Source: Candidatus Eisenbacteria bacterium (lineage in GTDB: Bacteria > Eisenbacteria > RBG-16-71-46 > SZUA-252). Taken from it: a DNA stretch of 61,367 nt. Location: assembly GCA_005893305.1 (NCBI GenBank), contig VBOZ01000028.1:1-61367 (forward strand). The letters run 5' to 3'. Positions 1 to 61,367 of the stretch are shown here, piece after piece (the first letter of the stretch is position 1; every line of letters starts with the position of its first letter). The position numbers were made by a program, and so were the translations under genes. The notes below the pieces were generated by a model, which was not told where the DNA came from, made no database searches, and saw only the letters and a program-made list of their open reading frames with translations.

Positions 1-112
1 CGGAGGTCTTTCGGCGAGCGCTGAGATTGGGGAGATACAGGGTGGAGCGGAGGAGCCCTTCAATCGCGGTCGCCGGTTTCAGCGCAGCGGCTGTAGCGGT
101 GGCGGTGCTCAT
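1..112 (-). CDS. possible N-terminus of a leftward gene, cut by window edge
   Basis: Reading leftwards from an ATG at 112, the frame stays open to base 1, about 37 codons, with an Ala/Thr-rich start and a later LYLPNLSARR stretch. An in-frame stop lies a few codons upstream of this ATG. No clear Shine-Dalgarno sequence precedes it and I recognise no family. It would be divergent from the TPR gene, sharing the 113-385 region. It may be only a chance open frame; the sequence left of the window would decide. Confidence 0.25.
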   Translation of the reverse strand, partial: MSTATATAAALKPATAIEGLLRSTLYLPNLSARRKTS

Positions 113-246
113 CGACTTACGAAACTATCACTTCGAACATTCACGGCTTCCTTGCCCCCTCAGTCACTTTACAAGATGCACTTAACCGAAGGCAAGTTTC
201 TTGTTCCGCACGCGGTACCGGGCAGAAGACGCATTGCGACTTGATA

Positions 247-271
247 TTTGACCTCATGGGCGTAGGTCAAA
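247..271. promoter_or_regulatory. inverted repeat, candidate enhancer-binding site
   Basis: TTTGACCT and AGGTCAAA form a perfect 8-base inverted repeat with a 9-base spacer, in an AT-rich stretch unlike the rest of the window. Its centre lies about 95 bases upstream of the transcription start predicted from the sigma-54 promoter at 329-342. That is where NtrC-type activators usually bind. Binding by such an activator is inferred; no regulator gene is visible nearby. Confidence 0.5.
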
Positions 272-328
272 ATATTGCAGTAAAATTACTTATGCGCTAT
301 AAAAGCTTGCGATTAGCGACAGGCGCTC

Positions 329-342
329 GGCACGCCCCTTGC
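329..342 (+). promoter_or_regulatory. sigma-54 (-24/-12) promoter
   Basis: GGCACGCCCCTTGC gives the invariant GG, ten bases, then GC, with the consensus GGCACG and TTGC blocks both intact. It lies 43 bases before the ATG of the TPR gene, on the same strand, and a strong Shine-Dalgarno (GGGAGGAGG, 367-375) follows. Transcription should begin near 354. The rest of 113-385 carries no gene that I can see. Confidence 0.75.
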
Positions 343-385
343 GGCAGAATTCGCCGGTCAACCCTAGGGAGGAGGCATCCACCAC

Positions 386-892
386 ATGAGCTCACTTAAT
401 GATCGTCGACAGAAGCAGCTAGCCGTCGTCGGAGCGATCGGTCGGGAGCATTTCCAGACCGGCGTCCGCATGCTCTACGCCAACCGCTTTGGCGATGCGC
501 TACACCACTTCCAGGAGGCGGTCATCCTAGAGCCCCACGCGCTCGGCTACTTGAGCTATCTGGGGCTGGCCCTGGCCTATACCGATCGGAAGTACTCGGA
601 CGCGGCGCAGCTATGCCGTCGCGCGATCGAGTCGGAATATCACCGGCCGGAGCACTATTTCAATCTCGGTGAGGTCCACACCCTGGCTGGGCGCCGGGCC
701 GACGCGGTAAAGAGCTACAACCAAGCGCTTTCATGGAATCCGGCGTACGAGCCTGCTCAGGACGCGCTCCGGAAGCTCGGGATCAGGAAGCCTCCGGTGG
801 TCCCGATTCTCCCCCGCAGCCACCCGGTCAACGTGCTGCTGGGAAAGGCACTGCGCCGCGGCGCCAAGGTGAAGCGCCCGCTTCCGGCGTAG
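386..892 (+). CDS. TPR-repeat protein under sigma-54 control
   Basis: A 168-residue soluble protein with about three tetratricopeptide repeats between residues 20 and 122 (for example GYLSYLGLALAYTDRKYSDA and HYFNLGEVHTLAGRRADAVK), then a basic, proline-rich tail ending near KRPLPA. No signal peptide or membrane segment is visible, so it probably acts in the cytoplasm as a protein-protein adaptor; the partner is unknown. The start follows a strong Shine-Dalgarno with normal spacing. It is the only rightward gene in the left half of the window and converges on the ABC permease gene with 23 bases between stops. The sigma-54 promoter implies regulated rather than constitutive expression. Confidence 0.85.
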   Translation: MSSLNDRRQKQLAVVGAIGREHFQTGVRMLYANRFGDALHHFQEAVILEPHALGYLSYLGLALAYTDRKYSDAAQLCRRAIESEYHRPEHYFNLGEVHTLAGRRADAVKSYNQALSWNPAYEPAQDALRKLGIRKPPVVPILPRSHPVNVLLGKALRRGAKVKRPLPA

Positions 893-915
893 CCCGGAGT
901 GCTGGCACCCAAGCC

Positions 916-1758
916 CTAGTAGTTCGTCTTCCAGTCGATCAGGCCTCGTGCCCGGGCTACCCGCTCGCAGTGGAGAAACCATAGAATCGCGGCTCCCGCG
1001 AGCGCGACGGTGGAGCCAAGCAGGATCAGCCATAGCCCGCCGTCGCTCACACCCCGGAGCGGACCGGCGAACGGCCTCCCCGTGAGGATGCGCCGGATCA
1101 GCTCGAGCCAATAGGTGAACGGAAGGGCGAGCGAGATCGGCTGGACCCAACGGGGCAGCACGTCGATCGAAAACACCGCGCCGCTCAGTAGATAGAAGAG
1201 CCCGCTCAAGCCCTCGTTCATGTTGATGCTGTGCCGCGCCACGATGAGCGACGCGCCCGCCAGGATGATCCCCAGCCACGCCACCGAGACCAGACCGACC
1301 AATGTCGCGCCCGCCAGCTCGATCCAATTCGTACCGGGCGTCCCGATCGGCAGCCGGAGGACCAGGCCGCCGAACGCCAGCGCGACCGCGACCCCGAGGG
1401 TGGCGGTGGCCATCTTCGTGAAACCCCGGCCCAGGAGATACGGAAGCAGGTGGAGCGGCGCGACATAGATGTACTTCAGGGTCTCGTAGTCCTCGCGGTC
1501 TCGGAACACCGCCCACGAGATCCCGATCAGCACCTCGGTGACGTAGAGGAAGAACGTGTTCCCTATGAAAAGAAAGAGGAACGCCTCGGCCGTCGCGTGC
1601 CCCTGCGAGACCACCCGAACCATGAAGAAGAGGATGAGCGTCGTCGAGAGAGGCTTGGCGATCGCGTAGACGACGAAGAGAAACGGATCCGCCCAGTTCG
1701 CCTCGACCTGCCAGCCGAGCCACGCGGCCGCCCTCATGACCTCCCAGGTCCGCCTCAC
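916..1758 (-). CDS. ABC-2 type exporter permease (second)
   Basis: 280 residues with about six hydrophobic segments and the layout of the ABC-2 membrane family: an N-terminal amphipathic stretch, a first helix around residues 25-50, and a charged region before the last helix near LILLGSTVALAGAAILWFL. It should pair with the permease encoded just upstream (1755-2576), the two genes overlapping by four bases (ATGA), to form the membrane part of an exporter driven by the ATPase at 2586-3605. The substrate is not shown. Such DrrB/NodJ-like pairs move lipids, polysaccharides or drugs. It is the last gene of the leftward series. Confidence 0.85.
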   Translation of the reverse strand: MRRTWEVMRAAAWLGWQVEANWADPFLFVVYAIAKPLSTTLILFFMVRVVSQGHATAEAFLFLFIGNTFFLYVTEVLIGISWAVFRDREDYETLKYIYVAPLHLLPYLLGRGFTKMATATLGVAVALAFGGLVLRLPIGTPGTNWIELAGATLVGLVSVAWLGIILAGASLIVARHSINMNEGLSGLFYLLSGAVFSIDVLPRWVQPISLALPFTYWLELIRRILTGRPFAGPLRGVSDGGLWLILLGSTVALAGAAILWFLHCERVARARGLIDWKTNY

Positions 1759-2576
1759 CCGCCCCTCAGCGTGAGGCGTCCCTCGCGCTTACTCAGGTTC
1801 TCCATCGTCGCCAGCGCGCGCTGCGCGAGGAAGACGAAGATCCCAAGGAGCGCCACCTGGATCGGCGGGATCCAGACGAGGGGCAGGAGACCGTGCGCGG
1901 CCTCGCCGTAGAGAATCTGGCGGATTCCGTCGAGACCGAGCGTGATCGGAAGGAGCGCCGCGAAGCCGGCGGCGACCGAGCCTAAGGCGCGGACCGGAAA
2001 GTAGAATCCGGATACGAGGTGGATCGGCTCCTGGAAGAGCGTGGCGGTGTACCACGCTTCCCTACCCCAGAGCAGGAAGAGGCTGCTCAGGATCATTCCC
2101 AGGCTATAGACCGCGCCCAATGTGAGAAGAAAAAGACCGAACGCGGGAAGAGCGCGGTCGAGCGGGAGCGGGACGTGGAAGAGCAGCACCCCGCCCGCGA
2201 GGATCACTACGGCGCGGCTGGTCGTCATCGCGATGCCGCCGAGCGCCATGCCCAGGAGGATCGACATCCGCGATACGGGCGTGATGAGGTAGAGCTGGAG
2301 CTGGCCTTGCTCTTTTTCCCAGAAGAACTGGCTGGCCATGCTCCAGAGGACGTTGTTCCAGTACGCAATCATGGCGCCGCCCAACACCACGAACGCCTCG
2401 TAGATCGGCGGCGCCTTGAGCCCGCGGTAGACGAGGACGAAGGCGGACATCGCCAGGAACGGGAAGATCGTCTCGCCCACGACCCACGACTTCTCGCGCC
2501 AGGAGGCGACCACCCGCACGCGGGCGCGTGCCCAGACGGCACCGAGGTTGATCCGGATCGTCTCCCCGAGCGTCAT
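1755..2576 (-). CDS. ABC-2 type exporter permease (first)
   Basis: 273 residues, about six membrane segments. The N-terminal half has the conserved ABC-2 loop where a glutamate-rich stretch (WEKEQGQLQLYLITPVSR) precedes the third helix. That is the usual signature of the coupling region contacting the ATPase. The gene starts nine bases after the ATPase stop and overlaps the next permease by four bases, so the three products are made from one message. Function beyond export is not deducible. Confidence 0.87.
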   Translation of the reverse strand: MTLGETIRINLGAVWARARVRVVASWREKSWVVGETIFPFLAMSAFVLVYRGLKAPPIYEAFVVLGGAMIAYWNNVLWSMASQFFWEKEQGQLQLYLITPVSRMSILLGMALGGIAMTTSRAVVILAGGVLLFHVPLPLDRALPAFGLFLLTLGAVYSLGMILSSLFLLWGREAWYTATLFQEPIHLVSGFYFPVRALGSVAAGFAALLPITLGLDGIRQILYGEAAHGLLPLVWIPPIQVALLGIFVFLAQRALATMENLSKREGRLTLRGG

Positions 2577-2585
2577 CGCGCTTCC

Positions 2586-3605
2586 CTACGCGGGCTCGGA
2601 ATCCGAAGCCGCCTCGTCCGTGAGCCCGCGGCCGACCATGTGGACGAACACGGTCTCGAGCGTCGGCTCGGACTTCGCGAGATGGAGCACGGGCGCGCCC
2701 ATCGCCTTGAGCTTTCCCAGCACCTCGCCGATGACCTGGTCCTCCTCGACGACGATCTTGAGCTCGACGGCGCCGGTAGCGGGGTGGGCGTGGTGGGAGA
2801 TCGATCTGATTCCAAGAACGTCGCGGAGGCCGTCGAGCTTCGCGCCGCCGCTTCCCACCTGAAGCTCGAAGACCGGCTCCATTGGAACGGACCGCTTCAG
2901 CGCGTGGGGCGTGTCGAGGGCCAGGATCCTTCCCTTGTCGATGATCGCGACCCGGCCGCAAAGCTCGTCCGCCTCGACCATGTAGTGCGTCGTGAGGAGG
3001 ACCGAGCGCTCGGGCCGCTCCCTAACCCAGCGGGCGATGAAGGCGCGCACGTCCCGGGACGCCTCGACGTCCAGCCCCAGGGTCGGCTCATCGAGGAAGA
3101 TGATCTCGGGATCGCTCATGAAGCCGCGCGCGAAATTCAGCTTCTGCTTCATCCCCGTGGAAAGGCTCGAGAGGCGCGTGTCGGCCTTCTCGGCGAGGCC
3201 GGTCATCGCGAGGAGCGCGTCGGCCCGACGCCGCGCCTCGGGCCCGGGGACGCCGTAGAGGCGCGCGAAGAGGTCGAGCGTCTCCCGCACGGTGAGGATT
3301 CCGTAGCCCGACGAATCCCCTCCGGAGACCATGTTGATCCGACGCCGAACGTTCAGGGGATCGCGGACGACGTCGAAGCCGGCGACGGTCGCCCCGCCGC
3401 TCGTGGGGAGAAGGAGCGTCGTCAGGATCTTGATGAGCGTCGTCTTCCCGGCGCCGTTCGGCCCCAGGAGCCCGAAGCACTCGCCGCGCTCGACGCGGAG
3501 GTCGATCCCTTGGAGCGCGACCACCTCCCGCTCCTTGCGGCGGGCGCGGAAGGAGCGTGTGAGCGCGCTGGTCTCGACGGCGGCGGGAGACCGGCCGCCG
3601 GTCAC
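2586..3605 (-). CDS. ABC exporter ATP-binding protein (DrrA-like)
   Basis: 339 residues. Walker A GPNGAGKTT at about 48-56, signature LSTGMKQ at about 148-154, Walker B IIFLDEPT at about 168-175 and an H-loop TTHY follow in order. A C-terminal domain of about 100 residues after residue 230 resembles the DUF4162-type tail of drug and polysaccharide exporters. The usual Q-loop glutamine is replaced in NMVSGGDSSGYG, a form I recall from other DrrA-like ATPases, so it need not mean inactivity. The start overlaps the AsmA-like gene stop by four bases, linking exporter and AsmA protein in one translational unit. Confidence 0.93.
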   Translation of the reverse strand: MTGGRSPAAVETSALTRSFRARRKEREVVALQGIDLRVERGECFGLLGPNGAGKTTLIKILTTLLLPTSGGATVAGFDVVRDPLNVRRRINMVSGGDSSGYGILTVRETLDLFARLYGVPGPEARRRADALLAMTGLAEKADTRLSSLSTGMKQKLNFARGFMSDPEIIFLDEPTLGLDVEASRDVRAFIARWVRERPERSVLLTTHYMVEADELCGRVAIIDKGRILALDTPHALKRSVPMEPVFELQVGSGGAKLDGLRDVLGIRSISHHAHPATGAVELKIVVEEDQVIGEVLGKLKAMGAPVLHLAKSEPTLETVFVHMVGRGLTDEAASDSEPA

Positions 3606-6061
3606 TTACCTAGCAGCCGCTTCAGCGCGTCGCGGCCTTTCTGGAGCGGATCCTCGACCTTGGTGGAGTCGGTTCGCGAGCTGTCCCGGCGGGTGGTGTC
3701 CCGCCGCGCGCTCTCGGCGAGGCCCCTCGCGATCTCCTGCTGAAGCCTCGACCCGGCGATCTCGATCGTCTTGGCCGGCTTGATGGAGATCTTGGGATTG
3801 ACCGCGTTGCCGGTCACCTTGACGGTCAGCGGCAGCCTGCCGTCCTTGTCGCGGGCGAAGCGGGCCAGCTCCGCGAAGCCGGTCCCTCCCTTGATTCGCT
3901 CGGGCGCGAGGCGGAGCAGGAGGTCCAGATCGAGGGACTTGTCGAGGCCCATCGAGCCGGTCATCTCGAAGAGATCCTTGCCGAGATCTCCCTTTATCTT
4001 GTCGAGGAGAAGCCTCCCCCGATCGATGCGGAGCGACGACGTCAGGGTCCGGAACGCGAGCTCGGCGCCGGATTGGCCGCCTCCCGAGACGAGGCCGAGC
4101 GCCTTCCGGATCCCGGCGACGAGCGGCGTCTCGAGGATCTTTCCATCCTCGACGGTTCCCTGAAGCGCGCCGCGGAGCGAGTCGCTGATAGCCGGGCCCG
4201 GAAGCCCGCGCCCGACCAAATTGACCGTGCCGCTCGCGAGGCCGGTGAATCCGACCTTGAACGGCAGGAGCCCCGCGATGAGATCCTGCGCCGGAGCCTT
4301 TTGGACGTCGAGATTGAGCGCGTAGGCTGGGTTCGTGGCGAGCTCGGTCAGCTGGAGCGAGCCGGCGAGCGAGCCGGTCCCCATCTTGCCGCGGATCGGC
4401 GCCGCGGCCAGCTTCCCGTCCGCGAATTTCACCGGCACCGACACGTCGCGCACGGTCATCGTTCCGGACCGGACCTCGCCGATCGTGACGGTCCCGTCGA
4501 ATGCCTGGAATGGAATCGGCGGCGGCGCGCTCGCCGCGGGAGCACTCTTGGCCGCGGGCGAGCCCTTGCGCGCGGGCGGCGGCGCCCACTCCTCGGCGAC
4601 GAAGCGGTCCAGGTTGGCGTGGAGCGTCGCGGTGCCCAAAGGCTTCCCTTGGCGGATCGTTCCGGTGGCGGTCGCGGTCGTGGAGCCCACCGTCGCGTTG
4701 AATGCGCGGATCGTCGCTGCGCGCTCGTCCCCGTCGATATCGAATCCGAGTCGGCTCACGGGGCGGGCGAGCCCCGGTACCGTTCCGCCCAGGTTCTTCC
4801 CCTTCACGTTCCAGCGAATCTGGGGCGGCGCGGGAGGCCGAAGCGAGAACGAGGCCCGGCATTCGAGGTCACCCGAGGTCCATGTGGGCGTGTTCGGCAC
4901 CAGCCCGTTGAGCCGCACCGCGGGGCCGCTCACGAAGAGGGTCCCGTTCGTCGGCCCGCCCGGCGCGGTCGAGCCAGTCGCGTCGATCTCCAGCTTGAGT
5001 CCGGCCCCGGCCGCGTTGGCGTGGGCGGCGAACGTCTTGTCGGCCTGGACACCCCACGACGCTACCGCTTGCTGGAGCGTGAACGCGTTCGGTCCCGACA
5101 CGATCTTGAGAGGCTGGAGCGTCATCCGCCCGGTCTGGACCGGAGCCGACGTGGGGCCGTTCACCCGGACTTCCCACGACGCGTTCGTGCTCCACGTGGC
5201 CGGCGTGAGGGCGGCGAGCGGCCGGAACGCTTCGTCGCTCGATTGAATCCGCTGTGACTTGCCAGCCAGGACCAGCGCGAGCTCGGGCTCCTTCCCGGCT
5301 GCCGCGGGGAGACGGATCTCTCCGCTCAGGTAGCTCCGAAGCGGGCCGAGCGTCACGATGCCGCGCGTGACCTTGAGATTTGCGCCTCCGTCGCGCGCTT
5401 CGGCCGCCGCGTCGATTCCAAGCGGAGCCGGAAGAGCCACCCGTGGCTCGCGCGCGGAGGGCTTCCAGTAAAGGCTATCGCACCTGGCCGCGATCCGCAC
5501 CGAGCTGGGCCGGTTGACGCTTCCGTCGAATTCGGCCCCCCCGGAGACGCGCCTGAGATCGATCCCGCCCCCGAGAGAATCGCGTGTTCGGATGTCGATG
5601 CCGTCAAAGGAGAGCTTCGGGAGGATCAACGCGATCCCTGCCGCGCCCGTGGGCGATCCCATTCCAGGTGAAGGGGGCGGCGGCTCGCCGCGGTCGGTCA
5701 GCGCGATTCCGGCGCCGCTCACGCGCGCCGCGGATACCTCCACGCGCCGCGCGAGGAGCGGGAGGAGGCGGAAGCTCACGAAGATCTCGTTGACCTCTGC
5801 CTCAAGCCGCGCGTCGCCATGTCCTTCGGCCGGCTGGCGAACGTAGAGACCCTCGACGCGGACACCGAGCGAGAGCCAGGAAAAACCGGGACTGAGGCGC
5901 GTCCAGCGGACGGTGGCGCCTTCGATTCGACCTGCCTGCCGCTTTGCCTCCTGGTCAATCCAGTCCTTCGGCATGAGGATCCACGCGGCGAGAGCCGCGA
6001 CCGCGACGAGACCTAGAATGGATGCCGCGACGATGAGCCCGATCCGGAGCACGCGGGACAC
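3602..6061 (-). CDS. AsmA-family envelope protein
   Basis: 819 residues: one N-terminal membrane helix (about residues 7-29), then a long beta-rich region and a C-terminal AsmA-like part (LASGTVNLVGRGLPGPAISD, then GALQGTVEDGKI, then LDLDLLLRLAPERIKGG). AsmA/TamB relatives are anchored in the inner membrane with a periplasmic groove thought to carry lipids to the outer membrane. A low-complexity Ala/Pro patch lies mid-protein and a charged DTTRRDSSRTDS tail near the end. The gene abuts the DegT aminotransferase with no gap and overlaps the ABC ATPase by four bases, suggesting joint work with the exporter (inference). Confidence 0.85.
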   Translation of the reverse strand: MSRVLRIGLIVAASILGLVAVAALAAWILMPKDWIDQEAKRQAGRIEGATVRWTRLSPGFSWLSLGVRVEGLYVRQPAEGHGDARLEAEVNEIFVSFRLLPLLARRVEVSAARVSGAGIALTDRGEPPPPSPGMGSPTGAAGIALILPKLSFDGIDIRTRDSLGGGIDLRRVSGGAEFDGSVNRPSSVRIAARCDSLYWKPSAREPRVALPAPLGIDAAAEARDGGANLKVTRGIVTLGPLRSYLSGEIRLPAAAGKEPELALVLAGKSQRIQSSDEAFRPLAALTPATWSTNASWEVRVNGPTSAPVQTGRMTLQPLKIVSGPNAFTLQQAVASWGVQADKTFAAHANAAGAGLKLEIDATGSTAPGGPTNGTLFVSGPAVRLNGLVPNTPTWTSGDLECRASFSLRPPAPPQIRWNVKGKNLGGTVPGLARPVSRLGFDIDGDERAATIRAFNATVGSTTATATGTIRQGKPLGTATLHANLDRFVAEEWAPPPARKGSPAAKSAPAASAPPPIPFQAFDGTVTIGEVRSGTMTVRDVSVPVKFADGKLAAAPIRGKMGTGSLAGSLQLTELATNPAYALNLDVQKAPAQDLIAGLLPFKVGFTGLASGTVNLVGRGLPGPAISDSLRGALQGTVEDGKILETPLVAGIRKALGLVSGGGQSGAELAFRTLTSSLRIDRGRLLLDKIKGDLGKDLFEMTGSMGLDKSLDLDLLLRLAPERIKGGTGFAELARFARDKDGRLPLTVKVTGNAVNPKISIKPAKTIEIAGSRLQQEIARGLAESARRDTTRRDSSRTDSTKVEDPLQKGRDALKRLLGK

Positions 6062-7201
6062 TTAGCGCGCCCCTCCGCCGCCGCCGTGGAACTCGCGGAC
6101 GGCCCGGGCCACGCGTTCGATCTGCTCGGGGGAGATGCCGGGGAAAATCGGGAGGGAGAGGACCTCCCGCGCGAGCCGCTCTGAGACCGGAAAGTCGCCG
6201 GCCTTGTGGCCCAAGTAGTCGAATGCGGGTTGCGTATGGAGCGGGATCGGGTAATAGACCCGGGTCGCGACCCCGCGCTCGCGGAGGAACTGCTGGAGGC
6301 GGTCCCGCTCGGGCGCGCGGATCGTGAACTGGTGATACGTGTGGTGCGCGCCTTCCGGCTCCTCCGGGAGCGTGACCGGCGTGCCGGCGAGCGCGGCGCG
6401 GTAGAGATCCGCGGACGCGCGGCGCATCGCGATCCACTCGGAGAGGTGCCGCAGCTTGGTGCGTAGGAACGCCGCCTGGAGCGCATCGAGTCGGGCGTTC
6501 GTTCCGAGCACCGTATGCCGGTAGTCCCCGGCATCGCCCTGGGCACGGAGGAGGCGAATTCGTCCCGCCAGCTCCAGGTCGTCGGTCACGTAGGCGCCGC
6601 CGTCTCCCAGGGCGCCGAGGTTCTTTGTCGGGAAGAAGCTCAGCGCGGCCCCCGCGGTCGACTTCCCCACCGGCCTCCCACGATCCGAGGCGCCGATTGC
6701 CTGCGCGGCGTCCTCCACGAGCGGAATGCCGTGGCGGTCCGCGATCGCCGCGAGCGGCTTCGTGTCGCAAGCGAGGCCGTAGAGGTGGACCGGAAGGATC
6801 GCGCGCGTCTTCGTCCCCACGCGCGATTCGACGGAAGAAGGATCGAGCCCGAATCGGACCGGCTCGACGTCGGCGAAAATCGGACGGGCGCCCACCTGCG
6901 CGACAGCGCTGGCCGTCGCGAAATAGGTGAACGCGGGGACGATCACCTCATCGCCCGCTCCGATCCGGAGCGCTTGGAGCACGATCGAGATCGCCGCGGT
7001 GCCCGAGGAGAGCCCCACGGCCTGCGTCACGCCGCACGCCTGGGCAAGCTCCCGCTCGAAGGCGTCGTGCTCGGCGCCCAGGATGAACTGTCCGGAGGCA
7101 AGCACCCGCTCGAAGTCGCGCCGCAAATCGTCCGCGATCTGCCTGTGGACGAGACCAAGATCGAGCAGAGGAACCGGCGCCTCGGTCGTCGCCTGCCTCA
7201 T
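6062..7201 (-). CDS. DegT/DnrJ/EryC1/StrS family aminotransferase
   Basis: 379 residues of a PLP-dependent sugar aminotransferase fold. Visible are the cofactor region GLSSGTAAISIVLQAL, the aspartate motif LVEDAAQAIGA and the PLP-lysine motif SFFPTKNLGALGDGG. The C-terminal YYPIPLHTQPAF is typical of 3-keto-sugar aminotransferases such as WecE/DesV/WlaK types. The open frame continues far upstream, but the ATG at 7201 overlaps the cytochrome stop by four bases and begins just where homology begins. The exact sugar nucleotide is not deducible; no other nucleotide-sugar genes lie beside it. Confidence 0.9.
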   Translation of the reverse strand: MRQATTEAPVPLLDLGLVHRQIADDLRRDFERVLASGQFILGAEHDAFERELAQACGVTQAVGLSSGTAAISIVLQALRIGAGDEVIVPAFTYFATASAVAQVGARPIFADVEPVRFGLDPSSVESRVGTKTRAILPVHLYGLACDTKPLAAIADRHGIPLVEDAAQAIGASDRGRPVGKSTAGAALSFFPTKNLGALGDGGAYVTDDLELAGRIRLLRAQGDAGDYRHTVLGTNARLDALQAAFLRTKLRHLSEWIAMRRASADLYRAALAGTPVTLPEEPEGAHHTYHQFTIRAPERDRLQQFLRERGVATRVYYPIPLHTQPAFDYLGHKAGDFPVSERLAREVLSLPIFPGISPEQIERVARAVREFHGGGGGAR

Positions 7202-8346
7202 GGGATCGCCACGCGCGCGCGCGCCATCACGACGGGATCCCGTCCCGTCAGATCCACCTTCTTTGCCACGAGCGCGGCGCGGTAGGCCGGGAGGAGGAAA
7301 TGGTAGGTGAGGACCGCCTCCGCCTTCTTCGCGCCCGGCGGGATCTCGGACCACTCGACCTTTGCCTCGTCGGCGGGAATCTCGTTCGAGCGGGCGACCT
7401 TCTTCGCGAGCCATTTCGGAACGGGCGACTTCCCGTTCGCGTCGGCGAACTCGGTGTCGTAGGTCTGCACGGGAACCCGCGCCAGCTCCATCCCGGCGCC
7501 GTCCTGATATACGACTTCGAGCGTGATCGCCCGCATCGACGCGCCGCCTCCAGGAAGCGAGTGACCCCCTCGGGTATTCCGAACCGTGAGCTTGAGCTTT
7601 CCGCTCTCGACGGCGGCGGCGACCGACGCGACGGAGTCGAGAGCGCCGGCCGTATGCGCCCCGGCGAACGTGTGGGCCCAGATCTTGTCGCGCGTCTTCT
7701 TCGCGATCAGGGACGCCTTCCCCGGCGCCGGCGGCATGTGGCAATCCTGGCACTGCTTCCCCGCCGCGGCGGCCTTCGACGCCTTCCACTGCGCGTGGGT
7801 TCCCTCGAACACCAGCCCTTCGCCGTCGCCCGCGTACCAGTGGCACGAGGCGCAGAACTCGCCCTGCGCCATGATGTTGCTCTGGACCGATCCGTGCGCG
7901 GTTCCCGATTCGGCATCCTCGAACGGACCCCGCATGAGAATCGGATCGGCGGCGTCCCACGTGTAGGAGGCCGGCTTGGGCGATACCTCGACCGCGCTGA
8001 CGCTGTGGCAGAAATTGCAGGTGATCCCCTCCTGGTTCACGGGATCCGTCACCTTCACGTCCCCGGTCACCGCCGCGAGCGGCGCGTGGCACGAGATGCA
8101 CCCCGCCTGGGCGCCCTCGCCGAGCTCCGCCTTGGCGTCGGCGAGAAAGGCCTGGAAGACCGGGTTGGTCCAAGACCCCGCCATCGAGGACTTCTCCCAC
8201 TGCTTCTTGATCTCGCCGTGGCAGGAGGAGCAGACCCTCGAGCTGCGCGGCTCGGCCGCCTGGGCGGCACCGCGCGGGAAAAGCGACGCCGCGACGGTCA
8301 CCCCAAGAAGAGCCCCGGCGATCCCGCGGACGGAGCGCGGCCTCAT
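7198..8346 (-). CDS. exported pentahaem c-type cytochrome
   Basis: 382 residues. A signal peptide (basic start, hydrophobic residues 8-22, cleavage near AAQA-AEP) directs it to the periplasm. Five CXXCH haem-binding motifs lie at about residues 39, 83, 110, 165 and 199 (CSSCH, CISCH, CNFCH, CASCH, CQDCH), in the pattern of the cytochrome c554/NrfA-like multihaem superfamily. The C-terminal 170 residues hold no haem motif and look beta-rich. It could pass electrons to a periplasmic acceptor, but no oxidoreductase or quinol partner is adjacent. It overlaps its neighbours by four bases on both sides. Confidence 0.9.
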
Positions 8347-9470
8347 CGGCGGGAGCCTTTCGCGGCGGCGGCGCCGCGCGCTTCCACGTAGGCCGCGCGC
8401 ATGCTCTCGAGCAGTGCCTCCCGTTTGGGATAGAGCCGGCGGAGCGGACGCGCGGCCCGCTTCGCGAGCGCGTACGCGGTCAGGATCGGGAGGGCGATCG
8501 TGCTGTCGACGTAGGCGACCACGGCGTCCGGGAGCCGCTCCGGATCGATCTTCCCCCAGCTCACGGCCTCACCCGGGGTGGCGCCGGAGAGGCCGCCCGT
8601 GTCGACACGCGCGTCGGTGACTTGAAGGAAATAGTCGTGCCCCTCTTCCTCGATGCCGAGAACCTCCTGAATCTGTGGCTCCGTCTGGAGCGCGAAGTTC
8701 TTCGGCGACCCCCCGCCCAGGATGAGAATCGCGCTCTTGCCCCCACTCTTCTTCGCCCCGTAGACGATCGCGGCGGTCTCGTTCACGTCGCGGAAGATGT
8801 CCCAATGGATCGCGGTCCCGTCCAGCCACAGCTCCGCCGCGTTCATGCCGATCGAGCTGTCGCCCGGCGAGGACGTGTAGACGGGGACGTCGAGCGCGTG
8901 CGCCTGCGCCAGGAGCGACGTTCCGCTCTGGCCCAGCTTCCGCTCGCGCTCGAGGACATACCGGCCCACGCGGTGATGGAATTCCGCGGTGCTCATCGGC
9001 TGCCGGAACTCGGGCGCGCGCATCACCTCGCGGAAGAACGCGTCGGTCGAGAGGAGGACGTCGTAGTCGAAGAAGATGTCGAAGATGCGGACGATTCCCT
9101 GCTCGCGGAGCACCACGTCGTCCACGTTCGACCGGCCCTGGTGCATCGTGAGCCCGATTCCGAAGTGGGTGTCATGGTAGAGATTCGCCCCGGTCGAGAT
9201 GATCCAGTCGACAAAGCCGTTCTGGAGGAGGGGGATCAGGCACGAGCGCCCCAGGCCGGCGGGCGTGAGCGCGCCGCTCAGAGTGAGACCTACCGTCACG
9301 TCGGGCTCCAGCATCTTCTCGACGAAGAGCCGGCACGCCTCCCGGAGCCGCGCCGCGTTGTAGGCCAGGAACGCGCTGTCGACCAGCCGATCGACGGTGA
9401 TGCCCGCGACGATCGGATCGGGCGCGATCTTCGGACCCTTCACTACCTTGGGTTTCTCGGATGCCATCAA
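8343..9470 (-). CDS. deoxyhypusine-synthase-like protein
   Basis: 375 residues that match the deoxyhypusine synthase family over their full length: [12 protein letters not shown], the [10 protein letters not shown] block at about 91-100, GGGSPKNF, and EAVSWGKI at about 301-308. The last contains the lysine (about 307) that forms the covalent butylimine intermediate in eukaryotic DHS. Bacteria have no eIF5A, and bacterial relatives have been tied to polyamine synthesis (for example homospermidine) instead; which product is made here is unknown. A strong Shine-Dalgarno (GGGAGGG) precedes the ATG, inside the SDR gene. It sits between an SDR enzyme and the cytochrome. Confidence 0.92.
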
Positions 9471-10189
9471 GCCCTCCCGTAGATGGGAATGAGGGCGCCG
9501 CTCACGGATTGCGCGCCCCGGGAAGCGAGATACGAGAGGAGCCCGGCGATCTCGGACGGCTTCACCCAGGTGCTATGGTCGGCTTTCGGCATGCTCGCGC
9601 GGTTCGCCGCGGTATCGATGACGCTCGGGAGAACCGCGTTCGCCGTGACGCCGCTCTCCTTGAGCTCCTTGGAGAGCGTGACCGCCAGGGCGAGAAGGCC
9701 AGCCTTGGCAGCGGCATAGGGGCCGGAGCCGGGGTAGCACTCGATCGCTCCGCGGGAGGAGATGAAGAGGAGCCGCCCGGCGCCCGAGCGCTTGGCGTGG
9801 GGGATCACGTGCTTCGCGGCCAGCATCGCGGTGAGGAGATTCGTGTCGATCATCTGCCGGACCGTCTTCACGTCGACCTGCTCGAGGTCCACGCCTCCCG
9901 CATATCCACCGGCGAGATGAGCCAGGACGCGCAGGCCGCCCAGCGAGTTCACCGCGGCCTCGACGGCGCCGCGCGCCGCGGCCTCGTCGGTGAGATCGGC
10001 TCTGAATCCTTGCAGCTTGCCGGAGCGCGATGCGTCCGCTTCCGCGGCGGCCAGGTCCCGCCACTCCTTCTCGGAGAAGTAGGTCACCGCTACCGCCATC
10101 CCATCCGCGAGAAATCTCGAGACGACCGCGCGCCCGAGCGCTCCGGTGCCTCCCGTGACGAGCGCGGCTTCGACGGTCGGCATCTCCAT
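9467..10189 (-). CDS. short-chain dehydrogenase/reductase
   Basis: 240 residues with a Rossmann fold: TGGTGALG near residue 13, an HLAGGY motif in place of NNAG, serine in FISSRGAI, and the catalytic YAAAKAG. The C-terminus ([11 protein letters not shown]) is that of classical SDRs. The cofactor is probably NAD(P)H; the substrate is not known. It overlaps the deoxyhypusine-synthase-like gene by four bases, so the two may act on related metabolites. An alternative ATG lies two codons in. Confidence 0.88.
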
Positions 10190-10222
10190 CCCTCCCTGAT
10201 TGTCGTCGCGGCCGGATCAGCC

Positions 10223-10999
10223 TCAGCGCGGCTGGAATTTCGGAGTATACCGTGTCGCGTCGGCGACGCGCCAGAGCCCCTCCCGGGCCGCCCAGCCGAT
10301 CCGATTTGCTCCAAGGCGGACCTCGACCTGGCCCCCGCGCACCTCTCCTAAGCGTACGCGCTCCCCCGCCGCGAGCAGCACCGCGGGCCGCGACGGTTCG
10401 TCGGGTCCCCGCTCCACGGAAAGCGTGGGGGCGATCACGACCGCCACGGGGTGGGCCCGCTCCTCCCACGCGGCGTATTGAAGCCAGGTGGAGAGCACGA
10501 TCCCCGCGATCATGGCGCCGTCCCCGATCCAGCGCGCGGAGCGCGGCAGCACCCGAACGGCGCGGGCGATTCCAAAGCAAGCGCCCACCGCGAGGAGTCC
10601 GGCCGCGATCCACCAGCCCTCGTCCGGGGCGATCGGGAACGGCCGGTCCGTGGCGTCGTCGGGGTGCTCGTCGTCTCCCGCGGCATGCGCCGCCGCGGCG
10701 AGAGCGCCCGCTAGATTCGCCCTGACATCGGGGGCCCGTGGCTCGAGACGTGCGGCCGCGAGGAAAAACGTGATGGAAGGTCCGTACGCGCTCCGCTCCA
10801 GAGCGACGGTCCCGGCGTTGTAGAGCGTCGTCGCGTCGGCGACGTCGTGCCCATGGGCCAGCGAATCCGCCGCGACATCGACGGCCGCGACGGCGGGGGC
10901 GGTCGCGCGCGGCGCGGCCGCGACCGATGGGCCGAAACGGAGCGGGACGGCGGCCACCGCCGTGAGAAGCGCCAGCGCCACCATTTCGCGCCGCATCAC
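10223..10999 (-). CDS. BatE-like TPR/SH3 membrane protein
   Basis: 258 residues: signal peptide, one or two TPR-like units (TTLYNAGTVALERSAYGPSI, about 57-110), two membrane helices (about 128-150 and 163-180), and a C-terminal SH3-like domain that includes RVRLGEVRGGQVEVRLG. This is the architecture of BatE, the last member of aerotolerance (Bat) operons. The GTG start overlaps the BatD stop by four bases; a second start codon, ATG, follows immediately. It probably acts at the periplasmic face with BatA-D. Confidence 0.75.
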   Translation of the reverse strand: MMRREMVALALLTAVAAVPLRFGPSVAAAPRATAPAVAAVDVAADSLAHGHDVADATTLYNAGTVALERSAYGPSITFFLAAARLEPRAPDVRANLAGALAAAAHAAGDDEHPDDATDRPFPIAPDEGWWIAAGLLAVGACFGIARAVRVLPRSARWIGDGAMIAGIVLSTWLQYAAWEERAHPVAVVIAPTLSVERGPDEPSRPAVLLAAGERVRLGEVRGGQVEVRLGANRIGWAAREGLWRVADATRYTPKFQPR

Positions 11000-12774
11000 G
11001 TGAGCTCCCTGAGGTAGCGCTTCAGGACGCGCTCCGCCGCTTTGCGCTCCGGAATTCCCTTGGCCGCGCGCGTGCCGGAGGGTGCGAAGGCAAGGCGATC
11101 GAGCGAATCGAGCACCTCCTCGACTTCCTTCCGGTCATCGTCGCTGGCCCCGGCGGCGCGCGCCCGATTCAGCGCTTCCCGGGCCGGGAGCCCCTCCACG
11201 TCGAGGTCGTATCGGAGGCCCACGGCGTGTCGGACCATGGCGCCCATCCGGGTCGCGGCCGCGGCGCTGTCGGCCGGCGCGGCCCCGATCGCGTGAAGCC
11301 GGGCAAGGACCGATTCGAGGGCCACGGCCCGGCGCCGGCGCGGATCGCGCTCGGCCCGCCGGCGGAGCCTCGCGCCGATGAGCGCGGCACCGTATCCGAG
11401 GAGGGACGCCATCGCGAGGGCCCGGCTGCCTGGCGGGGCTTCCAGCGTCAGGCGTCCGCGGCGGCCCGGCTTCGCGCGGAGCGCGGCGACCGGTCCGATG
11501 GGACGCAATGCCCGCCCTGAATCGGCCCCCGCTCCGGGAGGCTCCACCAGGATCCGGATCGAATCCGAGATCTGCGTTCGGTAACGGTTCGCCCCAGGAT
11601 CGAACCAGGTGTAGCGGACGGGGAGAACCGCCATCCGACCCGTCGTCTCCGCGATGAAGGTCACGTCCCGACGCCTCTCCCCGCGCAAGCGCTCCCCCGC
11701 CCGGTCGATCGACGTGATCACCCCGCCGGCGTAGCTGCGCGCCGGGACCGACGTGTTGACGTCCGGATCTCCCGCGGAGGCCACGTTTCCCACCCCCCGC
11801 ACGGTCGTCGTCACCGTCACGGGCTCCCCCGCGTGGAGGGAGGCGCGGTCGACATGCACGTCCATCGAGTAGTCACCCACGGCCCCCTTGAAGCTCGACG
11901 GCGCGCCCGGCGGGAGCGGCATTACCTCGACCGGAACGGCTCCCGTCTCGAGCGTGACGTCCTCGACCTGCTCCTCCGGCATGCCGAGCATCGACCATGG
12001 ATCGGGCTGCGCGATTCGCCGGATCACCCTCAGATGGACGCGGCCCGGGCCGATCCTCAACCGGCCCGTTCTCGTCGGGAAATAGGTCACCCGGAGCTCG
12101 CTGGCGTCGTATGGGACTCCGTTGATCGCGACGCGCCCGGTGCGCGGCGGTCCCATCACCTCCGACCAGAACCCGATCGCGTCCGGCGGATCCCACGACT
12201 GCACCCCTTCGATCTGCACCCTGGAGTAGAGCGTGAAGTGGGCGATGATGCCCTCGTTCCAGTACGCCCGGCTCTTGTCGAGAACCACGCGCGCGAAGAG
12301 CTCGGATGTCCCGCCCCGCGCCGGCGGCAGGGTCTTCCCCACGTGGAGCGTGAGCGGCATCGATCGCGCGGCGGCATCGCCCGACTTGACCCTCACCTCG
12401 GGGATCGTCACGTCGCCGACATCGGACGGATGAAGACGAAAGGCGACCGTCAACGTCCGCGTCACGCGGCCGTTGATCCAGGAGAACCCCTGCGATTCCC
12501 CGGCCCGTTCCACCGTGACTCCTGCTATCGGGGGCAGCGTGACCGGCGGAACGTCCACTCCCTCCGCCGTCACCGTGAGCGTGAGGGTGGCCGCTTCCCC
12601 GACAGCGATCTGGCGTCGATCGAGCTCGGCCTGAATGTCGAGGCGCCCGGCCGGCTCCGCGGCGCCGGGGCCGAGAACGAGCAGGACTGCCGCCAGGAGC
12701 CAGGCGAACGCGCGCGCCCCATGTCGACGGTCACCAATCACGCTGGCCTTCGGCTTTCTCTTCTCCGCGCTCAT
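10996..12774 (-). CDS. batD: BatD-like oxygen-tolerance protein
   Basis: 592 residues from the ATG at 12774. A signal sequence (AFAWLLAAVLLVLGPGAAEP) is followed by repeated immunoglobulin-like domains (RQIAVGEAATLTLTVTAEGV, VDRASLHAGEPVTVTTTVRG), a membrane helix near SRALAMASLLGYGAALIGA and a cytoplasmic helical tail, matching BatD. The frame is open further upstream but overlaps the TPR gene there. A GTG at 12741 with GAAGG ahead of it and only 11 bases of overlap is an equally good start. BatD proteins are periplasmic partners of the VWA proteins BatA and BatB. Confidence 0.82.
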   Translation of the reverse strand: MSAEKRKPKASVIGDRRHGARAFAWLLAAVLLVLGPGAAEPAGRLDIQAELDRRQIAVGEAATLTLTVTAEGVDVPPVTLPPIAGVTVERAGESQGFSWINGRVTRTLTVAFRLHPSDVGDVTIPEVRVKSGDAAARSMPLTLHVGKTLPPARGGTSELFARVVLDKSRAYWNEGIIAHFTLYSRVQIEGVQSWDPPDAIGFWSEVMGPPRTGRVAINGVPYDASELRVTYFPTRTGRLRIGPGRVHLRVIRRIAQPDPWSMLGMPEEQVEDVTLETGAVPVEVMPLPPGAPSSFKGAVGDYSMDVHVDRASLHAGEPVTVTTTVRGVGNVASAGDPDVNTSVPARSYAGGVITSIDRAGERLRGERRRDVTFIAETTGRMAVLPVRYTWFDPGANRYRTQISDSIRILVEPPGAGADSGRALRPIGPVAALRAKPGRRGRLTLEAPPGSRALAMASLLGYGAALIGARLRRRAERDPRRRRAVALESVLARLHAIGAAPADSAAAATRMGAMVRHAVGLRYDLDVEGLPAREALNRARAAGASDDDRKEVEEVLDSLDRLAFAPSGTRAAKGIPERKAAERVLKRYLRELT

Positions 12775-13450
12775 CCCGCATCTTCGACGCGCGGCGCTCC
12801 GATTCGAGCGCGTCGAGCCAGTGCTCGGCGTCCGCGCGGCCGGGAATCGCGTTGCCGAGCTGCGGCGCGCGGCCCTGGTCGGTCCTCTGGGGCGCTCCGC
12901 CCTGCTGTTGCGGCTGGGGCGGGATGCCTTGTTGATTCGTTCCGCCTCCTGGTTCGGGGTTTCCCTTCCCCTCCGATTGCGGTCCCTTGCCACCGCCCCC
13001 GCCCTGCCGCCTCTGCTTCTCGCTCCTCGCCCGGCGGAGCGCCTCCTCTAGATTTTTCTTCGCGTCCACGCGGGTCGGGTCGAACCGAAGCGATTGGCGA
13101 TACTGGCGAACCGCGCCGCCGAAATCGTCCCCGCGCATCGCCTCATTGCCCATGTTGAACGCGGCTGCCGATCGGGCGCGATCGCCCTCGAGCGAGGGAG
13201 TGCCGGCGGCGTCACGATAGGCCGCGAGTGCCGAGTCGGAGAGCCCGAGGCCCCGGTACGCGAGCCCCTCGTCGTACCGGACCGCCGCGGAGCGGGGCAG
13301 CTCCGTTTTCCCCTTCCGAAGTGCCTCGATCGCCTCGCGGTGGTTTCCCTTCTTCAGCTCGCGGACGCCGCGCGCCGCGGCGCCGCCCCATTCGTAGATG
13401 GCGCCGGTCCCCACGGCCCAGAGGACGAGAAGCGCCGCGAGCCGCCTCAT
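12731..13450 (-). CDS. BatC-like TPR protein
   Basis: 239 residues: a short N-terminal hydrophobic segment (LAALLVLWAVGTGAIYEWG), about three TPR units (GNHREAIEALRKGKTELPRS through RFDPTRVDAKKNLEEALRRA), then a Gly/Gln/Pro-rich disordered stretch and a charged C-terminus. In Bat operons such TPR proteins often sit next to, or are fused with, BatB. The ATG overlaps the BatB-like stop by four bases. The C-terminal 44 bases overlap the longest BatD frame. Confidence 0.78.
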   Translation of the reverse strand: MRRLAALLVLWAVGTGAIYEWGGAAARGVRELKKGNHREAIEALRKGKTELPRSAAVRYDEGLAYRGLGLSDSALAAYRDAAGTPSLEGDRARSAAAFNMGNEAMRGDDFGGAVRQYRQSLRFDPTRVDAKKNLEEALRRARSEKQRRQGGGGGKGPQSEGKGNPEPGGGTNQQGIPPQPQQQGGAPQRTDQGRAPQLGNAIPGRADAEHWLDALESERRASKMRDERGEEKAEGQRDW

Positions 13451-14448
13451 GATCTTCTCCGGCGCGGCACCGCCCGCTCGGCGAGCAGCAGAAGCCCCGC
13501 CGCGGCCGCGAACCAGGGGAACCGCTCGTCGTACGCGCGGATGCTCCGTCCCCGCACCTCTTGTCCGCCGCCCGAGCGAATCGCGTCCGCGAGACGGAGC
13601 GCGGCGGCGCCGCTCCCGTCGCCGCGCTCGTACCTTCCTCCGGCGCGCTGCGCGAGGCCGCGAAGCAGCTGCTCGTTGAGGCGGGTCACCACCGGCTTGC
13701 CGTCCGGCTCGCGCCGCTGCCCCACCACGGCGCCGGTCGAATCGACGACGGGGATCAGGTCGCCCTGCGGCGTGCCGATCCCGATCGCGAACAGCCTCGC
13801 GCCCGCCTGGCGCACGGCGCCCACGCTGGCCTCCGGATTTCCGGACAGATTCTCCCCGTCGCTCACGAGCACGACCGCGCGCGGCCTTTGGCCCGGCCTT
13901 CGGAGCAGCCTCGCCGCCAGGGAGACCCCCGCTCCGATGTCGCTTCCCTGCGGGGACAGGTCCGACGGTCGCGCGGTCTCGACCATCGATACGAGTCCTT
14001 CGAGATCGGTCGAGAGCGGGCTCACGACGCGCGCCTCCCCCGCGAACGCGACGAGGCCCATCGAGGATCCTTCGAGCGACTCCAAGAGCGTCGCGATCTC
14101 GCGGGCGGCGGCGCGCAGCCGGTCCGGCCGGACGTCGCGGGCCTCCATGCTGTGCGAGAGATCGAGGGCGACCATGACGTCCGCTCCTCGAGCGGCGGTT
14201 TCGACTAGTCGAAATCCGGCGAGCGGCCGCGCGAGCCCGGCGACCGCGAACAGGAAGGCTATGAGAAGAAGTCCCATCCGCGCCGCGCGCGCGACACGGC
14301 CCGCTTCTCCCGTGAGCCGGCGGAGCGCGGCCGGATCCCCGAGGGTCGACTCGAGTCGCGCCCGTTGACGGACGGTCCAGACCGCGAGCAGGAAAAGCGC
14401 CGGCACAAGCCACAGGAGATTCAACCGCTCCGGCTCCGCCCACTTCAT
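13447..14448 (-). CDS. BatB-like VWA-domain membrane protein
   Basis: 333 residues. Two N-terminal membrane helices precede a von Willebrand factor A domain (about 90-260) with an intact metal-ion-dependent adhesion site (DLSHSM, then VLVSDGENLSG), and a last helix lies near PWFAAAAGLLLL. BatA and BatB are paired inner-membrane proteins whose VWA domains face the periplasm. It starts 24 bases after the BatA stop and overlaps the TPR gene by four bases. Confidence 0.87.
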   Translation of the reverse strand: MKWAEPERLNLLWLVPALFLLAVWTVRQRARLESTLGDPAALRRLTGEAGRVARAARMGLLLIAFLFAVAGLARPLAGFRLVETAARGADVMVALDLSHSMEARDVRPDRLRAAAREIATLLESLEGSSMGLVAFAGEARVVSPLSTDLEGLVSMVETARPSDLSPQGSDIGAGVSLAARLLRRPGQRPRAVVLVSDGENLSGNPEASVGAVRQAGARLFAIGIGTPQGDLIPVVDSTGAVVGQRREPDGKPVVTRLNEQLLRGLAQRAGGRYERGDGSGAAALRLADAIRSGGGQEVRGRSIRAYDERFPWFAAAAGLLLLAERAVPRRRRS

Positions 14449-14472
14449 CGCGTCGCTCTTCTCCTCTCTTCC

Positions 14473-15459
14473 CTACGGATAACGGCGCACGAAGGTCGCG
14501 CCGAGCAACAGGCTCAGGGCCATGAGGATCGCCCCCGTGGCGAGGAGTCCGGGGCCCATCTCGGCCCACTGAGTGTACGAACGCATTTCCACTTGAGAGG
14601 GTTCCATCGTGTCGATGTCCCGAAAGACCTGGGACAGAAGCTCGGCGTTGGTCGCGCGGAAGTACCGCCCGTGGGTGATGTCCGCCACCGACCGAAGCGA
14701 TGCCTCGTCGATCTCGGACCGGACCCAGACGTAGTGGCGTCCCAGCATCGGGTCATCGATCGGATAGGGAGCCTGCCCCAACGTCCCCGCGCCGACCGTG
14801 TAGATCCGGACCCCGACCGCGGCGGCGAGCCTGGCTGCGGTGACCGGATCCACCGCGCCCGCGTTGTTGATGCCGTCGGTGAGAAGGATCAGCACCTTGC
14901 TCTTCCCTTTCGCCTGGCGGAGCCGTTGCGCTCCCTGGGCGATCGCGGCGCCCACGGCGGTGCCGTCCGTAAGCATGCCGAAGTCGATCCCGTCGATCAG
15001 GGCAGCGAGGCCGTCGTAATCGAGCGTGAGCGGCGAGACGAGCTCGCTCCGCCCGGCGAAGGCGATCAGCCCGATCCGGTCCTGGGCCCGGCCGCGCAGG
15101 AACTCCTTCGCCACCGACTTCGCGACGAAGAGCCGGTTCTGGGGTCGGAAATCTTCGCAACGCATGCTCCCCGAGACGTCGATCGCGATCACGATGTCGA
15201 TTCCCTGGCTCACGATCTCCCTGGTCTCGTGTCCCGCCTGCGGGCGCGCGGCCGCGATCAGGAAGAGAAATGTGGCGAGAGGAAGAAGCCACCCGGCCAC
15301 GCGCGCCAGATGGACACGCGTCCCGCCTGGCCGGGGGAGCGCCCGGAGCGCCGGAACCGGAAGCTCGGGTGTCTTCCATCCCGGGCGCCGAACCAAGTAG
15401 AGCGCCACGAGGGCCCACGGCAGCAACATCAGTAGAGCCCAAGGCTCTCCGAATCGCAT
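14473..15459 (-). CDS. batA: BatA-like VWA-domain membrane protein
   Basis: 328 residues with the standard BatA layout: two N-terminal helices (residues 8-26 and 55-72), a VWA domain with MIDAS residues in DVSGSM and ILLTDGINNAG, and a C-terminal helix (GLLATGAILMALSLLLGAT). It is closer to family consensus than the next VWA gene. Lies two bases after its upstream neighbour. The MoxR ATPase encoded upstream is the usual chaperone-like partner for such VWA proteins. Confidence 0.9.
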   Translation of the reverse strand: MRFGEPWALLMLLPWALVALYLVRRPGWKTPELPVPALRALPRPGGTRVHLARVAGWLLPLATFLFLIAAARPQAGHETREIVSQGIDIVIAIDVSGSMRCEDFRPQNRLFVAKSVAKEFLRGRAQDRIGLIAFAGRSELVSPLTLDYDGLAALIDGIDFGMLTDGTAVGAAIAQGAQRLRQAKGKSKVLILLTDGINNAGAVDPVTAARLAAAVGVRIYTVGAGTLGQAPYPIDDPMLGRHYVWVRSEIDEASLRSVADITHGRYFRATNAELLSQVFRDIDTMEPSQVEMRSYTQWAEMGPGLLATGAILMALSLLLGATFVRRYP

Positions 15460-15461
15460 GG

Positions 15462-16511
15462 CTAGCCCTTCGCCCTAGGCGGCGCGGGGGCCGGGGGCGG
15501 CGTGGAGCCCGGCGCCGGCCCCTCGACCCGCGGGTGAAGCCGTCCCGAGAGCGCCGCGGCACCGTCGAGCGCCTCGCGCGCCTCGACCAGAGGGTCCTCA
15601 TGCCGCGCGAATTTCGCGAGATCGCTCCGTCGGAGCATCGCCCCGATCGCGCCGACCGCGTCGGCGTCGAAGCCCCGCGTGCTGAGCTCCCGCTCGAGCT
15701 CCCCGGTGGTTCGGTCGAGCGCGGGGACGCCGGTCACCGCGGTCACGTAGACGCGAATCGCGAGAGAGAGGCCCTCGTAGAACTCATCCCGCGCGAGCGA
15801 GCCGATCTCGGCGCGGAGGCTCTCGATCGACTTCAAGAACGTCACCTCGGGCGGCTGCGGCGCATCCTCGACGCGCGCGGCGACCCGGGAGCGGCGCCGC
15901 GCCCGCCGGTATAGCCACAGCGCGACCAGGATCGCCGCGATCGCGAGCAGCGCGCCCGCGATCGCCACCGCGTAGTCGGCCGGACGAAGCTCGGTCGGGA
16001 GCGGCCCTCGATCCGGCTCGACCGACCCGGTGATCGCGGCCGTGAGCGAGTCGACGTAGAGCGTGTCGGGCGGAAAGTCCAGCGTGTCGACGGTGCCCGC
16101 GACGGTCGCCGTGATCCAAGCGATCGGAAGCGGCATTCGGCCGATGTCGTATCCGCGCACCTCGAGCGCGGTCGACCACCGCGCGCCGCTCTCCCGGCGT
16201 GACGCGGAAGGCGGCTCGAGCGGCACGATCTCGAGCGAGGAGTCGGCTGGGCCGTGGGAGAAGGCCCCGGGTTGGGCCTCCGCGCCGGAGAGCTCGGCGG
16301 TGAGCCGCCAGACCGCGCGGTCGCCGAGCGTGACCCGTGCGGGCGAGATCTGGCTCCGCAGCCGGTAGTGGAGCGAGCCCAGGGATCCCGACCGCTCCAC
16401 GGCGGGGCCGCGGGTGGTCTCGGCTCGACCCGCGCAGCCGCCGACGAATACGACCGCGGCCAGGAGGGCGGCGGCCGCCAAGACCGAGAGTGAACGAGAG
16501 CCCCAACGCAT
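15462..16511 (-). CDS. Bat-operon membrane protein, possible lipoprotein
   Basis: 349 residues. The N-terminus has a hydrophobic segment ending VGGCAGR, which resembles a lipobox. A beta-rich region with SPARVTLGDRAVWRLTAELSG follows, then a membrane helix (about 188-207, AVAIAGALLAIAAILVALWL), then a cytoplasmic helical domain and a Pro/Ala-rich tail. I do not recognise a named family with certainty; position and layout match the DUF4381/BatD-like accessory proteins often found between DUF58 and BatA genes. Confidence 0.72.
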   Translation of the reverse strand: MRWGSRSLSVLAAAALLAAVVFVGGCAGRAETTRGPAVERSGSLGSLHYRLRSQISPARVTLGDRAVWRLTAELSGAEAQPGAFSHGPADSSLEIVPLEPPSASRRESGARWSTALEVRGYDIGRMPLPIAWITATVAGTVDTLDFPPDTLYVDSLTAAITGSVEPDRGPLPTELRPADYAVAIAGALLAIAAILVALWLYRRARRRSRVAARVEDAPQPPEVTFLKSIESLRAEIGSLARDEFYEGLSLAIRVYVTAVTGVPALDRTTGELERELSTRGFDADAVGAIGAMLRRSDLAKFARHEDPLVEAREALDGAAALSGRLHPRVEGPAPGSTPPPAPAPPRAKG

Positions 16512-16519
16512 GGAGAGCG

Positions 16520-17395
16520 TCAGTGCCGGTGAGCGCGCGCCTCGAAGTGACGGATGAGGGCGGGCGCGGCCGGCGCCTCCGTCGAGAGGGCGATCCGCCC
16601 CGCGCGTCCGCGGAGGAGCAGGTCAGTGAGGGCTCGGGCCCGGCGGGCCTGCGACGCCCGCCACTCCGAGCGCGGGCGGCGGGCTCCCAGATCGAGCCAC
16701 GCGGTGCGGCCGGACTCGAGGTCGCGGGTCAGGACGAGCCCCGCGAGCGGGGGCTCTGTCTCGAACGGATCCGACACTTCCAGGCTCACGAGCTCGTGGC
16801 GGCGGGCGAGATACCGAAGCTGCCGGTCGAAGTTCTCCGCCATCCAGTCGGAGACCACGAAGAGGATCGCGCGGCGGCGCAGCACCCGCGCGAGGAAGGC
16901 GAGCGCTCCCGCCAGGTCGGTGCCCCGGCCCTCCGGCTCGAACGCGACCATTTCGCGGACCAAGCGGAGCGCCCGGGCGCGGCTCTTCGAAGGAGGCAGG
17001 TAGAGCTCCACCCGATCGGTGAACAAGAGTAGCCCCACGCGATCGCGGTTTCGCGCCGCGGCCAGCGCCACCAGCGCGCCGGCCTCCGCGGCCGCCTCCC
17101 GCTTGATCCGGGCGCGGCTTCCGAACATGAGCGACCCCGAGAGATCGATCGCGACGATCACGGTCAGCTCGCGCTCCTCGTGGAACCGCTTGATGAACGG
17201 CTTCCCGGCGCGCGCCGTCACGTTCCAATCGATGGCGCGGACATCGTCGCCGGGGACGTACTCGCGCACCTCGGCGAACTCCAGCCCGGTCCCGCGGAAC
17301 GCGCTCCGGTAGGCCCCCGAGAACACCGCCTCCACGGCCCTGCGGCTTCGGATCGTGAGCCGGCGAACCTGCGCCAGGAGCTCGGGGGTGATCAC
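16520..17395 (-). CDS. DUF58 protein of the MoxR/Bat operon
   Basis: 291 residues, DUF58 family. The marker block FAEVREYVPGDDVRAIDWNV lies near residues 40-60, followed by a degenerate VWA-like fold with DLSGS and a final DxE-type segment. DUF58 proteins travel with MoxR ATPases and VWA proteins and are thought to be part of the same assembly; no enzymatic activity is established. The GTG start overlaps the MoxR stop by four bases. Confidence 0.92.
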   Translation of the reverse strand: MITPELLAQVRRLTIRSRRAVEAVFSGAYRSAFRGTGLEFAEVREYVPGDDVRAIDWNVTARAGKPFIKRFHEERELTVIVAIDLSGSLMFGSRARIKREAAAEAGALVALAAARNRDRVGLLLFTDRVELYLPPSKSRARALRLVREMVAFEPEGRGTDLAGALAFLARVLRRRAILFVVSDWMAENFDRQLRYLARRHELVSLEVSDPFETEPPLAGLVLTRDLESGRTAWLDLGARRPRSEWRASQARRARALTDLLLRGRAGRIALSTEAPAAPALIRHFEARAHRH

Positions 17396-18387
17396 GGCAC
17401 TTCGACGCGCGCGAGGATGCGGCGGGACACCTCGTCGACCGGCACCGCCTCCGCCTCGGCCTCGTAGGTCAGGAGAATGCGGTGGCGAAACACGTCGGGC
17501 GCGAGCACCTTCACGTCGTCGGGCGTCACGTACGACCGGCCTTCGAGGAACGCGTGCGCGCGGCCGGCTTTCGCCAGGGCGAGCGTCGCCCGCGGGGATG
17601 CCCCATAGTGGATGAGGGGGCGGAGGTCGAGGCCGAAGCGCTCCGGCTCGCGCGTGGCGTGAACCAGATCGACGATGTATCGCCGGATCCGCTCGTCCAG
17701 ATAGATCGAGTGCACGACGTGGCGCGCGGCGAGAATCCGCTCCACGCCGACGACCGGCTTGCGCGGGCCGGGCGTCTCGCCGCCCATCCGGTCAAGGATC
17801 CGCGCCTCTTCCTCCGGGGTGGGATAGCCGACGCGGATCTTCAGGAGGAAGCGGTCCATCTGCGCCTCCGGCAGCGGATACGTTCCCTCCTGCTCGATCG
17901 GATTCTGTGTCGCCAGGACCCAGAAGAGAGAGTCGAGCGGATACGTCTTGTCGCCGATCGTCACCTGGCGCTCCTGCATCGCTTCGAGGAGCGCGCTCTG
18001 CACTTTAGCGGGAGCGCGGTTGATCTCGTCCGCGAGGAGGATCTGCGTGAAGACGGGCCCCAGCTTGGGAGCGAACGACCCGGTCCTTGGGTCGAAGACC
18101 AGCGTTCCGGTCAGATCGGCCGGAAGGAGATCGGGCGTGAATTGGATCCGGTGGAAGGTCGCCTCGATCGATTCCGCGACGGTCTTGACCGCGAGCGTCT
18201 TCGCGAGCCCGGGGACGCCTTCGAGGAGGAGATGACCGTCCGCCAGGAGGCCGATCAGGATCCGCCGGATCATTTCCTGCTGGCCGACGATCGTCCCCTC
18301 GATCTCGGCCAGGAGCGGTCCCACGAACGCGCTCTCTTCCCGCACGCGCGCGGTGCGCTCTTCGAGGCTGACGTCGCTCAGGGCCAT
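17392..18387 (-). CDS. MoxR-family AAA+ ATPase
   Basis: 331 residues. Walker A EGVPGLAKT (about 58-66), Walker B ILLADEINRAPAKVQSALLE, sensor FWVLATQNPIEQEGTYPLPE and an arginine-finger region PEAQMDRFLLKI are all intact. MoxR ATPases act as maturation chaperones, typically loading metal or activating VWA-containing partners; the downstream DUF58 and BatA/B genes fit that. It starts 16 bases after glyA, so the Bat genes may be transcribed from the promoter at 21245-21273. Confidence 0.95.
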   Translation of the reverse strand: MALSDVSLEERTARVREESAFVGPLLAEIEGTIVGQQEMIRRILIGLLADGHLLLEGVPGLAKTLAVKTVAESIEATFHRIQFTPDLLPADLTGTLVFDPRTGSFAPKLGPVFTQILLADEINRAPAKVQSALLEAMQERQVTIGDKTYPLDSLFWVLATQNPIEQEGTYPLPEAQMDRFLLKIRVGYPTPEEEARILDRMGGETPGPRKPVVGVERILAARHVVHSIYLDERIRRYIVDLVHATREPERFGLDLRPLIHYGASPRATLALAKAGRAHAFLEGRSYVTPDDVKVLAPDVFRHRILLTYEAEAEAVPVDEVSRRILARVEVP

Positions 18388-18403
18388 GGTTCCGTGCGGG
18401 AGA

Positions 18404-19690
18404 CTATTCCGAGAGGTGTTGGTAGAGCGGATAGGAGGCGCAGAGGTCCGATACCTGCTTCCGGATCTTCGCGAGGGCGGCGTCGTCGCCGCGCCGCTTC
18501 ACCGCGTCGTCGATCCAACCCCCGAGCACCTTGAACTCCGCTTCTCCCAGGCCGCGCGTGGTGACCGCCGCGGTCCCGATCCGGATCCCGCTCGTGACCG
18601 CGGGCGGGCGCGGGTCGTTCGGAACCGCGTTCTTGTTCACGGTGATCCCGGCCTTGTGGAGCGCGTCCTCCACCTCCGCCCCGGAGAGGCCGGCGCGCCG
18701 GAGATCCATGAGGAGCAGGTGGTTGTCCGTCCCCCCAGTGACGAGGTCGTAGCCGCGCGCCATCAGCTCGGCGGCAAGGGCCTTCGCGTTCGCGACCACC
18801 TGGCGCGCGTAGGTCTTGAATTCCGGGGCCGCGGCCTCCTTGAAGCAGACCGCCTTGGCCGCGATCACGTGCATCAGAGGGCCGCCTTGCATGCCCGGAA
18901 ATACCGATTTATCAATCGCCTTCGCGTATTTGCTCTTGCAGAGGATGAGACCGCTCCGCGGGCCCCGCAGGGTCTTGTGCGTGGTCGAGGTGACCACGTC
19001 GGCGTGGGGTACCGGGCTCGGGTGAACGCCCGCGGCGACCAGGCCGGCGACGTGGGCCATGTCGAACACGAAGGCCGCGCCGACCTCGTCGGCGATGGCG
19101 CGAAATCGCGCGAAGTCGAAGAAGCGCGGATAGGCGCTCGCCCCCGCGACGATCACCTGGGGCCGGTGCTCGCGCGCCAGCTGGGCTACCTGCTCGTAAT
19201 CGAGCAGACCCGTCTCCGGCGAGAGACCGTACTGCACCGGCTTGAAGATGATGCCCGAGTAGCTGACCTTGTGGCCGTGGGTGAGATGGCCCCCGTGGGC
19301 CAGGGCCATGCCGAGAAGCGTGGAGCCGGGCGGCATGATGGCGAGATAGGCCGCTAGGTTCGCCTGGGCTCCGGCGTGCGGCTGGACGTTGGCGTGGTCC
19401 GCCCCGAAGAGCGCCTTGGCGCGCTCGATCGCGAGCGTCTCCGCCCGGTCGACGAACTCGCACCCGCCGTAGTAGCGCTTGCCCGGATAGCCTTCCGCGT
19501 ATTTGTTGGTGAGCGGAGAGCCCATCGCCTCGAGGACGGCGGCGCTCACGAAGTTCTCGGAGGCGATCAGCTCGAGGGTGGACTGCTGGCGCCGGATCTC
19601 ATCGCGGATCGCGTCGGCGATGTCGGGATCGACGGCGCGGAGCGGCGCCTCGTGCGCGATCATGCGTGCCGTCTCCGCCGGGCGAGCCAT
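18404..19690 (-). CDS. glyA: serine hydroxymethyltransferase
   Basis: 428 residues. Converts serine and tetrahydrofolate to glycine and methylene-tetrahydrofolate, the main one-carbon source. Seen: [23 protein letters not shown], the PLP-lysine motif TSTTHKT (lysine about 239) and [10 protein letters not shown]. The ATG at 19690 has GGAGG only at long spacing (14 bases). The ATG at 19663 has GGAGA at eight bases and matches the usual SHMT N-terminus better, so it may be the true start. Lies 23 bases after ilvE. Confidence 0.97.
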
Positions 19691-19713
19691 GCGCGGTGTC
19701 GTCGCCTCCGCGC

Positions 19714-20676
19714 TCAGCGGGCCTTCTTGGCCGCGCGTTGGACCTTGTTCTTGGGCTCCACCGGGAAGAGCCAGCCGTGGCGGTCGGGGGCGCGGCCTTC
19801 GATGACGTCGAAGAACGCACCCTGAAGCTGCCGGGTGATCGGGCCGACGGCGCCCTTCCCTACCGGGAGCCTGTCGATCGACGTGATCGGCGTGATCTCC
19901 GCCGCGGTCCCGGTGAAGAAGACCTCTTCCGCGAGGTAGAGCGCTTCGCGGGGAATCTGCTCCTCTTTGACCTCGAGCCCAAGGTCCCGCGCCAGGGACA
20001 TCACGGTCTCGCGGGTGATGCCCGGAAGGATGGCGCTCGCGAGGGAGGGCGTGTGCAGCACCCCGCGGATGACGAGGAAGATGTTCTCGCCGCTTCCCTC
20101 CGCGACGAATCCGAAGGAGTCGAGCGCGACGCCCTCCTCATAGCCGTCGGCGACCGCCTCGAGCTTGATCAGCTGGCCGTTCATGTAATTCGCGCCCGTC
20201 TTCGCCATGAAGGGGAACGTGTCCGGGGCCGCGCGGCGCCAGGAGGAAACCTTGACCGAGATCCCCCGCTCCAGCGCGTCCTTCCCGAGGTACTTCCCCC
20301 AATTCAGCGCGGCGATCGCGACGTCCACGGGAACTCCCGTCGGATTGACCCCGAGGGTCTTGAATCCGCGATAGACGACGGGCCGGATGTAGCAGGCATC
20401 TCCCCCGTTCCGGACAACGGTCTGACGCACGGCGTCCATCAGCTCTTCGTAGGAGTACGGGCAATCGATCCGGGAAATCTTGCATGAGTCGAGAAGCCGC
20501 TGGACGTGGCGGTTCAAGCGGAAGACGGCGGTGCCGCGCGGCGTCGCGTACGCGCGGATTCCCTCGAACGTGCTCGAGCCGTAGTGAACGACGTGGGAGA
20601 GCACGTGTATCTTCGCGTCCGCATGGGGGACGAACGACCCATTCATCCAGATGAACGACTTCGATTCCTGCGCCAT
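19714..20676 (-). CDS. ilvE: branched-chain amino acid aminotransferase
   Basis: 320 residues, PLP fold type IV: FEGIRAY, the lysine in [19 protein letters not shown] and a PGITR motif are present. It catalyses the last step of leucine, isoleucine and valine synthesis. The frame extends 14 codons further to an ATG at 20718 that overlaps the phosphatase stop by four bases. The ATG at 20676 has a near-perfect AAGGAGGAG at correct spacing and gives the family-typical N-terminus, so I prefer it. Confidence 0.95.
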
Positions 20677-20714
20677 GCGCTCCTCCTTGGCCTTCCGCTC
20701 GGGGGCGCGCCGTT

Positions 20715-21203
20715 TCATCGCACGCCCTCGCTCCGTTCGACCGCCGCGCGGATCCGCGGCAGCCAGCGGAGTAAGTGGCTTTGAATCCGATTGAACGCGT
20801 CTTCGTACTCGGAGGGAACGCCGCCGATCGGGTCGCTCACGCCGGCATCCGCCGAGTGCGCCGGCTCGGCGTCGGTCCGCGTGATCAGGCGGATCCGATC
20901 GACCGCGTTCGGCGCCAGCTCCTGCGCGCGCGCGACGTGGCCCGGCTCCATGCAGAGGATCAGGTCGGAGCCCCGAAGCAGCTCCGGCGTGAGCCGGGTG
21001 GCACGATGCGATTTGATGTCGATCCCCTTCGCAGCGGCCGTCCCAACGGCCAGGGTTGTGGCGGGCGACCCGTCGACGGCCCCGGTGCCGGCCGAGCTGA
21101 CCCCGATCTGAGCCCCGTCGGGCGCCAGGAGCGAGCGCAAGATGCCTTCGGCCATGGGGCTACGACACGTGTTTCCTGTGCAGACGATGAGAACCTGGAA
21201 CAA
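20715..21203 (-). CDS. low-molecular-weight protein-tyrosine phosphatase family
   Basis: 162 residues. The P-loop CTGNTCRS lies at residues 8-15 (CX5R) and the acid/base DP at about 124 (DPIGG), both intact. Either a protein-tyrosine phosphatase or a member of the Wzb/YwlE-type arginine phosphatase branch; the threonine after the P-loop cysteine (CTGNT) is a feature of the YwlE branch, but I cannot settle this. The start codon is TTG: no ATG or GTG lies near the conserved N-terminus, and GAGG sits just upstream. It is the first gene after the promoter at 21245-21273. Confidence 0.9.
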   Translation of the reverse strand: MFQVLIVCTGNTCRSPMAEGILRSLLAPDGAQIGVSSAGTGAVDGSPATTLAVGTAAAKGIDIKSHRATRLTPELLRGSDLILCMEPGHVARAQELAPNAVDRIRLITRTDAEPAHSADAGVSDPIGGVPSEYEDAFNRIQSHLLRWLPRIRAAVERSEGVR

Positions 21204-21244
21204 AGGACCTCGCCTCGTCGGGTGTGGGATTGCGGACCAGGGTA

Positions 21245-21273
21245 AGTTTAGGGGCCGCCTTCAAGAGCGTCAA
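21245..21273 (-). promoter_or_regulatory. sigma-70 promoter for phosphatase-ilvE-glyA unit
   Basis: On the minus strand TTGACG (21268-21273) and TAAACT (21245-21250) are spaced by 17 bases. Start of transcription would be near 21238, about 35 bases before the TTG start codon. It lies in the 100-base gap after tsaC, one of the few real gaps in the leftward series. Confidence 0.7.
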
Positions 21274-21303
21274 GGCGCTTCCCCCGGCCGTCCGACCGGT
21301 ATG

Positions 21304-21906
21304 TCAAACCTCTTCGATGCGCACCGATCCCGGGCGGATCACGCGGATGATCTCCCCATCCGTCCGCACGATCGTGGAGGGTTCGCCGGAAAGCGGACCC
21401 TGGTCGATCAGCAGATCGACGTCCGCGAGGCCCACATCCTCGGCCCGGGCGGGCGCCCGCGATCCGGGCTCGTTGGCCGAGGTGGAGAGAAGAAGCCCGC
21501 CGCACGCGCGGGCCACCTCGCGCAGCAGCTCCGAGCCCGGGCATCGGAGCGCGGCCGTGCCGTCCGATGCTCGGAGGGATTCGGGCACGAGCGGCGAAGC
21601 GGGCACGATCATCGTGAGCGCCCCCGGCCAGTGTTCCCGCGCGAGTGATTGGGCCGGGGCCGAAACGGTCGCCGCGTACCGAGCGAGCGAGCCCGGCTCC
21701 GCGATGAGGCCGATCCACCCGCGATCCATGGAGCGCGGCTTCAGCGCACGAAGCCGCTCGAGGGCGCGCGGGCGATCCGGCCGGACGTGGAACCCATAGA
21801 CGCCCTCCGCGGGCAGCACCGCGATCCCGTCCTGGTCGAGCACCGCCGCGGCGCGCGCGGCCGCCTCCGCCCAGGACCCCCCGGCGGCGAGGACGATCCG
21901 CTCCAC
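21304..21906 (-). CDS. tsaC: L-threonylcarbamoyladenylate synthase (Sua5/YrdC/TsaC)
   Basis: 200 residues of the YrdC fold: AVLPAEGVYGFH, the LKPRSMDRG loop, HWPGALTMIVPAS and LLSTSANEPGS. It makes threonylcarbamoyl-AMP from threonine, bicarbonate and ATP for the t6A37 modification of ANN-decoding tRNAs. Length equals the single-domain TsaC/YciO type, without the C-terminal Sua5 domain. The lysine-arginine motif is altered (KPRS rather than KRP-x), which leaves some chance of the YciO branch. It starts 11 bases after purE. Confidence 0.88.
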   Translation of the reverse strand: MERIVLAAGGSWAEAAARAAAVLDQDGIAVLPAEGVYGFHVRPDRPRALERLRALKPRSMDRGWIGLIAEPGSLARYAATVSAPAQSLAREHWPGALTMIVPASPLVPESLRASDGTAALRCPGSELLREVARACGGLLLSTSANEPGSRAPARAEDVGLADVDLLIDQGPLSGEPSTIVRTDGEIIRVIRPGSVRIEEV

Positions 21907-21917
21907 GATCGCGGCGC

Positions 21918-22394
21918 TCAGAGCTTCTCGCCGCGGGCGAGGCGCTGCTTCAGGTCGTCGAGCTTCTGGCGGAGCGCGGGGTCGGCGAGCGCGAGGATCT
22001 GCACCGCGAGGACGGCCGCGTTCTTCGCGCCGGCCGATCCGATCGCCACCGTCGCGACCGGGACGCCCGCCGGCATCTGGACCGTGGAGTAGAGCGCGTC
22101 GACTCCTCCGAGCGCGGAGCCGGCAAGAGGAACGCCGATCACCGGGAGCGTGGTCTGCGCGGCGACCGCCCCCGCGAGGTGGTTCGCCATGCCGGCCGCG
22201 GCGATGAAGATCTCGACGCCGCGCGCGGACGCGGTGCGCACCAGGTCGCGCACGCGATCCGGGTTTCGATGCGCGGAGGCCTGCTCCATCTCATGGGCCA
22301 CGCCGAACGACTCGAGCAGCTTCGCGGACTCCTCCATCGTGGCACGGTCGGATTCGCTTCCAAACAGGATCGAGACACGGGCTTTCGGGTTCAT
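21918..22394 (-). CDS. purE: N5-carboxyaminoimidazole ribonucleotide mutase
   Basis: 158 residues. FGSESDRATM near the N-terminus, ASAHRNPDRV and AGMANHLAGAVA are the substrate-binding and catalytic segments of PurE. It carries out the carboxylation step of de novo purine synthesis. No purK lies in the window. The ATG at 22394 overlaps the purD stop by four bases. Confidence 0.96.
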   Translation of the reverse strand: MNPKARVSILFGSESDRATMEESAKLLESFGVAHEMEQASAHRNPDRVRDLVRTASARGVEIFIAAAGMANHLAGAVAAQTTLPVIGVPLAGSALGGVDALYSTVQMPAGVPVATVAIGSAGAKNAAVLAVQILALADPALRQKLDDLKQRLARGEKL

Positions 22395-23689
22395 CGGCGG
22401 GCTCCGGAGGAGAGGGGCGCGAGCGCGATATCCTTCCGATACTGCATTCCTGGGAATCGAATCCGGCCGGCCGCGTCGTAGGCGGCCGCGCGCGCGAGGT
22501 CGAGCGTCTCGGCGTGGGCAGTCACCCCGACCACGCGCCCGCCGCTCACGATCCACTGCGGGCCGCGCCGCTCGACCCCCGCGCAATAGACGCGGATCCC
22601 GTCGGGCCATGGGCCTTCGAGGCCCTCGATCGGCGCGCCCGTCTCGGGGCGTCCCGGGTAGCCGGCCGCGGCGAGCACGACGCAGACCGCCGCGCCCTTG
22701 TACGCCACGGACGATCCGTGCCGCTCGGCGGGCAGCGCGCCCCGCGCCGCGGCAAGGAAGAGCGGGTAGGCGTCCTCGCCCAGGAGCGTGAGGACCGCCT
22801 GCGCCTCGGGATCCCCGAAGCGGGCGTTGATCTCGAGCACCATTGGTCCCGAAGAGGTCAGCATGAGACCAAGGTAGAGGACCCCTTGGAACGGCGTGCC
22901 CGCCTCGCGAAGGGCGCGGAGGAGGGGATCGACGATGCGCCGGGCGATGCGCTCGGCTTCCACCGCGGAGGGAGCCCGCGCCGGAGCGCACGCGCCCATG
23001 CCGCCGGTGTTCGGACCCACGTCACCGTCCCCGATCCGCTTGTGGTCCCGCGCGGGCGGGAAGAGCAGCCAGCGCTCGCCGTCCGTCAGGACGAGCACCG
23101 ACGCCTCTTCCCCTTCGAGGCACTCCTCGACGATGACGTTCTTCGCGGCGTGGCCCAGCTCGCCGCGCCTCATCCAAGCGTCGACGGTCGATCGCGCCTC
23201 GCTCGGATCGCGGGCGATCACGACCCCCTTCCCCGCCGCGAGCCCGTCCGCCTTGAGCACAAGAGGATAGGGAGCCCCCTCGATCAGGCGCTCGGCCTCT
23301 TCCGCCGACCCCGCGACGCGGAACGCCGCGGTCGGAAGATGAAGCCGAACAAGTAGTTCCTTCGCGTATCTCTTGCTCCACTCGAGACGGGCCGCTTCCC
23401 GTCCAGGGCCCAGCGTGGCAATTCCCGCCGCGCGCATGGAGTCCGCGAGGCCGGCCTCGAGGGCGGCATCGGGGCCGATGACCACCAGCTCCACCTTTCG
23501 CGCCTTGGCCCACGCGGTCAGCCCCGCGACGTCGGCGGCCGAGATCGGAACGCGCTCCGCCAACGGCTCCATGCCCGCATTGCCAGGGGCCACGTAGAGT
23601 CGCGGCCGCGCCGCCGAGCGATGAAGCGCGCCGAGGATCGCGTGCTCGCGGCCACCCTGCCCGACCACGAGGACGCCCGGCCCGATCAC
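22391..23689 (-). CDS. purD: phosphoribosylamine-glycine ligase
   Basis: 432 residues, ATP-grasp enzyme that joins glycine to phosphoribosylamine. Seen: VVGQGGREHAI at the N-terminus, APGNAGM, LVLKADGLAAGKGV, and the metal-binding FLGV-like region LEINARFGDPEAQ. The open frame runs far upstream through gatB in another phase, but the GTG at 23689 overlaps the gatB stop by four bases and starts exactly at the conserved N-terminus, so that is the start. Confidence 0.96.
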   Translation of the reverse strand: MIGPGVLVVGQGGREHAILGALHRSAARPRLYVAPGNAGMEPLAERVPISAADVAGLTAWAKARKVELVVIGPDAALEAGLADSMRAAGIATLGPGREAARLEWSKRYAKELLVRLHLPTAAFRVAGSAEEAERLIEGAPYPLVLKADGLAAGKGVVIARDPSEARSTVDAWMRRGELGHAAKNVIVEECLEGEEASVLVLTDGERWLLFPPARDHKRIGDGDVGPNTGGMGACAPARAPSAVEAERIARRIVDPLLRALREAGTPFQGVLYLGLMLTSSGPMVLEINARFGDPEAQAVLTLLGEDAYPLFLAAARGALPAERHGSSVAYKGAAVCVVLAAAGYPGRPETGAPIEGLEGPWPDGIRVYCAGVERRGPQWIVSGGRVVGVTAHAETLDLARAAAYDAAGRIRFPGMQYRKDIALAPLSSGARR

Positions 23690-25170
23690 GGCTTCTCCGC
23701 CAGCACCGCGCGGAGCGCCTGCTGGAGCTTCTCGGGATGCGCGCGCCCGCGGGACTGCTTCATCGCCTGGCCGACCAGGAACGCGAACGTCTTTTCCTTC
23801 CCGGCGCGGAAATCGGCGACCGGGCCCGGATGGGCCGAGATGACCTCCTTCGCGAGCGCGCGAAGCGCGGCATCGTCGTCGATTGGCATGAGGCCATGCC
23901 GTTCGATCAGCTCGGCCGGTCCCGCGGGATCCTGGACCATGAGCTCGAAGAGCTGCTTCGCGATCTTCCCGGAGATCGTTCCGTCCCCAACCATGCGGAC
24001 CATGTCCCCGAGCCGGTCCGCGCGGACCGGGAACTCCTCGATCGTGAGGCCGTTCTTGTTCCGGACGGCGTTGACCTCGGTCATGATCCAGTTCGAGGCG
24101 AGCTTCGGCTGCCCCGATCGCGCGACGACCTCTTCGTAGTAGCTCGCGAGCGAGCGGGTATCGGTGAGCACCTCGGCGTCGTACTCGGGAATCTTGTGCT
24201 CTCGGACCAGGCGCTCGCGGAGCTGGTGCGGGAGCTCCGGAATTCGCCCGCGGACGGCCTCGATCCACTCCCGCGACAGATCGAGGGGCAGCAGGTCGGG
24301 CTCCGGGAAGTACCGGTAGTCGTGCGCTTCCTCCTTGCTCCGCATCGCCTCGGCGACGCCGCGCTCCGAGCTCCAGAGGAGCGTCTCCTGCACGACGCGG
24401 CCGCCGGATTCCAGGAGGCCGATCTGACGGTCGATCTCGAACGCGATCGCGCGATCGACGAAGCGGAACGAGTTCAGGTTCTTGATCTCGGTCTTTGTCC
24501 CGAGCTGGGTAGAGCCCTTCTTCCGCACCGAGACGTTGGCGTCGCAGCGGAGGCTCCCCTCTTCCATGTTTCCGTCGCAGACGTCGAGGTAGACGAGGAG
24601 CTGGCGGAGCCGCGCCATGTAGTCGGTCGCCTCCGCCCCGGACCGAAGATCCGGCTCCGAGACGATCTCGATCAGCGGAACGCCGGCGCGGTTCAGATCG
24701 ACGCGCGTCGTGTCGACCCCCTCCCGTCCCTCGGGATGGAGCGACTTGCCCGCATCTTCTTCCAGGTGGATCCGGACGAGCCGGATCGTTTTCCAGGAAT
24801 CGCCCGAACGGATCGCGAGCGAGCCGCCGACGCAGAGCGGCCGGTCGTACTGCGAGATCTGGTACCCCTTCGGGAGATCCGGGTAGAAGTAGTTCTTCCT
24901 CGCGAAGACGCTCCGCCCGGCGATCTCGGCGCCGACCGCGAGCCCCACCATCGCCGCGAAATCGACGGCCCGGGCGTTCAGCGTCGGGAGCACGCCGGGG
25001 AGGCCGAGGCAGAGCGGGCAGACCTGCGTGTTCGGCGGCGCGCCGAAGCGGGTCGAGCACCCGCAGAAGATCTTCGTGCGGGTCTTGAGCTGCGCGTGGA
25101 CCTCGAGGCCGATCACCGGCTCGTAGCCCTCGCGGGCGGTCTCCGCGGAGACGGCCGCCGTAGCGCTCAC
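23686..25170 (-). CDS. gatB: Asp-tRNA(Asn)/Glu-tRNA(Gln) amidotransferase subunit B
   Basis: 494 residues. IGLEVHAQL at the start, a zinc-binding set of four cysteines in FCGCSTRFGAPPNTQVCPLC, the kinase core (SLRCDANVSVR) and a C-terminal YqeY/tail domain. With GatA and GatC it amidates misacylated Glu-tRNA(Gln) and/or Asp-tRNA(Asn) in the cytoplasm. Overlaps gatA and purD by four bases each. Presence implies a missing or supplementary GlnRS or AsnRS route. Confidence 0.97.
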   Translation of the reverse strand: MSATAAVSAETAREGYEPVIGLEVHAQLKTRTKIFCGCSTRFGAPPNTQVCPLCLGLPGVLPTLNARAVDFAAMVGLAVGAEIAGRSVFARKNYFYPDLPKGYQISQYDRPLCVGGSLAIRSGDSWKTIRLVRIHLEEDAGKSLHPEGREGVDTTRVDLNRAGVPLIEIVSEPDLRSGAEATDYMARLRQLLVYLDVCDGNMEEGSLRCDANVSVRKKGSTQLGTKTEIKNLNSFRFVDRAIAFEIDRQIGLLESGGRVVQETLLWSSERGVAEAMRSKEEAHDYRYFPEPDLLPLDLSREWIEAVRGRIPELPHQLRERLVREHKIPEYDAEVLTDTRSLASYYEEVVARSGQPKLASNWIMTEVNAVRNKNGLTIEEFPVRADRLGDMVRMVGDGTISGKIAKQLFELMVQDPAGPAELIERHGLMPIDDDAALRALAKEVISAHPGPVADFRAGKEKTFAFLVGQAMKQSRGRAHPEKLQQALRAVLAEKP

Positions 25171-26648
25171 GCCGCCTTTTCCAGGGCGATCGGGGGGAGG
25201 CGCCGGGCCGCGTCGCTCTTCGACTCCCAGGCGCGGGCAATTCGAAGCAGCGTCTCCTCATCGAACGGCTTCCCGGTCAGCTGAAGCCCGATCGGAAGGC
25301 CACCCTTCGTGAACCCGGCCGGAAACGAGAGCGCGGGCACCCCGGCCAACGACGCGGGAATGGAATAGATGTCATTCAGGTACATCGCCATCGGATCTTC
25401 GGACTTCTCGCCGAGCGCGAAGGGCGGCGTCGGCGTGACCGGCATGAGGAGGGCGTCCGTCTCCCGCGACGCGTCCTCGAAGTCGCGGCGGATCAGGGTC
25501 CGGACCTTCTGGGCCCTCAGGTAGTAGGCGTCGTAATAGCCGGCCGACAGCGCGTAGGTGCCGAGGAGGATGCGCCGCTTCACTTCCCGTCCGAACCCAC
25601 GGCCGCGCGTCGCCTCGTACATCTCCCGGAGATCGCCGGCCGGCACGCGGAGCCCGTAGCGGACCCCGTCGTAGCGCGCGAGGTTGCTCGAGGCCTCGGC
25701 GGGGGCGATCAGATAGTACGTTGCGATCGCGTAGCGCGCGTGCGGCAGCTTCACGTCCACGACCGAGGCGCCCTCCGCGACCAGCCACTTGGAGACCGAG
25801 TCGAAGCAGGCGTGGATCTCGGGGTCGAGCCCTTCGCCCAGAAGCTCCCGCGCGATCCCGATCTTGAGGCCGCGGACGCCGCGCTCGAGGTTCTCCATGG
25901 AGACCTGGCGGGTCTCCGGCCGGCTCGTCATGTCGCGCTCGTCCGGCCCTGAGATCGCGTTGAAGAGGAGGGCCGCGTCGCGCGCGCTCGTCGCGAGCGG
26001 ACCGATCTGGTCCAGGGACGACGCGAACGCGACGAGGCCGTAGCGCGACACGGCCCCATAGGTCGGCTTCAGCCCCACCACGCCGCAGAACGCCGCCGGC
26101 TGGCGGACCGAGCCCCCGGTATCGGAGCCGAGCGCGAGCGGCGCTTCCCTCGCTGCCACCGTGGCGGCCGAGCCGCCGCTCGACCCGCCTGGCACGCGCG
26201 CGAGATCCCACGGATTTCGGGACGGCTGATACGCCGAGTTCTCGGTGGACGAGCCCATCGCGAACTCGTCGCAATTCGTCTTGCCATAAAGGAGGGCCCC
26301 TGCCGCGCGCAGACGCCCGATGACGTGGGCGTCGTACGGCGCGCGGAAGCGCTCCAAGATGCGCGAGCCGCACGTGAGCGGAACGCCGCGCACACAGATG
26401 TTGTCCTTGACCGCGACCGGCACGCCGGCCAAGGCGCCGAGGGTCTCCCCGCGCTTCCGCCGCGCGTCGATCTCGGTCGCGGCCGCGACGATCGACTCGG
26501 GCTCCAAGTGGAGGTAGGTGCCCAGGCGCGGCGCGGTCCGACTTGCCTGCGCGAGGAAGGCGCGCGCGACATCGACCGCGCTCCGCTCTCCGGCGCCGAC
26601 GGAGCGCCCGAGGCTCTCCGCGGATTCCTGTACGGATGCCTTGCTCAT
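25167..26648 (-). CDS. gatA: Asp-tRNA(Asn)/Glu-tRNA(Gln) amidotransferase subunit A
   Basis: 493 residues, amidase-signature enzyme that releases ammonia from glutamine for GatB. The Ser-cisSer-Lys triad is present: lysine in VAVKDNICV, cis-serine in GGSSGGSAA, and nucleophile serine in GSDTGGSVRQPA. Four-base overlaps with gatC and gatB. Confidence 0.98.
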   Translation of the reverse strand: MSKASVQESAESLGRSVGAGERSAVDVARAFLAQASRTAPRLGTYLHLEPESIVAAATEIDARRKRGETLGALAGVPVAVKDNICVRGVPLTCGSRILERFRAPYDAHVIGRLRAAGALLYGKTNCDEFAMGSSTENSAYQPSRNPWDLARVPGGSSGGSAATVAAREAPLALGSDTGGSVRQPAAFCGVVGLKPTYGAVSRYGLVAFASSLDQIGPLATSARDAALLFNAISGPDERDMTSRPETRQVSMENLERGVRGLKIGIARELLGEGLDPEIHACFDSVSKWLVAEGASVVDVKLPHARYAIATYYLIAPAEASSNLARYDGVRYGLRVPAGDLREMYEATRGRGFGREVKRRILLGTYALSAGYYDAYYLRAQKVRTLIRRDFEDASRETDALLMPVTPTPPFALGEKSEDPMAMYLNDIYSIPASLAGVPALSFPAGFTKGGLPIGLQLTGKPFDEETLLRIARAWESKSDAARRLPPIALEKAA

Positions 26649-26932
26649 ACCACGCGGGGCACCCGGAAATAGTCGCCGTCGCGGTCGGGCGCCTGCGCCA
26701 GGACGTCGTCGCGCACATCCGACGGCTGCTCCTCGTCGGGACGAAGCGGCGGCGGCGCTCCCGCGATCACCGTGCTGGTCGGCTCGATCTTCGATACGTC
26801 GAGAGCCTGGAGCTGCTCCACGTAGGTGAGGATCGCCTGGAGCTCCCGGACGTAGCGCTCCTCCTCGGCCGGGTCGACACGAAGCCGGGCCAGAGCGGCG
26901 ATCTTCTGGACGGTCCCCCTGTCAATCGGCAT
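26645..26932 (-). CDS. gatC: Asp-tRNA(Asn)/Glu-tRNA(Gln) amidotransferase subunit C
   Basis: 95 residues, small stabilising subunit that wraps GatA and GatB. IAALARLRVDPAEEERYVRE is the conserved N-terminal helix, and the RPDEEQPS segment near residue 70 is also typical. Overlaps the pcrA 3' end by 11 bases. Confidence 0.95.
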   Translation of the reverse strand: MPIDRGTVQKIAALARLRVDPAEEERYVRELQAILTYVEQLQALDVSKIEPTSTVIAGAPPPLRPDEEQPSDVRDDVLAQAPDRDGDYFRVPRVV

Positions 26933-29057
26933 GGCTCAGCTCCGCGAAGGCCGCGAGGATCTTCTTCACCCCCGCGCGCCGGAATTGGACCGTCAGCTTG
27001 GCGCGCTCCCCCATCCCCTCGCACGCCACCACGACCCCCTCGCCGAATTGCGGGTGGAGGACGCGTACGCCGACCGGGCTCGGGACATTTCTGGACGGCG
27101 ATGAAGCCGGGCGCCGGATCGTGCGCGGGCGCGGCGCGCCCCAAGGGTCCGCCTGGTCGATCACGACGCAGTCCGTCGGGATCTCGCTGACGAAGCGCGA
27201 CATGCCGCCCCCGGAAGCGTTCCAGGCGCGACGGTAGGTCGCGTGGAGCAGCCTCACCTCCGACTGGGCTCTCGTGAGCGCGACGTAGAAGAGCCGCCGC
27301 TCCTCCTCCAGCTGCTTCGGATCCTCCAGCGAGGAGGCGTGCGGCAGGAGCCCCTCCTCCAGGCCGACCAAGAGGACGACGGGGAACTCGAGTCCCTTGG
27401 CCGCGTGGATCGTCATGATGTTCACGGTGTCGTCGGCGTCGTTCCAGAGGTCGACGTCGGTCAGGAGCGATACCTCGGCCAGGAACCCGTCCAGGGTGGG
27501 TTCCTCGGCTCGGCGGGCGTAGGCCTCGGCGCCGGCGATCAGCTCCTCGACGTTCTCGATCCGCTCCGCGGCCTCGGAGGGATTCTCCTCCAGGAGATAT
27601 TCGCGGAACCGGACCTTGGCCAGGAGCTCGGCCACGCAGACCGCGGGCGGCAGCGCGGTCAGATCGCGGAGCGACTCGAGGAACGCGCCCGCCTCGCGAA
27701 GCTTCTTTGCGGAAGCCGCGCCGGTTACGGCGGCGAGCTCGGAGTGGCCGATCGCCTCCGGCACCGAGAGCCCGCGCTCCTCCATGAAATCGCGAAGCCG
27801 GTCGAGCGTCGTCTTTCCGATTCCTCGCGGGGGCACGTTCAGGATCCGGAACCATGAGATCGAGTCGCGAGGCTGGACGAGGGCACGCAGGTAGGCGAGC
27901 ACGTCCTTCACCTCGCGGCGCTCGTAGAACGAGATCCCGCCGGTCAGCTGATAAGGAATCGCGGAGCGGCGAAGCGCGTTCTCCACCGCGCGCGACTGAG
28001 CGTTCGTGCGGTAGAGGACGACGAAGTCCCGATTCGATCGCCCCTGCCTCCTCCGGGCTTCCAGAAGGATCGAGACGACCTTCTCACCCTCGGCCTCCTC
28101 GTCGGGCAGCACGTGCAGGGTGAGCGGCTCCCCCACGACATTCTCGGTCCAGAGCTCCTTCTCCTTCCGCCCGGCGTTGTTCCGGACCACGCCGTTCGCC
28201 GCGCGGAGGATCGTCTGGGTCGAGCGGTAGTTCTGCGTGAGGCGAAGGACGGTCGCCTCCGGGTATCGCTTCTCGAACGAGAGGATGTTCTCGACGCTCG
28301 CCCCCCGCCAGCCGTAGATCGACTGGTCGTCGTCCCCCACGACCGTGAGATTTCGGTGCACGCGGCAGAGGCGCTCGATCAGCTCGAATTGAATCGCGTT
28401 CGTGTCCTGGTATTCGTCCACGAGCACGTGACGGAAGCGCTCCGCGTACATCCGGTGAACGCTCTCGTCCAGATCGAAGAGCCGGACCGTGTAGAGGAGC
28501 AGGTCGTCGAAGTCCATCGCGGCCCGGTCCCTTAACCCCTTCGCGTAGCGCGTGTAGATCGGGGCCAAGCGCCGGTCGATCGGTCCACGCGCCTCGGCCT
28601 CGAACGTCTCGGGCGTGATCCCTTCGTTCTTCAACCGAGAGATCCTGGATCCCGCCGCGGCGGGCGTGAGCGCGCGGTCCTCGCCGCCCGTCTCGCGGAG
28701 CAGCTCGCGGAGAAGGGAGCGCTGGTCGTCGGTGTCGTAGATGACGAACCCGCGGGGGTAGCCGAGCGCTTCGGCGTGGCGCCGAAGAATGCGGACGCAG
28801 GTCGCGTGGAAGGTGCCGAGCCAGACGCGGAGGTCTTCCCCTCCGAGCAGCGATTCGACGCGGCCGCGCATCTCGCGCGCCGCCTTGTTCGTGAACGTGA
28901 AGGCGAGGATCGCCCCCTCGGGCACGCCCCGTTCGCGGACCAGGTGCGCGATCCTCCCCGTCAGGACACGGGTTTTCCCGCTCCCGGCGCCCGCGAGGAT
29001 GAGCAGGGGGCCCCCGGGATGCTCCACGGCCTGGCGTTGAACCGAGTTCAGATCCAC
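26922..29057 (-). CDS. pcrA: UvrD/PcrA-type DNA helicase
   Basis: 711 residues, SF1A 3'-5' helicase for repair and removal of RNA polymerase or recombination intermediates. Motifs in order: I AGAGSGKT, II DEYQDT, III VVGDDDQSIYGWRGA, IV QNYRST, V TIHAAKGLEFPVV, VI VALTRAQSEV. The C-terminus (GVRVLHPQFGEGVVV) is the Tudor-like domain typical of PcrA. The start is GTG, seven bases after tamB, and the conserved NSVQRQAVEHPGGPLLILAG follows at once. Confidence 0.95.
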   Translation of the reverse strand: MDLNSVQRQAVEHPGGPLLILAGAGSGKTRVLTGRIAHLVRERGVPEGAILAFTFTNKAAREMRGRVESLLGGEDLRVWLGTFHATCVRILRRHAEALGYPRGFVIYDTDDQRSLLRELLRETGGEDRALTPAAAGSRISRLKNEGITPETFEAEARGPIDRRLAPIYTRYAKGLRDRAAMDFDDLLLYTVRLFDLDESVHRMYAERFRHVLVDEYQDTNAIQFELIERLCRVHRNLTVVGDDDQSIYGWRGASVENILSFEKRYPEATVLRLTQNYRSTQTILRAANGVVRNNAGRKEKELWTENVVGEPLTLHVLPDEEAEGEKVVSILLEARRRQGRSNRDFVVLYRTNAQSRAVENALRRSAIPYQLTGGISFYERREVKDVLAYLRALVQPRDSISWFRILNVPPRGIGKTTLDRLRDFMEERGLSVPEAIGHSELAAVTGAASAKKLREAGAFLESLRDLTALPPAVCVAELLAKVRFREYLLEENPSEAAERIENVEELIAGAEAYARRAEEPTLDGFLAEVSLLTDVDLWNDADDTVNIMTIHAAKGLEFPVVLLVGLEEGLLPHASSLEDPKQLEEERRLFYVALTRAQSEVRLLHATYRRAWNASGGGMSRFVSEIPTDCVVIDQADPWGAPRPRTIRRPASSPSRNVPSPVGVRVLHPQFGEGVVVACEGMGERAKLTVQFRRAGVKKILAAFAELSHAD

Positions 29058-29064
29058 GGGGATC

Positions 29065-32000
29065 TCAGTACTCCAAGCGAACCTTGAGGTCGAGGTTGTA
29101 CTCCTGGGTCGGCAAATGACTTGGTGTGGTCTGCCGCCGGATCTGTTGTCCCTTCAGGAGGAGAAAGCGCGTGACGCGGTAATCGGCGTTGATCTGCTCT
29201 TCTCCGGCTCCCGAGAAGTCGCGAGAGTACTTGAGATAGAAGTCGGGGGTCACGTATTTTCCGACCCCCACCAGGCTGATCGGCGAGGCCCCCGATTGGC
29301 TCGCGCTCGGTGCGTTCGCTCCCGAGCGAAGATCGATCGTATCGATGAATCCGCTGCCGCTCAGCCAGTGCTCCACGTTCTGGAAGAGGTAATTCGAGAT
29401 CGGCAGCGTGACTCCCGTGACATCCTGCGCGCCGCCTGCCCCGGTGGCCGAGACGTCGATACCGGCCGTCGGGGCGAACTGCCCGAGCGCGAGCCCCTTC
29501 CACAGAGCGTCCGGGGGCGTGCCCGCGTCGTCGTACACCCTCACCTTGAGCCGCGAGACGCGATCCGACAGGGAGAGGTAGACGGTGCGGGTTCCGGTCG
29601 CCGCGGGGAGGGTCGTTTCGGCCGTGATGCTGACCTCGGGATCGATCCGGTCCGGGCTGTTGAAATTGATCAACCCTTGGAGGTTCCGGAATTGCCGGGT
29701 CATGACGTAGTACTTCCCGCCCCGCACATTGAGGACGCCGAGCGCTAGGTCGCCGCTGCCTTCGTTCTTGAAGATGAGGTTCCCGTCGCTCTGTACCTCC
29801 ACCTCGGCGTCCAGAGTCCGGTAGAAGACGTTTCCCGGGATGTCGACGCTGATGTTGTAGAGATAGGGGAGCGGCTCGCCCGGCTCTCCGGGCGGGCGCG
29901 ACAGATCGAGCGTGAGCTCACCCTTCGAGATGACCGCGTGGCCGGTGATCCACGGGGTCGGCGCCCCATCGGGATTCCTCGCGTTCGCGATGTTGAACTC
30001 GCCGGTGAGACGGAACAGGTAGCTCTCCCGGTCGGTCGTCGTGAAGTCGGTCGCCTTGATCTTGAACGCGTACTCCCCGCGCGGCCCGATGGCCGGTGGC
30101 TCGAAGGGCGGGGGGGCCGCGGTCGGCCATTTCCACCATCCGGTCAGGGTCAGCTTTCCGCGCTTCCCTTGCCGCGCCGACGCCTTTGTCACGTTGAGGC
30201 GCTCCTGGTCGAACGTGCCCTCCATCGCGACGCCTTCCAAGATCTCGTCCCTTCCCGCCCAGCGGAGCTTTCCGTCCGCGATCTTCAGGCTTCCCGTCAC
30301 ATTCGGTTTCCGCGTCGTGCCTCCGATCTCGGCTGACGCCGCAAGACGGCCGCTGCTCGACGCGATCTCCGGGAAGATGATCGGCAAGATCGACAGATCG
30401 CCGTCCGGCACGTTGATCGATACGGCGAGCGGCGCGCTGTCCAAGAGCCGGTTCTCGGCGTAGAGCGAGAGATCCACGGGAATCTCGCCTCGAATCTGCG
30501 AGATCGACCCTCCCTGGCGAAGATCGAAACGATCGATGCGGAGCCGGCGGTCTTTGTAAGCGAGGTTGAGGCCGACGATCTCCCCCTCCACGCCGCGGAA
30601 TCCGATCCTGGGTGCGCGGCCCTCGAGCTCGAATTTCGGGTCCGCCGCGGTGCCTGAAACCCGGAGGCTCGCGGACGCGCGGCCCTCGAGGGTGCGAAGC
30701 TTCGAGGCTGCCGGCGCTACGAGGCCGAGATCGAGCTCGTCCGCCGTCGCCGAGAGCGCGAGCGCGGCGCGCGATGCCCAGGTGCGGTCTCCCTTGTCGA
30801 GCGCGCGCCACCACGATTCGAGCGTCAGCTGGGGACGGATCGATCCTTCGACCCTCACGCGGCTCTCGCCGGCGCGCCATTCGGCCTTCGACACCGTGAG
30901 CACGCCGGGAACGTAATCGAGGTCCAGAAGAAGGCTGTCACCCGCGATGCCGCCCAGGACCGGGCGCTCCACCCCGACCCGCACGGAGAGGTCGGGATCC
31001 GCGATCGCTCCCGACGCGAGGAACTCCGCCCGGGCGATGCCGGCCATCGGACGGCGGCCCAGCTCCATCCCCGGGATCAGGCCCAGATCCAGACCTTGGA
31101 GCCTTCCCCGCGCGTCGAGCGTCTGCTTCGCGGGATTCCAGTCGATGTCCGCCTGGAGCGTTCCCGGATCGAGATCCAGGAGGACGTCCGCGATCCGCAC
31201 GCGGTCGCCGAGCGACGATACCTGAGCCACGCCGCGGCTCTTGATCCGGTGCTCCCCGGCCTGGAGCGCGAGAGAATCGAGTCGGGCCCGAACGCCATCC
31301 GGAGCGAACGTCACGACGCCGCCGAGCGTGAGTACCGTGTCGCCGAGCGCCTGGCGCCAGCGCGAGATCGTGAGCGTTTTTCCGCCGGTCATCTTTGCTT
31401 CGAGATCGCCGAGCCTGCGTCCGCCGGCGGTCAATCCCTTCCCGCCGACCTCGGCGGTCAGATTGAGCGCGGGGAGGAGCGTCCCCTGGGCTTCGACCGT
31501 CATCGTGTCGCAGGCGAGACCGTTCTTGAGACTCGCCCGGAAGAGGCTTCCTTGGGCGGTGAACGTCGGCGCGGAGAGCGGGCCCGTGACTTGAGCGGTC
31601 ATCCGCCCGGAGCCCGAGAGCGCGTCCACCGGGTGGAGGAGCGGGGACAGCTCTTTGAGGTCGGCCAGCGTGCCGGTGAGCCGCGCGGAAAGCGCGCGAT
31701 CGGCCCCGAGGGTCCCGGTGACCGCGATGCGGCCGCCCGGAACGTCGACCCACCCGCTGTCGACGGCAACCGAGCCGTCTGGAGGCCTGTGAATGCGGGC
31801 GAATCCGCGCTGGATGGCGAGCCGTCCGAAGCGGCTCGGAGCGAGGGTCACTCCGAACGTCGCGTCGAGGACCGGCTTCGCGCGGTGCGCCTCGATGTGG
31901 GCCTCGCCCGTCAGGAGCCCCTGCGGCATTTCCTCCGGCGACTTCCACCACGGAATGAGCGCCGGATTCAAGTCGCGGAAGCCCATGTCGGCCACGACCA

Positions 32001-33033
32001 CGCCGCGTGTCTGGATCGTCGCGACGCCGGTGACCTCGGCGTTTCGCACCCGGAGACGCATCGCGGAGAGATTGACCACGCCCGGGCTCGACTTCGCGTC
32101 GAGCATGAGCGTGTCGACCGCCTCCCCCGCGTAGCGGCCCGAGAGCCGGGCGCGCGCCTCGCCCGCGCTGGGCGTGCCCGAGAACGAGATGGCCCCCCGA
32201 AGCGTCCCCTCGTAGCCGCGCAGCTGGAGCGTCCGGGAAAGCTCCTCCACGTGGAGCGGATGCAGGGAGAGCAATCCTGAGCGCACGCGCCCCGCCGCCA
32301 GATCCCAGCCCACTCGCGCCGTGACCCGCGACTTTCCGAGCGCGATCTCGAGGGGTGCTGCTTGCAGCGCGTCGCCGTCGGCGAGGATCGTGCCGCTCAT
32401 TTCGAGGCGGCCGGGGCGATTGGGGTTCTGGCTGGATCCATCCAAATCGCGGATCACGAGCTCGGAGCGTCCGCCTCCGACCCGGAGCGTCGCGTGGCCG
32501 TCGATCCCCCCGTACTGGATCTCCGCGCGATCGATCGAGAGACCGCCTTCCCGCACCGTGATCTCGACCCGCGTCTGGCGGTTGGATGGGGTCCCAGGCT
32601 TGCGGTGAGCGAACCGAGGCACCACGATCTCGCCGTTTCGATCGTGCACGAGGTCGATGCGCGGCGAGTCGATCACGACCTTCAAGTCGCGGGAGTGTCC
32701 GAACAGGAGGCCGACGAGGTCGTAGTCGACGCGCAGGGTCCGGGCGCCGGCCCAGGTAATCTCCCCGTTGGGCGTCCGGACGAGGAGCCTGGGATTCTCG
32801 ACGACCGCTCCGCGGAGAACCGTCCCGCGCACGCGGTCCGCGGTGAACCGCGTGGAGTCGGTGCCGACCGCTCGGTTGATCTCGGCCATGATGCGCCTCG
32901 AGAGACCGGGATTTCCCGACGCGAAGAGGCCCGCCACGAGCATGTACCCGAAGCAGAGCAAGATCGCGATCGAGAGCGCGGCCACCAGGAACGCCTGCAC
33001 CGATCGAGCCATTTTGTTGCGCTCTGGATTCAT
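29065..33033 (-). CDS. tamB: TamB-like translocation/assembly protein (DUF490)
   Basis: 1322 residues. One N-terminal membrane helix (about 11-33) anchors it in the inner membrane; the rest is a long beta-rich repeat region spanning the periplasm. The C-terminal DUF490 domain contains KGELTLDLSRP, VFYRTLDAEVEVQSDGNL, GGKYYVMTRQFRNLQG and the end motif LDLKVRLEY. TamB works with a BamA/TamA-type barrel in outer-membrane protein insertion and/or lipid transfer, and here the barrel gene is directly upstream with one base between stop and start. It is the second AsmA/TamB-superfamily gene in the window. Confidence 0.92.
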   Translation of the reverse strand: MNPERNKMARSVQAFLVAALSIAILLCFGYMLVAGLFASGNPGLSRRIMAEINRAVGTDSTRFTADRVRGTVLRGAVVENPRLLVRTPNGEITWAGARTLRVDYDLVGLLFGHSRDLKVVIDSPRIDLVHDRNGEIVVPRFAHRKPGTPSNRQTRVEITVREGGLSIDRAEIQYGGIDGHATLRVGGGRSELVIRDLDGSSQNPNRPGRLEMSGTILADGDALQAAPLEIALGKSRVTARVGWDLAAGRVRSGLLSLHPLHVEELSRTLQLRGYEGTLRGAISFSGTPSAGEARARLSGRYAGEAVDTLMLDAKSSPGVVNLSAMRLRVRNAEVTGVATIQTRGVVVADMGFRDLNPALIPWWKSPEEMPQGLLTGEAHIEAHRAKPVLDATFGVTLAPSRFGRLAIQRGFARIHRPPDGSVAVDSGWVDVPGGRIAVTGTLGADRALSARLTGTLADLKELSPLLHPVDALSGSGRMTAQVTGPLSAPTFTAQGSLFRASLKNGLACDTMTVEAQGTLLPALNLTAEVGGKGLTAGGRRLGDLEAKMTGGKTLTISRWRQALGDTVLTLGGVVTFAPDGVRARLDSLALQAGEHRIKSRGVAQVSSLGDRVRIADVLLDLDPGTLQADIDWNPAKQTLDARGRLQGLDLGLIPGMELGRRPMAGIARAEFLASGAIADPDLSVRVGVERPVLGGIAGDSLLLDLDYVPGVLTVSKAEWRAGESRVRVEGSIRPQLTLESWWRALDKGDRTWASRAALALSATADELDLGLVAPAASKLRTLEGRASASLRVSGTAADPKFELEGRAPRIGFRGVEGEIVGLNLAYKDRRLRIDRFDLRQGGSISQIRGEIPVDLSLYAENRLLDSAPLAVSINVPDGDLSILPIIFPEIASSSGRLAASAEIGGTTRKPNVTGSLKIADGKLRWAGRDEILEGVAMEGTFDQERLNVTKASARQGKRGKLTLTGWWKWPTAAPPPFEPPAIGPRGEYAFKIKATDFTTTDRESYLFRLTGEFNIANARNPDGAPTPWITGHAVISKGELTLDLSRPPGEPGEPLPYLYNISVDIPGNVFYRTLDAEVEVQSDGNLIFKNEGSGDLALGVLNVRGGKYYVMTRQFRNLQGLINFNSPDRIDPEVSITAETTLPAATGTRTVYLSLSDRVSRLKVRVYDDAGTPPDALWKGLALGQFAPTAGIDVSATGAGGAQDVTGVTLPISNYLFQNVEHWLSGSGFIDTIDLRSGANAPSASQSGASPISLVGVGKYVTPDFYLKYSRDFSGAGEEQINADYRVTRFLLLKGQQIRRQTTPSHLPTQEYNLDLKVRLEY

Positions 33034-33034
33034 C

Positions 33035-35044
33035 TCAGTAGGGATACCCCAGGCTGAAGTGGAACTCCCCGCGCCGCGCGCTCAGGTCGGGCTCGAACGG
33101 GGTTCGCGGGCTCCGGATCTTCCAGCCGTAGTCGAAGCGGATGGGGCCCACCGGCGTCCCGATCCGGACGCCCACCCCTCCACTGTACCGCATGTCGTTA
33201 TACCCCGCTCCGCCTCCGAAGCTGAGGATTCTTGTCAGTTTGATGTCCTCGGGACGCTCCCAGACGTTGCCCCCGTCGAAAAAGGCGGCCGCCGAGACGA
33301 TCCAGACGAGGGGAAACCGGAATTCCACCGAGCCGAGCATCAGGACCTGCCCGCCTCGGGCCTCGACATGGGACCCTTGGGCGTCGACGACTTCCCGGCT
33401 GCCGAGCTCGTTCTCGAGGTAGCCTCGGACCGTCGAGGCACCGCCCGTGCGGTAACGATCGTCGACCGGGATCTCGTCGAGCTCGCGCGGGGTGCCGAGG
33501 GTGGTGTCCGACGTCGCTCGCGAGCTCCACGGCTCGATAAAGCCACCCCGCACCCGCATCGCCAGGACCGCGCCGGCCTGAAGCGGGATGTATCCGGTCG
33601 CCTGCAGGCCCAGGTTGGCGAATCCCCCGGCCCCCGGCTTAGCGCCCGTCACAAACTCCACCTTTCCGAGCAGATCGTTTCCGCGTTTCGGATTGAAGAG
33701 GTCGGCCCGCGTGTCGCGCTCCGACGTGAACACGATCCGGTTCGTCGTGTAGCTCCTGCCCCCCGACGCGATGCTCACGCTGTCGCTGACCACGTGCCGG
33801 AGCTCGTAGGAGGTGTACGAGCGCGTGTCCTTGAGGAACGACGTGGCGAAGACGACCGAGCCGCCGTACGCCCGGAGCGGAGCCGGATCGGTCTTCTCGA
33901 TCACGGGCTGATCCTCGGTGTACGCGCCCACCGTCGTCTGCATCCGGAATCCCAGCGGCCAAGGATGGGTCAGCGCCACGTCCAAGCGGCGGTCGCCGAA
34001 TTTCGCGTGCACGGGATCGTGGAACACCCGAAACGGGAGCACGCGAAGGCCGAGGCGGCCGGTCGTAACGAAGCGCATCGACGACCGGAAGATGTTCCGT
34101 TGCCCCCACTGCCCCGTGAGCCGCAGCTGATCGACGGTCCCATAGCCGACCCCGGCGTCGATCCACCCCATCTTCTGCTCCCTCACCGCGACGATGACCT
34201 CGGCCCGATGGCTCGTGCTGTCCACGGGACCCAGCTCCATCTGCACATCGGTGTAAAGTCCGGAGTCGTAGATCCGCTGCTGGCTCAGGACAAGCTTCGA
34301 GCGGCGCACGGCGTCGCCGGGGTGAAGGAGCATCTCCCGCGTGACGAACGACGGCTTGGTCTTCTGCGTTCCCTCGACCTTGAATTGATCGACGAACACC
34401 CGCGGGCCCGGCTGCACGCGGTAGGAAACCGAGACGCGCTGGTCGTGGACCTCGAGGGAATCGATGACCCGCGCGAGCACGTAGCCGCGATCGGCGTACG
34501 CGTTGACAACCGAATCGCGGCTCGCCTGGACGATCGGCGGGTCGAGCGGCGACCCCGGCCGGAATCGGAGTATTTCTCGGAATTCGGCCTCCGGGAGCGG
34601 ACCGGTCCCCGCGACGCGGATGGTGTCCACCACCGCGCGGGGTCCCTCGGTCAGGTAGAAGTGGACATCCCACTTTCGCGTGGAGCTCCCCACGGGCCGG
34701 ATCGGAACGCTGTCGACGAGCGCTTCGAGGTAGCCATGGCGGCGATAGAACGCGGTCAGGGCCAGACGATCGGCCCGGATGAAATCGGAGCGCAGGGGAT
34801 TCTTCCGCCACGGCTTCCAGAAGGAGCTGCCGCGCGTGCGCAGGAGGTTCCGGAGCTCTTTCGTCTTGTAGGCGAGGTTGCCGTGGATTTCGACCTTGCG
34901 GACGACCCGCTCCACGTCGAGGTCCGAGCCGACCTGCGCTCGGAGGGGAGCGGGGAGGAGCGCAAGGAGGAGCGCGGCCAGAGCGCAGCGCCACGGCGCG
35001 AGACGGTGGTGGCTCCGCTCAGGCAATCCCCCGACCCGCCTCAA
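33035..35044 (-). CDS. BamA/TamA-family outer-membrane assembly protein
   Basis: 669 residues: signal peptide (ALAALLLALLPAPLRAQ), about three to four POTRA domains (first near VRKVEIHGNLAYKTKELRNL), then an Omp85 barrel with the loop-6 motif ASTVRGYLENELG and the final strand set GVGVRIGTPVGPIRFDYGW, ending in aromatic YPY. Length is shorter than E. coli BamA (about 800) and near TamA. Adjacent tamB suggests a TamA role, but the rseP-side location is where bamA normally lies, so it may serve as the main BAM barrel. The first codon is TTG; in-frame GTG and TTG codons a little downstream are alternatives. Confidence 0.9.
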   Translation of the reverse strand: MRRVGGLPERSHHRLAPWRCALAALLLALLPAPLRAQVGSDLDVERVVRKVEIHGNLAYKTKELRNLLRTRGSSFWKPWRKNPLRSDFIRADRLALTAFYRRHGYLEALVDSVPIRPVGSSTRKWDVHFYLTEGPRAVVDTIRVAGTGPLPEAEFREILRFRPGSPLDPPIVQASRDSVVNAYADRGYVLARVIDSLEVHDQRVSVSYRVQPGPRVFVDQFKVEGTQKTKPSFVTREMLLHPGDAVRRSKLVLSQQRIYDSGLYTDVQMELGPVDSTSHRAEVIVAVREQKMGWIDAGVGYGTVDQLRLTGQWGQRNIFRSSMRFVTTGRLGLRVLPFRVFHDPVHAKFGDRRLDVALTHPWPLGFRMQTTVGAYTEDQPVIEKTDPAPLRAYGGSVVFATSFLKDTRSYTSYELRHVVSDSVSIASGGRSYTTNRIVFTSERDTRADLFNPKRGNDLLGKVEFVTGAKPGAGGFANLGLQATGYIPLQAGAVLAMRVRGGFIEPWSSRATSDTTLGTPRELDEIPVDDRYRTGGASTVRGYLENELGSREVVDAQGSHVEARGGQVLMLGSVEFRFPLVWIVSAAAFFDGGNVWERPEDIKLTRILSFGGGAGYNDMRYSGGVGVRIGTPVGPIRFDYGWKIRSPRTPFEPDLSARRGEFHFSLGYPY

Positions 35045-35054
35045 TCGGCGAGGG

Positions 35055-36434
35055 TCAAGGCCCGGGAGCGGTGGCCGCCGTATCGGCCGGCGCCGTCGAC
35101 CGGAGCCGCTTGTCGATGTCGGCCTCGGCGCGCTTCCGTTGAGTCACGCGGCTCACGTCGTTGTAGAACGCGAACACCACGAGGCCGATCAGCACGAAGA
35201 GCCCGATCCGTTGGAAGAAATATTGCGTCTTGAGGGAGAGTGGTCTCCGCCGCACCGCCTCGATCAGCGCGAAGAGGATGTGCCCGCCGTCCAAGATCGG
35301 GATCGGAAGGAGGTTCATCACCATGAGGGCGAGGCTGATGAAAGAGGCGAACGTAATTAGCTGCTGGATTCCCCCGCGGGCCTGCTCGCGCGCCACCTGG
35401 GCGATCGCGATCGGCCCCGCGATCGAGCCGTGCAGCCGCACGGGGTCGGAGACAAAGCTCCAGAGCCCCGCGTAGATCTGTCCCGTGACCCAGAACGTCT
35501 GTTGGATCCCGAGGACGACCGCCTTCCCCGGCGGGAACGTCTGCCGGTACGTGAGCGCCTCCGGCGGCGAGACCCCGATCGTCCCCTCGGGCGATGTCTT
35601 CAGCGTCACGGTGAAGGTCCGATCGGCGCGGCGCACGGTCAGGGTCCGTACGGCGTCCGGCTTGCTCCGCAGCGTGGACGAGAGCTCCGACCAGATGCGA
35701 ATCGGCTTGCCGTCGACGCTCAGGATCTCGTCCCCTTCGCGGAGCCCGGCATCGTAGGCCGGGTACCCGATCAGCACTCTTCCGATCACGGTGCCCATGT
35801 CCCAATCGAGCCCGCTCATGATCGCCTCGACCTCGTGGCGCGGGGTCGAGAGCGTCACCTCCCGCCCTTCGCGTTCCACGACGAGCGGAACCGTTCCGGC
35901 GCCGGATTCCTTCGCGGCCGCTTCCGCGGCCACCGCGAGCGCGGAGAGTGTCCGCGCGGGGTGACCGGCCAGGTTCACGATCTGATCGTGCGGCCGGAGG
36001 CCGACGCGCCCGGCCACGGATCCGGCGTCCACTTTCGAGACGCGCGTCGCGAAATCACGCCCCTCGATCCCACCCAGGAACACGGCCACGGTGACGAGGA
36101 GCGCGAAGACGAGGTTCGCGATGGGGCCCGCGGCCGTGATGAGCGCCCGCGTCCACCAGGGCTTCGAGAGGAACTCGTCGGGTGCGCCCGACCGGTCCTC
36201 GGCCTCCGGGGTGTCGCCGGCCATGCGCACGAAGCCGCCAAGGGGGAGCAGGGAGAGCCGGTAGTCGGTGCCCCCGCGGGTGAACCCGACCACCCGGGGG
36301 CCCATTCCGATCGAGAAGGAGATCACCCGGACGCCGAGCCACTTCGCGACGAGGAAATGCCCCAGCTCATGGACCAGAACGAGGACGCCTAGGATCAACG
36401 CACCGTAAAGGGCGACGGGCAGGATTTCGGTCAT
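35055..36434 (-). CDS. rseP: RseP-type site-2 zinc metalloprotease
   Basis: 459 residues. The HExxH active site is in LVHELGHFLVAKWLG (about 22-36), the third zinc ligand in NLLPIPILDGGH, with two PDZ domains between (one near RVGLRPHDQIVNLAGHPA, one near PAYDAGLREGDEIL). It cleaves membrane proteins such as anti-sigma factors within the inner membrane. Shine-Dalgarno GAGGGA precedes the ATG. It heads the rseP-bamA-tamB-pcrA unit and has its own promoter. Confidence 0.96.
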   Translation of the reverse strand: MTEILPVALYGALILGVLVLVHELGHFLVAKWLGVRVISFSIGMGPRVVGFTRGGTDYRLSLLPLGGFVRMAGDTPEAEDRSGAPDEFLSKPWWTRALITAAGPIANLVFALLVTVAVFLGGIEGRDFATRVSKVDAGSVAGRVGLRPHDQIVNLAGHPARTLSALAVAAEAAAKESGAGTVPLVVEREGREVTLSTPRHEVEAIMSGLDWDMGTVIGRVLIGYPAYDAGLREGDEILSVDGKPIRIWSELSSTLRSKPDAVRTLTVRRADRTFTVTLKTSPEGTIGVSPPEALTYRQTFPPGKAVVLGIQQTFWVTGQIYAGLWSFVSDPVRLHGSIAGPIAIAQVAREQARGGIQQLITFASFISLALMVMNLLPIPILDGGHILFALIEAVRRRPLSLKTQYFFQRIGLFVLIGLVVFAFYNDVSRVTQRKRAEADIDKRLRSTAPADTAATAPGP

Positions 36435-36483
36435 TCTGGGGCTTCCCTCATGGAGTTAAGCGACGAGGCAGGGCCAGGAAACG

Positions 36484-36512
36484 ACTCTAACAGGTTGAAA
36501 TTATTGGGTCAA
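36484..36512 (-). promoter_or_regulatory. sigma-70 promoter for rseP-bamA-tamB unit
   Basis: Minus-strand TTGACC (36507-36512) and TAGAGT (36484-36489) with 17 bases between; transcription would start near 36477, some 43 bases before the rseP ATG. It fills the 112-base gap left of the glycosyltransferase block. Confidence 0.7.
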
Positions 36513-36516
36513 TCGA

Positions 36517-36530
36517 GCCGCCGGGGCGGC
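36517..36530. other. perfect GC palindrome beside the rseP -35 box
   Basis: GCCGCCGGGGCGGC is a perfect 14-base palindrome, 17 bases past the stop of the last glycosyltransferase gene reading leftwards and four bases before the -35 box. It could be the stem of a weak terminator, though no T run follows, or an operator; neither is shown. Confidence 0.35.
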
Positions 36531-36546
36531 AGGCTGCCGGGAGGTG

Positions 36547-37653
36547 CTACCCCGGAAGCGCCCTCAGGTAGGCTTCCCGCGTCCGCTCCGCCGTCGCGTC
36601 CGCCGAGAACGCGCGGGCGCGCTCGCGGCCGCTCGCTCCCATCGCGGCCCGCCGCGCGGGATCGCCGGCCAGCTCGAGGATCGCCGCCGCGAGCGCCTCC
36701 GGATCGCGCGGAGGCACGAGGATCCCGGTCCCCTGGTGCTCCACCACTTCCGGAATGCCGCCGACCCGCGTCGCCACCACCGCGAGCCCGCCCGCCATCG
36801 CGTCGAGGATCGACGTGCCGAGCCCCTCGAGGTAGGACGACATGACGAAGAGATCGGCCGCGCGGAGAAGATCCGTAGCGTCGTCTCGAAATCCCAGGAA
36901 CCGGACCGAGTCGCCGAGCTTGAGGGCGCGATGCTCCGCTTCCAATTCCGCGCGCAAGGGTCCCTCCCCAGCGATCCAAAACCGGAGATCGGAGCGCCGC
37001 GCCCGCGCCGACGCCGCGGCGCGGAGGAGGTCGGTCTGGGACTTGTGCGGCGCCAGGGCGGCGACGTTCAGAATCAAGAGCTCCCCATCGGCCAGCCCCA
37101 GCCGCCGACGTACCGCCGGCCGGTCGAAGGGCGCCTGGAACGGCGCGAGATCGATCCCGCTCGGCACGACCTGGATCCGGGTGGCCGGGACGCCGCTTCC
37201 TACGAGCGCGTCCCGCACCCCTCCCGAGATCGCGAGGATCGTGTCGATCGGGAGCGCGTAGAGGAGCCGGCTTCCCGGGCTTCGACGGACCGGGAAGTCG
37301 ACCCGGCGCGACAGGATGCGCGCCGGCCCTGGGGCGAAGAGCGCGGCGAGCGCGCCGAGCGCGTGCGCCCTCGCGGCGTGCCAGTGGACGACGTGAGGAC
37401 GGAGCGCGCGGTGAAGCCGGGCGATCGCGAGGGCCGACCCGAGATCCCAAGTGCCACGCATCGGAACGTGGTGAACCGCGAATTGCTCTCCGGCCGCCCG
37501 CTCCGCGAGCGCGCTTCGCCTTGGAGCCGCGAGGTGGGGGTCGTCCCCCATCGCGCGCTGGCGGAGCATCAGCTCGATCACCTGGCGCTCTCCCCCGCGC
37601 CACGGAATCTCCGAGTCGACGTGCAGCACGCGGAGAGAGTCCCCCGGCTTCAT
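36547..37653 (-). CDS. glycosyltransferase, GT4/GT-B fold
   Basis: 368 residues. N-terminal LRVLHVDSEIPWRGGERQV and C-terminal FVMSSYLEGLGTSILDAMAG (the EX7E-type donor site) with VGGIPEVV are standard for GT4 glycosyltransferases. It probably adds a sugar to the LPS core or O-chain at the cytoplasmic face of the inner membrane. The frame is open much further, but the ATG at 37653 overlaps the upstream glycosyltransferase stop by four bases. Confidence 0.9.
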   Translation of the reverse strand: MKPGDSLRVLHVDSEIPWRGGERQVIELMLRQRAMGDDPHLAAPRRSALAERAAGEQFAVHHVPMRGTWDLGSALAIARLHRALRPHVVHWHAARAHALGALAALFAPGPARILSRRVDFPVRRSPGSRLLYALPIDTILAISGGVRDALVGSGVPATRIQVVPSGIDLAPFQAPFDRPAVRRRLGLADGELLILNVAALAPHKSQTDLLRAAASARARRSDLRFWIAGEGPLRAELEAEHRALKLGDSVRFLGFRDDATDLLRAADLFVMSSYLEGLGTSILDAMAGGLAVVATRVGGIPEVVEHQGTGILVPPRDPEALAAAILELAGDPARRAAMGASGRERARAFSADATAERTREAYLRALPG

Positions 37654-38762
37654 CGCCCCACCTTGGGCGCGGTCGTCTCGCGAACCCGGCCAACCGCTTC
37701 CACGAGGAGCGCGCCGATCCGCTCGGGGGACGCTTGCTCCTTGACCGACGCGCGGCCCGCGCCCCCGATTCGGGCCCCGCGGGCGGGGTCGCCGGCGAGG
37801 TCTTCGACGGCCTTCGCGAGCGCGCCGGCGTCCCCCGCCGGAACGAGGACAAGGTGCTCCCCGTCGCGGAAGAACTCCGCGATCGCCCGGGAGCGCCGCG
37901 TGATCGTCGGGGCGCCGAGCGCCATCGACTGGTAGACCTTGTGCGGCACGACCCGCCCCGCCTTGGCCGTGGTGCCGAAAATGCCGAGGGCGACGTCGGC
38001 ATGGAAGAGCGCCTCGAGAGCGTCCGCGTACGGCACCCGCGGGAGCCGCTTCACCGAGCGAAGCCCCCACGTCGCCATTTCGCGCTCGGCGTGCGGCGCG
38101 GTCATGCCGTCTCCGATCAGCGTGAAGCGGGCGAATCGCGGTCCGTGGCGGGCTTCGAGAATCGCCGCCGCCTCGACCGCGACCTCGACGCCGTGGAGCG
38201 GCAGGAAGCCGCCGATATAGGTGACCCGGAGCGGACCCCCGATCCGAGGCGGTCGCGTACCCCCGCCGGTTCGAAACGCGAGCCGATCGGCCCCGACCGG
38301 CACCCGGCAGAGCTTGGACCTTGGGATCCCGTATTCCGCCGAGAAGAAATCGCCGTGCTCCCACGTATCGCAGAGGACGAGATCGGCGAGCGAGAGGGCG
38401 AGGCGATCGCTCAACCGGAGCCTCAGGGCCGAGAGGCTCCGGGCGGCGACGCGGCCCAGATCCCCCACCTGCGTGTCCCAGCGGGAGACGAGCGGATCGA
38501 AGAGGACCGGCGATCCCGAAACGCGGCCCAGGGCCGCGGCGAGCGGAACGTCGCGGTGTCCGAACGCGGGGACAAGGAGCGCGTCGAGGGAGGACGCGGC
38601 GGCCGCCCAGCGGGCCATGAGCCCTGCCTCGCGGACGAACGCCGGGGTGCCCGGTGCGACGGCGACCCGCGTGACGGTCGCCCCGGCCTCCTCGAGCCCC
38701 TCTTGAAGCACCACGTTTCTCGGGTAGCTGGGATCGAAGGCGCCGAAGAACGCGACCTTCAC
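37650..38762 (-). CDS. glycosyltransferase, GT4-like
   Basis: 370 residues from the GTG at 38762, which overlaps the GT2 gene stop by four bases. KVAFFGAFDPSYPRN opens the N-terminal domain; RVTYIGGFLPLHGVEVAVEA and VVPHKVYQSMALGAPTITR mark the C-terminal donor-binding domain. Sugar and acceptor cannot be told from sequence; the neighbours place it in LPS core assembly. Confidence 0.88.
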   Translation of the reverse strand: MKVAFFGAFDPSYPRNVVLQEGLEEAGATVTRVAVAPGTPAFVREAGLMARWAAAASSLDALLVPAFGHRDVPLAAALGRVSGSPVLFDPLVSRWDTQVGDLGRVAARSLSALRLRLSDRLALSLADLVLCDTWEHGDFFSAEYGIPRSKLCRVPVGADRLAFRTGGGTRPPRIGGPLRVTYIGGFLPLHGVEVAVEAAAILEARHGPRFARFTLIGDGMTAPHAEREMATWGLRSVKRLPRVPYADALEALFHADVALGIFGTTAKAGRVVPHKVYQSMALGAPTITRRSRAIAEFFRDGEHLVLVPAGDAGALAKAVEDLAGDPARGARIGGAGRASVKEQASPERIGALLVEAVGRVRETTAPKVGR

Positions 38763-39523
38763 CGGTCCTCCTGCGGCCGGACCTCGTCCTCCCAGCGCCG
38801 GGCGTACTTGGTGAACACGGAAAATGCCGCCAGCATGCAGAGGACGATTCCGTGCCGCCCCTCGCGGAACCCTCCCTCGAGCACGTACATGCGGAAGAAC
38901 CGCATCCAGGGACGAACCAGGAGCCGCGCCGCGGAAGCGCGGATTCCGCGCTGCTTGAGATCCGCCGCCGACCACTTCGTGTACCGGGAGAACTTCTCGA
39001 AGTAGCGGTCGAGGTCGGCGTACGTTTCGTGCGTGAGTCTCTCCTCGAGCTTCCCGACGCGCCCTTCGATTCGGACCTCCGCATGGACGTGGAGCGGCTC
39101 GTACGCCCCCTTCGTCCGATCGAAGAGCCGCAGCACCTTGTCGCGCTGCCATCCCGCCGACCCGATCGGCCTCCCCAGGAACCGGTTCGCGCGCCGGATC
39201 CAGTAACCGTCCGCGCGGGCGGGATCGGCGAGGACCCGCTCGATCTCCTTCCGGAGCGCGGGCGTGACCCGCTCGTCGGCGTCGACAATCAGCACCCAGC
39301 GGTGCGTGAGCTGCGGGATCGCCCAGTTCTTCTGCGCGGCCGAATTCACGTACTCGTGCTCGAGCACCCGATCGGCGATCGATCGCGCGATCGGCACGGT
39401 CCGGTCGGTGCTTCCCGAATCGACGACCACGACCTCCTCGGCCCACCGCACCGATTCCAGGCAGGCGCGGACGTTCGGCTCCTCGTTCCGGGTCGGAACA
39501 AGAACGCTCAGCGGCTCGCGCAC
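38759..39523 (-). CDS. GT2 glycosyltransferase, WaaE/KdtX-like
   Basis: 254 residues. LSVLVPTRNEEPNVRACLES, VVVDSGSTDRT and a DADE metal site give a GT-A family 2 enzyme. The size and the region AAQKNWAIPQLTHRWVLIVD match WaaE/KdtX-type core glycosyltransferases, which often act on inner-core heptose. The start is a GTG with GGGAGG four bases ahead; it overlaps the upstream GT9 gene by 16 bases. Confidence 0.9.
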   Translation of the reverse strand: MREPLSVLVPTRNEEPNVRACLESVRWAEEVVVVDSGSTDRTVPIARSIADRVLEHEYVNSAAQKNWAIPQLTHRWVLIVDADERVTPALRKEIERVLADPARADGYWIRRANRFLGRPIGSAGWQRDKVLRLFDRTKGAYEPLHVHAEVRIEGRVGKLEERLTHETYADLDRYFEKFSRYTKWSAADLKQRGIRASAARLLVRPWMRFFRMYVLEGGFREGRHGIVLCMLAAFSVFTKYARRWEDEVRPQEDR

Positions 39524-40581
39524 GGCGCCTCCCGCGCTGCTCCCCGCAGCAGCGTGCGCGCGGCGGAGATCACCCGCTCCGCCGGAAGATCCCGCATACA
39601 CCGCATGTGGCGCTCCCCGGGCAGCGGGCAAGTATTCGCGTTGCAGTGAAGGCAATCGAGTCCGTCGACCTCGATCACGGTGTGCGGCCCGTCGGGGGGC
39701 TGCCACGTCGCCGGGTTCGTGGGGCCGAAGATCGTGACGGTGGGCACGCCCAGCGCGACCGCGACGTGCTTCGGGCCCGAATCGTTCCCGATCCAAAGGG
39801 CGCACCTCGCCAAGAGTGCTCCCAGCTCCTGCCATCCGGTTGGAGGCGCGAGCAGCGACGGCGCCCGCATTCGGGCCCGGCAGGCTTCCGCGTCCGCCCG
39901 CTCTCCCGGCCCCCACATCCAGACCACGGTTCCCTCCGGGGCCAACGCGTCCATGACCGCCGCGAATCGATCGGGGAGCCATGTCTTCGCGGGCCAGGAG
40001 CCGGCGGGAAGGCATGCGATCAGGGGCTTCTCGCGATCGACCCCGGACGCCGACATCCACCGATCGACGGCCTCCACCGCGGCGTCGCAGACGTGGAACG
40101 TGAGCCCCACGCCGCGCGGGGCGATGCCGAGCGCCCGCACGAAGTCGAGCGCGGCTTCGGAGGCGTACCGGAGAATGGGACGACCGTCCGGGCCGATCGG
40201 CTCGCGGGGGAGCGCCAAGGTATAGGCCCACCTCCGGCCGGCGAGGTCGTAGCCGAGGCGGATCCTCGCCCGGGTGAGCGCCGACATCGCGGCGCTCCAG
40301 GGGTTCGAGATGAGGTCGAGGACCGCGTCGTACCCGCCCAGGGCGAGCCGCGCGTAGAGGGCAGCCTGCGATGCAAGCGAGCGCGGGTCGAAGTCGAGCA
40401 CGCGATCGACGTCCGGGTTCCCTTCCAAGATTTCGCTTAGGCCGCGCGCTGTCAGGACCTCGATCCGGGTCGCGGGAAGCGCCGACCGAAGGGCGCGCAG
40501 GGCAGGCGTCGCGAGGATAAGATCGCCGCCCGCGCGATGCCGGATCACGAGGATGCGCCGCGCCCCGTCAAGCGCTGGCAA
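39508..40581 (-). CDS. GT9 heptosyltransferase (second)
   Basis: 357 residues of the ADP-heptose:LPS heptosyltransferase family: ILVIRHRAGGDLILATPALR at the start, LIACLPAGSWPAKTWLPDRF and the donor-site stretch IGNDSGPKHVAVALGVPTV. A TTG start codon is used: GGAGG lies six bases upstream and the frame begins directly before the conserved motif. Four cysteines near the C-terminus (CLHCNANTCPLPGERHMRC) also occur in the sister gene in reduced form, and may be a lineage trait. Confidence 0.91.
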   Translation of the reverse strand: MPALDGARRILVIRHRAGGDLILATPALRALRSALPATRIEVLTARGLSEILEGNPDVDRVLDFDPRSLASQAALYARLALGGYDAVLDLISNPWSAAMSALTRARIRLGYDLAGRRWAYTLALPREPIGPDGRPILRYASEAALDFVRALGIAPRGVGLTFHVCDAAVEAVDRWMSASGVDREKPLIACLPAGSWPAKTWLPDRFAAVMDALAPEGTVVWMWGPGERADAEACRARMRAPSLLAPPTGWQELGALLARCALWIGNDSGPKHVAVALGVPTVTIFGPTNPATWQPPDGPHTVIEVDGLDCLHCNANTCPLPGERHMRCMRDLPAERVISAARTLLRGAAREAPCASR

Positions 40582-41689
40582 CGGCTCCCTCCGCGACGTT
40601 CAGGGCCCGGGCCGTCGCGCGGAGGGCCTCGCCGACGCCGATCCAGTCGAGGCAGTCCATCCGGTCGCATTCATGGCGATGGCAGGGGCGGCACCAGATC
40701 TCCTTGCAGAGGAGCTGGTGCCGGCCCGCGGGATCGTCGTAGGGGAACCAGATCTTCGGCACGGTCGGCCCCAGGATCCCCACGGTCGGGACCCCGAGCG
40801 CCGGCCCCGCGTGGAGCGGGCTGCCGTCGTTGGTGACGAGCGCGTCGAGGGACGCGACGACCGCGAAGTAGTCCCGGAGTGGGAGATCAGCAATCACGGG
40901 AGCATCCGCGCGCACGTGCTCTCGCCCCTCCGGGCGCGCGTCCGGGCGCGCGCCGGCGGCGACCCTGCGGGCCAAGGCCGTCTCGCCGGGACCGGCCAGC
41001 ACGACCCCCCTCGCCCCGATCGTCGAAAGCGCTCGAAGCAGCGCCTGGAACCTCTCCTCGGGCCATCGCTTGGCCGGCCAGCGATTTCCGACATGCAGTC
41101 CAACCCGGGAGCCCCCACCGGGAAGCGCCGAGTCGAGAATCGCGGCGCCGCGCGCCCGCTCGTCGGCCGACAGGTGAATTCTGGGTTGCCCGCGCCTGAT
41201 TGGGGACGGGACGCCCAGCGCGCGGAGCGCGAGGAGATGATGGTCCACGGCCGAGATCGCCTCGACCACGGGCGGAATCGAGTGGGTGTAGAGGCGCCGC
41301 CTCGCCCTCCGGCCCTGGCCGACGCGAACGGGCGCGCCGGTCCAGCAGGCGATGAGGGCGCTTCGTGGATTGCCGTAAAGGTCGATCACCCAGTCGTACC
41401 GCGCCCGGCGAAGGCCGAGCAGAAGGTCCGGCGGCGCGGGAAATCCCGGCCAGCTTCGGGGATCGAATCGAAAGACCCGACGGAGTGCGGGGTGCCCGAT
41501 GGCCGCCTGCGCGGGCGCCTCCTCGGCCAGGTAGTCGATCTCGGCGTGCGGGTAGATCTCGTGGATCGCTTCGACGAGCGGAAGCGAGAGGATGACGTCG
41601 CCGATCTGCCGGAGCCGCGTGACCAGCACGCGCCGCGGCGGGTCCGGCGGAGCGTTCTTGGGCGCGCCGTCAGCGGGGGCGCGACCCAT
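40568..41689 (-). CDS. GT9 heptosyltransferase (first)
   Basis: 373 residues: VLVTRLRQIGDVILSLPLVE, VGLHVGNRWPAKRWPEERFQ and VTNDSGSPLHAGPALGVPTV-like donor site (read as VTNDGSPLHAGPALG). A cysteine pair motif CRPCHRHECDRMDC sits near the end. It should transfer L-glycero-D-manno-heptose to the inner core. It overlaps hldE2 by 20 bases and the next GT9 by 14. The pair could make Hep I and Hep II linkages, but order cannot be assigned. Confidence 0.91.
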   Translation of the reverse strand: MGRAPADGAPKNAPPDPPRRVLVTRLRQIGDVILSLPLVEAIHEIYPHAEIDYLAEEAPAQAAIGHPALRRVFRFDPRSWPGFPAPPDLLLGLRRARYDWVIDLYGNPRSALIACWTGAPVRVGQGRRARRRLYTHSIPPVVEAISAVDHHLLALRALGVPSPIRRGQPRIHLSADERARGAAILDSALPGGGSRVGLHVGNRWPAKRWPEERFQALLRALSTIGARGVVLAGPGETALARRVAAGARPDARPEGREHVRADAPVIADLPLRDYFAVVASLDALVTNDGSPLHAGPALGVPTVGILGPTVPKIWFPYDDPAGRHQLLCKEIWCRPCHRHECDRMDCLDWIGVGEALRATARALNVAEGAVASA

Positions 41690-42188
41690 GCGCTTCCCGT
41701 GGTCCCTGGGGTGCCGCGGATTGGATCGCGCGGATGATCTCGCTCGAGGCGTGCCGCTTGGGGTCGCCCACGATCACGGTGCGGATCTTGAGCTCCCGGG
41801 CGACCGCGCGCTCGGGCACCGTGTCCTCGGTGTAATCGGTCCCCTTCGCGTGGACCGCGGGCCGGAGCTGTCGCAAGAGCGGCTCCACGGTGTCCTCCTC
41901 GAACCACGTCACCCAGTCGACGCATCCGAGCGCCGCGACCATCTCAAGCCGCTCCTCCAAGGGAATCACCGGCCGCCCCGGTCCTTTGAGCCGGCGCGCC
42001 GACGCGTCCGAGTTGACCGCGACCACGAGCGAGCGCCCCGCCGCGCGGGCGCCCTCCAGATAGCGGACATGCCCCACGTGGAGAACGTCGAAGAGTCCAT
42101 TGGCCAGCACGAGGCCTTCCCGGAGCCCAGGATTCGCCACCAGCCGGGCTTCGAGGGTTCCCGCGTCCACGACCTTCGATTCGCTCAC
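41670..42188 (-). CDS. hldE2: D-glycero-beta-D-manno-heptose 1-phosphate adenylyltransferase
   Basis: 172 residues, cytidylyltransferase fold with LANGLFDVLHVGHVRYLEGA containing the HxGH motif and a C-terminal IxG-rich stretch. This is the adenylyltransferase half of ADP-heptose synthesis (RfaE domain II), a separate gene here as opposed to the fused HldE of enterics. GTG start overlapping the kinase stop by four bases. Confidence 0.93.
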   Translation of the reverse strand: MSESKVVDAGTLEARLVANPGLREGLVLANGLFDVLHVGHVRYLEGARAAGRSLVVAVNSDASARRLKGPGRPVIPLEERLEMVAALGCVDWVTWFEEDTVEPLLRQLRPAVHAKGTDYTEDTVPERAVARELKIRTVIVGDPKRHASSEIIRAIQSAAPQGPREAHGSRPR

Positions 42189-43216
42189 GACTGCTCCTTA
42201 GGAACGGGATGGCGGCGAATGGCCGACTCCAGCTCCTCCCGATCGACCGTGGCGGTGCCGCGCTTCATCACCACCACCGACGCGGCGTAGGTCGCGAGGA
42301 GCGCCGCCTCGAGATGGGTGGCACCCGCCGCGAGCGCGAGGGCTGCCGCCGCCGAGACCGCGTCGCCCGCGCCGGTCACGTCGGCGACGTCGGAAGTGCC
42401 GACGATGGGGATGCGGACGGATCTCCGCCCCCTCTCGAAGAGGAGCATGCCGTCGCTGCCGCGCGTGATCCAGACGCTCCGCGCGGAGGCCCGGCGCATC
42501 AGCTCCTCGCCGGCTCTCCTGAGCGCGGGGACCTCGAGCGACGGAAGATGGAACGCCTCCTGGATCTCGTGCTCGTTCGGCGTGAGCAAGGTCGCGCCGC
42601 GGTACGAGCGGAGCGCGTAGCGCGAGTCCACCACGACCGGGATCTTGGCCCCGCGCGCGGCGCGAAGCGCCTTGTCGCGGGTCGCCGCGCCAAGAACACC
42701 GTAGCCGTAGTCGGAGAAGAGCGCGGCGCGCGCGCCCCGGATCGCCCGCGTCGCCGCGCGCGCGAGCGCGCGCTCCCCGGCCTCGGGGAGCGTGTCGCGG
42801 TGCCCGCGGTCGAGGCGCACGATCTGCTGCCGCGAGGTGTGGCTCGAGCCGGCGAGCACCCGGGTCTTCACGACCGTGCCGGCGCCACCGTCCCGGAGCA
42901 GCCAGCGGCGATCGAGCCCGCGCGTCCGAAGGGCGCGCGCCAGCGCGACGCCGGCCGGGTCCCTCCCCACGCGTCCCACCAGCCGCGGGCGGCCGCCCAG
43001 CGATCTCACGTTCATGGCGGCGTTCGCCGCGCCGCCAGGCACCGCGCGCTCCTCCTCGAATTCTAGAATCAGGACCGGCGCTTCACGCGAGATCCGCGAG
43101 GATCGGCCCACCCAGTAGCGGTCGAGGACCACGTCCCCCACCACCGCGACCGTCTGCCCTTCCATCAATCTCGCGAGCGCGAGAAGCCGGTCGCGGTCCA
43201 CGGCCGCAGGCTTCAT
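42185..43216 (-). CDS. hldE1: D-glycero-beta-D-manno-heptose-7-phosphate kinase
   Basis: 343 residues of the PfkB/ribokinase fold, RfaE domain I. VVGDVVLDRYWVGRSSRISR at the start, PGGAANAAMN, and the ADVTGAGDAVSAA anion-hole motif with catalytic aspartate. Phosphorylates heptose-7-phosphate. The ATG at 43216 overlaps the dxr stop by four bases, so the heptose block is translationally coupled to isoprenoid synthesis. Confidence 0.94.
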   Translation of the reverse strand: MKPAAVDRDRLLALARLMEGQTVAVVGDVVLDRYWVGRSSRISREAPVLILEFEEERAVPGGAANAAMNVRSLGGRPRLVGRVGRDPAGVALARALRTRGLDRRWLLRDGGAGTVVKTRVLAGSSHTSRQQIVRLDRGHRDTLPEAGERALARAATRAIRGARAALFSDYGYGVLGAATRDKALRAARGAKIPVVVDSRYALRSYRGATLLTPNEHEIQEAFHLPSLEVPALRRAGEELMRRASARSVWITRGSDGMLLFERGRRSVRIPIVGTSDVADVTGAGDAVSAAAALALAAGATHLEAALLATYAASVVVMKRGTATVDREELESAIRRHPVPKEQS

Positions 43217-44367
43217 CGACGGCTCCGCGACGCCGCGAGGTCGGTGAGGCGCGACCGGGCCATGCGATCGGCGGACCGGACCGCTTCGAGGTCGGTCACC
43301 GCCGCGGGCCGATGCTCGTCCAAGACCTCGTCGACGAGGCGGGTCAGATCCTCGAACCCGATCGCGCCCGCGAGGAAGAGGCGCACCGCTTCCTCGTCGG
43401 CGGCGTTGAGCGCGGCGGGCGCCGTCCCGCCGAGGGCGAGCGCCTTTCGCGCGAGGCCGAGGCCAGGCGAGCGGGCCGGATCGGGAGCCTCGAACTCGAG
43501 GCCCTGGAGCGCCGTGACGTCGAGGCGCGGAAGCGAGGAGCTCCAGCGCTCCGGATAGCTCATCGCGTAGAGGAGCGGCAAACGCATGTCGGGACGCGAG
43601 AGCTGGGCGACCATGGAGCCGTCGACGAACTCGACCATGGCGTGGACGATCGATTGGGGATGGACGAGGACCTCGATCCGCTCCGGCGGAATCCCGAAGA
43701 GCCAGCGCGCCTCCACGATCTCGAATCCCTTGTTCATGAGCGTCGCGCAGTCGACCGTGATCCGCTCGCCCATCGACCAGGTCGGGTGGCGCAGCACTTC
43801 CTGGGGAGTCGCCCCTCGAAGCGTGGTCACGTCGCGCCTCAAGAAGGGCCCTCCCGACGCGGTCAGGATCAGCCGGCGCACGTCGTCGGCCGCGGCCCCA
43901 CCCAGACATTGATGGAGCCCGCCGTGCTCGGAGTCGACGGGGAGGATCGTGCCACCGTGCTCCTTCGCGATCGCGACGAGAAGCTCGCCTGCGAGCACCA
44001 CCGATTCCTTGTTCGCGAGCGCGACGCGCTTACCGGCCTGAAGCGCCGCCACGGTCGGCCCGAGCCCCGCGCTCCCGACGAGCGCGTTCACGATCACGTC
44101 CGCATCCGCATCCGACGCGAGGCGCGCGAGGCCCTCTTCCCCCTCGAGCACCTCGCCCCGGAAGCTGCGTCGCGCGCGCGCGGCCGCCTCGGGATCGGCC
44201 AGCGCGATCCGCGTCACGCCGAATTCCTCCGCGGCCGGAACCAATGCCGCGTCGTTCGAGCGGGCGGCCATCGAGACGAACCGAATACGGCCGCGGAACT
44301 CCCGCGCCAGCTCCAGAGCCGAAGCGCCGATCGAGCCGGTCGCGCCGAGAAGCGCCGCGCGGATCAT
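43213..44367 (-). CDS. dxr: 1-deoxy-D-xylulose 5-phosphate reductoisomerase
   Basis: 384 residues. GATGSIGASALEL binds NADPH; ALANKESVVLAG, LPVDSEHGGLHQCL, TASGGPF and NKGFEIVEARWLF are catalytic and metal-binding segments. Second step of the MEP isoprenoid route. The ATG at 44367 overlaps the cdsA stop by four bases and starts exactly at the conserved nucleotide-binding motif. Confidence 0.97.
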   Translation of the reverse strand: MIRAALLGATGSIGASALELAREFRGRIRFVSMAARSNDAALVPAAEEFGVTRIALADPEAAARARRSFRGEVLEGEEGLARLASDADADVIVNALVGSAGLGPTVAALQAGKRVALANKESVVLAGELLVAIAKEHGGTILPVDSEHGGLHQCLGGAAADDVRRLILTASGGPFLRRDVTTLRGATPQEVLRHPTWSMGERITVDCATLMNKGFEIVEARWLFGIPPERIEVLVHPQSIVHAMVEFVDGSMVAQLSRPDMRLPLLYAMSYPERWSSSLPRLDVTALQGLEFEAPDPARSPGLGLARKALALGGTAPAALNAADEEAVRLFLAGAIGFEDLTRLVDEVLDEHRPAAVTDLEAVRSADRMARSRLTDLAASRSRR

Positions 44368-45284
44368 CCGCCGAGCACCCGGAAGATCAGGTAGTAGTAG
44401 ACGATCGGGGCCGTGAAGAGAACGCTGTCGAAGCGGTCGAGGACGCCGCCATGGCCGGGGATCAGCCGCGAGGAGTCCTTCGTCTCCACGTCGCGCTTCA
44501 GAAGCGACTCCACCAGATCGCCGAGCTGGCCGAACACGCCCACCAGGACCCCGAGCGCCACCGCGTCGAGCGGAGTGAGATAGCGCGCGAACCACGCGCG
44601 CGCCGCGAATCCCGCACCGATCGCGACGAGGAGGCCGGCTGCCGCGCCCTCTACCGATTTCGCGGGGCTGATCGAGGGCATCAGCTTGATCCGGCCGAAC
44701 GCCCGGCCGAACGCGTACGCCGCGGCGTCGCAGATCCAGGTGAGAAAGAACGGAAGCAGCGCGAACGACATCCCCTCGATATAGGGCCGCCCGAACGCCG
44801 CAGGCAGCTCGCGAAGGGCGACCAGATGCGTGCCGAGCCATCCGATGTAGAGGACCCCGAGGAACGTGGCCGCGCTGTTCGCGATGGCTTCCTTCCCCGC
44901 GCCCCGCCGAAGCTCCGCCAGCAGGACCGCGCCGATCAGCACCGTGAGGAACGCGTCCCCGTGCCACTCCTCGAACCGGTGCGTCCGCGCGCGGAAGTAG
45001 GCCGCCACGGGCAGGAGGAGCCCGGCGAACATCCCCGATTTCCAGTGGGGGGAGAGCCCCTTTGCATCGAGGAGGAGGTAGAACTCCCGAAGCCCGAGGC
45101 CCACCACGAAGAGGGTGAAGACGAGATAGACGATCCCGCCCACGCGCGCCATGAGGACAAGGAGCGGGAGGAAGATCACCGCGGTCAGGATGCGCGCCGG
45201 GAGCGACGCGTCGCGTGCGTCGCTCACAGCGATGTTGCCCTCAATCGGCGCGACCGAAACGCCGGCTCCGGTGCTGGAAGTCAT
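44364..45284 (-). CDS. cdsA: phosphatidate cytidylyltransferase
   Basis: 306 residues, about eight membrane helices. The CdsA signature is present near the C-terminus: SPAKSVEGAAAG and QLGDLVESLLKRDVETKDSS, then IPGHGGVLDRFDS. It makes CDP-diacylglycerol from phosphatidate and CTP for phospholipid synthesis. The ATG at 45284 overlaps uppS by 44 bases; a GTG at 45227, just past the uppS stop, could be the start instead. Confidence 0.95.
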   Translation of the reverse strand: MTSSTGAGVSVAPIEGNIAVSDARDASLPARILTAVIFLPLLVLMARVGGIVYLVFTLFVVGLGLREFYLLLDAKGLSPHWKSGMFAGLLLPVAAYFRARTHRFEEWHGDAFLTVLIGAVLLAELRRGAGKEAIANSAATFLGVLYIGWLGTHLVALRELPAAFGRPYIEGMSFALLPFFLTWICDAAAYAFGRAFGRIKLMPSISPAKSVEGAAAGLLVAIGAGFAARAWFARYLTPLDAVALGVLVGVFGQLGDLVESLLKRDVETKDSSRLIPGHGGVLDRFDSVLFTAPIVYYYLIFRVLGG

Positions 45285-45987
45285 GGACCGCCTGGTAGAG
45301 GTGCTTCCGGCGAAAGTCGGGCCACAGGGTGTCGGTGACCCAGAACTCCGAGTACGCGGCCTGCCAGAGGAGAAAATTCGAGATGCGGAGCTCCCCGCTG
45401 GTGCGGATCAGGAGGTCCGGGTCGGGCAGTCCGTTCGTGTCGAGGCGGTGCCGGAAGAACTCCTCGTCGATCTTGCCGAGCGGGATTCGGCGCTCCCGGT
45501 CCGCCGTCACGATCCGGCGCGCCGCGTCCACGATCTCGGCCCGCCCACCGTACGAGAGGGCCAGCACGAGGGTCAGCCCGGTCGATTCCGAGAGGAAGCG
45601 CTGGGTGTCGCAGAGGATGTCGCGGCTGTGCTTCGGAAGGAGGTCGACGCGGCCGATGGTCCGGAGCTGGACGTCGTTCTTCTTCAGCTCCTCGCGCTCC
45701 TGGAGCAGCACCTGCTCGAGAATCCGCATGAGCCCGCTCACCTCGCGCGGCGTGCGCTCCCAGTTCTCGAGCGAGAAGGTGTAGAGCGTGAGGACCTTGA
45801 CCTTGAGCTCGACGCACCCCTCGACCACCTCCCGGACCGAGCGGCGGCCCGCCTGATGTCCCATGAGGCGCGGGAGGCCGCGCCGCTTCGCCCATCGACC
45901 ATTCCCATCCATGATGATCGCGATGTGCGCGGGAACTTCACGCCGGAGGATCTGCTCGAGCGTCGGCGTCTTGGCGGAAAGGCTCAT
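45241..45987 (-). CDS. uppS: undecaprenyl diphosphate synthase
   Basis: 248 residues, cis-prenyltransferase making the lipid carrier for peptidoglycan and LPS. IAIIMDGNGRWAKRRGLPRL, TLYTFSLENWERT and PDPDLLIRTSGELRISNF are the five-region family signatures. No Shine-Dalgarno is evident before the ATG, and a strong hairpin lies just upstream (46001-46022). Confidence 0.97.
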   Translation of the reverse strand: MSLSAKTPTLEQILRREVPAHIAIIMDGNGRWAKRRGLPRLMGHQAGRRSVREVVEGCVELKVKVLTLYTFSLENWERTPREVSGLMRILEQVLLQEREELKKNDVQLRTIGRVDLLPKHSRDILCDTQRFLSESTGLTLVLALSYGGRAEIVDAARRIVTADRERRIPLGKIDEEFFRHRLDTNGLPDPDLLIRTSGELRISNFLLWQAAYSEFWVTDTLWPDFRRKHLYQAVHDFQHRSRRFGRAD

Positions 45988-46000
45988 CGAAGGGCCGGGC

Positions 46001-46022
46001 GAATCGCGGTGCGCCGCGATTC
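46001..46022 (-). other. intercistronic hairpin between frr and uppS
   Basis: GAATCGCGG and CCGCGATTC form a perfect 9-bp stem with a 4-base loop, ending 13 bases before the uppS ATG. No T run follows, so it is not a standard intrinsic terminator. It could stabilise the upstream transcript or limit uppS translation. Confidence 0.5.
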
Positions 46023-46029
46023 CAGGGTC

Positions 46030-46587
46030 TCAGACCTCCATGACTTCGGCCTGCTTCTTGTGAAACAGATCGTCCAGCAGGGCAATGTAGCGGTCGGTCA
46101 GCTTCTGGATCTCAGCGAGCGTCTTCTTGCTGTCATCTTCGGAGATCTTGTGCTCCCGTTCCAGCTTTTTCAACTCGTCGTTCGACTCGCGGCGGATCGT
46201 CCGGACGCGCACGCGGCCGTCCTCCACGATCTTCCCGAGCACCTTGACGAGGTCCTTCCGCCGCTCTTCGGTCAGGGGCGGCAGGGACAAGCGCACAACG
46301 GTGCCGTCATCCACCGGGTTCAGACCAAGGTCGGACTTCTGGATCGACTTGACGATCTCCGGCAGGACCGTCCGCTCCCACGGCTGGATTACGAGGAGCC
46401 GGGCTTCCGGCGCGCTCACGCTCGCGACCTGCTGGAGCGGGACGGGGTTCCCGTAGTACTCCACCTTGATCCCGTCGAGGAGGGACGTCGTCGCCTTGCT
46501 CGTGCGAATGGTGGCGACCTCATGGCGGATCGTATCGACCGCCTTCTTCATCCGCTCTTCGGCTTCCTTGACGCGCTTCGGGTCCAT
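46030..46587 (-). CDS. frr: ribosome recycling factor
   Basis: 185 residues, the family's usual length. Seen: the N-terminal helix, GIKVEYYGNPVPLQQVASVS, IQKSDLGLNPVDDG, IRLSLPPLTEERRK-like (here VRLSLPPLTEERRKDLVK) and the long C-terminal helix. Splits post-termination ribosomes with EF-G. One base after pyrH, the usual pyrH-frr pairing. Confidence 0.98.
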   Translation of the reverse strand: MDPKRVKEAEERMKKAVDTIRHEVATIRTSKATTSLLDGIKVEYYGNPVPLQQVASVSAPEARLLVIQPWERTVLPEIVKSIQKSDLGLNPVDDGTVVRLSLPPLTEERRKDLVKVLGKIVEDGRVRVRTIRRESNDELKKLEREHKISEDDSKKTLAEIQKLTDRYIALLDDLFHKKQAEVMEV

Positions 46588-46588
46588 C

Positions 46589-47308
46589 CTAGACCTCCAC
46601 GGCCACCCTCGTGCCCACCGTCTCCCCTCGGAGGACGCGGGCCAGGTTTCCGGGCACCGTTACGTTGAAGACGATGATGGGCAGCCGGTTTTCCATTCCC
46701 ATCGTGAACGCCGTCTGATCCATGACGTTGAGCCGCCGCTCGATCGCTTCCCGGTAGCGCAGAACCTCGAAGCGGGTCGCGGCCGGATTCCGCCTGGGGT
46801 CGTCGGTGAAGACCCCATCCACCTTCGTCGCCTTCAAGAGCACGCTGGCCCCGATCTCCACCGCTCGCAGCACCGCCGCGGTGTCGGTCGTGAAGTAGGG
46901 GTGGCCCGTCCCCGCGGCCAGGATGACGACCCGGCCCTTCTCCAGATGCCGCACCGCGCGCCGGCGGATGTAGGGCTCGGCCAGCGAGCGCATCTCGATC
47001 GCGCTCAGCACGCGCGTGGTCAGACCGCGGTGCTCCAAAGCATCCTGGAGCGCGAGCGCGTTGATGACCGTGCCGAGCATCCCCATGCTGTCGGCGGTCG
47101 TGCGATCGAGCTCGTCCCCGGCCGCGGCGGTTCCGCGGATGATGTTTCCGCCGCCGATGACGACCCCGATCTCAACGCCCCCGACGCTGCCTTCGCGAAA
47201 TTCGTCGGAGATCCGGCCCAACGCGACGGCATCGATCCCGTTGCCCGCGGTCCCTGCCAATACCTCGCCGCTCAGTTTGACGAGTACGCGCCGGCGCCCC
47301 GAGACCAC
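46589..47308 (-). CDS. pyrH: uridylate kinase
   Basis: 239 residues, amino acid kinase fold: VLVKLSGEVLAG, GGVEIGVVIGGGNIIRG, VILAAGTGHPYFTTDTAAVL and DGVFTDDPRRNPAATRFE. Phosphorylates UMP to UDP. The first codon is GTG at 47308, five bases after tsf. Confidence 0.98.
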   Translation of the reverse strand: MVSGRRRVLVKLSGEVLAGTAGNGIDAVALGRISDEFREGSVGGVEIGVVIGGGNIIRGTAAAGDELDRTTADSMGMLGTVINALALQDALEHRGLTTRVLSAIEMRSLAEPYIRRRAVRHLEKGRVVILAAGTGHPYFTTDTAAVLRAVEIGASVLLKATKVDGVFTDDPRRNPAATRFEVLRYREAIERRLNVMDQTAFTMGMENRLPIIVFNVTVPGNLARVLRGETVGTRVAVEV

Positions 47309-47313
47309 GGCGG

Positions 47314-47910
47314 TCAGGCGTCCCCGATCCGGAATTTCGCGAAGCGGCGCAGGACGATGTTCTCGCCCAGCTTCGCGATCGCCTCGTCGATCAGGTCCTT
47401 CACCTTCCGGTCGGGGTCACGGATGTACGGCTGCTCGAGGAGGCAGATCTCCTCCAGAAACTTCTCGATCTTCCCGTCCACGATCTTCTGCAAGATGGCG
47501 TCGGGCTTGCCGGACGACCGCGCCTGCTCCATCAGAATCGCGCGCTCCCGCTCGAGCAGCGCCGGATCCACGCCCGAGCGATCCACCGCCTGGGCGTTTG
47601 TCGCGGCGACCTGCATGGCCAGATGGCGCACGAGAGTCCGGAAATCGTCGGTCCGCGCCACGAAGTCGGTCTCGCAGTCGACCTCGATCAGAACCCCGAC
47701 CTGATCCCCGGGGTGGATGTAGGCGTGGACGATTCCCTCGCGGGCCGCGCGTCCCGATTTCGACGAAGCTCGCGCCATCCCGCTCTTTCGAAGAACGTCG
47801 ATCGCGGACTCGATGTCGCCCTTGGCCTCCGCCAGGGCCTTCTTGCACTCCATCATCCCCGCGCCGGTCCGGTCGCGCAGCTCCTTGACGAGCGAGGCGG
47901 TGATCGTCAT
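47314..47910 (-). CDS. tsf: elongation factor Ts
   Basis: 198 residues, the short single-core EF-Ts type also found in Thermus, well below the 283 of E. coli. LVKELRDRTGAGMMECKKAL is the N-terminal UBA-like domain with the TGAGMMECKKAL signature, and IHPGDQVGVLIEVDCETDFV follows. Nucleotide-exchange factor for EF-Tu. AGGAAGGAG precedes the ATG. Confidence 0.98.
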   Translation of the reverse strand: MTITASLVKELRDRTGAGMMECKKALAEAKGDIESAIDVLRKSGMARASSKSGRAAREGIVHAYIHPGDQVGVLIEVDCETDFVARTDDFRTLVRHLAMQVAATNAQAVDRSGVDPALLERERAILMEQARSSGKPDAILQKIVDGKIEKFLEEICLLEQPYIRDPDRKVKDLIDEAIAKLGENIVLRRFAKFRIGDA

Positions 47911-47956
47911 TCGTTACTCCTTCCTTCTGTTTTGATTCTTTTTCGGGTGGGTTCGG

Positions 47957-48724
<768 letters not shown>

Positions 48725-48816
48725 TCGTAGATCCTCCGGTCTTGTGCCTCCGCCCCATCGTTCCGCGCGGCCCCCTCTCGGGAGACCTGCCGCGCCGGCC
48801 CGGGGCGTGTGAAGTA

Positions 48817-48839
48817 GCGGCCCCGGCTTTCGGGACCGC
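48817..48839 (-). other. hairpin in the rpsI-rpsB spacer
   Basis: The 126-base gap between rpsI and rpsB contains GCGGTCCCG and CGGGGCCGC (minus strand), a 9-bp stem with one G-U pair and a 5-base loop. It lies 12 bases after the rpsI stop and about 95 bases before the rpsB start. It may be part of an autoregulatory leader for S2 or a partial terminator; no known motif is recognised. Confidence 0.4.
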
Positions 48840-48850
48840 CTGACGACCTG

Positions 48851-49246
48851 TTACCGCTTCGAGAACTGGAAGCGCTTGCGGGCTCCCGCCTGTCCGTACT
48901 TCTTCCGCTCCTTCATCCGAGCGTCGCGGGTCAGGAAGCCCTCCTTGCCGAGGAGGCCGCGCAGGGTGGGATCCATGATCTGGAGCGCGCGCGCCACGCC
49001 GAGCGAGATCGCGCCGGCTTGGCCGGCGTGACCGCCGCCGTGGACCTTCGCGTGTAGATCGAATTTCTCGATCGTGTTGGTCACGGCGAGTGGGCCGATG
49101 GCATGCCGGCTCAGCGTGATCCGCGAAAAGTACCGGTCCAGGTCGACCCCGTTGACCGTTCGCTTGCCGGAGCCCGGCTCGAGGCGCACCCGCGCCACCG
49201 ATGTCTTTCTCCGTCCGGTGCCAAGAAACAGTGTGGCCAGTGTCAC
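48851..49246 (-). CDS. rpsI: 30S ribosomal protein S9
   Basis: 131 residues. GTGRRKTSVARVRL at the start, GGGHAGQAGAISLGVARAL in the middle and the basic tail ending KRFQFSKR, whose last residues reach the decoding site. The GTG start overlaps rplM by four bases. Confidence 0.98.
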   Translation of the reverse strand: MTLATLFLGTGRRKTSVARVRLEPGSGKRTVNGVDLDRYFSRITLSRHAIGPLAVTNTIEKFDLHAKVHGGGHAGQAGAISLGVARALQIMDPTLRGLLGKEGFLTRDARMKERKKYGQAGARKRFQFSKR

Positions 49247-49701
49247 TCACCTCCCGTCATGAGCTTGCCGTTCGACCACGGAAACGGGCGCGGCGTCTGC
49301 GCCACGTGCGGGTGGTCGGTTCCGGCGTAGATCTTGAGTTTCTTCATCATCGCCCTGCCGAGCCGGTTTCGAGGGAGCATCCCCTTCACCGCGAGGCGGA
49401 CGATCTCCTCCGGCTGATCCGCCTGCAGATCGCGGAACCGGGTGAGCGAATGCCCGCCCGGATAGAGCGAGTGACGGAAGTAGATCTTGTTGTCGCGCTT
49501 CCGTCCGGTCACACGCACCTTCTGCGCGTTGATCACGATGACGTGATCCCCGACATCCAGGTGCGGTGAGTAGGTCGGCTTGCGCTTCCCTTTCAGGACG
49601 CTCGCGATCTCGCTCGCCAACCGTCCCAAAATTTGCCCCTCGGCATCCGCGACGAACCAATCTTGGCGGATCTCCGAGGCGCGCACCGAATACGTGCCCA
49701 T
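49243..49701 (-). CDS. rplM: 50S ribosomal protein L13
   Basis: 152 residues. WFVADAEGQILGRLASEIAS, DHVIVINAQKVRVTGRKR and KGMLPRNRLGRAMMKKLKIY are the conserved L13 blocks. Shine-Dalgarno ACGGAGG precedes the ATG. First gene after the promoter at 49744-49773, and head of the ribosomal-to-LPS series. Confidence 0.98.
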   Translation of the reverse strand: MGTYSVRASEIRQDWFVADAEGQILGRLASEIASVLKGKRKPTYSPHLDVGDHVIVINAQKVRVTGRKRDNKIYFRHSLYPGGHSLTRFRDLQADQPEEIVRLAVKGMLPRNRLGRAMMKKLKIYAGTDHPHVAQTPRPFPWSNGKLMTGGE

Positions 49702-49743
49702 CCGACGACCTCCGTTAGCTGGGTTAGAAGGACCAAACGCAAG

Positions 49744-49773
49744 AGGTTACCAAGCCCGCGCCGGGCGTGTCAA
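49744..49773 (-). promoter_or_regulatory. sigma-70 promoter for rplM-rpsI and downstream genes
   Basis: Minus-strand consensus -35 TTGACA (49768-49773) and -10 TAACCT (49744-49749) with 18 bases between. The -35 box overlaps the mtnA stop codon, so the promoter is embedded in the end of the preceding unit. Start of transcription would be near 49737. Confidence 0.75.
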
Positions 49774-50810
49774 TCGGCTCCGAGCGCATAGGGCGGGCCC
49801 CGGAAGAGGCCCCGGTCCGTGACGATGGCGCTGATATGCCGTGCAGGCGTCACGTCGAACGCGGGATTTCGGGCCTGAACCCCCTCCGGCGCGGCGGGAA
49901 CTCCCCGGATCCGAACGACTTCGGACGGATCGCGCTCCTCGATCACGATCCCCGACCCGTCCGCCGTCCCGGGATCGATCGTGGACGAAGGCGCGACCAC
50001 CACGAAGGGAACGCCGGCCTCCCGGGCCGCGAGCGCCAGCCCGAGGGTCCCGATCTTGTTCGCCGTATCGCCGTTTCGGGCGATGCGGTCGGCCCCGACC
50101 AGGACACCCTGGATCCCCTCCCGGAGGATCGTATGCGCGGCGGCGGAATCGACGATCAGCCGCACCCGAACCTCCGCGCGCTGAAGCTCGAACGTCGTGA
50201 GGCGCGCGCCTTGGAGGAGCGGCCGCGTCTCCGTCGCCCACACTTCGATGCCGCCGGGGCGACGTCGATTTAGCTCGAGCAGAACCGCGAGGGCGGTGCC
50301 CCCGCCTCCGGTCGCGAGGCCGCCGGTATTGCAGTGCGTCAGGAACCGGGTCTCCGATGGGAAGAGCGTGGCCCCGTGCGTCGCCATGGCGCGCGACGCC
50401 GCCCGGTCCTCTTCCCAGATCGCGAGCGCCTCCGCGCGGACCGCTTCGGTCCAGCGGTTGGGATCGCCCTTCTCACCGCCGCTCTGGAGCACCTTCCGCG
50501 CGACTCCCAGGACTCGATCGACCGCCCAGGCGAGGTTGACCGCGGTCGGGCGCGACGCGACGAGAACGCCGCCGGCCTTCGCGAGTCGCGCCATCCGCTC
50601 CGCCACGGAACCGCCGCGGGATCCCTCGACCGCCAGCGCGAGCGCGGCTGCGATTCCGATCGCCGGCGCGCCGCGCACCTGGAGCCGCGCGATCGCGGCC
50701 GCCATCGCGTCGGCGTCGCGCACGTCGATCCACTTCTCCTCCCCGGGCAAGAGCGTCTGATCGAGGACGAGAACGCGGTCGGGCTCGAAGCGGAGAGGAT
50801 CCAGCGTCAC
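49770..50810 (-). CDS. mtnA: methylthioribose-1-phosphate isomerase
   Basis: 346 residues, eIF2B-like fold. LQVRGAPAIGIAAALAL, LTHCNTGGLATGGGGTALAV with the catalytic cysteine, and GADRIARNGDTANKIGTLGL with the catalytic aspartate. Opens the ring of methylthioribose-1-phosphate in methionine salvage; no other salvage gene is in the window. The open frame runs on upstream, but the GTG at 50810 overlaps the maf stop by four bases. Confidence 0.95.
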   Translation of the reverse strand: MTLDPLRFEPDRVLVLDQTLLPGEEKWIDVRDADAMAAAIARLQVRGAPAIGIAAALALAVEGSRGGSVAERMARLAKAGGVLVASRPTAVNLAWAVDRVLGVARKVLQSGGEKGDPNRWTEAVRAEALAIWEEDRAASRAMATHGATLFPSETRFLTHCNTGGLATGGGGTALAVLLELNRRRPGGIEVWATETRPLLQGARLTTFELQRAEVRVRLIVDSAAAHTILREGIQGVLVGADRIARNGDTANKIGTLGLALAAREAGVPFVVVAPSSTIDPGTADGSGIVIEERDPSEVVRIRGVPAAPEGVQARNPAFDVTPARHISAIVTDRGLFRGPPYALGAD

Positions 50811-51436
50811 GCTCCCGGGATCGGGGCCGCCCGAAGGAGGCCGAGGAGGTGTTTCAGGTAGCTCAAGGGGAGCCCGACGACGTTGGAATAGGAGCCCTCG
50901 ATCGCCTCGACGTAGAGGGCGCCGAAGCCCTGCACCGCGTACCCTCCAGCCTTGTCCAGCGGCTCCCCCGTCGCGACGTAACGCCGGATGTCCTCCGGCT
51001 CGAGCTGCGCGAACTTGACGATGCTTCGTTGGGCTCCGCCGACCGAGCGCCCTTCGGCGGGGTCGAGCACGAAGATCCCGGTCCACACTTCGTGGATCCG
51101 TCCCGAGAGGAGCGTGAGCATCCGCACGGCGTCCTCCGACCCTCCCGGTTTCCCCAGAATCACGCGGTCGATCGTCACGATCGTGTCCGCGCCGACATAG
51201 ACCGAGCCGGCTGCCGTGCCGGCGCGCTCTTCCTCGGTCCACGCCGCGCGCGCCTTTGCCTCCGAGAGCCGGAGCACGTGCGCCTCCGCGCGCTCGTCCG
51301 GCTCCGCGCGCTCGTCCACGTCGACCGGGTGGGCCGCGAAGTGGGCGCCCACGAGGGTGAGCAGCTCCGTCCGCCGCGGCGAGCGGGACGCGAGCACGAT
51401 CCTCGGTCCGAGCGGATTGATCAAGTTCGCGCGCAC
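50807..51436 (-). CDS. maf: Maf-family nucleotide pyrophosphatase
   Basis: 209 residues. ASRSPRRTELLTLVG is the Maf N-terminal motif, followed by GADTIVTI and DKAGGYAVQGFGALYVEAIE. Maf proteins hydrolyse non-canonical nucleoside triphosphates (dTTP/UTP/m5 types) and have been tied to cell division. GTG start seven bases after dtd. Confidence 0.94.
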   Translation of the reverse strand: MRANLINPLGPRIVLASRSPRRTELLTLVGAHFAAHPVDVDERAEPDERAEAHVLRLSEAKARAAWTEEERAGTAAGSVYVGADTIVTIDRVILGKPGGSEDAVRMLTLLSGRIHEVWTGIFVLDPAEGRSVGGAQRSIVKFAQLEPEDIRRYVATGEPLDKAGGYAVQGFGALYVEAIEGSYSNVVGLPLSYLKHLLGLLRAAPIPGA

Positions 51437-51443
51437 GAGCCGC

Positions 51444-51890
51444 TCACCCTCCCGGGCTCTCGAGGAGGAATGTCGCTGGGCCCCGGTTCACGAGATCCAC
51501 CTCCATCGACGCGCCGAACTTCCCGCGCTGGGTCGGGACGCCGTGCGAGGCGAGCGCCTCGCAGAAGCGCTCGAAGGCAGGTTCCGCCTCCTCCGGCCGG
51601 GCCGCGGGCTCGAACCCGGGCCTCCGCCCGCGCGACGCGTCGGCGTAGAGGGTGAACTGCGGCACCACCAGCGCTTCTCCCGCGATTTCCCGAACCGACC
51701 GATTCATCTTCCCCTCGGCGTCTTCGAAAATTCTGAGCTCGGCGCACCGCTCCGCCAGCCGCTCGGAGGCGCCCGCGACCTCTCCCGCCTTCACGCCGAG
51801 AAGGATCAGGAGCCCCGCTCCGATGCGCGCCACCTCCGCGCCGTCGACCCGGACCGAGGCCTTGGTCACTCGCTGAAGGAGCGCCCTCAC
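51444..51890 (-). CDS. dtd: D-aminoacyl-tRNA deacylase
   Basis: 148 residues, normal length. MRALLQRVTKASVRVDG opens the protein; the Gly-cisPro motif is intact in LVNRGPATFLLES. The usual SQFTL active-site strand reads PQFTLYAD here. Removes D-amino acids and glycine from mischarged tRNA. Four-base overlap with rel, a common dtd neighbour. Confidence 0.95.
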   Translation of the reverse strand: MRALLQRVTKASVRVDGAEVARIGAGLLILLGVKAGEVAGASERLAERCAELRIFEDAEGKMNRSVREIAGEALVVPQFTLYADASRGRRPGFEPAARPEEAEPAFERFCEALASHGVPTQRGKFGASMEVDLVNRGPATFLLESPGG

Positions 51891-54091
51891 GAGGCGAGGC
51901 CGGCCGCCCCGCCGCGCGGCTTCCCGAATACCTGCTCCCGCTCCACCCCCTCCACTCCGTCCACCTGCTCCACCGCCTTCATGACCAGTCGAAGGTGCGC
52001 CAGGTCACGGACCTCGACGACGAACGCCCCGCGGGCGTTCCGGTCGCTCGCCTTGATCCCCGCGGTGCGGATGTTGGTGTTCGTGGTCGCGATCGCCTTC
52101 GCGATGTCGGCGAGGAGACTCTTCCGGTCGACACCGTAGATCGAGAGCTTGACCGAGAACGATCCGTCCGCGGCCTCGCCCCAATCGACCATCACCCTCC
52201 GCTCCGGCGCCACGCGCCCGTCGAAGGTGTTCGGGCAGTCGGTGCGGTGCACGGTGACGCCCCGCCCCCGGGTCACGATGCCGACAACCGGATCGCCGGG
52301 GACCGGCTGGCAGCACTTGGCGTAGCTGACCATCAGGTTGTCGACGCCCTGAATCCGGACGCCGCGTCCCGGGCGCCCCGTGATCGCGCGGAACGTCTCG
52401 AGGGAAGCCTCCTTGATCCGCTGCACGGGTCCGATTCCGCCGGGGAACCAGCGCGTGAGGACATGCGCCACCGAGACGGTGCCCGATCCGACCGCCGCGT
52501 GGAGCCCGGGGAGGTCTTCGTAGCCCATCGCCCGCGCGAGATCCTCGATGGAGACCGAGGGAGGCGGAGCCAGGCGGCGGCGGCGTAGCTCCCGCTCGAT
52601 CATCTCCCGACCCAGGGCGACGCTGTCCGCCTGCTCCGAGATCTTGAGCCAATGGCGGATCTTGGTCCGCGCGGCCGTGCTCCGGACCACCTTGAGCCAG
52701 TCGCGGTTCGGTTTCCCCGCCGGCGAGGTGATGATCTGCACCGAGTCGCCGCTCCGAAGCTCGTAGCGAAGCGGAACGATCCGGCCGTTCACCTTGGCGC
52801 CGACGCAGTGGTGGCCGACCTCGGTGTGGATCTGGAACGCGAAGTCGATCGGCGTCGACCCTCGCGGCAGCCGTCTCAGATCGCCCCGCGGCGTGAAGAC
52901 GAAGACCTCGTCCTGATAGAGCGAGGTCTTGAGGAACTCCATGAACTCGTCGGGGTCGCCCGCGTTCGACTGCCAATCGAGGTTGCGCAGCATCGGCGCG
53001 AGCTTCCCGAGCACCTCGGAGTCGCTCCGATGGCCGCCTTCCTTGTACCTGTAGTGCGCCGCGACGCCCAGCTCGGCGACCAGATGCATCTCCTGCGTGC
53101 GAATCTGGAACTCGACCATCAAGCCGCCCGGCGCGACGACGGTCGTGTGGAGCGATTGGTACATGTTGGTCTTGGGCGTCGCGATGTAGTCCTTGAACCG
53201 CCCGTGCACCGGGGTGAAGAGGTCGTGGACCACGCCGAGGACCCGGTAGCAGTCGGCGTTGTCCTGCGTCAGAACCCGCACGCCGAGAAGATCGAAGATC
53301 TCCTCGAAGAGGCGGCCCTGCGCCTTCATCTTCCGGTATATGGAATCGAGGTGCTTGGGCCGGCCGACCACGTCGGCCTTGATCCCGAGTGAGAGGAGCC
53401 TCTCCCGGACCGGCTGCATGACCGCGGCGACCAGGCCCTCCCGCTCCTCCCGCTTCAGGGCCACCTTCTGGCGGATCTCCTGGTATGCCTGGGGATCCAG
53501 GTACTTGAGCGAGAGGTCCTCCAGCTCCCACTTGATGCGCGCGATCCCGAGCCGGTGCGCGAGCGGCGCGTAGATCTCGCGGGTCTCCCTCGCGATCCGG
53601 TCCGCGCGCGGAGCTTCGAGCGCCTGGAGCGTGCGCATGTTGTGGAGGCGATCCGCGAGCTTGATCAGGATGACGCGCAGGTCCCGCGCCATCGAGAAGA
53701 GCATCTTGCGGAAGTTCTCGGCCTGCTCCCTCTCGGGGCGGTCGAAGTGGAGGCCGCTGATCTTGGAGACGCCGTCCACGAGAGCCGCGACCTCCCGACC
53801 GAACGCGCGCTCGACGTCTTTGAGGCTGACCTCCGTGTCCTCGACCACGTCGTGGAGCATCGCCGCCTGAACGAGCGTCTCGTCTGCGCCGGGCCCGAGG
53901 AGATCGGCCAGGATCGTGGCGACGGCCAGGCAATGGGTCACATACGGCTCGCCCGAGAGGCGGACCTGGGTCCCGTGGGCTTTGACGGCGAAGTCGTACG
54001 CCGCGCGGACCGTGTCCGAGTTGATGGCGCGGCCGGTCCGCTTGAGCGCGTCGAGGAGCGGTCCCAGGGGATCAGCGGGGACCGAAGTCAT
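51887..54091 (-). CDS. rel: bifunctional (p)ppGpp synthetase/hydrolase
   Basis: 734 residues, long RelA/SpoT homologue with HD hydrolase (HDVVEDT at about 80-86), synthetase, TGS (FVFTPRGDLRRLPRGSTPID) and C-terminal ACT domains. The HD site is intact, and the synthetase loop carries RFKD (about 298-301), the charge pattern of bifunctional Rel enzymes rather than the EXDD of RelA. So both making and destroying (p)ppGpp is expected. Two bases after recJ. Confidence 0.95.
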   Translation of the reverse strand: MTSVPADPLGPLLDALKRTGRAINSDTVRAAYDFAVKAHGTQVRLSGEPYVTHCLAVATILADLLGPGADETLVQAAMLHDVVEDTEVSLKDVERAFGREVAALVDGVSKISGLHFDRPEREQAENFRKMLFSMARDLRVILIKLADRLHNMRTLQALEAPRADRIARETREIYAPLAHRLGIARIKWELEDLSLKYLDPQAYQEIRQKVALKREEREGLVAAVMQPVRERLLSLGIKADVVGRPKHLDSIYRKMKAQGRLFEEIFDLLGVRVLTQDNADCYRVLGVVHDLFTPVHGRFKDYIATPKTNMYQSLHTTVVAPGGLMVEFQIRTQEMHLVAELGVAAHYRYKEGGHRSDSEVLGKLAPMLRNLDWQSNAGDPDEFMEFLKTSLYQDEVFVFTPRGDLRRLPRGSTPIDFAFQIHTEVGHHCVGAKVNGRIVPLRYELRSGDSVQIITSPAGKPNRDWLKVVRSTAARTKIRHWLKISEQADSVALGREMIERELRRRRLAPPPSVSIEDLARAMGYEDLPGLHAAVGSGTVSVAHVLTRWFPGGIGPVQRIKEASLETFRAITGRPGRGVRIQGVDNLMVSYAKCCQPVPGDPVVGIVTRGRGVTVHRTDCPNTFDGRVAPERRVMVDWGEAADGSFSVKLSIYGVDRKSLLADIAKAIATTNTNIRTAGIKASDRNARGAFVVEVRDLAHLRLVMKAVEQVDGVEGVEREQVFGKPRGGAAGLAS

Positions 54092-54093
54092 GG

Positions 54094-55812
54094 CTACCGG
54101 ATCTGAATGTCGCGCAGCTTCAGCTGGAGCCGCGCCCGGTTTTGCCAGACGTTGATCGTCGGGACGAACGCGATCGACACCCGGCCCATGTCCGACTGGA
54201 TCGGACCGGCGAAGTGCCCCATCCCGAACCCGATGCAGTCGATCTCGCGGCCGTTCTGCCTGAGGCTCAGCTTCAGGTGGTTCCGGCTCACCACCATGGG
54301 CGGCGACGCGAGGCGGACGTTGTCGGCCACGAAGAGCGGCTCGGCATTCCCGATTCCGAACGGGGAGAGACGGTCGAGGAACTCGACGAGCTCCTCGTTG
54401 CAGTCGTCGAGCGAGAGCGGGCCGTCGATCGAGAGCTTCGGGATGAAGTCATCCGCCTGAAGCCGGGCCGCCACCACGCCGCAGAGCTTCTCCCGAAGCT
54501 TCTCCATGTGCTCCGCCCGGACCGTGAGACCGGCCGCGTAGCTGTGGCCGCCGAATCCGATCAGGTACTCCCGGCACTCTTGGAGCGCCTGGCAGACATC
54601 GAACCCGGGGATGCTTCGGGCCGAGCCCTTCCCCTCGTCCTCGTCCGCGGCGACGAGAATGGTCGGACGGTGGAATCGCTCCACGAGCCGCGACGCGACG
54701 ATCCCCAGCACGCCGGGGTGCCAGCGATCGGACCAGAGGACGATCGCCGGCGGGAGATTCGGCCCCAGCCGTCGGAGCTGCTCCAGCGCGTCCTCGAGCG
54801 TCTGCTCGTCGATCTTTTTCCGGTTCGTGTTGTCCTCTTCCAGACTCTCCGCGATGATCGTGGCCTCCTGCGGCTCGGTCGAGAGGAGGAGCCGCACGCC
54901 GCTCTCCGCGTTCCCAAGCCGGCCGGCCGCGTTGATGCGCGGCGCGAGGATATAGGCGACGTGACCGCTCTCGACCCGACGCGCCTTGAGCCCCGCCACT
55001 TCCTTGAGCGCCACGATGCCCGGCTTTGTCGAGGTGCAGATCTGGTCCAATCCGATCTTCGCGAAGATCCGGTTCTCTCCCCGAAGCGGAACGACGTCCG
55101 CGATCGTGCCGAGCGCGACCAGGTCCAGGTGCTCCTTGACGAACGACTCGGGCAAAGCGCCGGGCCTCGACGCGACCAGGCCCTGGACCAGCTTGAGCAC
55201 GACGCCGACGCCCGAGAGCTCCTTGAACGCGTACGGGCAATCCTTCCGCTTCGGGTTCAGGACCGCCGCGGCCGCGGGGATCTCGCCGAGCGGCTCGTGG
55301 TGATCGGTGACGATGACCTCGATGCCGTGCTGGCGGGCCAGCTCCACCTCCGCGGTCGCGGTGATGCCGCAGTCGGCGGTGATCACGAGCTTTGTTCGCC
55401 GCTTCCGCGCCACGTCGACCCCGCGCACCGAGAAGCCGTAGCCGTCCCGGATCCGGTCGGGAATGAAGTAGGTGACCTTGGCCCCGAGGCGTGTCAAAGC
55501 GGACGTTAGGAGCGAGGTCGCGGTGATCCCATCGACGTCGTAGTCGCCGTAGACGAGCATCGCCTCCCGCTCATCCACCGCCTTCCAGATCCGATTCACG
55601 GCCAAGTCCATATCTCGCATCGTAAATGAATCCAATAACTTGCCTAGAGATGGTTGAAGAAACTCTTGAACCTCGAGCGTGGTGCCGAATCCTCGGTTCG
55701 CGAGGAGGGAAGCAAAGGTGTGGGAGAAGCCAAGCTCCGCGGCGAGCTTTACGGCGAGCTCAGGCGCAGCAGGGCTACGGAGCACCCACGTCTTGGGCGT
55801 GGAGGCAGGCAC
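54094..55812 (-). CDS. recJ: single-stranded-DNA exonuclease RecJ
   Basis: 572 residues, the family's usual size. DHH-domain motifs VYGDYDVDGITATSLL, ITADCGI and IVTDHHEPLGEIPAAAAVLN, DHHA1 (GFGGHSYAAGL) and a C-terminal OB-like part. 5'-3' exonuclease in recombination and mismatch repair. The longer open frame upstream has no homology; the GTG at 55812 has AAGGGA six bases ahead and gives the expected length. Confidence 0.94.
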   Translation of the reverse strand: MPASTPKTWVLRSPAAPELAVKLAAELGFSHTFASLLANRGFGTTLEVQEFLQPSLGKLLDSFTMRDMDLAVNRIWKAVDEREAMLVYGDYDVDGITATSLLTSALTRLGAKVTYFIPDRIRDGYGFSVRGVDVARKRRTKLVITADCGITATAEVELARQHGIEVIVTDHHEPLGEIPAAAAVLNPKRKDCPYAFKELSGVGVVLKLVQGLVASRPGALPESFVKEHLDLVALGTIADVVPLRGENRIFAKIGLDQICTSTKPGIVALKEVAGLKARRVESGHVAYILAPRINAAGRLGNAESGVRLLLSTEPQEATIIAESLEEDNTNRKKIDEQTLEDALEQLRRLGPNLPPAIVLWSDRWHPGVLGIVASRLVERFHRPTILVAADEDEGKGSARSIPGFDVCQALQECREYLIGFGGHSYAAGLTVRAEHMEKLREKLCGVVAARLQADDFIPKLSIDGPLSLDDCNEELVEFLDRLSPFGIGNAEPLFVADNVRLASPPMVVSRNHLKLSLRQNGREIDCIGFGMGHFAGPIQSDMGRVSIAFVPTINVWQNRARLQLKLRDIQIR

Positions 55813-55858
55813 GGACAATCCCTTCGTTGGAGGCGCGTGGAACGGCGGAATTCCCTTG

Positions 55859-55887
55859 AGGCTAACACCTTGAAAAATCAGGGTCAA
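55859..55887 (-). promoter_or_regulatory. sigma-70 promoter for recJ-rel-dtd-maf-mtnA
   Basis: Minus-strand TTGACC (55882-55887) and TAGCCT (55859-55864) with 17 bases between. Transcription would start near 55852, 40 bases before the recJ GTG. The -10 box is only a moderate match. Confidence 0.55.
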
Positions 55888-55910
55888 GGCGTGGTGCAGG
55901 GACCGGATTG

Positions 55911-56420
55911 TTACGAGAGCTTGTAGCCGATCTTCCGGACGAAATCGCGGCGCGCCCTCGCCTGAGCGTCGTCCTCCACGCCGAGGGGCCGCGATCCGTC
56001 CATCACTCCCAGGACGGCTCCCTGGTCCCCGTCGCGCGCGACCACGGCCTGCACCGGATTCGCGGTGGCGCAGTGGATCGACACGACCTCGACACAGGCG
56101 CGAACGTCGCGGAGGAGATTGATCGGGAACGCCGCCTTGAGAAAGATCAGGAAGGTGTGCCCACACGCGATCTTCCCAAGCTCGTTCTCCGCCGCGACCG
56201 TAAGCTCGTCGTCGTTCCCCTCGCTCCGGATCAGCCTCGGGCCCGACGCTTCCGAAAAGGCGACGCCGAAGCGCGCGCCCGGGACCGAGTTGATCACCGT
56301 CTCGTAGAGATCCTCGGCGGTCTTGATGAAGTGCGCGTGGCCCAGGATCAGGTTCGCGTCCGCGGGGGTCTCGATCCGCACGAGCTCGAGGGAGGGTGTC
56401 ACGATCGTCGAAGCCTCCAC
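55911..56420 (-). CDS. adenosine-specific-kinase-like protein (DUF355 family)
   Basis: 169 residues matching the family annotated as adenosine-specific kinase: LILGHAHFIKTAEDLYETVI, GARFGVAFSEASGPRL, GCGHTFLIFLK-like ACGHTFLIFL, HCATANPVQAVVA and GAVLGVMDGSRPLGVEDD. The biochemical role rests on archaeal work and is weakly established. The GTG at 56420 follows the SDR stop by one base; a GTG at 56402 with GGAGG 11 bases upstream is an alternative start. Confidence 0.85.
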   Translation of the reverse strand: MEASTIVTPSLELVRIETPADANLILGHAHFIKTAEDLYETVINSVPGARFGVAFSEASGPRLIRSEGNDDELTVAAENELGKIACGHTFLIFLKAAFPINLLRDVRACVEVVSIHCATANPVQAVVARDGDQGAVLGVMDGSRPLGVEDDAQARARRDFVRKIGYKLS

Positions 56421-56421
56421 G

Positions 56422-57153
56422 TCAGATCAGATATCCGCCCGAAACCGCCAGCGCGGCTCCGGTTATGTAGCTCGACTCCTCCGCCAGAAGAAAGAGCGCG
56501 GCGCGCGCGATCTCGTTCGGAGTTCCAAGTCGTCGGGCCGGAATCTTCCGCGCGAGCGCGGCCGCCCGCTTCACCGCGATCCCTGTGCGGATGATTCCCG
56601 GCAGGATCACGTTCACCGTGATGCCGTGCGGCGCCTCCTCGTGAGCCACGCTCCTCGCGAGGGAGAGGAGCGCCGTCTTGGCGGCGCGATAGGCGTGGGC
56701 GCGCGGGGCCGAGCGGATCGCGTCGGCCCCCGCCACGCCGAAGAGCAGAATCCGGCCGTACCGCCTGCGCCGCATTCCCGGGAGCGCCTCCTGCATCGCG
56801 ATCAGCGGAACGGTCACGTTCGACTGGATCAGCGCCTCCCACCGCTCCGCGGTGAGCCGGGCCATCGGCCCTTCCCAGTAATCCCCCGCCGCGACGACGA
56901 GGAGATCCGGCGCGGCCGCGCCGCGCCCCGCCGCCTGTCGGAGGAGGGCCCGCATCCGGGGCGGGCGCCCTGCGTCCGCGCGTACCGTGCGGAGCGGAAG
57001 TCCCCGGGCGCGGGCGATCGCTCCGACCTCTGCGAGGGCGGTCTTGCTCCGCCCGACGGCGAGGACGGAGGCCCCCGCGCGAGAGAGCGCCAGCGCCACC
57101 GCGCGGCCGAGGCCGCGTGACCCGCCGATGACCAGGGCGGATCGGCCCGCCAC
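56422..57153 (-). CDS. short-chain dehydrogenase/reductase
   Basis: 243 residues from the GTG at 57153: GGSRGLGRAVALALSRAG at the N-terminus, VVAAGDYW replacing the NNAG motif, YRAAKTALLSLARSV with catalytic Tyr-Lys, and the SSYITGAALAVSGGYLI C-terminus typical of FabG-like SDRs. Substrate unknown. The promoter at 57200-57227 would start transcription near 57193, so this GTG has a leader of about 40 bases; a TTG at 57192 would be leaderless and is less likely. Forms a two-gene unit with the adenosine-specific-kinase-like gene. Confidence 0.87.
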   Translation of the reverse strand: MAGRSALVIGGSRGLGRAVALALSRAGASVLAVGRSKTALAEVGAIARARGLPLRTVRADAGRPPRMRALLRQAAGRGAAAPDLLVVAAGDYWEGPMARLTAERWEALIQSNVTVPLIAMQEALPGMRRRRYGRILLFGVAGADAIRSAPRAHAYRAAKTALLSLARSVAHEEAPHGITVNVILPGIIRTGIAVKRAAALARKIPARRLGTPNEIARAALFLLAEESSYITGAALAVSGGYLI

Positions 57154-57176
57154 TCCCCCGGCGTCCGGGCCGAAGC

Positions 57177-57204
57177 TTGAGCGATCGTCCAAGTGTGCTA
57201 CTAT
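57177..57204 (+). promoter_or_regulatory. sigma-70 promoter, rightward, overlapping
   Basis: TTGAGC (57177-57182), 16 bases, then TACTAT (57199-57204). Its -10 shares five bases with the -10 of the leftward promoter on the other strand. Transcription would start near 57211 and lead into 57250-59332. Confidence 0.6.
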
Positions 57205-57227
57205 AGGACGCTTCGACGCCAAGTCAA
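57200..57227 (-). promoter_or_regulatory. sigma-70 promoter, leftward, for SDR unit
   Basis: Minus-strand TTGACT (57222-57227) and TATAGT (57200-57205) with a 16-base spacer. Expected start near 57193. Confidence 0.7.
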
Positions 57228-57249
57228 TCGGACCCCCCAAGGAATCGCG

Positions 57250-57588
57250 ATGAACGACCAGCGCTGGGAAGAGGTGCTCCGCCGCCTCGACAAGCTTTTC
57301 GGCGACCTCGAGTTCGACGAAGTCGAGGACGAGGAAACCCACGCGGTGACCGAAACGGCCGTCTGGTCCGGCCCGCAGGGAAAGATGAAGCTCGCCCGCA
57401 CGACCCGCCCCCTCGTCGTGGACAAGAAGACCCACTTCTCCAGCCGCGTCGGGGGCGGCACCCACGTCGAGTACATCTACTCGAAGACCGAGACCACGAG
57501 CAGGGTTCGACTCTTCCGCTGGAAGGAAGCTCTCGCGGATTGGGAAGAGATCGACGCGGCCGAGCTCGGCGTTCCCACCGCGCGCTAG
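57250..57588 (+). CDS. conserved small protein of unknown function
   Basis: 112 residues, acidic, no signal or membrane segment. N-terminal helix (MNDQRWEEVLRRLDKLFGDL), then alternating beta strands with WSGPQGKMKLARTTRPLVVD and VEYIYSKTETTSRVRLFRWK. Not a family I can name. The ATG at 57250 has AAGGA five bases upstream; the frame opens 19 codons earlier but without homology-like content. Six bases separate it from glpX, so it is co-expressed with it. Confidence 0.85.
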   Translation: MNDQRWEEVLRRLDKLFGDLEFDEVEDEETHAVTETAVWSGPQGKMKLARTTRPLVVDKKTHFSSRVGGGTHVEYIYSKTETTSRVRLFRWKEALADWEEIDAAELGVPTAR

Positions 57589-57594
57589 GCTCCG

Positions 57595-58590
57595 ATGGAT
57601 CGCCACGTCGGCCTGGATCTCGTCCGCATTACCGAATCGGCCGGCCTCGCGTGCGCCCGCTGGATGGGGCGCGGCGACAAGAACGCCGCGGACCAGGCCG
57701 CCGTCACCGCGATGCGGAAGGCGTTCGACAACGTCGACATCCGCGGCACCGTCGTGATCGGCGAAGGCGAGCGCGACGAAGCGCCGATGCTCTACATCGG
57801 CGAGCAGGTCGGCTCGGGCTGGGGTCCCGAGGTGGACATCGCGCTCGACCCTCTGGAGTGCACCAATTCGGTCGCCTACGGCAGGCCGAACGCCATGTCC
57901 GTGATCGCGCTCGCGGCGCGCGGCCACTTCCTCCATGCCCCCGACACGTACATGGAGAAGATCGCCGTCGGTCCCAAGGCGAAGGACGCGATCGACCTCG
58001 CCCGCCCCATCGAGGAGAACCTCGAGGCCGTCGCGGCCGCCAAGGGCTACCACTTGGACGACCTGACCGTGGTCGTGCTCGACCGCCCGCGGCACGAAGA
58101 GCTGATCCATCGCATCCGGCGGACCGGAGCGCGCATCCACCTGATTCCCGACGGCGACGTGTCGGCCGCGATCGCGACCGCGCTCGATTCGACCGGGGTG
58201 GACGTGCTCGTGGGAATCGGCGGAGCCCCCGAGGGCGTCCTCGCCGCGGCCGCGCTCCGCTGCCTCGGCGGAGCCATCCAGGGCCGCCTCCTCTTTCAGA
58301 ACGACGAGGAGCGCGCTCGCGCGAAGACCATGGGGGTTTCGGACTTCGATCGGATCTACAGCGAGACCGACCTGGCCCGCGGCGACTCGATCATCTTCGC
58401 CGCGACTGGCGTCACCGACGGCGACATGCTCGACGGCGTCCGCTTCTTCGGAGAGGGCGCAGAGACCCATTCGATGGTCATGCGCGTGAAGAGCGGCACC
58501 GTCCGCACGATCCAGACGAAGTACCGATACTCCCACGACTCGGAAGCCGTGCTACCCGATCTCTCACGTGCCACGTCCACCCGCGGCTGA
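57595..58590 (+). CDS. glpX: fructose-1,6-bisphosphatase class II (GlpX)
   Basis: 331 residues. IRGTVVIGEGERDEAPMLYI carries the first acidic metal set and the second lies in LDPLECTNS (about 84-92), where nearly all GlpX proteins have E-G-T; a cysteine replaces the glycine. KAKDAIDLARPIEENLEAVA and GGAPEGVLAAAALRCLGG follow as expected. Gluconeogenic phosphatase, possibly with sedoheptulose-bisphosphatase activity. The transketolase gene at the right end is a plausible pathway partner. Overlaps the deacetylase gene by 23 bases. Confidence 0.94.
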   Translation: MDRHVGLDLVRITESAGLACARWMGRGDKNAADQAAVTAMRKAFDNVDIRGTVVIGEGERDEAPMLYIGEQVGSGWGPEVDIALDPLECTNSVAYGRPNAMSVIALAARGHFLHAPDTYMEKIAVGPKAKDAIDLARPIEENLEAVAAAKGYHLDDLTVVVLDRPRHEELIHRIRRTGARIHLIPDGDVSAAIATALDSTGVDVLVGIGGAPEGVLAAAALRCLGGAIQGRLLFQNDEERARAKTMGVSDFDRIYSETDLARGDSIIFAATGVTDGDMLDGVRFFGEGAETHSMVMRVKSGTVRTIQTKYRYSHDSEAVLPDLSRATSTRG

Positions 58591-59332
58591 CAAGCCGCTC
58601 GACCTGCTCGCGATCGGGGCCCACCCCGACGACGTCGACATCAGCTGCGGCGGCACGCTCGCCCTGGCAGCCGCGCAAGGCTACGCGGTCGGAATCCTCG
58701 ATCTCACTCGGGGAGAGATGGGCACCAACGGAACGCCGGAAATGCGCGCGTCCGAGGCCGCAGAGGCAGCGCGCATTCTCGGGGCGGCCGGCCGCTGGAA
58801 CGCAGGGCTCCCGGACGGCGGGATCCGGTCTCAGGATCCGGAACAGGAGCGCCGCCTCGTCGAGCAACTCCGGCAGCTACGCCCCGCGATCCTTCTGACC
58901 CACTTTCCGCAAGATCGCCACCCCGACCACGTGCAGGCCTCGCTGATCTCGGAGCGCGCCTCGTATCTCGCGGGTCTCGCCCGTTACAAGGCGGACGGCG
59001 AGCCGTTCCGCCCGGCAGCTCGCTTCCACTACGCCTCGCGCGTCGGGTTCAACCCCACGCTCGTCATCGACGTCACGGAGATGTGGGAGAAGAAACGGTT
59101 GGCGATGCTCGCGCACAAGAGCCAGGTCACGCAGGAGGTCCCCGGAGTGGCCCCCACCCAGCTCAATCAGCCCGACTTTCTCGAGCGGATCGAATCGCGC
59201 ATGCGGCACTACGGAGGAATGATCGGGGTCCGCTACGGCGAGCCCTTCTTCTCCGACGCCCCGATGGGCGCCCGCTCCCTCGCCCCGATCTTCGGCGCCC
59301 CCCGCCCCGTTCCCGGGGCGTTTACGGGCTGA
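58568..59332 (+). CDS. PIG-L family deacetylase, BshB1-like
   Basis: 254 residues. LDLLAIGAHPDDVDISCGGT carries the zinc-binding HPDD (about 19-22), followed by LTRGEMGTNGTPE and the third ligand in HFPQDRHPDHVQAS. The pattern is that of BshB1, which deacetylates GlcNAc-malate in bacillithiol synthesis. The residue after HPDDV is Asp here where BshB1 has Glu. No bshA or bshC is in the window, so the pathway is not proven. Starts inside the glpX 3' end. Confidence 0.88.
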   Translation: MPRPPAADKPLDLLAIGAHPDDVDISCGGTLALAAAQGYAVGILDLTRGEMGTNGTPEMRASEAAEAARILGAAGRWNAGLPDGGIRSQDPEQERRLVEQLRQLRPAILLTHFPQDRHPDHVQASLISERASYLAGLARYKADGEPFRPAARFHYASRVGFNPTLVIDVTEMWEKKRLAMLAHKSQVTQEVPGVAPTQLNQPDFLERIESRMRHYGGMIGVRYGEPFFSDAPMGARSLAPIFGAPRPVPGAFTG

Positions 59333-59346
59333 CGGGCACCGACCAC

Positions 59347-59553
59347 ACGGTCTCGGGGCGTCAGCGAGATCCAACCTACGGGCGCTTTGCTTGCTCGCGG
59401 GGGAGCGGGGCGAGATGCCCGGGCGCGAGTTGAGCCGCGAGACCTTCGAGGCAGCCTCGCATAGTTTGGCCACCGGGCCTATCGCCCCACTCCCTTTTTC
59501 CGCTCGCTGCGCAGGCGCCCTGCGGTTGGATCCCGCTGACGTCCTAGGACCGC
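59347..59553. repeat. 207-bp self-complementary repeat, copy 1
   Basis: Near-identical in inverted orientation to 60310-60518, with exact blocks of about 50, 39 and 29 bases by hand alignment. The element is itself an imperfect palindrome: its two ends (GATCCAACC...GGGCGC and its reverse complement) pair over about 40 bases with roughly three quarters matching. Begins 15 bases after the BshB1-like stop. An open frame inside (from 59391) is conserved between copies, but amino-acid-changing differences outweigh silent ones, so it is probably not a gene. Confidence 0.85.
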
Positions 59554-59665
59554 TGCTTCGAGCTACATTTCACAACGCGCCGTCGATCTCCGACGACAGA
59601 GTGCTGTGGCGGCACCGAGTCGGTGGTGTCACAATCGGCGCGTAGCCCCTGCCGGAGGCTGACCC

Positions 59666-60307
59666 ATGCGCACACGACTCGCGATCACTCTCCTCCTTGG
59701 ACTCGCGACCTCGGGGCAAGCAATGGCTTCCCCGGAGACAGCCGCCGACATCCCTACGAGTCCGCCCCTATCACCCGACCATGTCTTGAAGAGCGATACG
59801 CTGGGCTGCGTCCTCACCGTTGAGCCCATCAGTCAAATGTACAGAATTCCAACGATCACGGTCGCGCTCACCAACCAAACCCGCTCCGACATCTATCTTG
59901 TCGGCAGCCTCGACGGCTCGGACAGCAAGTGGCGATACCCTCACTGCTACTTCGATGTGATTGGCCCCGACGGCAAACCGGTATCCGGTGCGTGGGTTCT
60001 CTGCCCGAGCGTCAACCCACTGGAGGGGAGGGACTTCGTTCGGGTGCCGCCCGGCGGCACGTTCGACCCTTACCATGGGGGAGCAGGGTACCCGTTCTTC
60101 GCCGCGCACCAGATCTCACCCTACACATTTCGGGTTCCAGGCAAATACCGGATACGATTCTTCTACTCCACCGCCAGCGAGGTCATGGCCGACTGGGCAT
60201 GGGATGGGCGAGAGGGACTGACCGAAAAGTTCAGCCTCGTACCCAAGGTGGAGGTGTCGAGCAACGAGGTTGTAGTCGAGGTGGCCCCACCGAGCGAGCT
60301 GCGGTAG
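59666..60307 (+). CDS. exported protein of unknown function, cargo of the repeat pair
   Basis: 213 residues. Signal peptide (RLAITLLLGLATSGQAMA, cleavage near residue 20), then a beta-rich region with IPTITVALTNQTRSDIYLVG, YFDVIGPDGKPVSGAW and YTFRVPGKYRIRFFYS, resembling an immunoglobulin-like sandwich. Two cysteines beyond the signal could form a disulfide. No family recognised. Codon use is less GC-rich than the neighbours. GGAGG lies seven bases before the ATG. It stands alone between two inverted repeat copies, suggesting that gene and repeats arrived together. Confidence 0.8.
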   Translation: MRTRLAITLLLGLATSGQAMASPETAADIPTSPPLSPDHVLKSDTLGCVLTVEPISQMYRIPTITVALTNQTRSDIYLVGSLDGSDSKWRYPHCYFDVIGPDGKPVSGAWVLCPSVNPLEGRDFVRVPPGGTFDPYHGGAGYPFFAAHQISPYTFRVPGKYRIRFFYSTASEVMADWAWDGREGLTEKFSLVPKVEVSSNEVVVEVAPPSELR

Positions 60308-60309
60308 AG

Positions 60310-60518
60310 GCGGTCCCGGGACGTCGGCCGGGATCCAACCGCAGGGCGCCTGCGCAGCGAGCGGAAAATGGGAGCGGGGCGATAGGCCCGGTGGCCAAAC
60401 TATGAGAGGTCGCCTGGAAGGAGTCCCGGCTCAACTCGCGCCCGGGCATCTCGCCCCGCTCCCCCGCGAGCAAGCACAGCGCCCGTAGGTTGGATCGCGG
60501 TTGATGTCCCGGGACCGC
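60310..60518. repeat. 208-bp self-complementary repeat, copy 2 (inverted)
   Basis: Reverse-complement partner of copy 1. The terminal arms 60310-60350 and 60478-60518 match at about 33 of 41 positions by hand, and an inner GGGAGCGGGGCGA pairs perfectly with its complement near the other side. It begins two bases after the cargo gene stop and ends 22 bases before the transketolase stop on the other strand, so it separates two converging genes and could fold into a long terminator-like hairpin for both. Confidence 0.85.
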
Positions 60519-60540
60519 TACTTCGATGCGCGTTTGCGCG

Positions 60541-61367
60541 CTAGCGCGCCTTCTTCCGCGCCAGCGCCCGATCCGCCGCCTTCACGATGTCCGGCGCTTT
60601 GATTCCGAACGCCGCCATCAGCTCGTCCTGCTTGCCCGACCTGCCGAACCGGTCGTGGACCGCGACCAGCTCCATCGGCACCGGGTGGAGGCGCACGACC
60701 GCTTCCGCCACCGCGCCCCCCAACCCTCCGTGGATCTGGTGCTCCTCCGCCGTGACGATGGCCCCGCATTCCCGCGCCGCCCGCTCGATCGCGTCCATGT
60801 CGAGCGGCTTGATCGTGTGCATGTTGATGACGCGCGCGCTGACGCCACGCTTCGCGAGCTCTTCGGCCGCGACCAAAGCTTCGTAGACCATCACCCCGCA
60901 TGCGATCAGCGCGATGTCCTTCCCTTCCCGCATGACGTTCGCCTTGCCCAGCGTGAACGGCGTCTCGGGACCGGTCACGACCGGCACCGGCTCGCGCCCA
61001 AAGCGGATGTAGTTGGGGTGGGGATCATCCGCCATCGCCACCGTCGCCTTCCGCGTCTCCCAGTAGTCGCACGGCACGATCATTCGCATGTTGGGAATGG
61101 AGCGGACGATCGCGATCTCCTCCATCGCCTGATGGGTCGCGCCGTCGGGGCCGACGCTGATCCCGCCGTGGGCGCCCCCGATCTTCACCGGCAGGTCGGT
61201 ATAGGCGACGGTCACCCGCATCTGGTCGGCACTCCGGCACGAGGCGAACGCGCCGTACGTCGCGAGGTATGGGATCTTGCCCACCGCCGCGAGGCCTGCC
61301 GCGACGCACATCATGTTCTGCTCGGCCACGCCCACCTGAAGGAAGCGGTCCGGAAACTTCTGGGCGA
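60541..61367 (-). CDS. transketolase, C-terminal subunit (partial)
   Basis: About 275 residues, 5' end cut by the window edge. VGVAEQNMMCVAAGLAAVGK and THQAMEEIAIVRSIPNMRMI are the pyrimidine-binding domain; GVSARVINMHTIKPLD and a final GRSGKQDELMAAFG-type region belong to the C-terminal domain. In many bacteria transketolase is split in two genes; the thiamine-diphosphate-binding N-terminal subunit would lie to the right. The frame is open through 61367 and the reading before VGVAEQ (KFPDRFLQ) is also conserved, so an internal start is not needed. Confidence 0.93.
   Translation of the reverse strand, partial: AQKFPDRFLQVGVAEQNMMCVAAGLAAVGKIPYLATYGAFASCRSADQMRVTVAYTDLPVKIGGAHGGISVGPDGATHQAMEEIAIVRSIPNMRMIVPCDYWETRKATVAMADDPHPNYIRFGREPVPVVTGPETPFTLGKANVMREGKDIALIACGVMVYEALVAAEELAKRGVSARVINMHTIKPLDMDAIERAARECGAIVTAEEHQIHGGLGGAVAEAVVRLHPVPMELVAVHDRFGRSGKQDELMAAFGIKAPDIVKAADRALARKKAR

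Follow-up and report, generated by a model that had tools for sequence, protein, structure and literature searches.

Two copies of a repeat of about 208 bp lie in opposite orientation around a single gene in the window, the 61,367-nucleotide stretch of DNA analysed here (contig C28 of a Candidatus Eisenbacteria genome, G000). What kind of element is this, and how did it come to bracket one gene? An earlier note had offered a mobile miniature element, a composite that carried the gene as cargo and a dispersed structured terminator. BLAST against the same genome confirmed the arrangement that the note had described: copy a (59348-59553, minus strand) matches copy b (60310-60518) in inverted orientation at 90% identity (E = 5.9e-76), and the inverted arms 59365-59535 and 60329-60499 are 94% complementary over 171 ungapped nt. 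Each copy is itself an imperfect palindrome from end to end, again as described, with a length of ~206-209 bp and fold energies of -136 to -160 kcal/mol. In 461 kb of G000 there is a single case of perfect arms of at least 16 bp around a loop of 12-120 nt, and there are none in Markov-shuffled sequence or in 392 kb of a related genome, G003. Considering this rarity against shuffled sequence and the E value, the match between the copies is not due to chance. The features of the locus are collected in Table 1.

Table 1. Features of the window locus and the other long copies in the same genome. Positions are those of the window unless a contig is named.
Feature	Position	Strand	Remarks
PIG-L deacetylase-family gene	58568..59332	+	PF02585, E 2.1e-25
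Copy a, left outer stem (locus-specific arm)	59348..59376	.	Homologous to copy b outer stem
Copy a, conserved core, long form, 147 nt	59377..59523	-	Inverted relative to copy b
Copy a, right outer stem	59524..59552	.	Partner of 59348-59376
Flank repeat GGACCGCTGCTTCGA	59547..59561	+	Direct repeat of copy b flank despite inverted cores
213-aa ORF	59666..60307	+	Start resembles a signal peptide
Copy b, left outer stem	60310..60340	.	2 nt past the stop codon of the 213-aa ORF
Copy b, conserved core, 147 nt, GCA-GGGCGCC...GCGCCC-GTA	60341..60487	+	
Copy b, right outer stem	60488..60518	.	27/31 positions pair with 60310-60340
Flank repeat GGACCGCTACTTCGA	60512..60526	+	Direct repeat of 59547-59561
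Transketolase C-terminal-half-like gene	60541..61335	-	Name from translation, not a library match; convergent with PIG-L gene
Long copy on C14	C14:59520-59685		Between NRDE-like and DtxR-like genes, convergent; names from translations
Long copy on C4	C4:28794-28964		3' of atpC, before tsaD; names from translations
Long copy on C20	C20:3955-4119		3' of cdaA, convergent with a glycosyltransferase gene; names from translations

The two copies lie between a convergent gene pair, with 15 nt separating the PIG-L gene from copy a and 22 nt separating copy b from the stop of the transketolase-like gene. The enclosed 213-aa ORF had no Pfam match at E<=1 and no homologue in 59 genomes or in plasmid records. 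In G005, a member of another genus, the PIG-L and transketolase genes are direct neighbours whose stop codons lie 18 bp from each other, and the ORF and both repeats are missing; the segment from copy a to copy b, ORF included, is therefore extra in the window, or was lost in G005. The earlier note would have thought mobility unlikely if sister genomes had the same gene and repeats at this locus; G005 has neither. The outer stems of the two copies share homology (z 5.0). The flank beyond them, GGACCGCTRCTTCGA, is repeated directly although the cores that it adjoins are inverted. Taken together, these features suggest that one hairpin was duplicated locally around an ORFan gene and that one core flipped via its own palindrome.

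Searching the rest of the genome with the two copies returned three more long copies, so the element is not confined to this locus; had it been, the earlier note would have counted that against mobility. Each is solitary, without cargo, and lies directly 3' of a stop codon, which speaks against a cargo-carrying composite as the rule. The five long cores, 151-154 nt including the closing CC/GG, are 83-93% identical. The copy a core, which on the plus strand starts with TAC-GGGCGC and ends with GCGCCC-TGC, has 93% identity to that of copy b and 83-91% to the other three. BLAST against 59 genomes found no long copy outside G000, only weak, G+C-rich chance matches.

A short relative at C14:24141-24228 of G000, within the ORF of a Y-family polymerase (polY), led to others in the congeneric genome G002. 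This short parent form, with a core of ~35-61 nt, occurs in G000, G002 and G005 and once, weakly, in G001. A covariance model was built from eight short members, stems included, and run over 47 genomes of the class. It gave 14 matches at E<0.006 (two in G000, six in G002 and six in G005) and one weak match in G001; because the training elements included their stems these matches are biased to stems, while the BLAST matches, pattern matches and flank comparisons are independent of the model. Of the remaining genomes, searched with stricter filters, five other family members gave no match, and 38 further genomes of the class gave a single chance-like one, in G033, which we rejected because it resembles another kind of long hairpin. 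That hairpin (contig C99, L183:1501-1583) has a ~25-bp stem, GGGGGAGGGCCAGAGAGGGCCC, with partial repeats of the same stem adjoining it. An exact-pattern scan had one match among genomic contigs (L059), chance-like and with no palindrome there, and none among viral contigs. No Rfam family scored above its gathering threshold; weak miRNA and sRNA look-alikes fell far below. The copy number is a lower bound: the assemblies are drafts whose contigs break at these palindromes, so that copies are underestimated. Three G002 contigs (C12, C23 and C29) begin or end within family members (L113, L104 and L095).

Family members lie mainly just 3' of stop codons or between convergent genes; some are found within polY and coaBC, where they keep the frame. 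The repeats in the window are long-form members of a protein-less, hairpin-forming interspersed family, which occurs in three or more species within a single bacterial family. The terminator proposal survives in part, as a possible effect at gene ends. It does not explain the family, because there is no U-tract (no T run follows copy a or b on either strand) and close relatives of the element stand in frame within coaBC and polY. A second example of an inverted pair was seen at G005:C126:29458-29691 (L188, L189), where 75 bp separate two short members that lie between the genes for an ABC transporter ATPase and permease; their flank GCCGCCGGTACGRGGATC is duplicated and the junction is short in relatives.

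The members share one architecture. From the outside inwards they consist of a locus-specific stem, CC, a 3x3 internal loop, a GGGCGC/GCGCCC stem and, in the short form, a C-GNA-G triloop, giving a conserved core of C-[GNA-like]-GGGCGCC ... GCGCCC-[GNA]-G. The internal loop is GNA-like on both strands (GCA/GTA, GAA/GTA, ATA/GGA, AGA/GGA, GGA/GGA), with exceptions such as GTC/AGA in G005 C102, and an inner-stem variant, GGGAGC/GCGACC, keeps its ends paired around tandem G-A mismatches. The apical triloop was found in 13 of the 14 short members folded, as CGAAG in ten and CGGAG in three, mostly within GCGAAGC. Long copies correspond to the short core plus ~100 nt in the apical region, and all five lack the GCGAAGC apex. 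Folded as single-stranded DNA, family members reach z of -7 to -11. The heptamer d(GCGAAGC) is known as a DNA mini-hairpin of extraordinary stability (Hirao et al. 1994, as cited in PMC11292364). Sheared G-A pairs give GNA/GNA loops their stability. Both properties suggest that the form that matters is a DNA rather than an RNA structure.

The outer stem behaves differently from the core. At 16 complete loci the flanks pair outward, flush with the core, over 16-31 bp. Pairing within a locus is 0.62-1.0 (~0.8) through offset 21 and falls toward background at about 22-24, whereas arms taken from different loci pair at only 0.22-0.57 from offset 3, where their similarity is mainly G richness. Stem pairs are altered on both sides between members, and stems of different loci are mostly unalignable past about 8 nt. 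Since pairing is kept while sequence differs, the outer stem belongs to the locus; positions near the core (offsets 1-2, partly 3-10) are semi-conserved, so part of the stem belongs to the element. The earlier note had observed that both arms of copy a carry GTCAGCG where copy b differs, and had taken this as a hint of maintained pairing. The observation is correct and reflects a family-wide pattern in which arms agree within a locus only; pairing is maintained locus by locus. The short target duplications that the note had thought worth looking for were not found at any of the 16 loci, where no direct duplication occurs and flush repeats reach 0-2 nt at most. Homology among all long-copy outer stems was considered and rejected: over 120 comparisons it is clear for copies a and b, and the rest are chance-like, with one ambiguous resemblance between the C14 copy and copy b (z 3.2), perhaps because the element takes more of its stem along.

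Orthologous genes reveal which arm is native. In polY, neither insert nor palindrome is present in G003, G004 and G007, and both G000 and G005 have an in-frame element at one and the same position. In G005 the left arm (GTGGGGCGTCGCGGGGGAG) extends into conserved Leu-Trp codons; its partner on the right, an inverted copy of it, is absent from the orthologues. Removing the core and one arm restores the orthologue length (about 29-30 residues from LW to RFG vs 29 in G003). The polY insertions of G000 and G005 may go back to a single ancestral event. The coaBC insert is found in G000 only, in the linker between two domains, and is absent from G001-G004 and G006-G008. In both polY and coaBC the element leaves the reading frame open. 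For cdaA and atpC of G000, the gene's own stop codon falls within the left arm, which resembles the gene ends of G002 or G005. Several relatives also lack the element at cdaA, at dapF and in an ABC operon; all of these absences come from between-species comparisons, in which exact empty sites are not readable. From these genes we infer that the outer stem arose by inverted copying of host flank, the native arm being fixed where it meets conserved coding sequence or a gene end, effectively at two or three loci. Mobility, as the earlier note had proposed it, is supported in part, by the element-free orthologous sites and the patchy distribution.

How could a gene-less hairpin come to sit in a stem made from its host? 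The explanation that we favour, at about even chances, is that these are protein-less hairpin elements whose insertion, or template switching at a later time, made an inverted copy of the host flank. In this scheme, a stable hairpin of single-stranded DNA would be attached to a host strand that had broken or stalled, or be primed from it; fold-back synthesis with the host strand as template would extend it by ~20 nt; and the new end would rejoin the other flank to give flank, core and inverted flank. Template switching during later replication could then keep the arms matched. At the window locus, one such hairpin between the PIG-L and transketolase genes would have been duplicated locally, so that its copies now bracket the ORFan, and one core would have flipped through its own palindrome. 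The fairly constant stem length, near 20 bp, leans weakly towards fold-back at insertion over later template switching. Most known transposons leave a direct duplication of their target. A bolder and more tentative proposal, possible rather than probable, is a new class of bacterial mobile hairpin, with no protein of its own, that would move as a folded single strand and mark its target with an inverted ~20-nt copy through fold-back synthesis primed by its own GNA-stabilised DNA hairpin. The search for an enzyme covered two families. Y1_Tnp (PF01797; positive control 5/14) and RVT_1 (PF00078; positive control 3/14) are both absent from the nine family genomes searched, and on these grounds a RAYT route and a retron, group II intron or DGR route were rejected.

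It is unlikely, though of the alternatives best placed, that the element instead inserts into the loops of pre-existing perfect hairpins, mostly palindromes at gene ends that resemble intrinsic terminators, the stem being the old target hairpin. Most copies do lie just past stop codons or between convergent genes, the element-free cdaA end of G002 has a hairpin overlapping the stop codon (GGCAGGGGCGTAG-gcggctcg-CTACGCCTTGCC), and CCCGGCGC..GCGCCGGG is present at the G005 PIG-L/transketolase junction. There is also precedent, as some IS elements target palindromes such as REPs (PMC1525189). Against this, most members have stems of a kind that, at 16 bp or more, is very rare in G000 and G003 at large, and element-free polY and coaBC orthologues contain no such palindrome.

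We consider it quite unlikely that an ordinary palindromic mini-element landed first, and that quasipalindrome template switching then extended and homogenised its arms into the host flank. This reading shares inverted copying of the host flank with the explanation that we favour and differs in timing alone. Template switching is known to perfect imperfect inverted repeats and has been proposed for palindromes in coding sequence (PMC6649704, in the portion consulted), and the polY stem, 24 pairs in G005 vs 16 at the same site in G000, would fit such growth. Lengths nevertheless cluster near 16-24 bp with a rather sharp end at about offset 22, more like one defined event.

Very unlikely, to our mind, is vertical inheritance of a structured element whose pairing is selected, as RNA or DNA, with compensatory stem divergence and no copying of host flank. 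The stem pairs altered on both sides and the polY copies at one place in two genera are what it would predict; it sits poorly with patchy presence at loci, with polY and cdaA arms that are native gene sequence rather than the element's, and with between-locus stems that mostly cannot be aligned, and a pairing constraint within coding sequence of coaBC and polY is hard to motivate. Least probable of all is a composite mobile unit, integron-cassette-like or a composite MITE, that carries the 213-aa gene and has copies a and b as its termini: the ORFan lies between the copies, the unit is missing in G005 and the innermost stem ATCCAAC...GTTGGAT happens to fit attC R sites, but the other long copies have no cargo, AAC/GTT is absent from G002 and G005 members, and the direct flank repeat with inverted cores indicates local duplication.

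Most bacterial palindromic mini-elements are believed to owe their movement to a transposase that works on constant ends; the ends of this family are not constant and look like mirrors of the host. REP/REPIN elements, moved by RAYT (a Y1 transposase), are gene-less hairpins at 3' gene ends with GTAG/GGAG beside the stem. The present family resembles them in all these respects, but the nine family genomes searched lack Y1_Tnp, its stem is much longer and locus-specific, and it has intragenic copies. With bacterial MITEs (ERIC, RUP, BOX, NEMIS) it shares short, non-coding, dispersed and palindromic sequence; it differs in having neither a direct target duplication nor constant transposase-type ends, and in stems that differ per copy. 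An IS-derived MITE was rejected, since constant terminal inverted repeats are not found and the stem varies by locus past its first ~2-10 nt. The earlier note's view that this is a dispersed, structured, transposase-free repeat and not a simple IS end agrees with these comparisons. An integron attC site was also rejected: the R''/R' core sites, RYYYAAC...GTTRRRY, fit copies a and b, but members in G002 and G005 have GACC/GGTC, ACCC/GGGT or other bases there.

A close likeness within coding sequence is to Rickettsia palindromic elements (RPEs), short, gene-less palindromic repeats inserted in frame in unrelated protein genes (reviewed in PMC10969869). Our family is also a gene-less palindrome in frame in ORFs, namely polY (G000, G005) and coaBC (G000). 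Compared with RPEs by their description, it has its own core sequence, a GC-rich GNA-motif hairpin, and lies mostly just past stop codons; the part of that source used here describes no locus-specific inverted copy of host flank. Mitochondria of Nematomorpha have perfect inverted repeats in coding genes, as does our family, and template switching has been proposed both for their formation and for concerted evolution of their arms (PMC6649704). The dispersed conserved central core is a property of our family that the portion of that paper drawn on does not mention for the nematomorph palindromes. Repetitive and double hairpin elements (RHE/DHE) are likewise dispersed hairpin repeats without protein; they are mitochondrial and mainly intergenic, and no inverted host-flank stem is mentioned in the passages of their description that we used (PMC2800124).

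The stem signature is unusual and would point to spreading via DNA that folds back on itself. If this is true, a conserved core within a host-copied inverted stem would be a signature of fold-back or template-switch insertion in any genome, and the spread of gene-less hairpins and the in-frame entry of palindromes into conserved genes such as coaBC would become testable.

Several other hairpins were seen in these genomes. In G005 contig C38, a perfect 30-bp stem with a 20-nt loop lies at a priA-like ORF (L246:577-656), and a 24-bp stem with a loop bounded by GTC/GGA lies 3' of atpC (L246:9063-9136); neither matches the family core. Between atpC and tsaD in G001 (C181, L170:667-739) a 19-20-bp palindrome, AACTTGCCCCGGGGCAAGT(T), occurs twice and adjoins short tandem-like GCGCTGAYYCC..CGCGAAA repeats. 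Finally, a 16-bp perfect inverted repeat in G000 (C17:51517-51582; L239:11517-11582) stands in frame in an ftsY-like ORF, before the GTPase domain. Its loop, GGA-GGGGACC...GTGTCCCC-GGA, has the family architecture with an unrelated core sequence, and the class may accordingly be defined by structure rather than by sequence.
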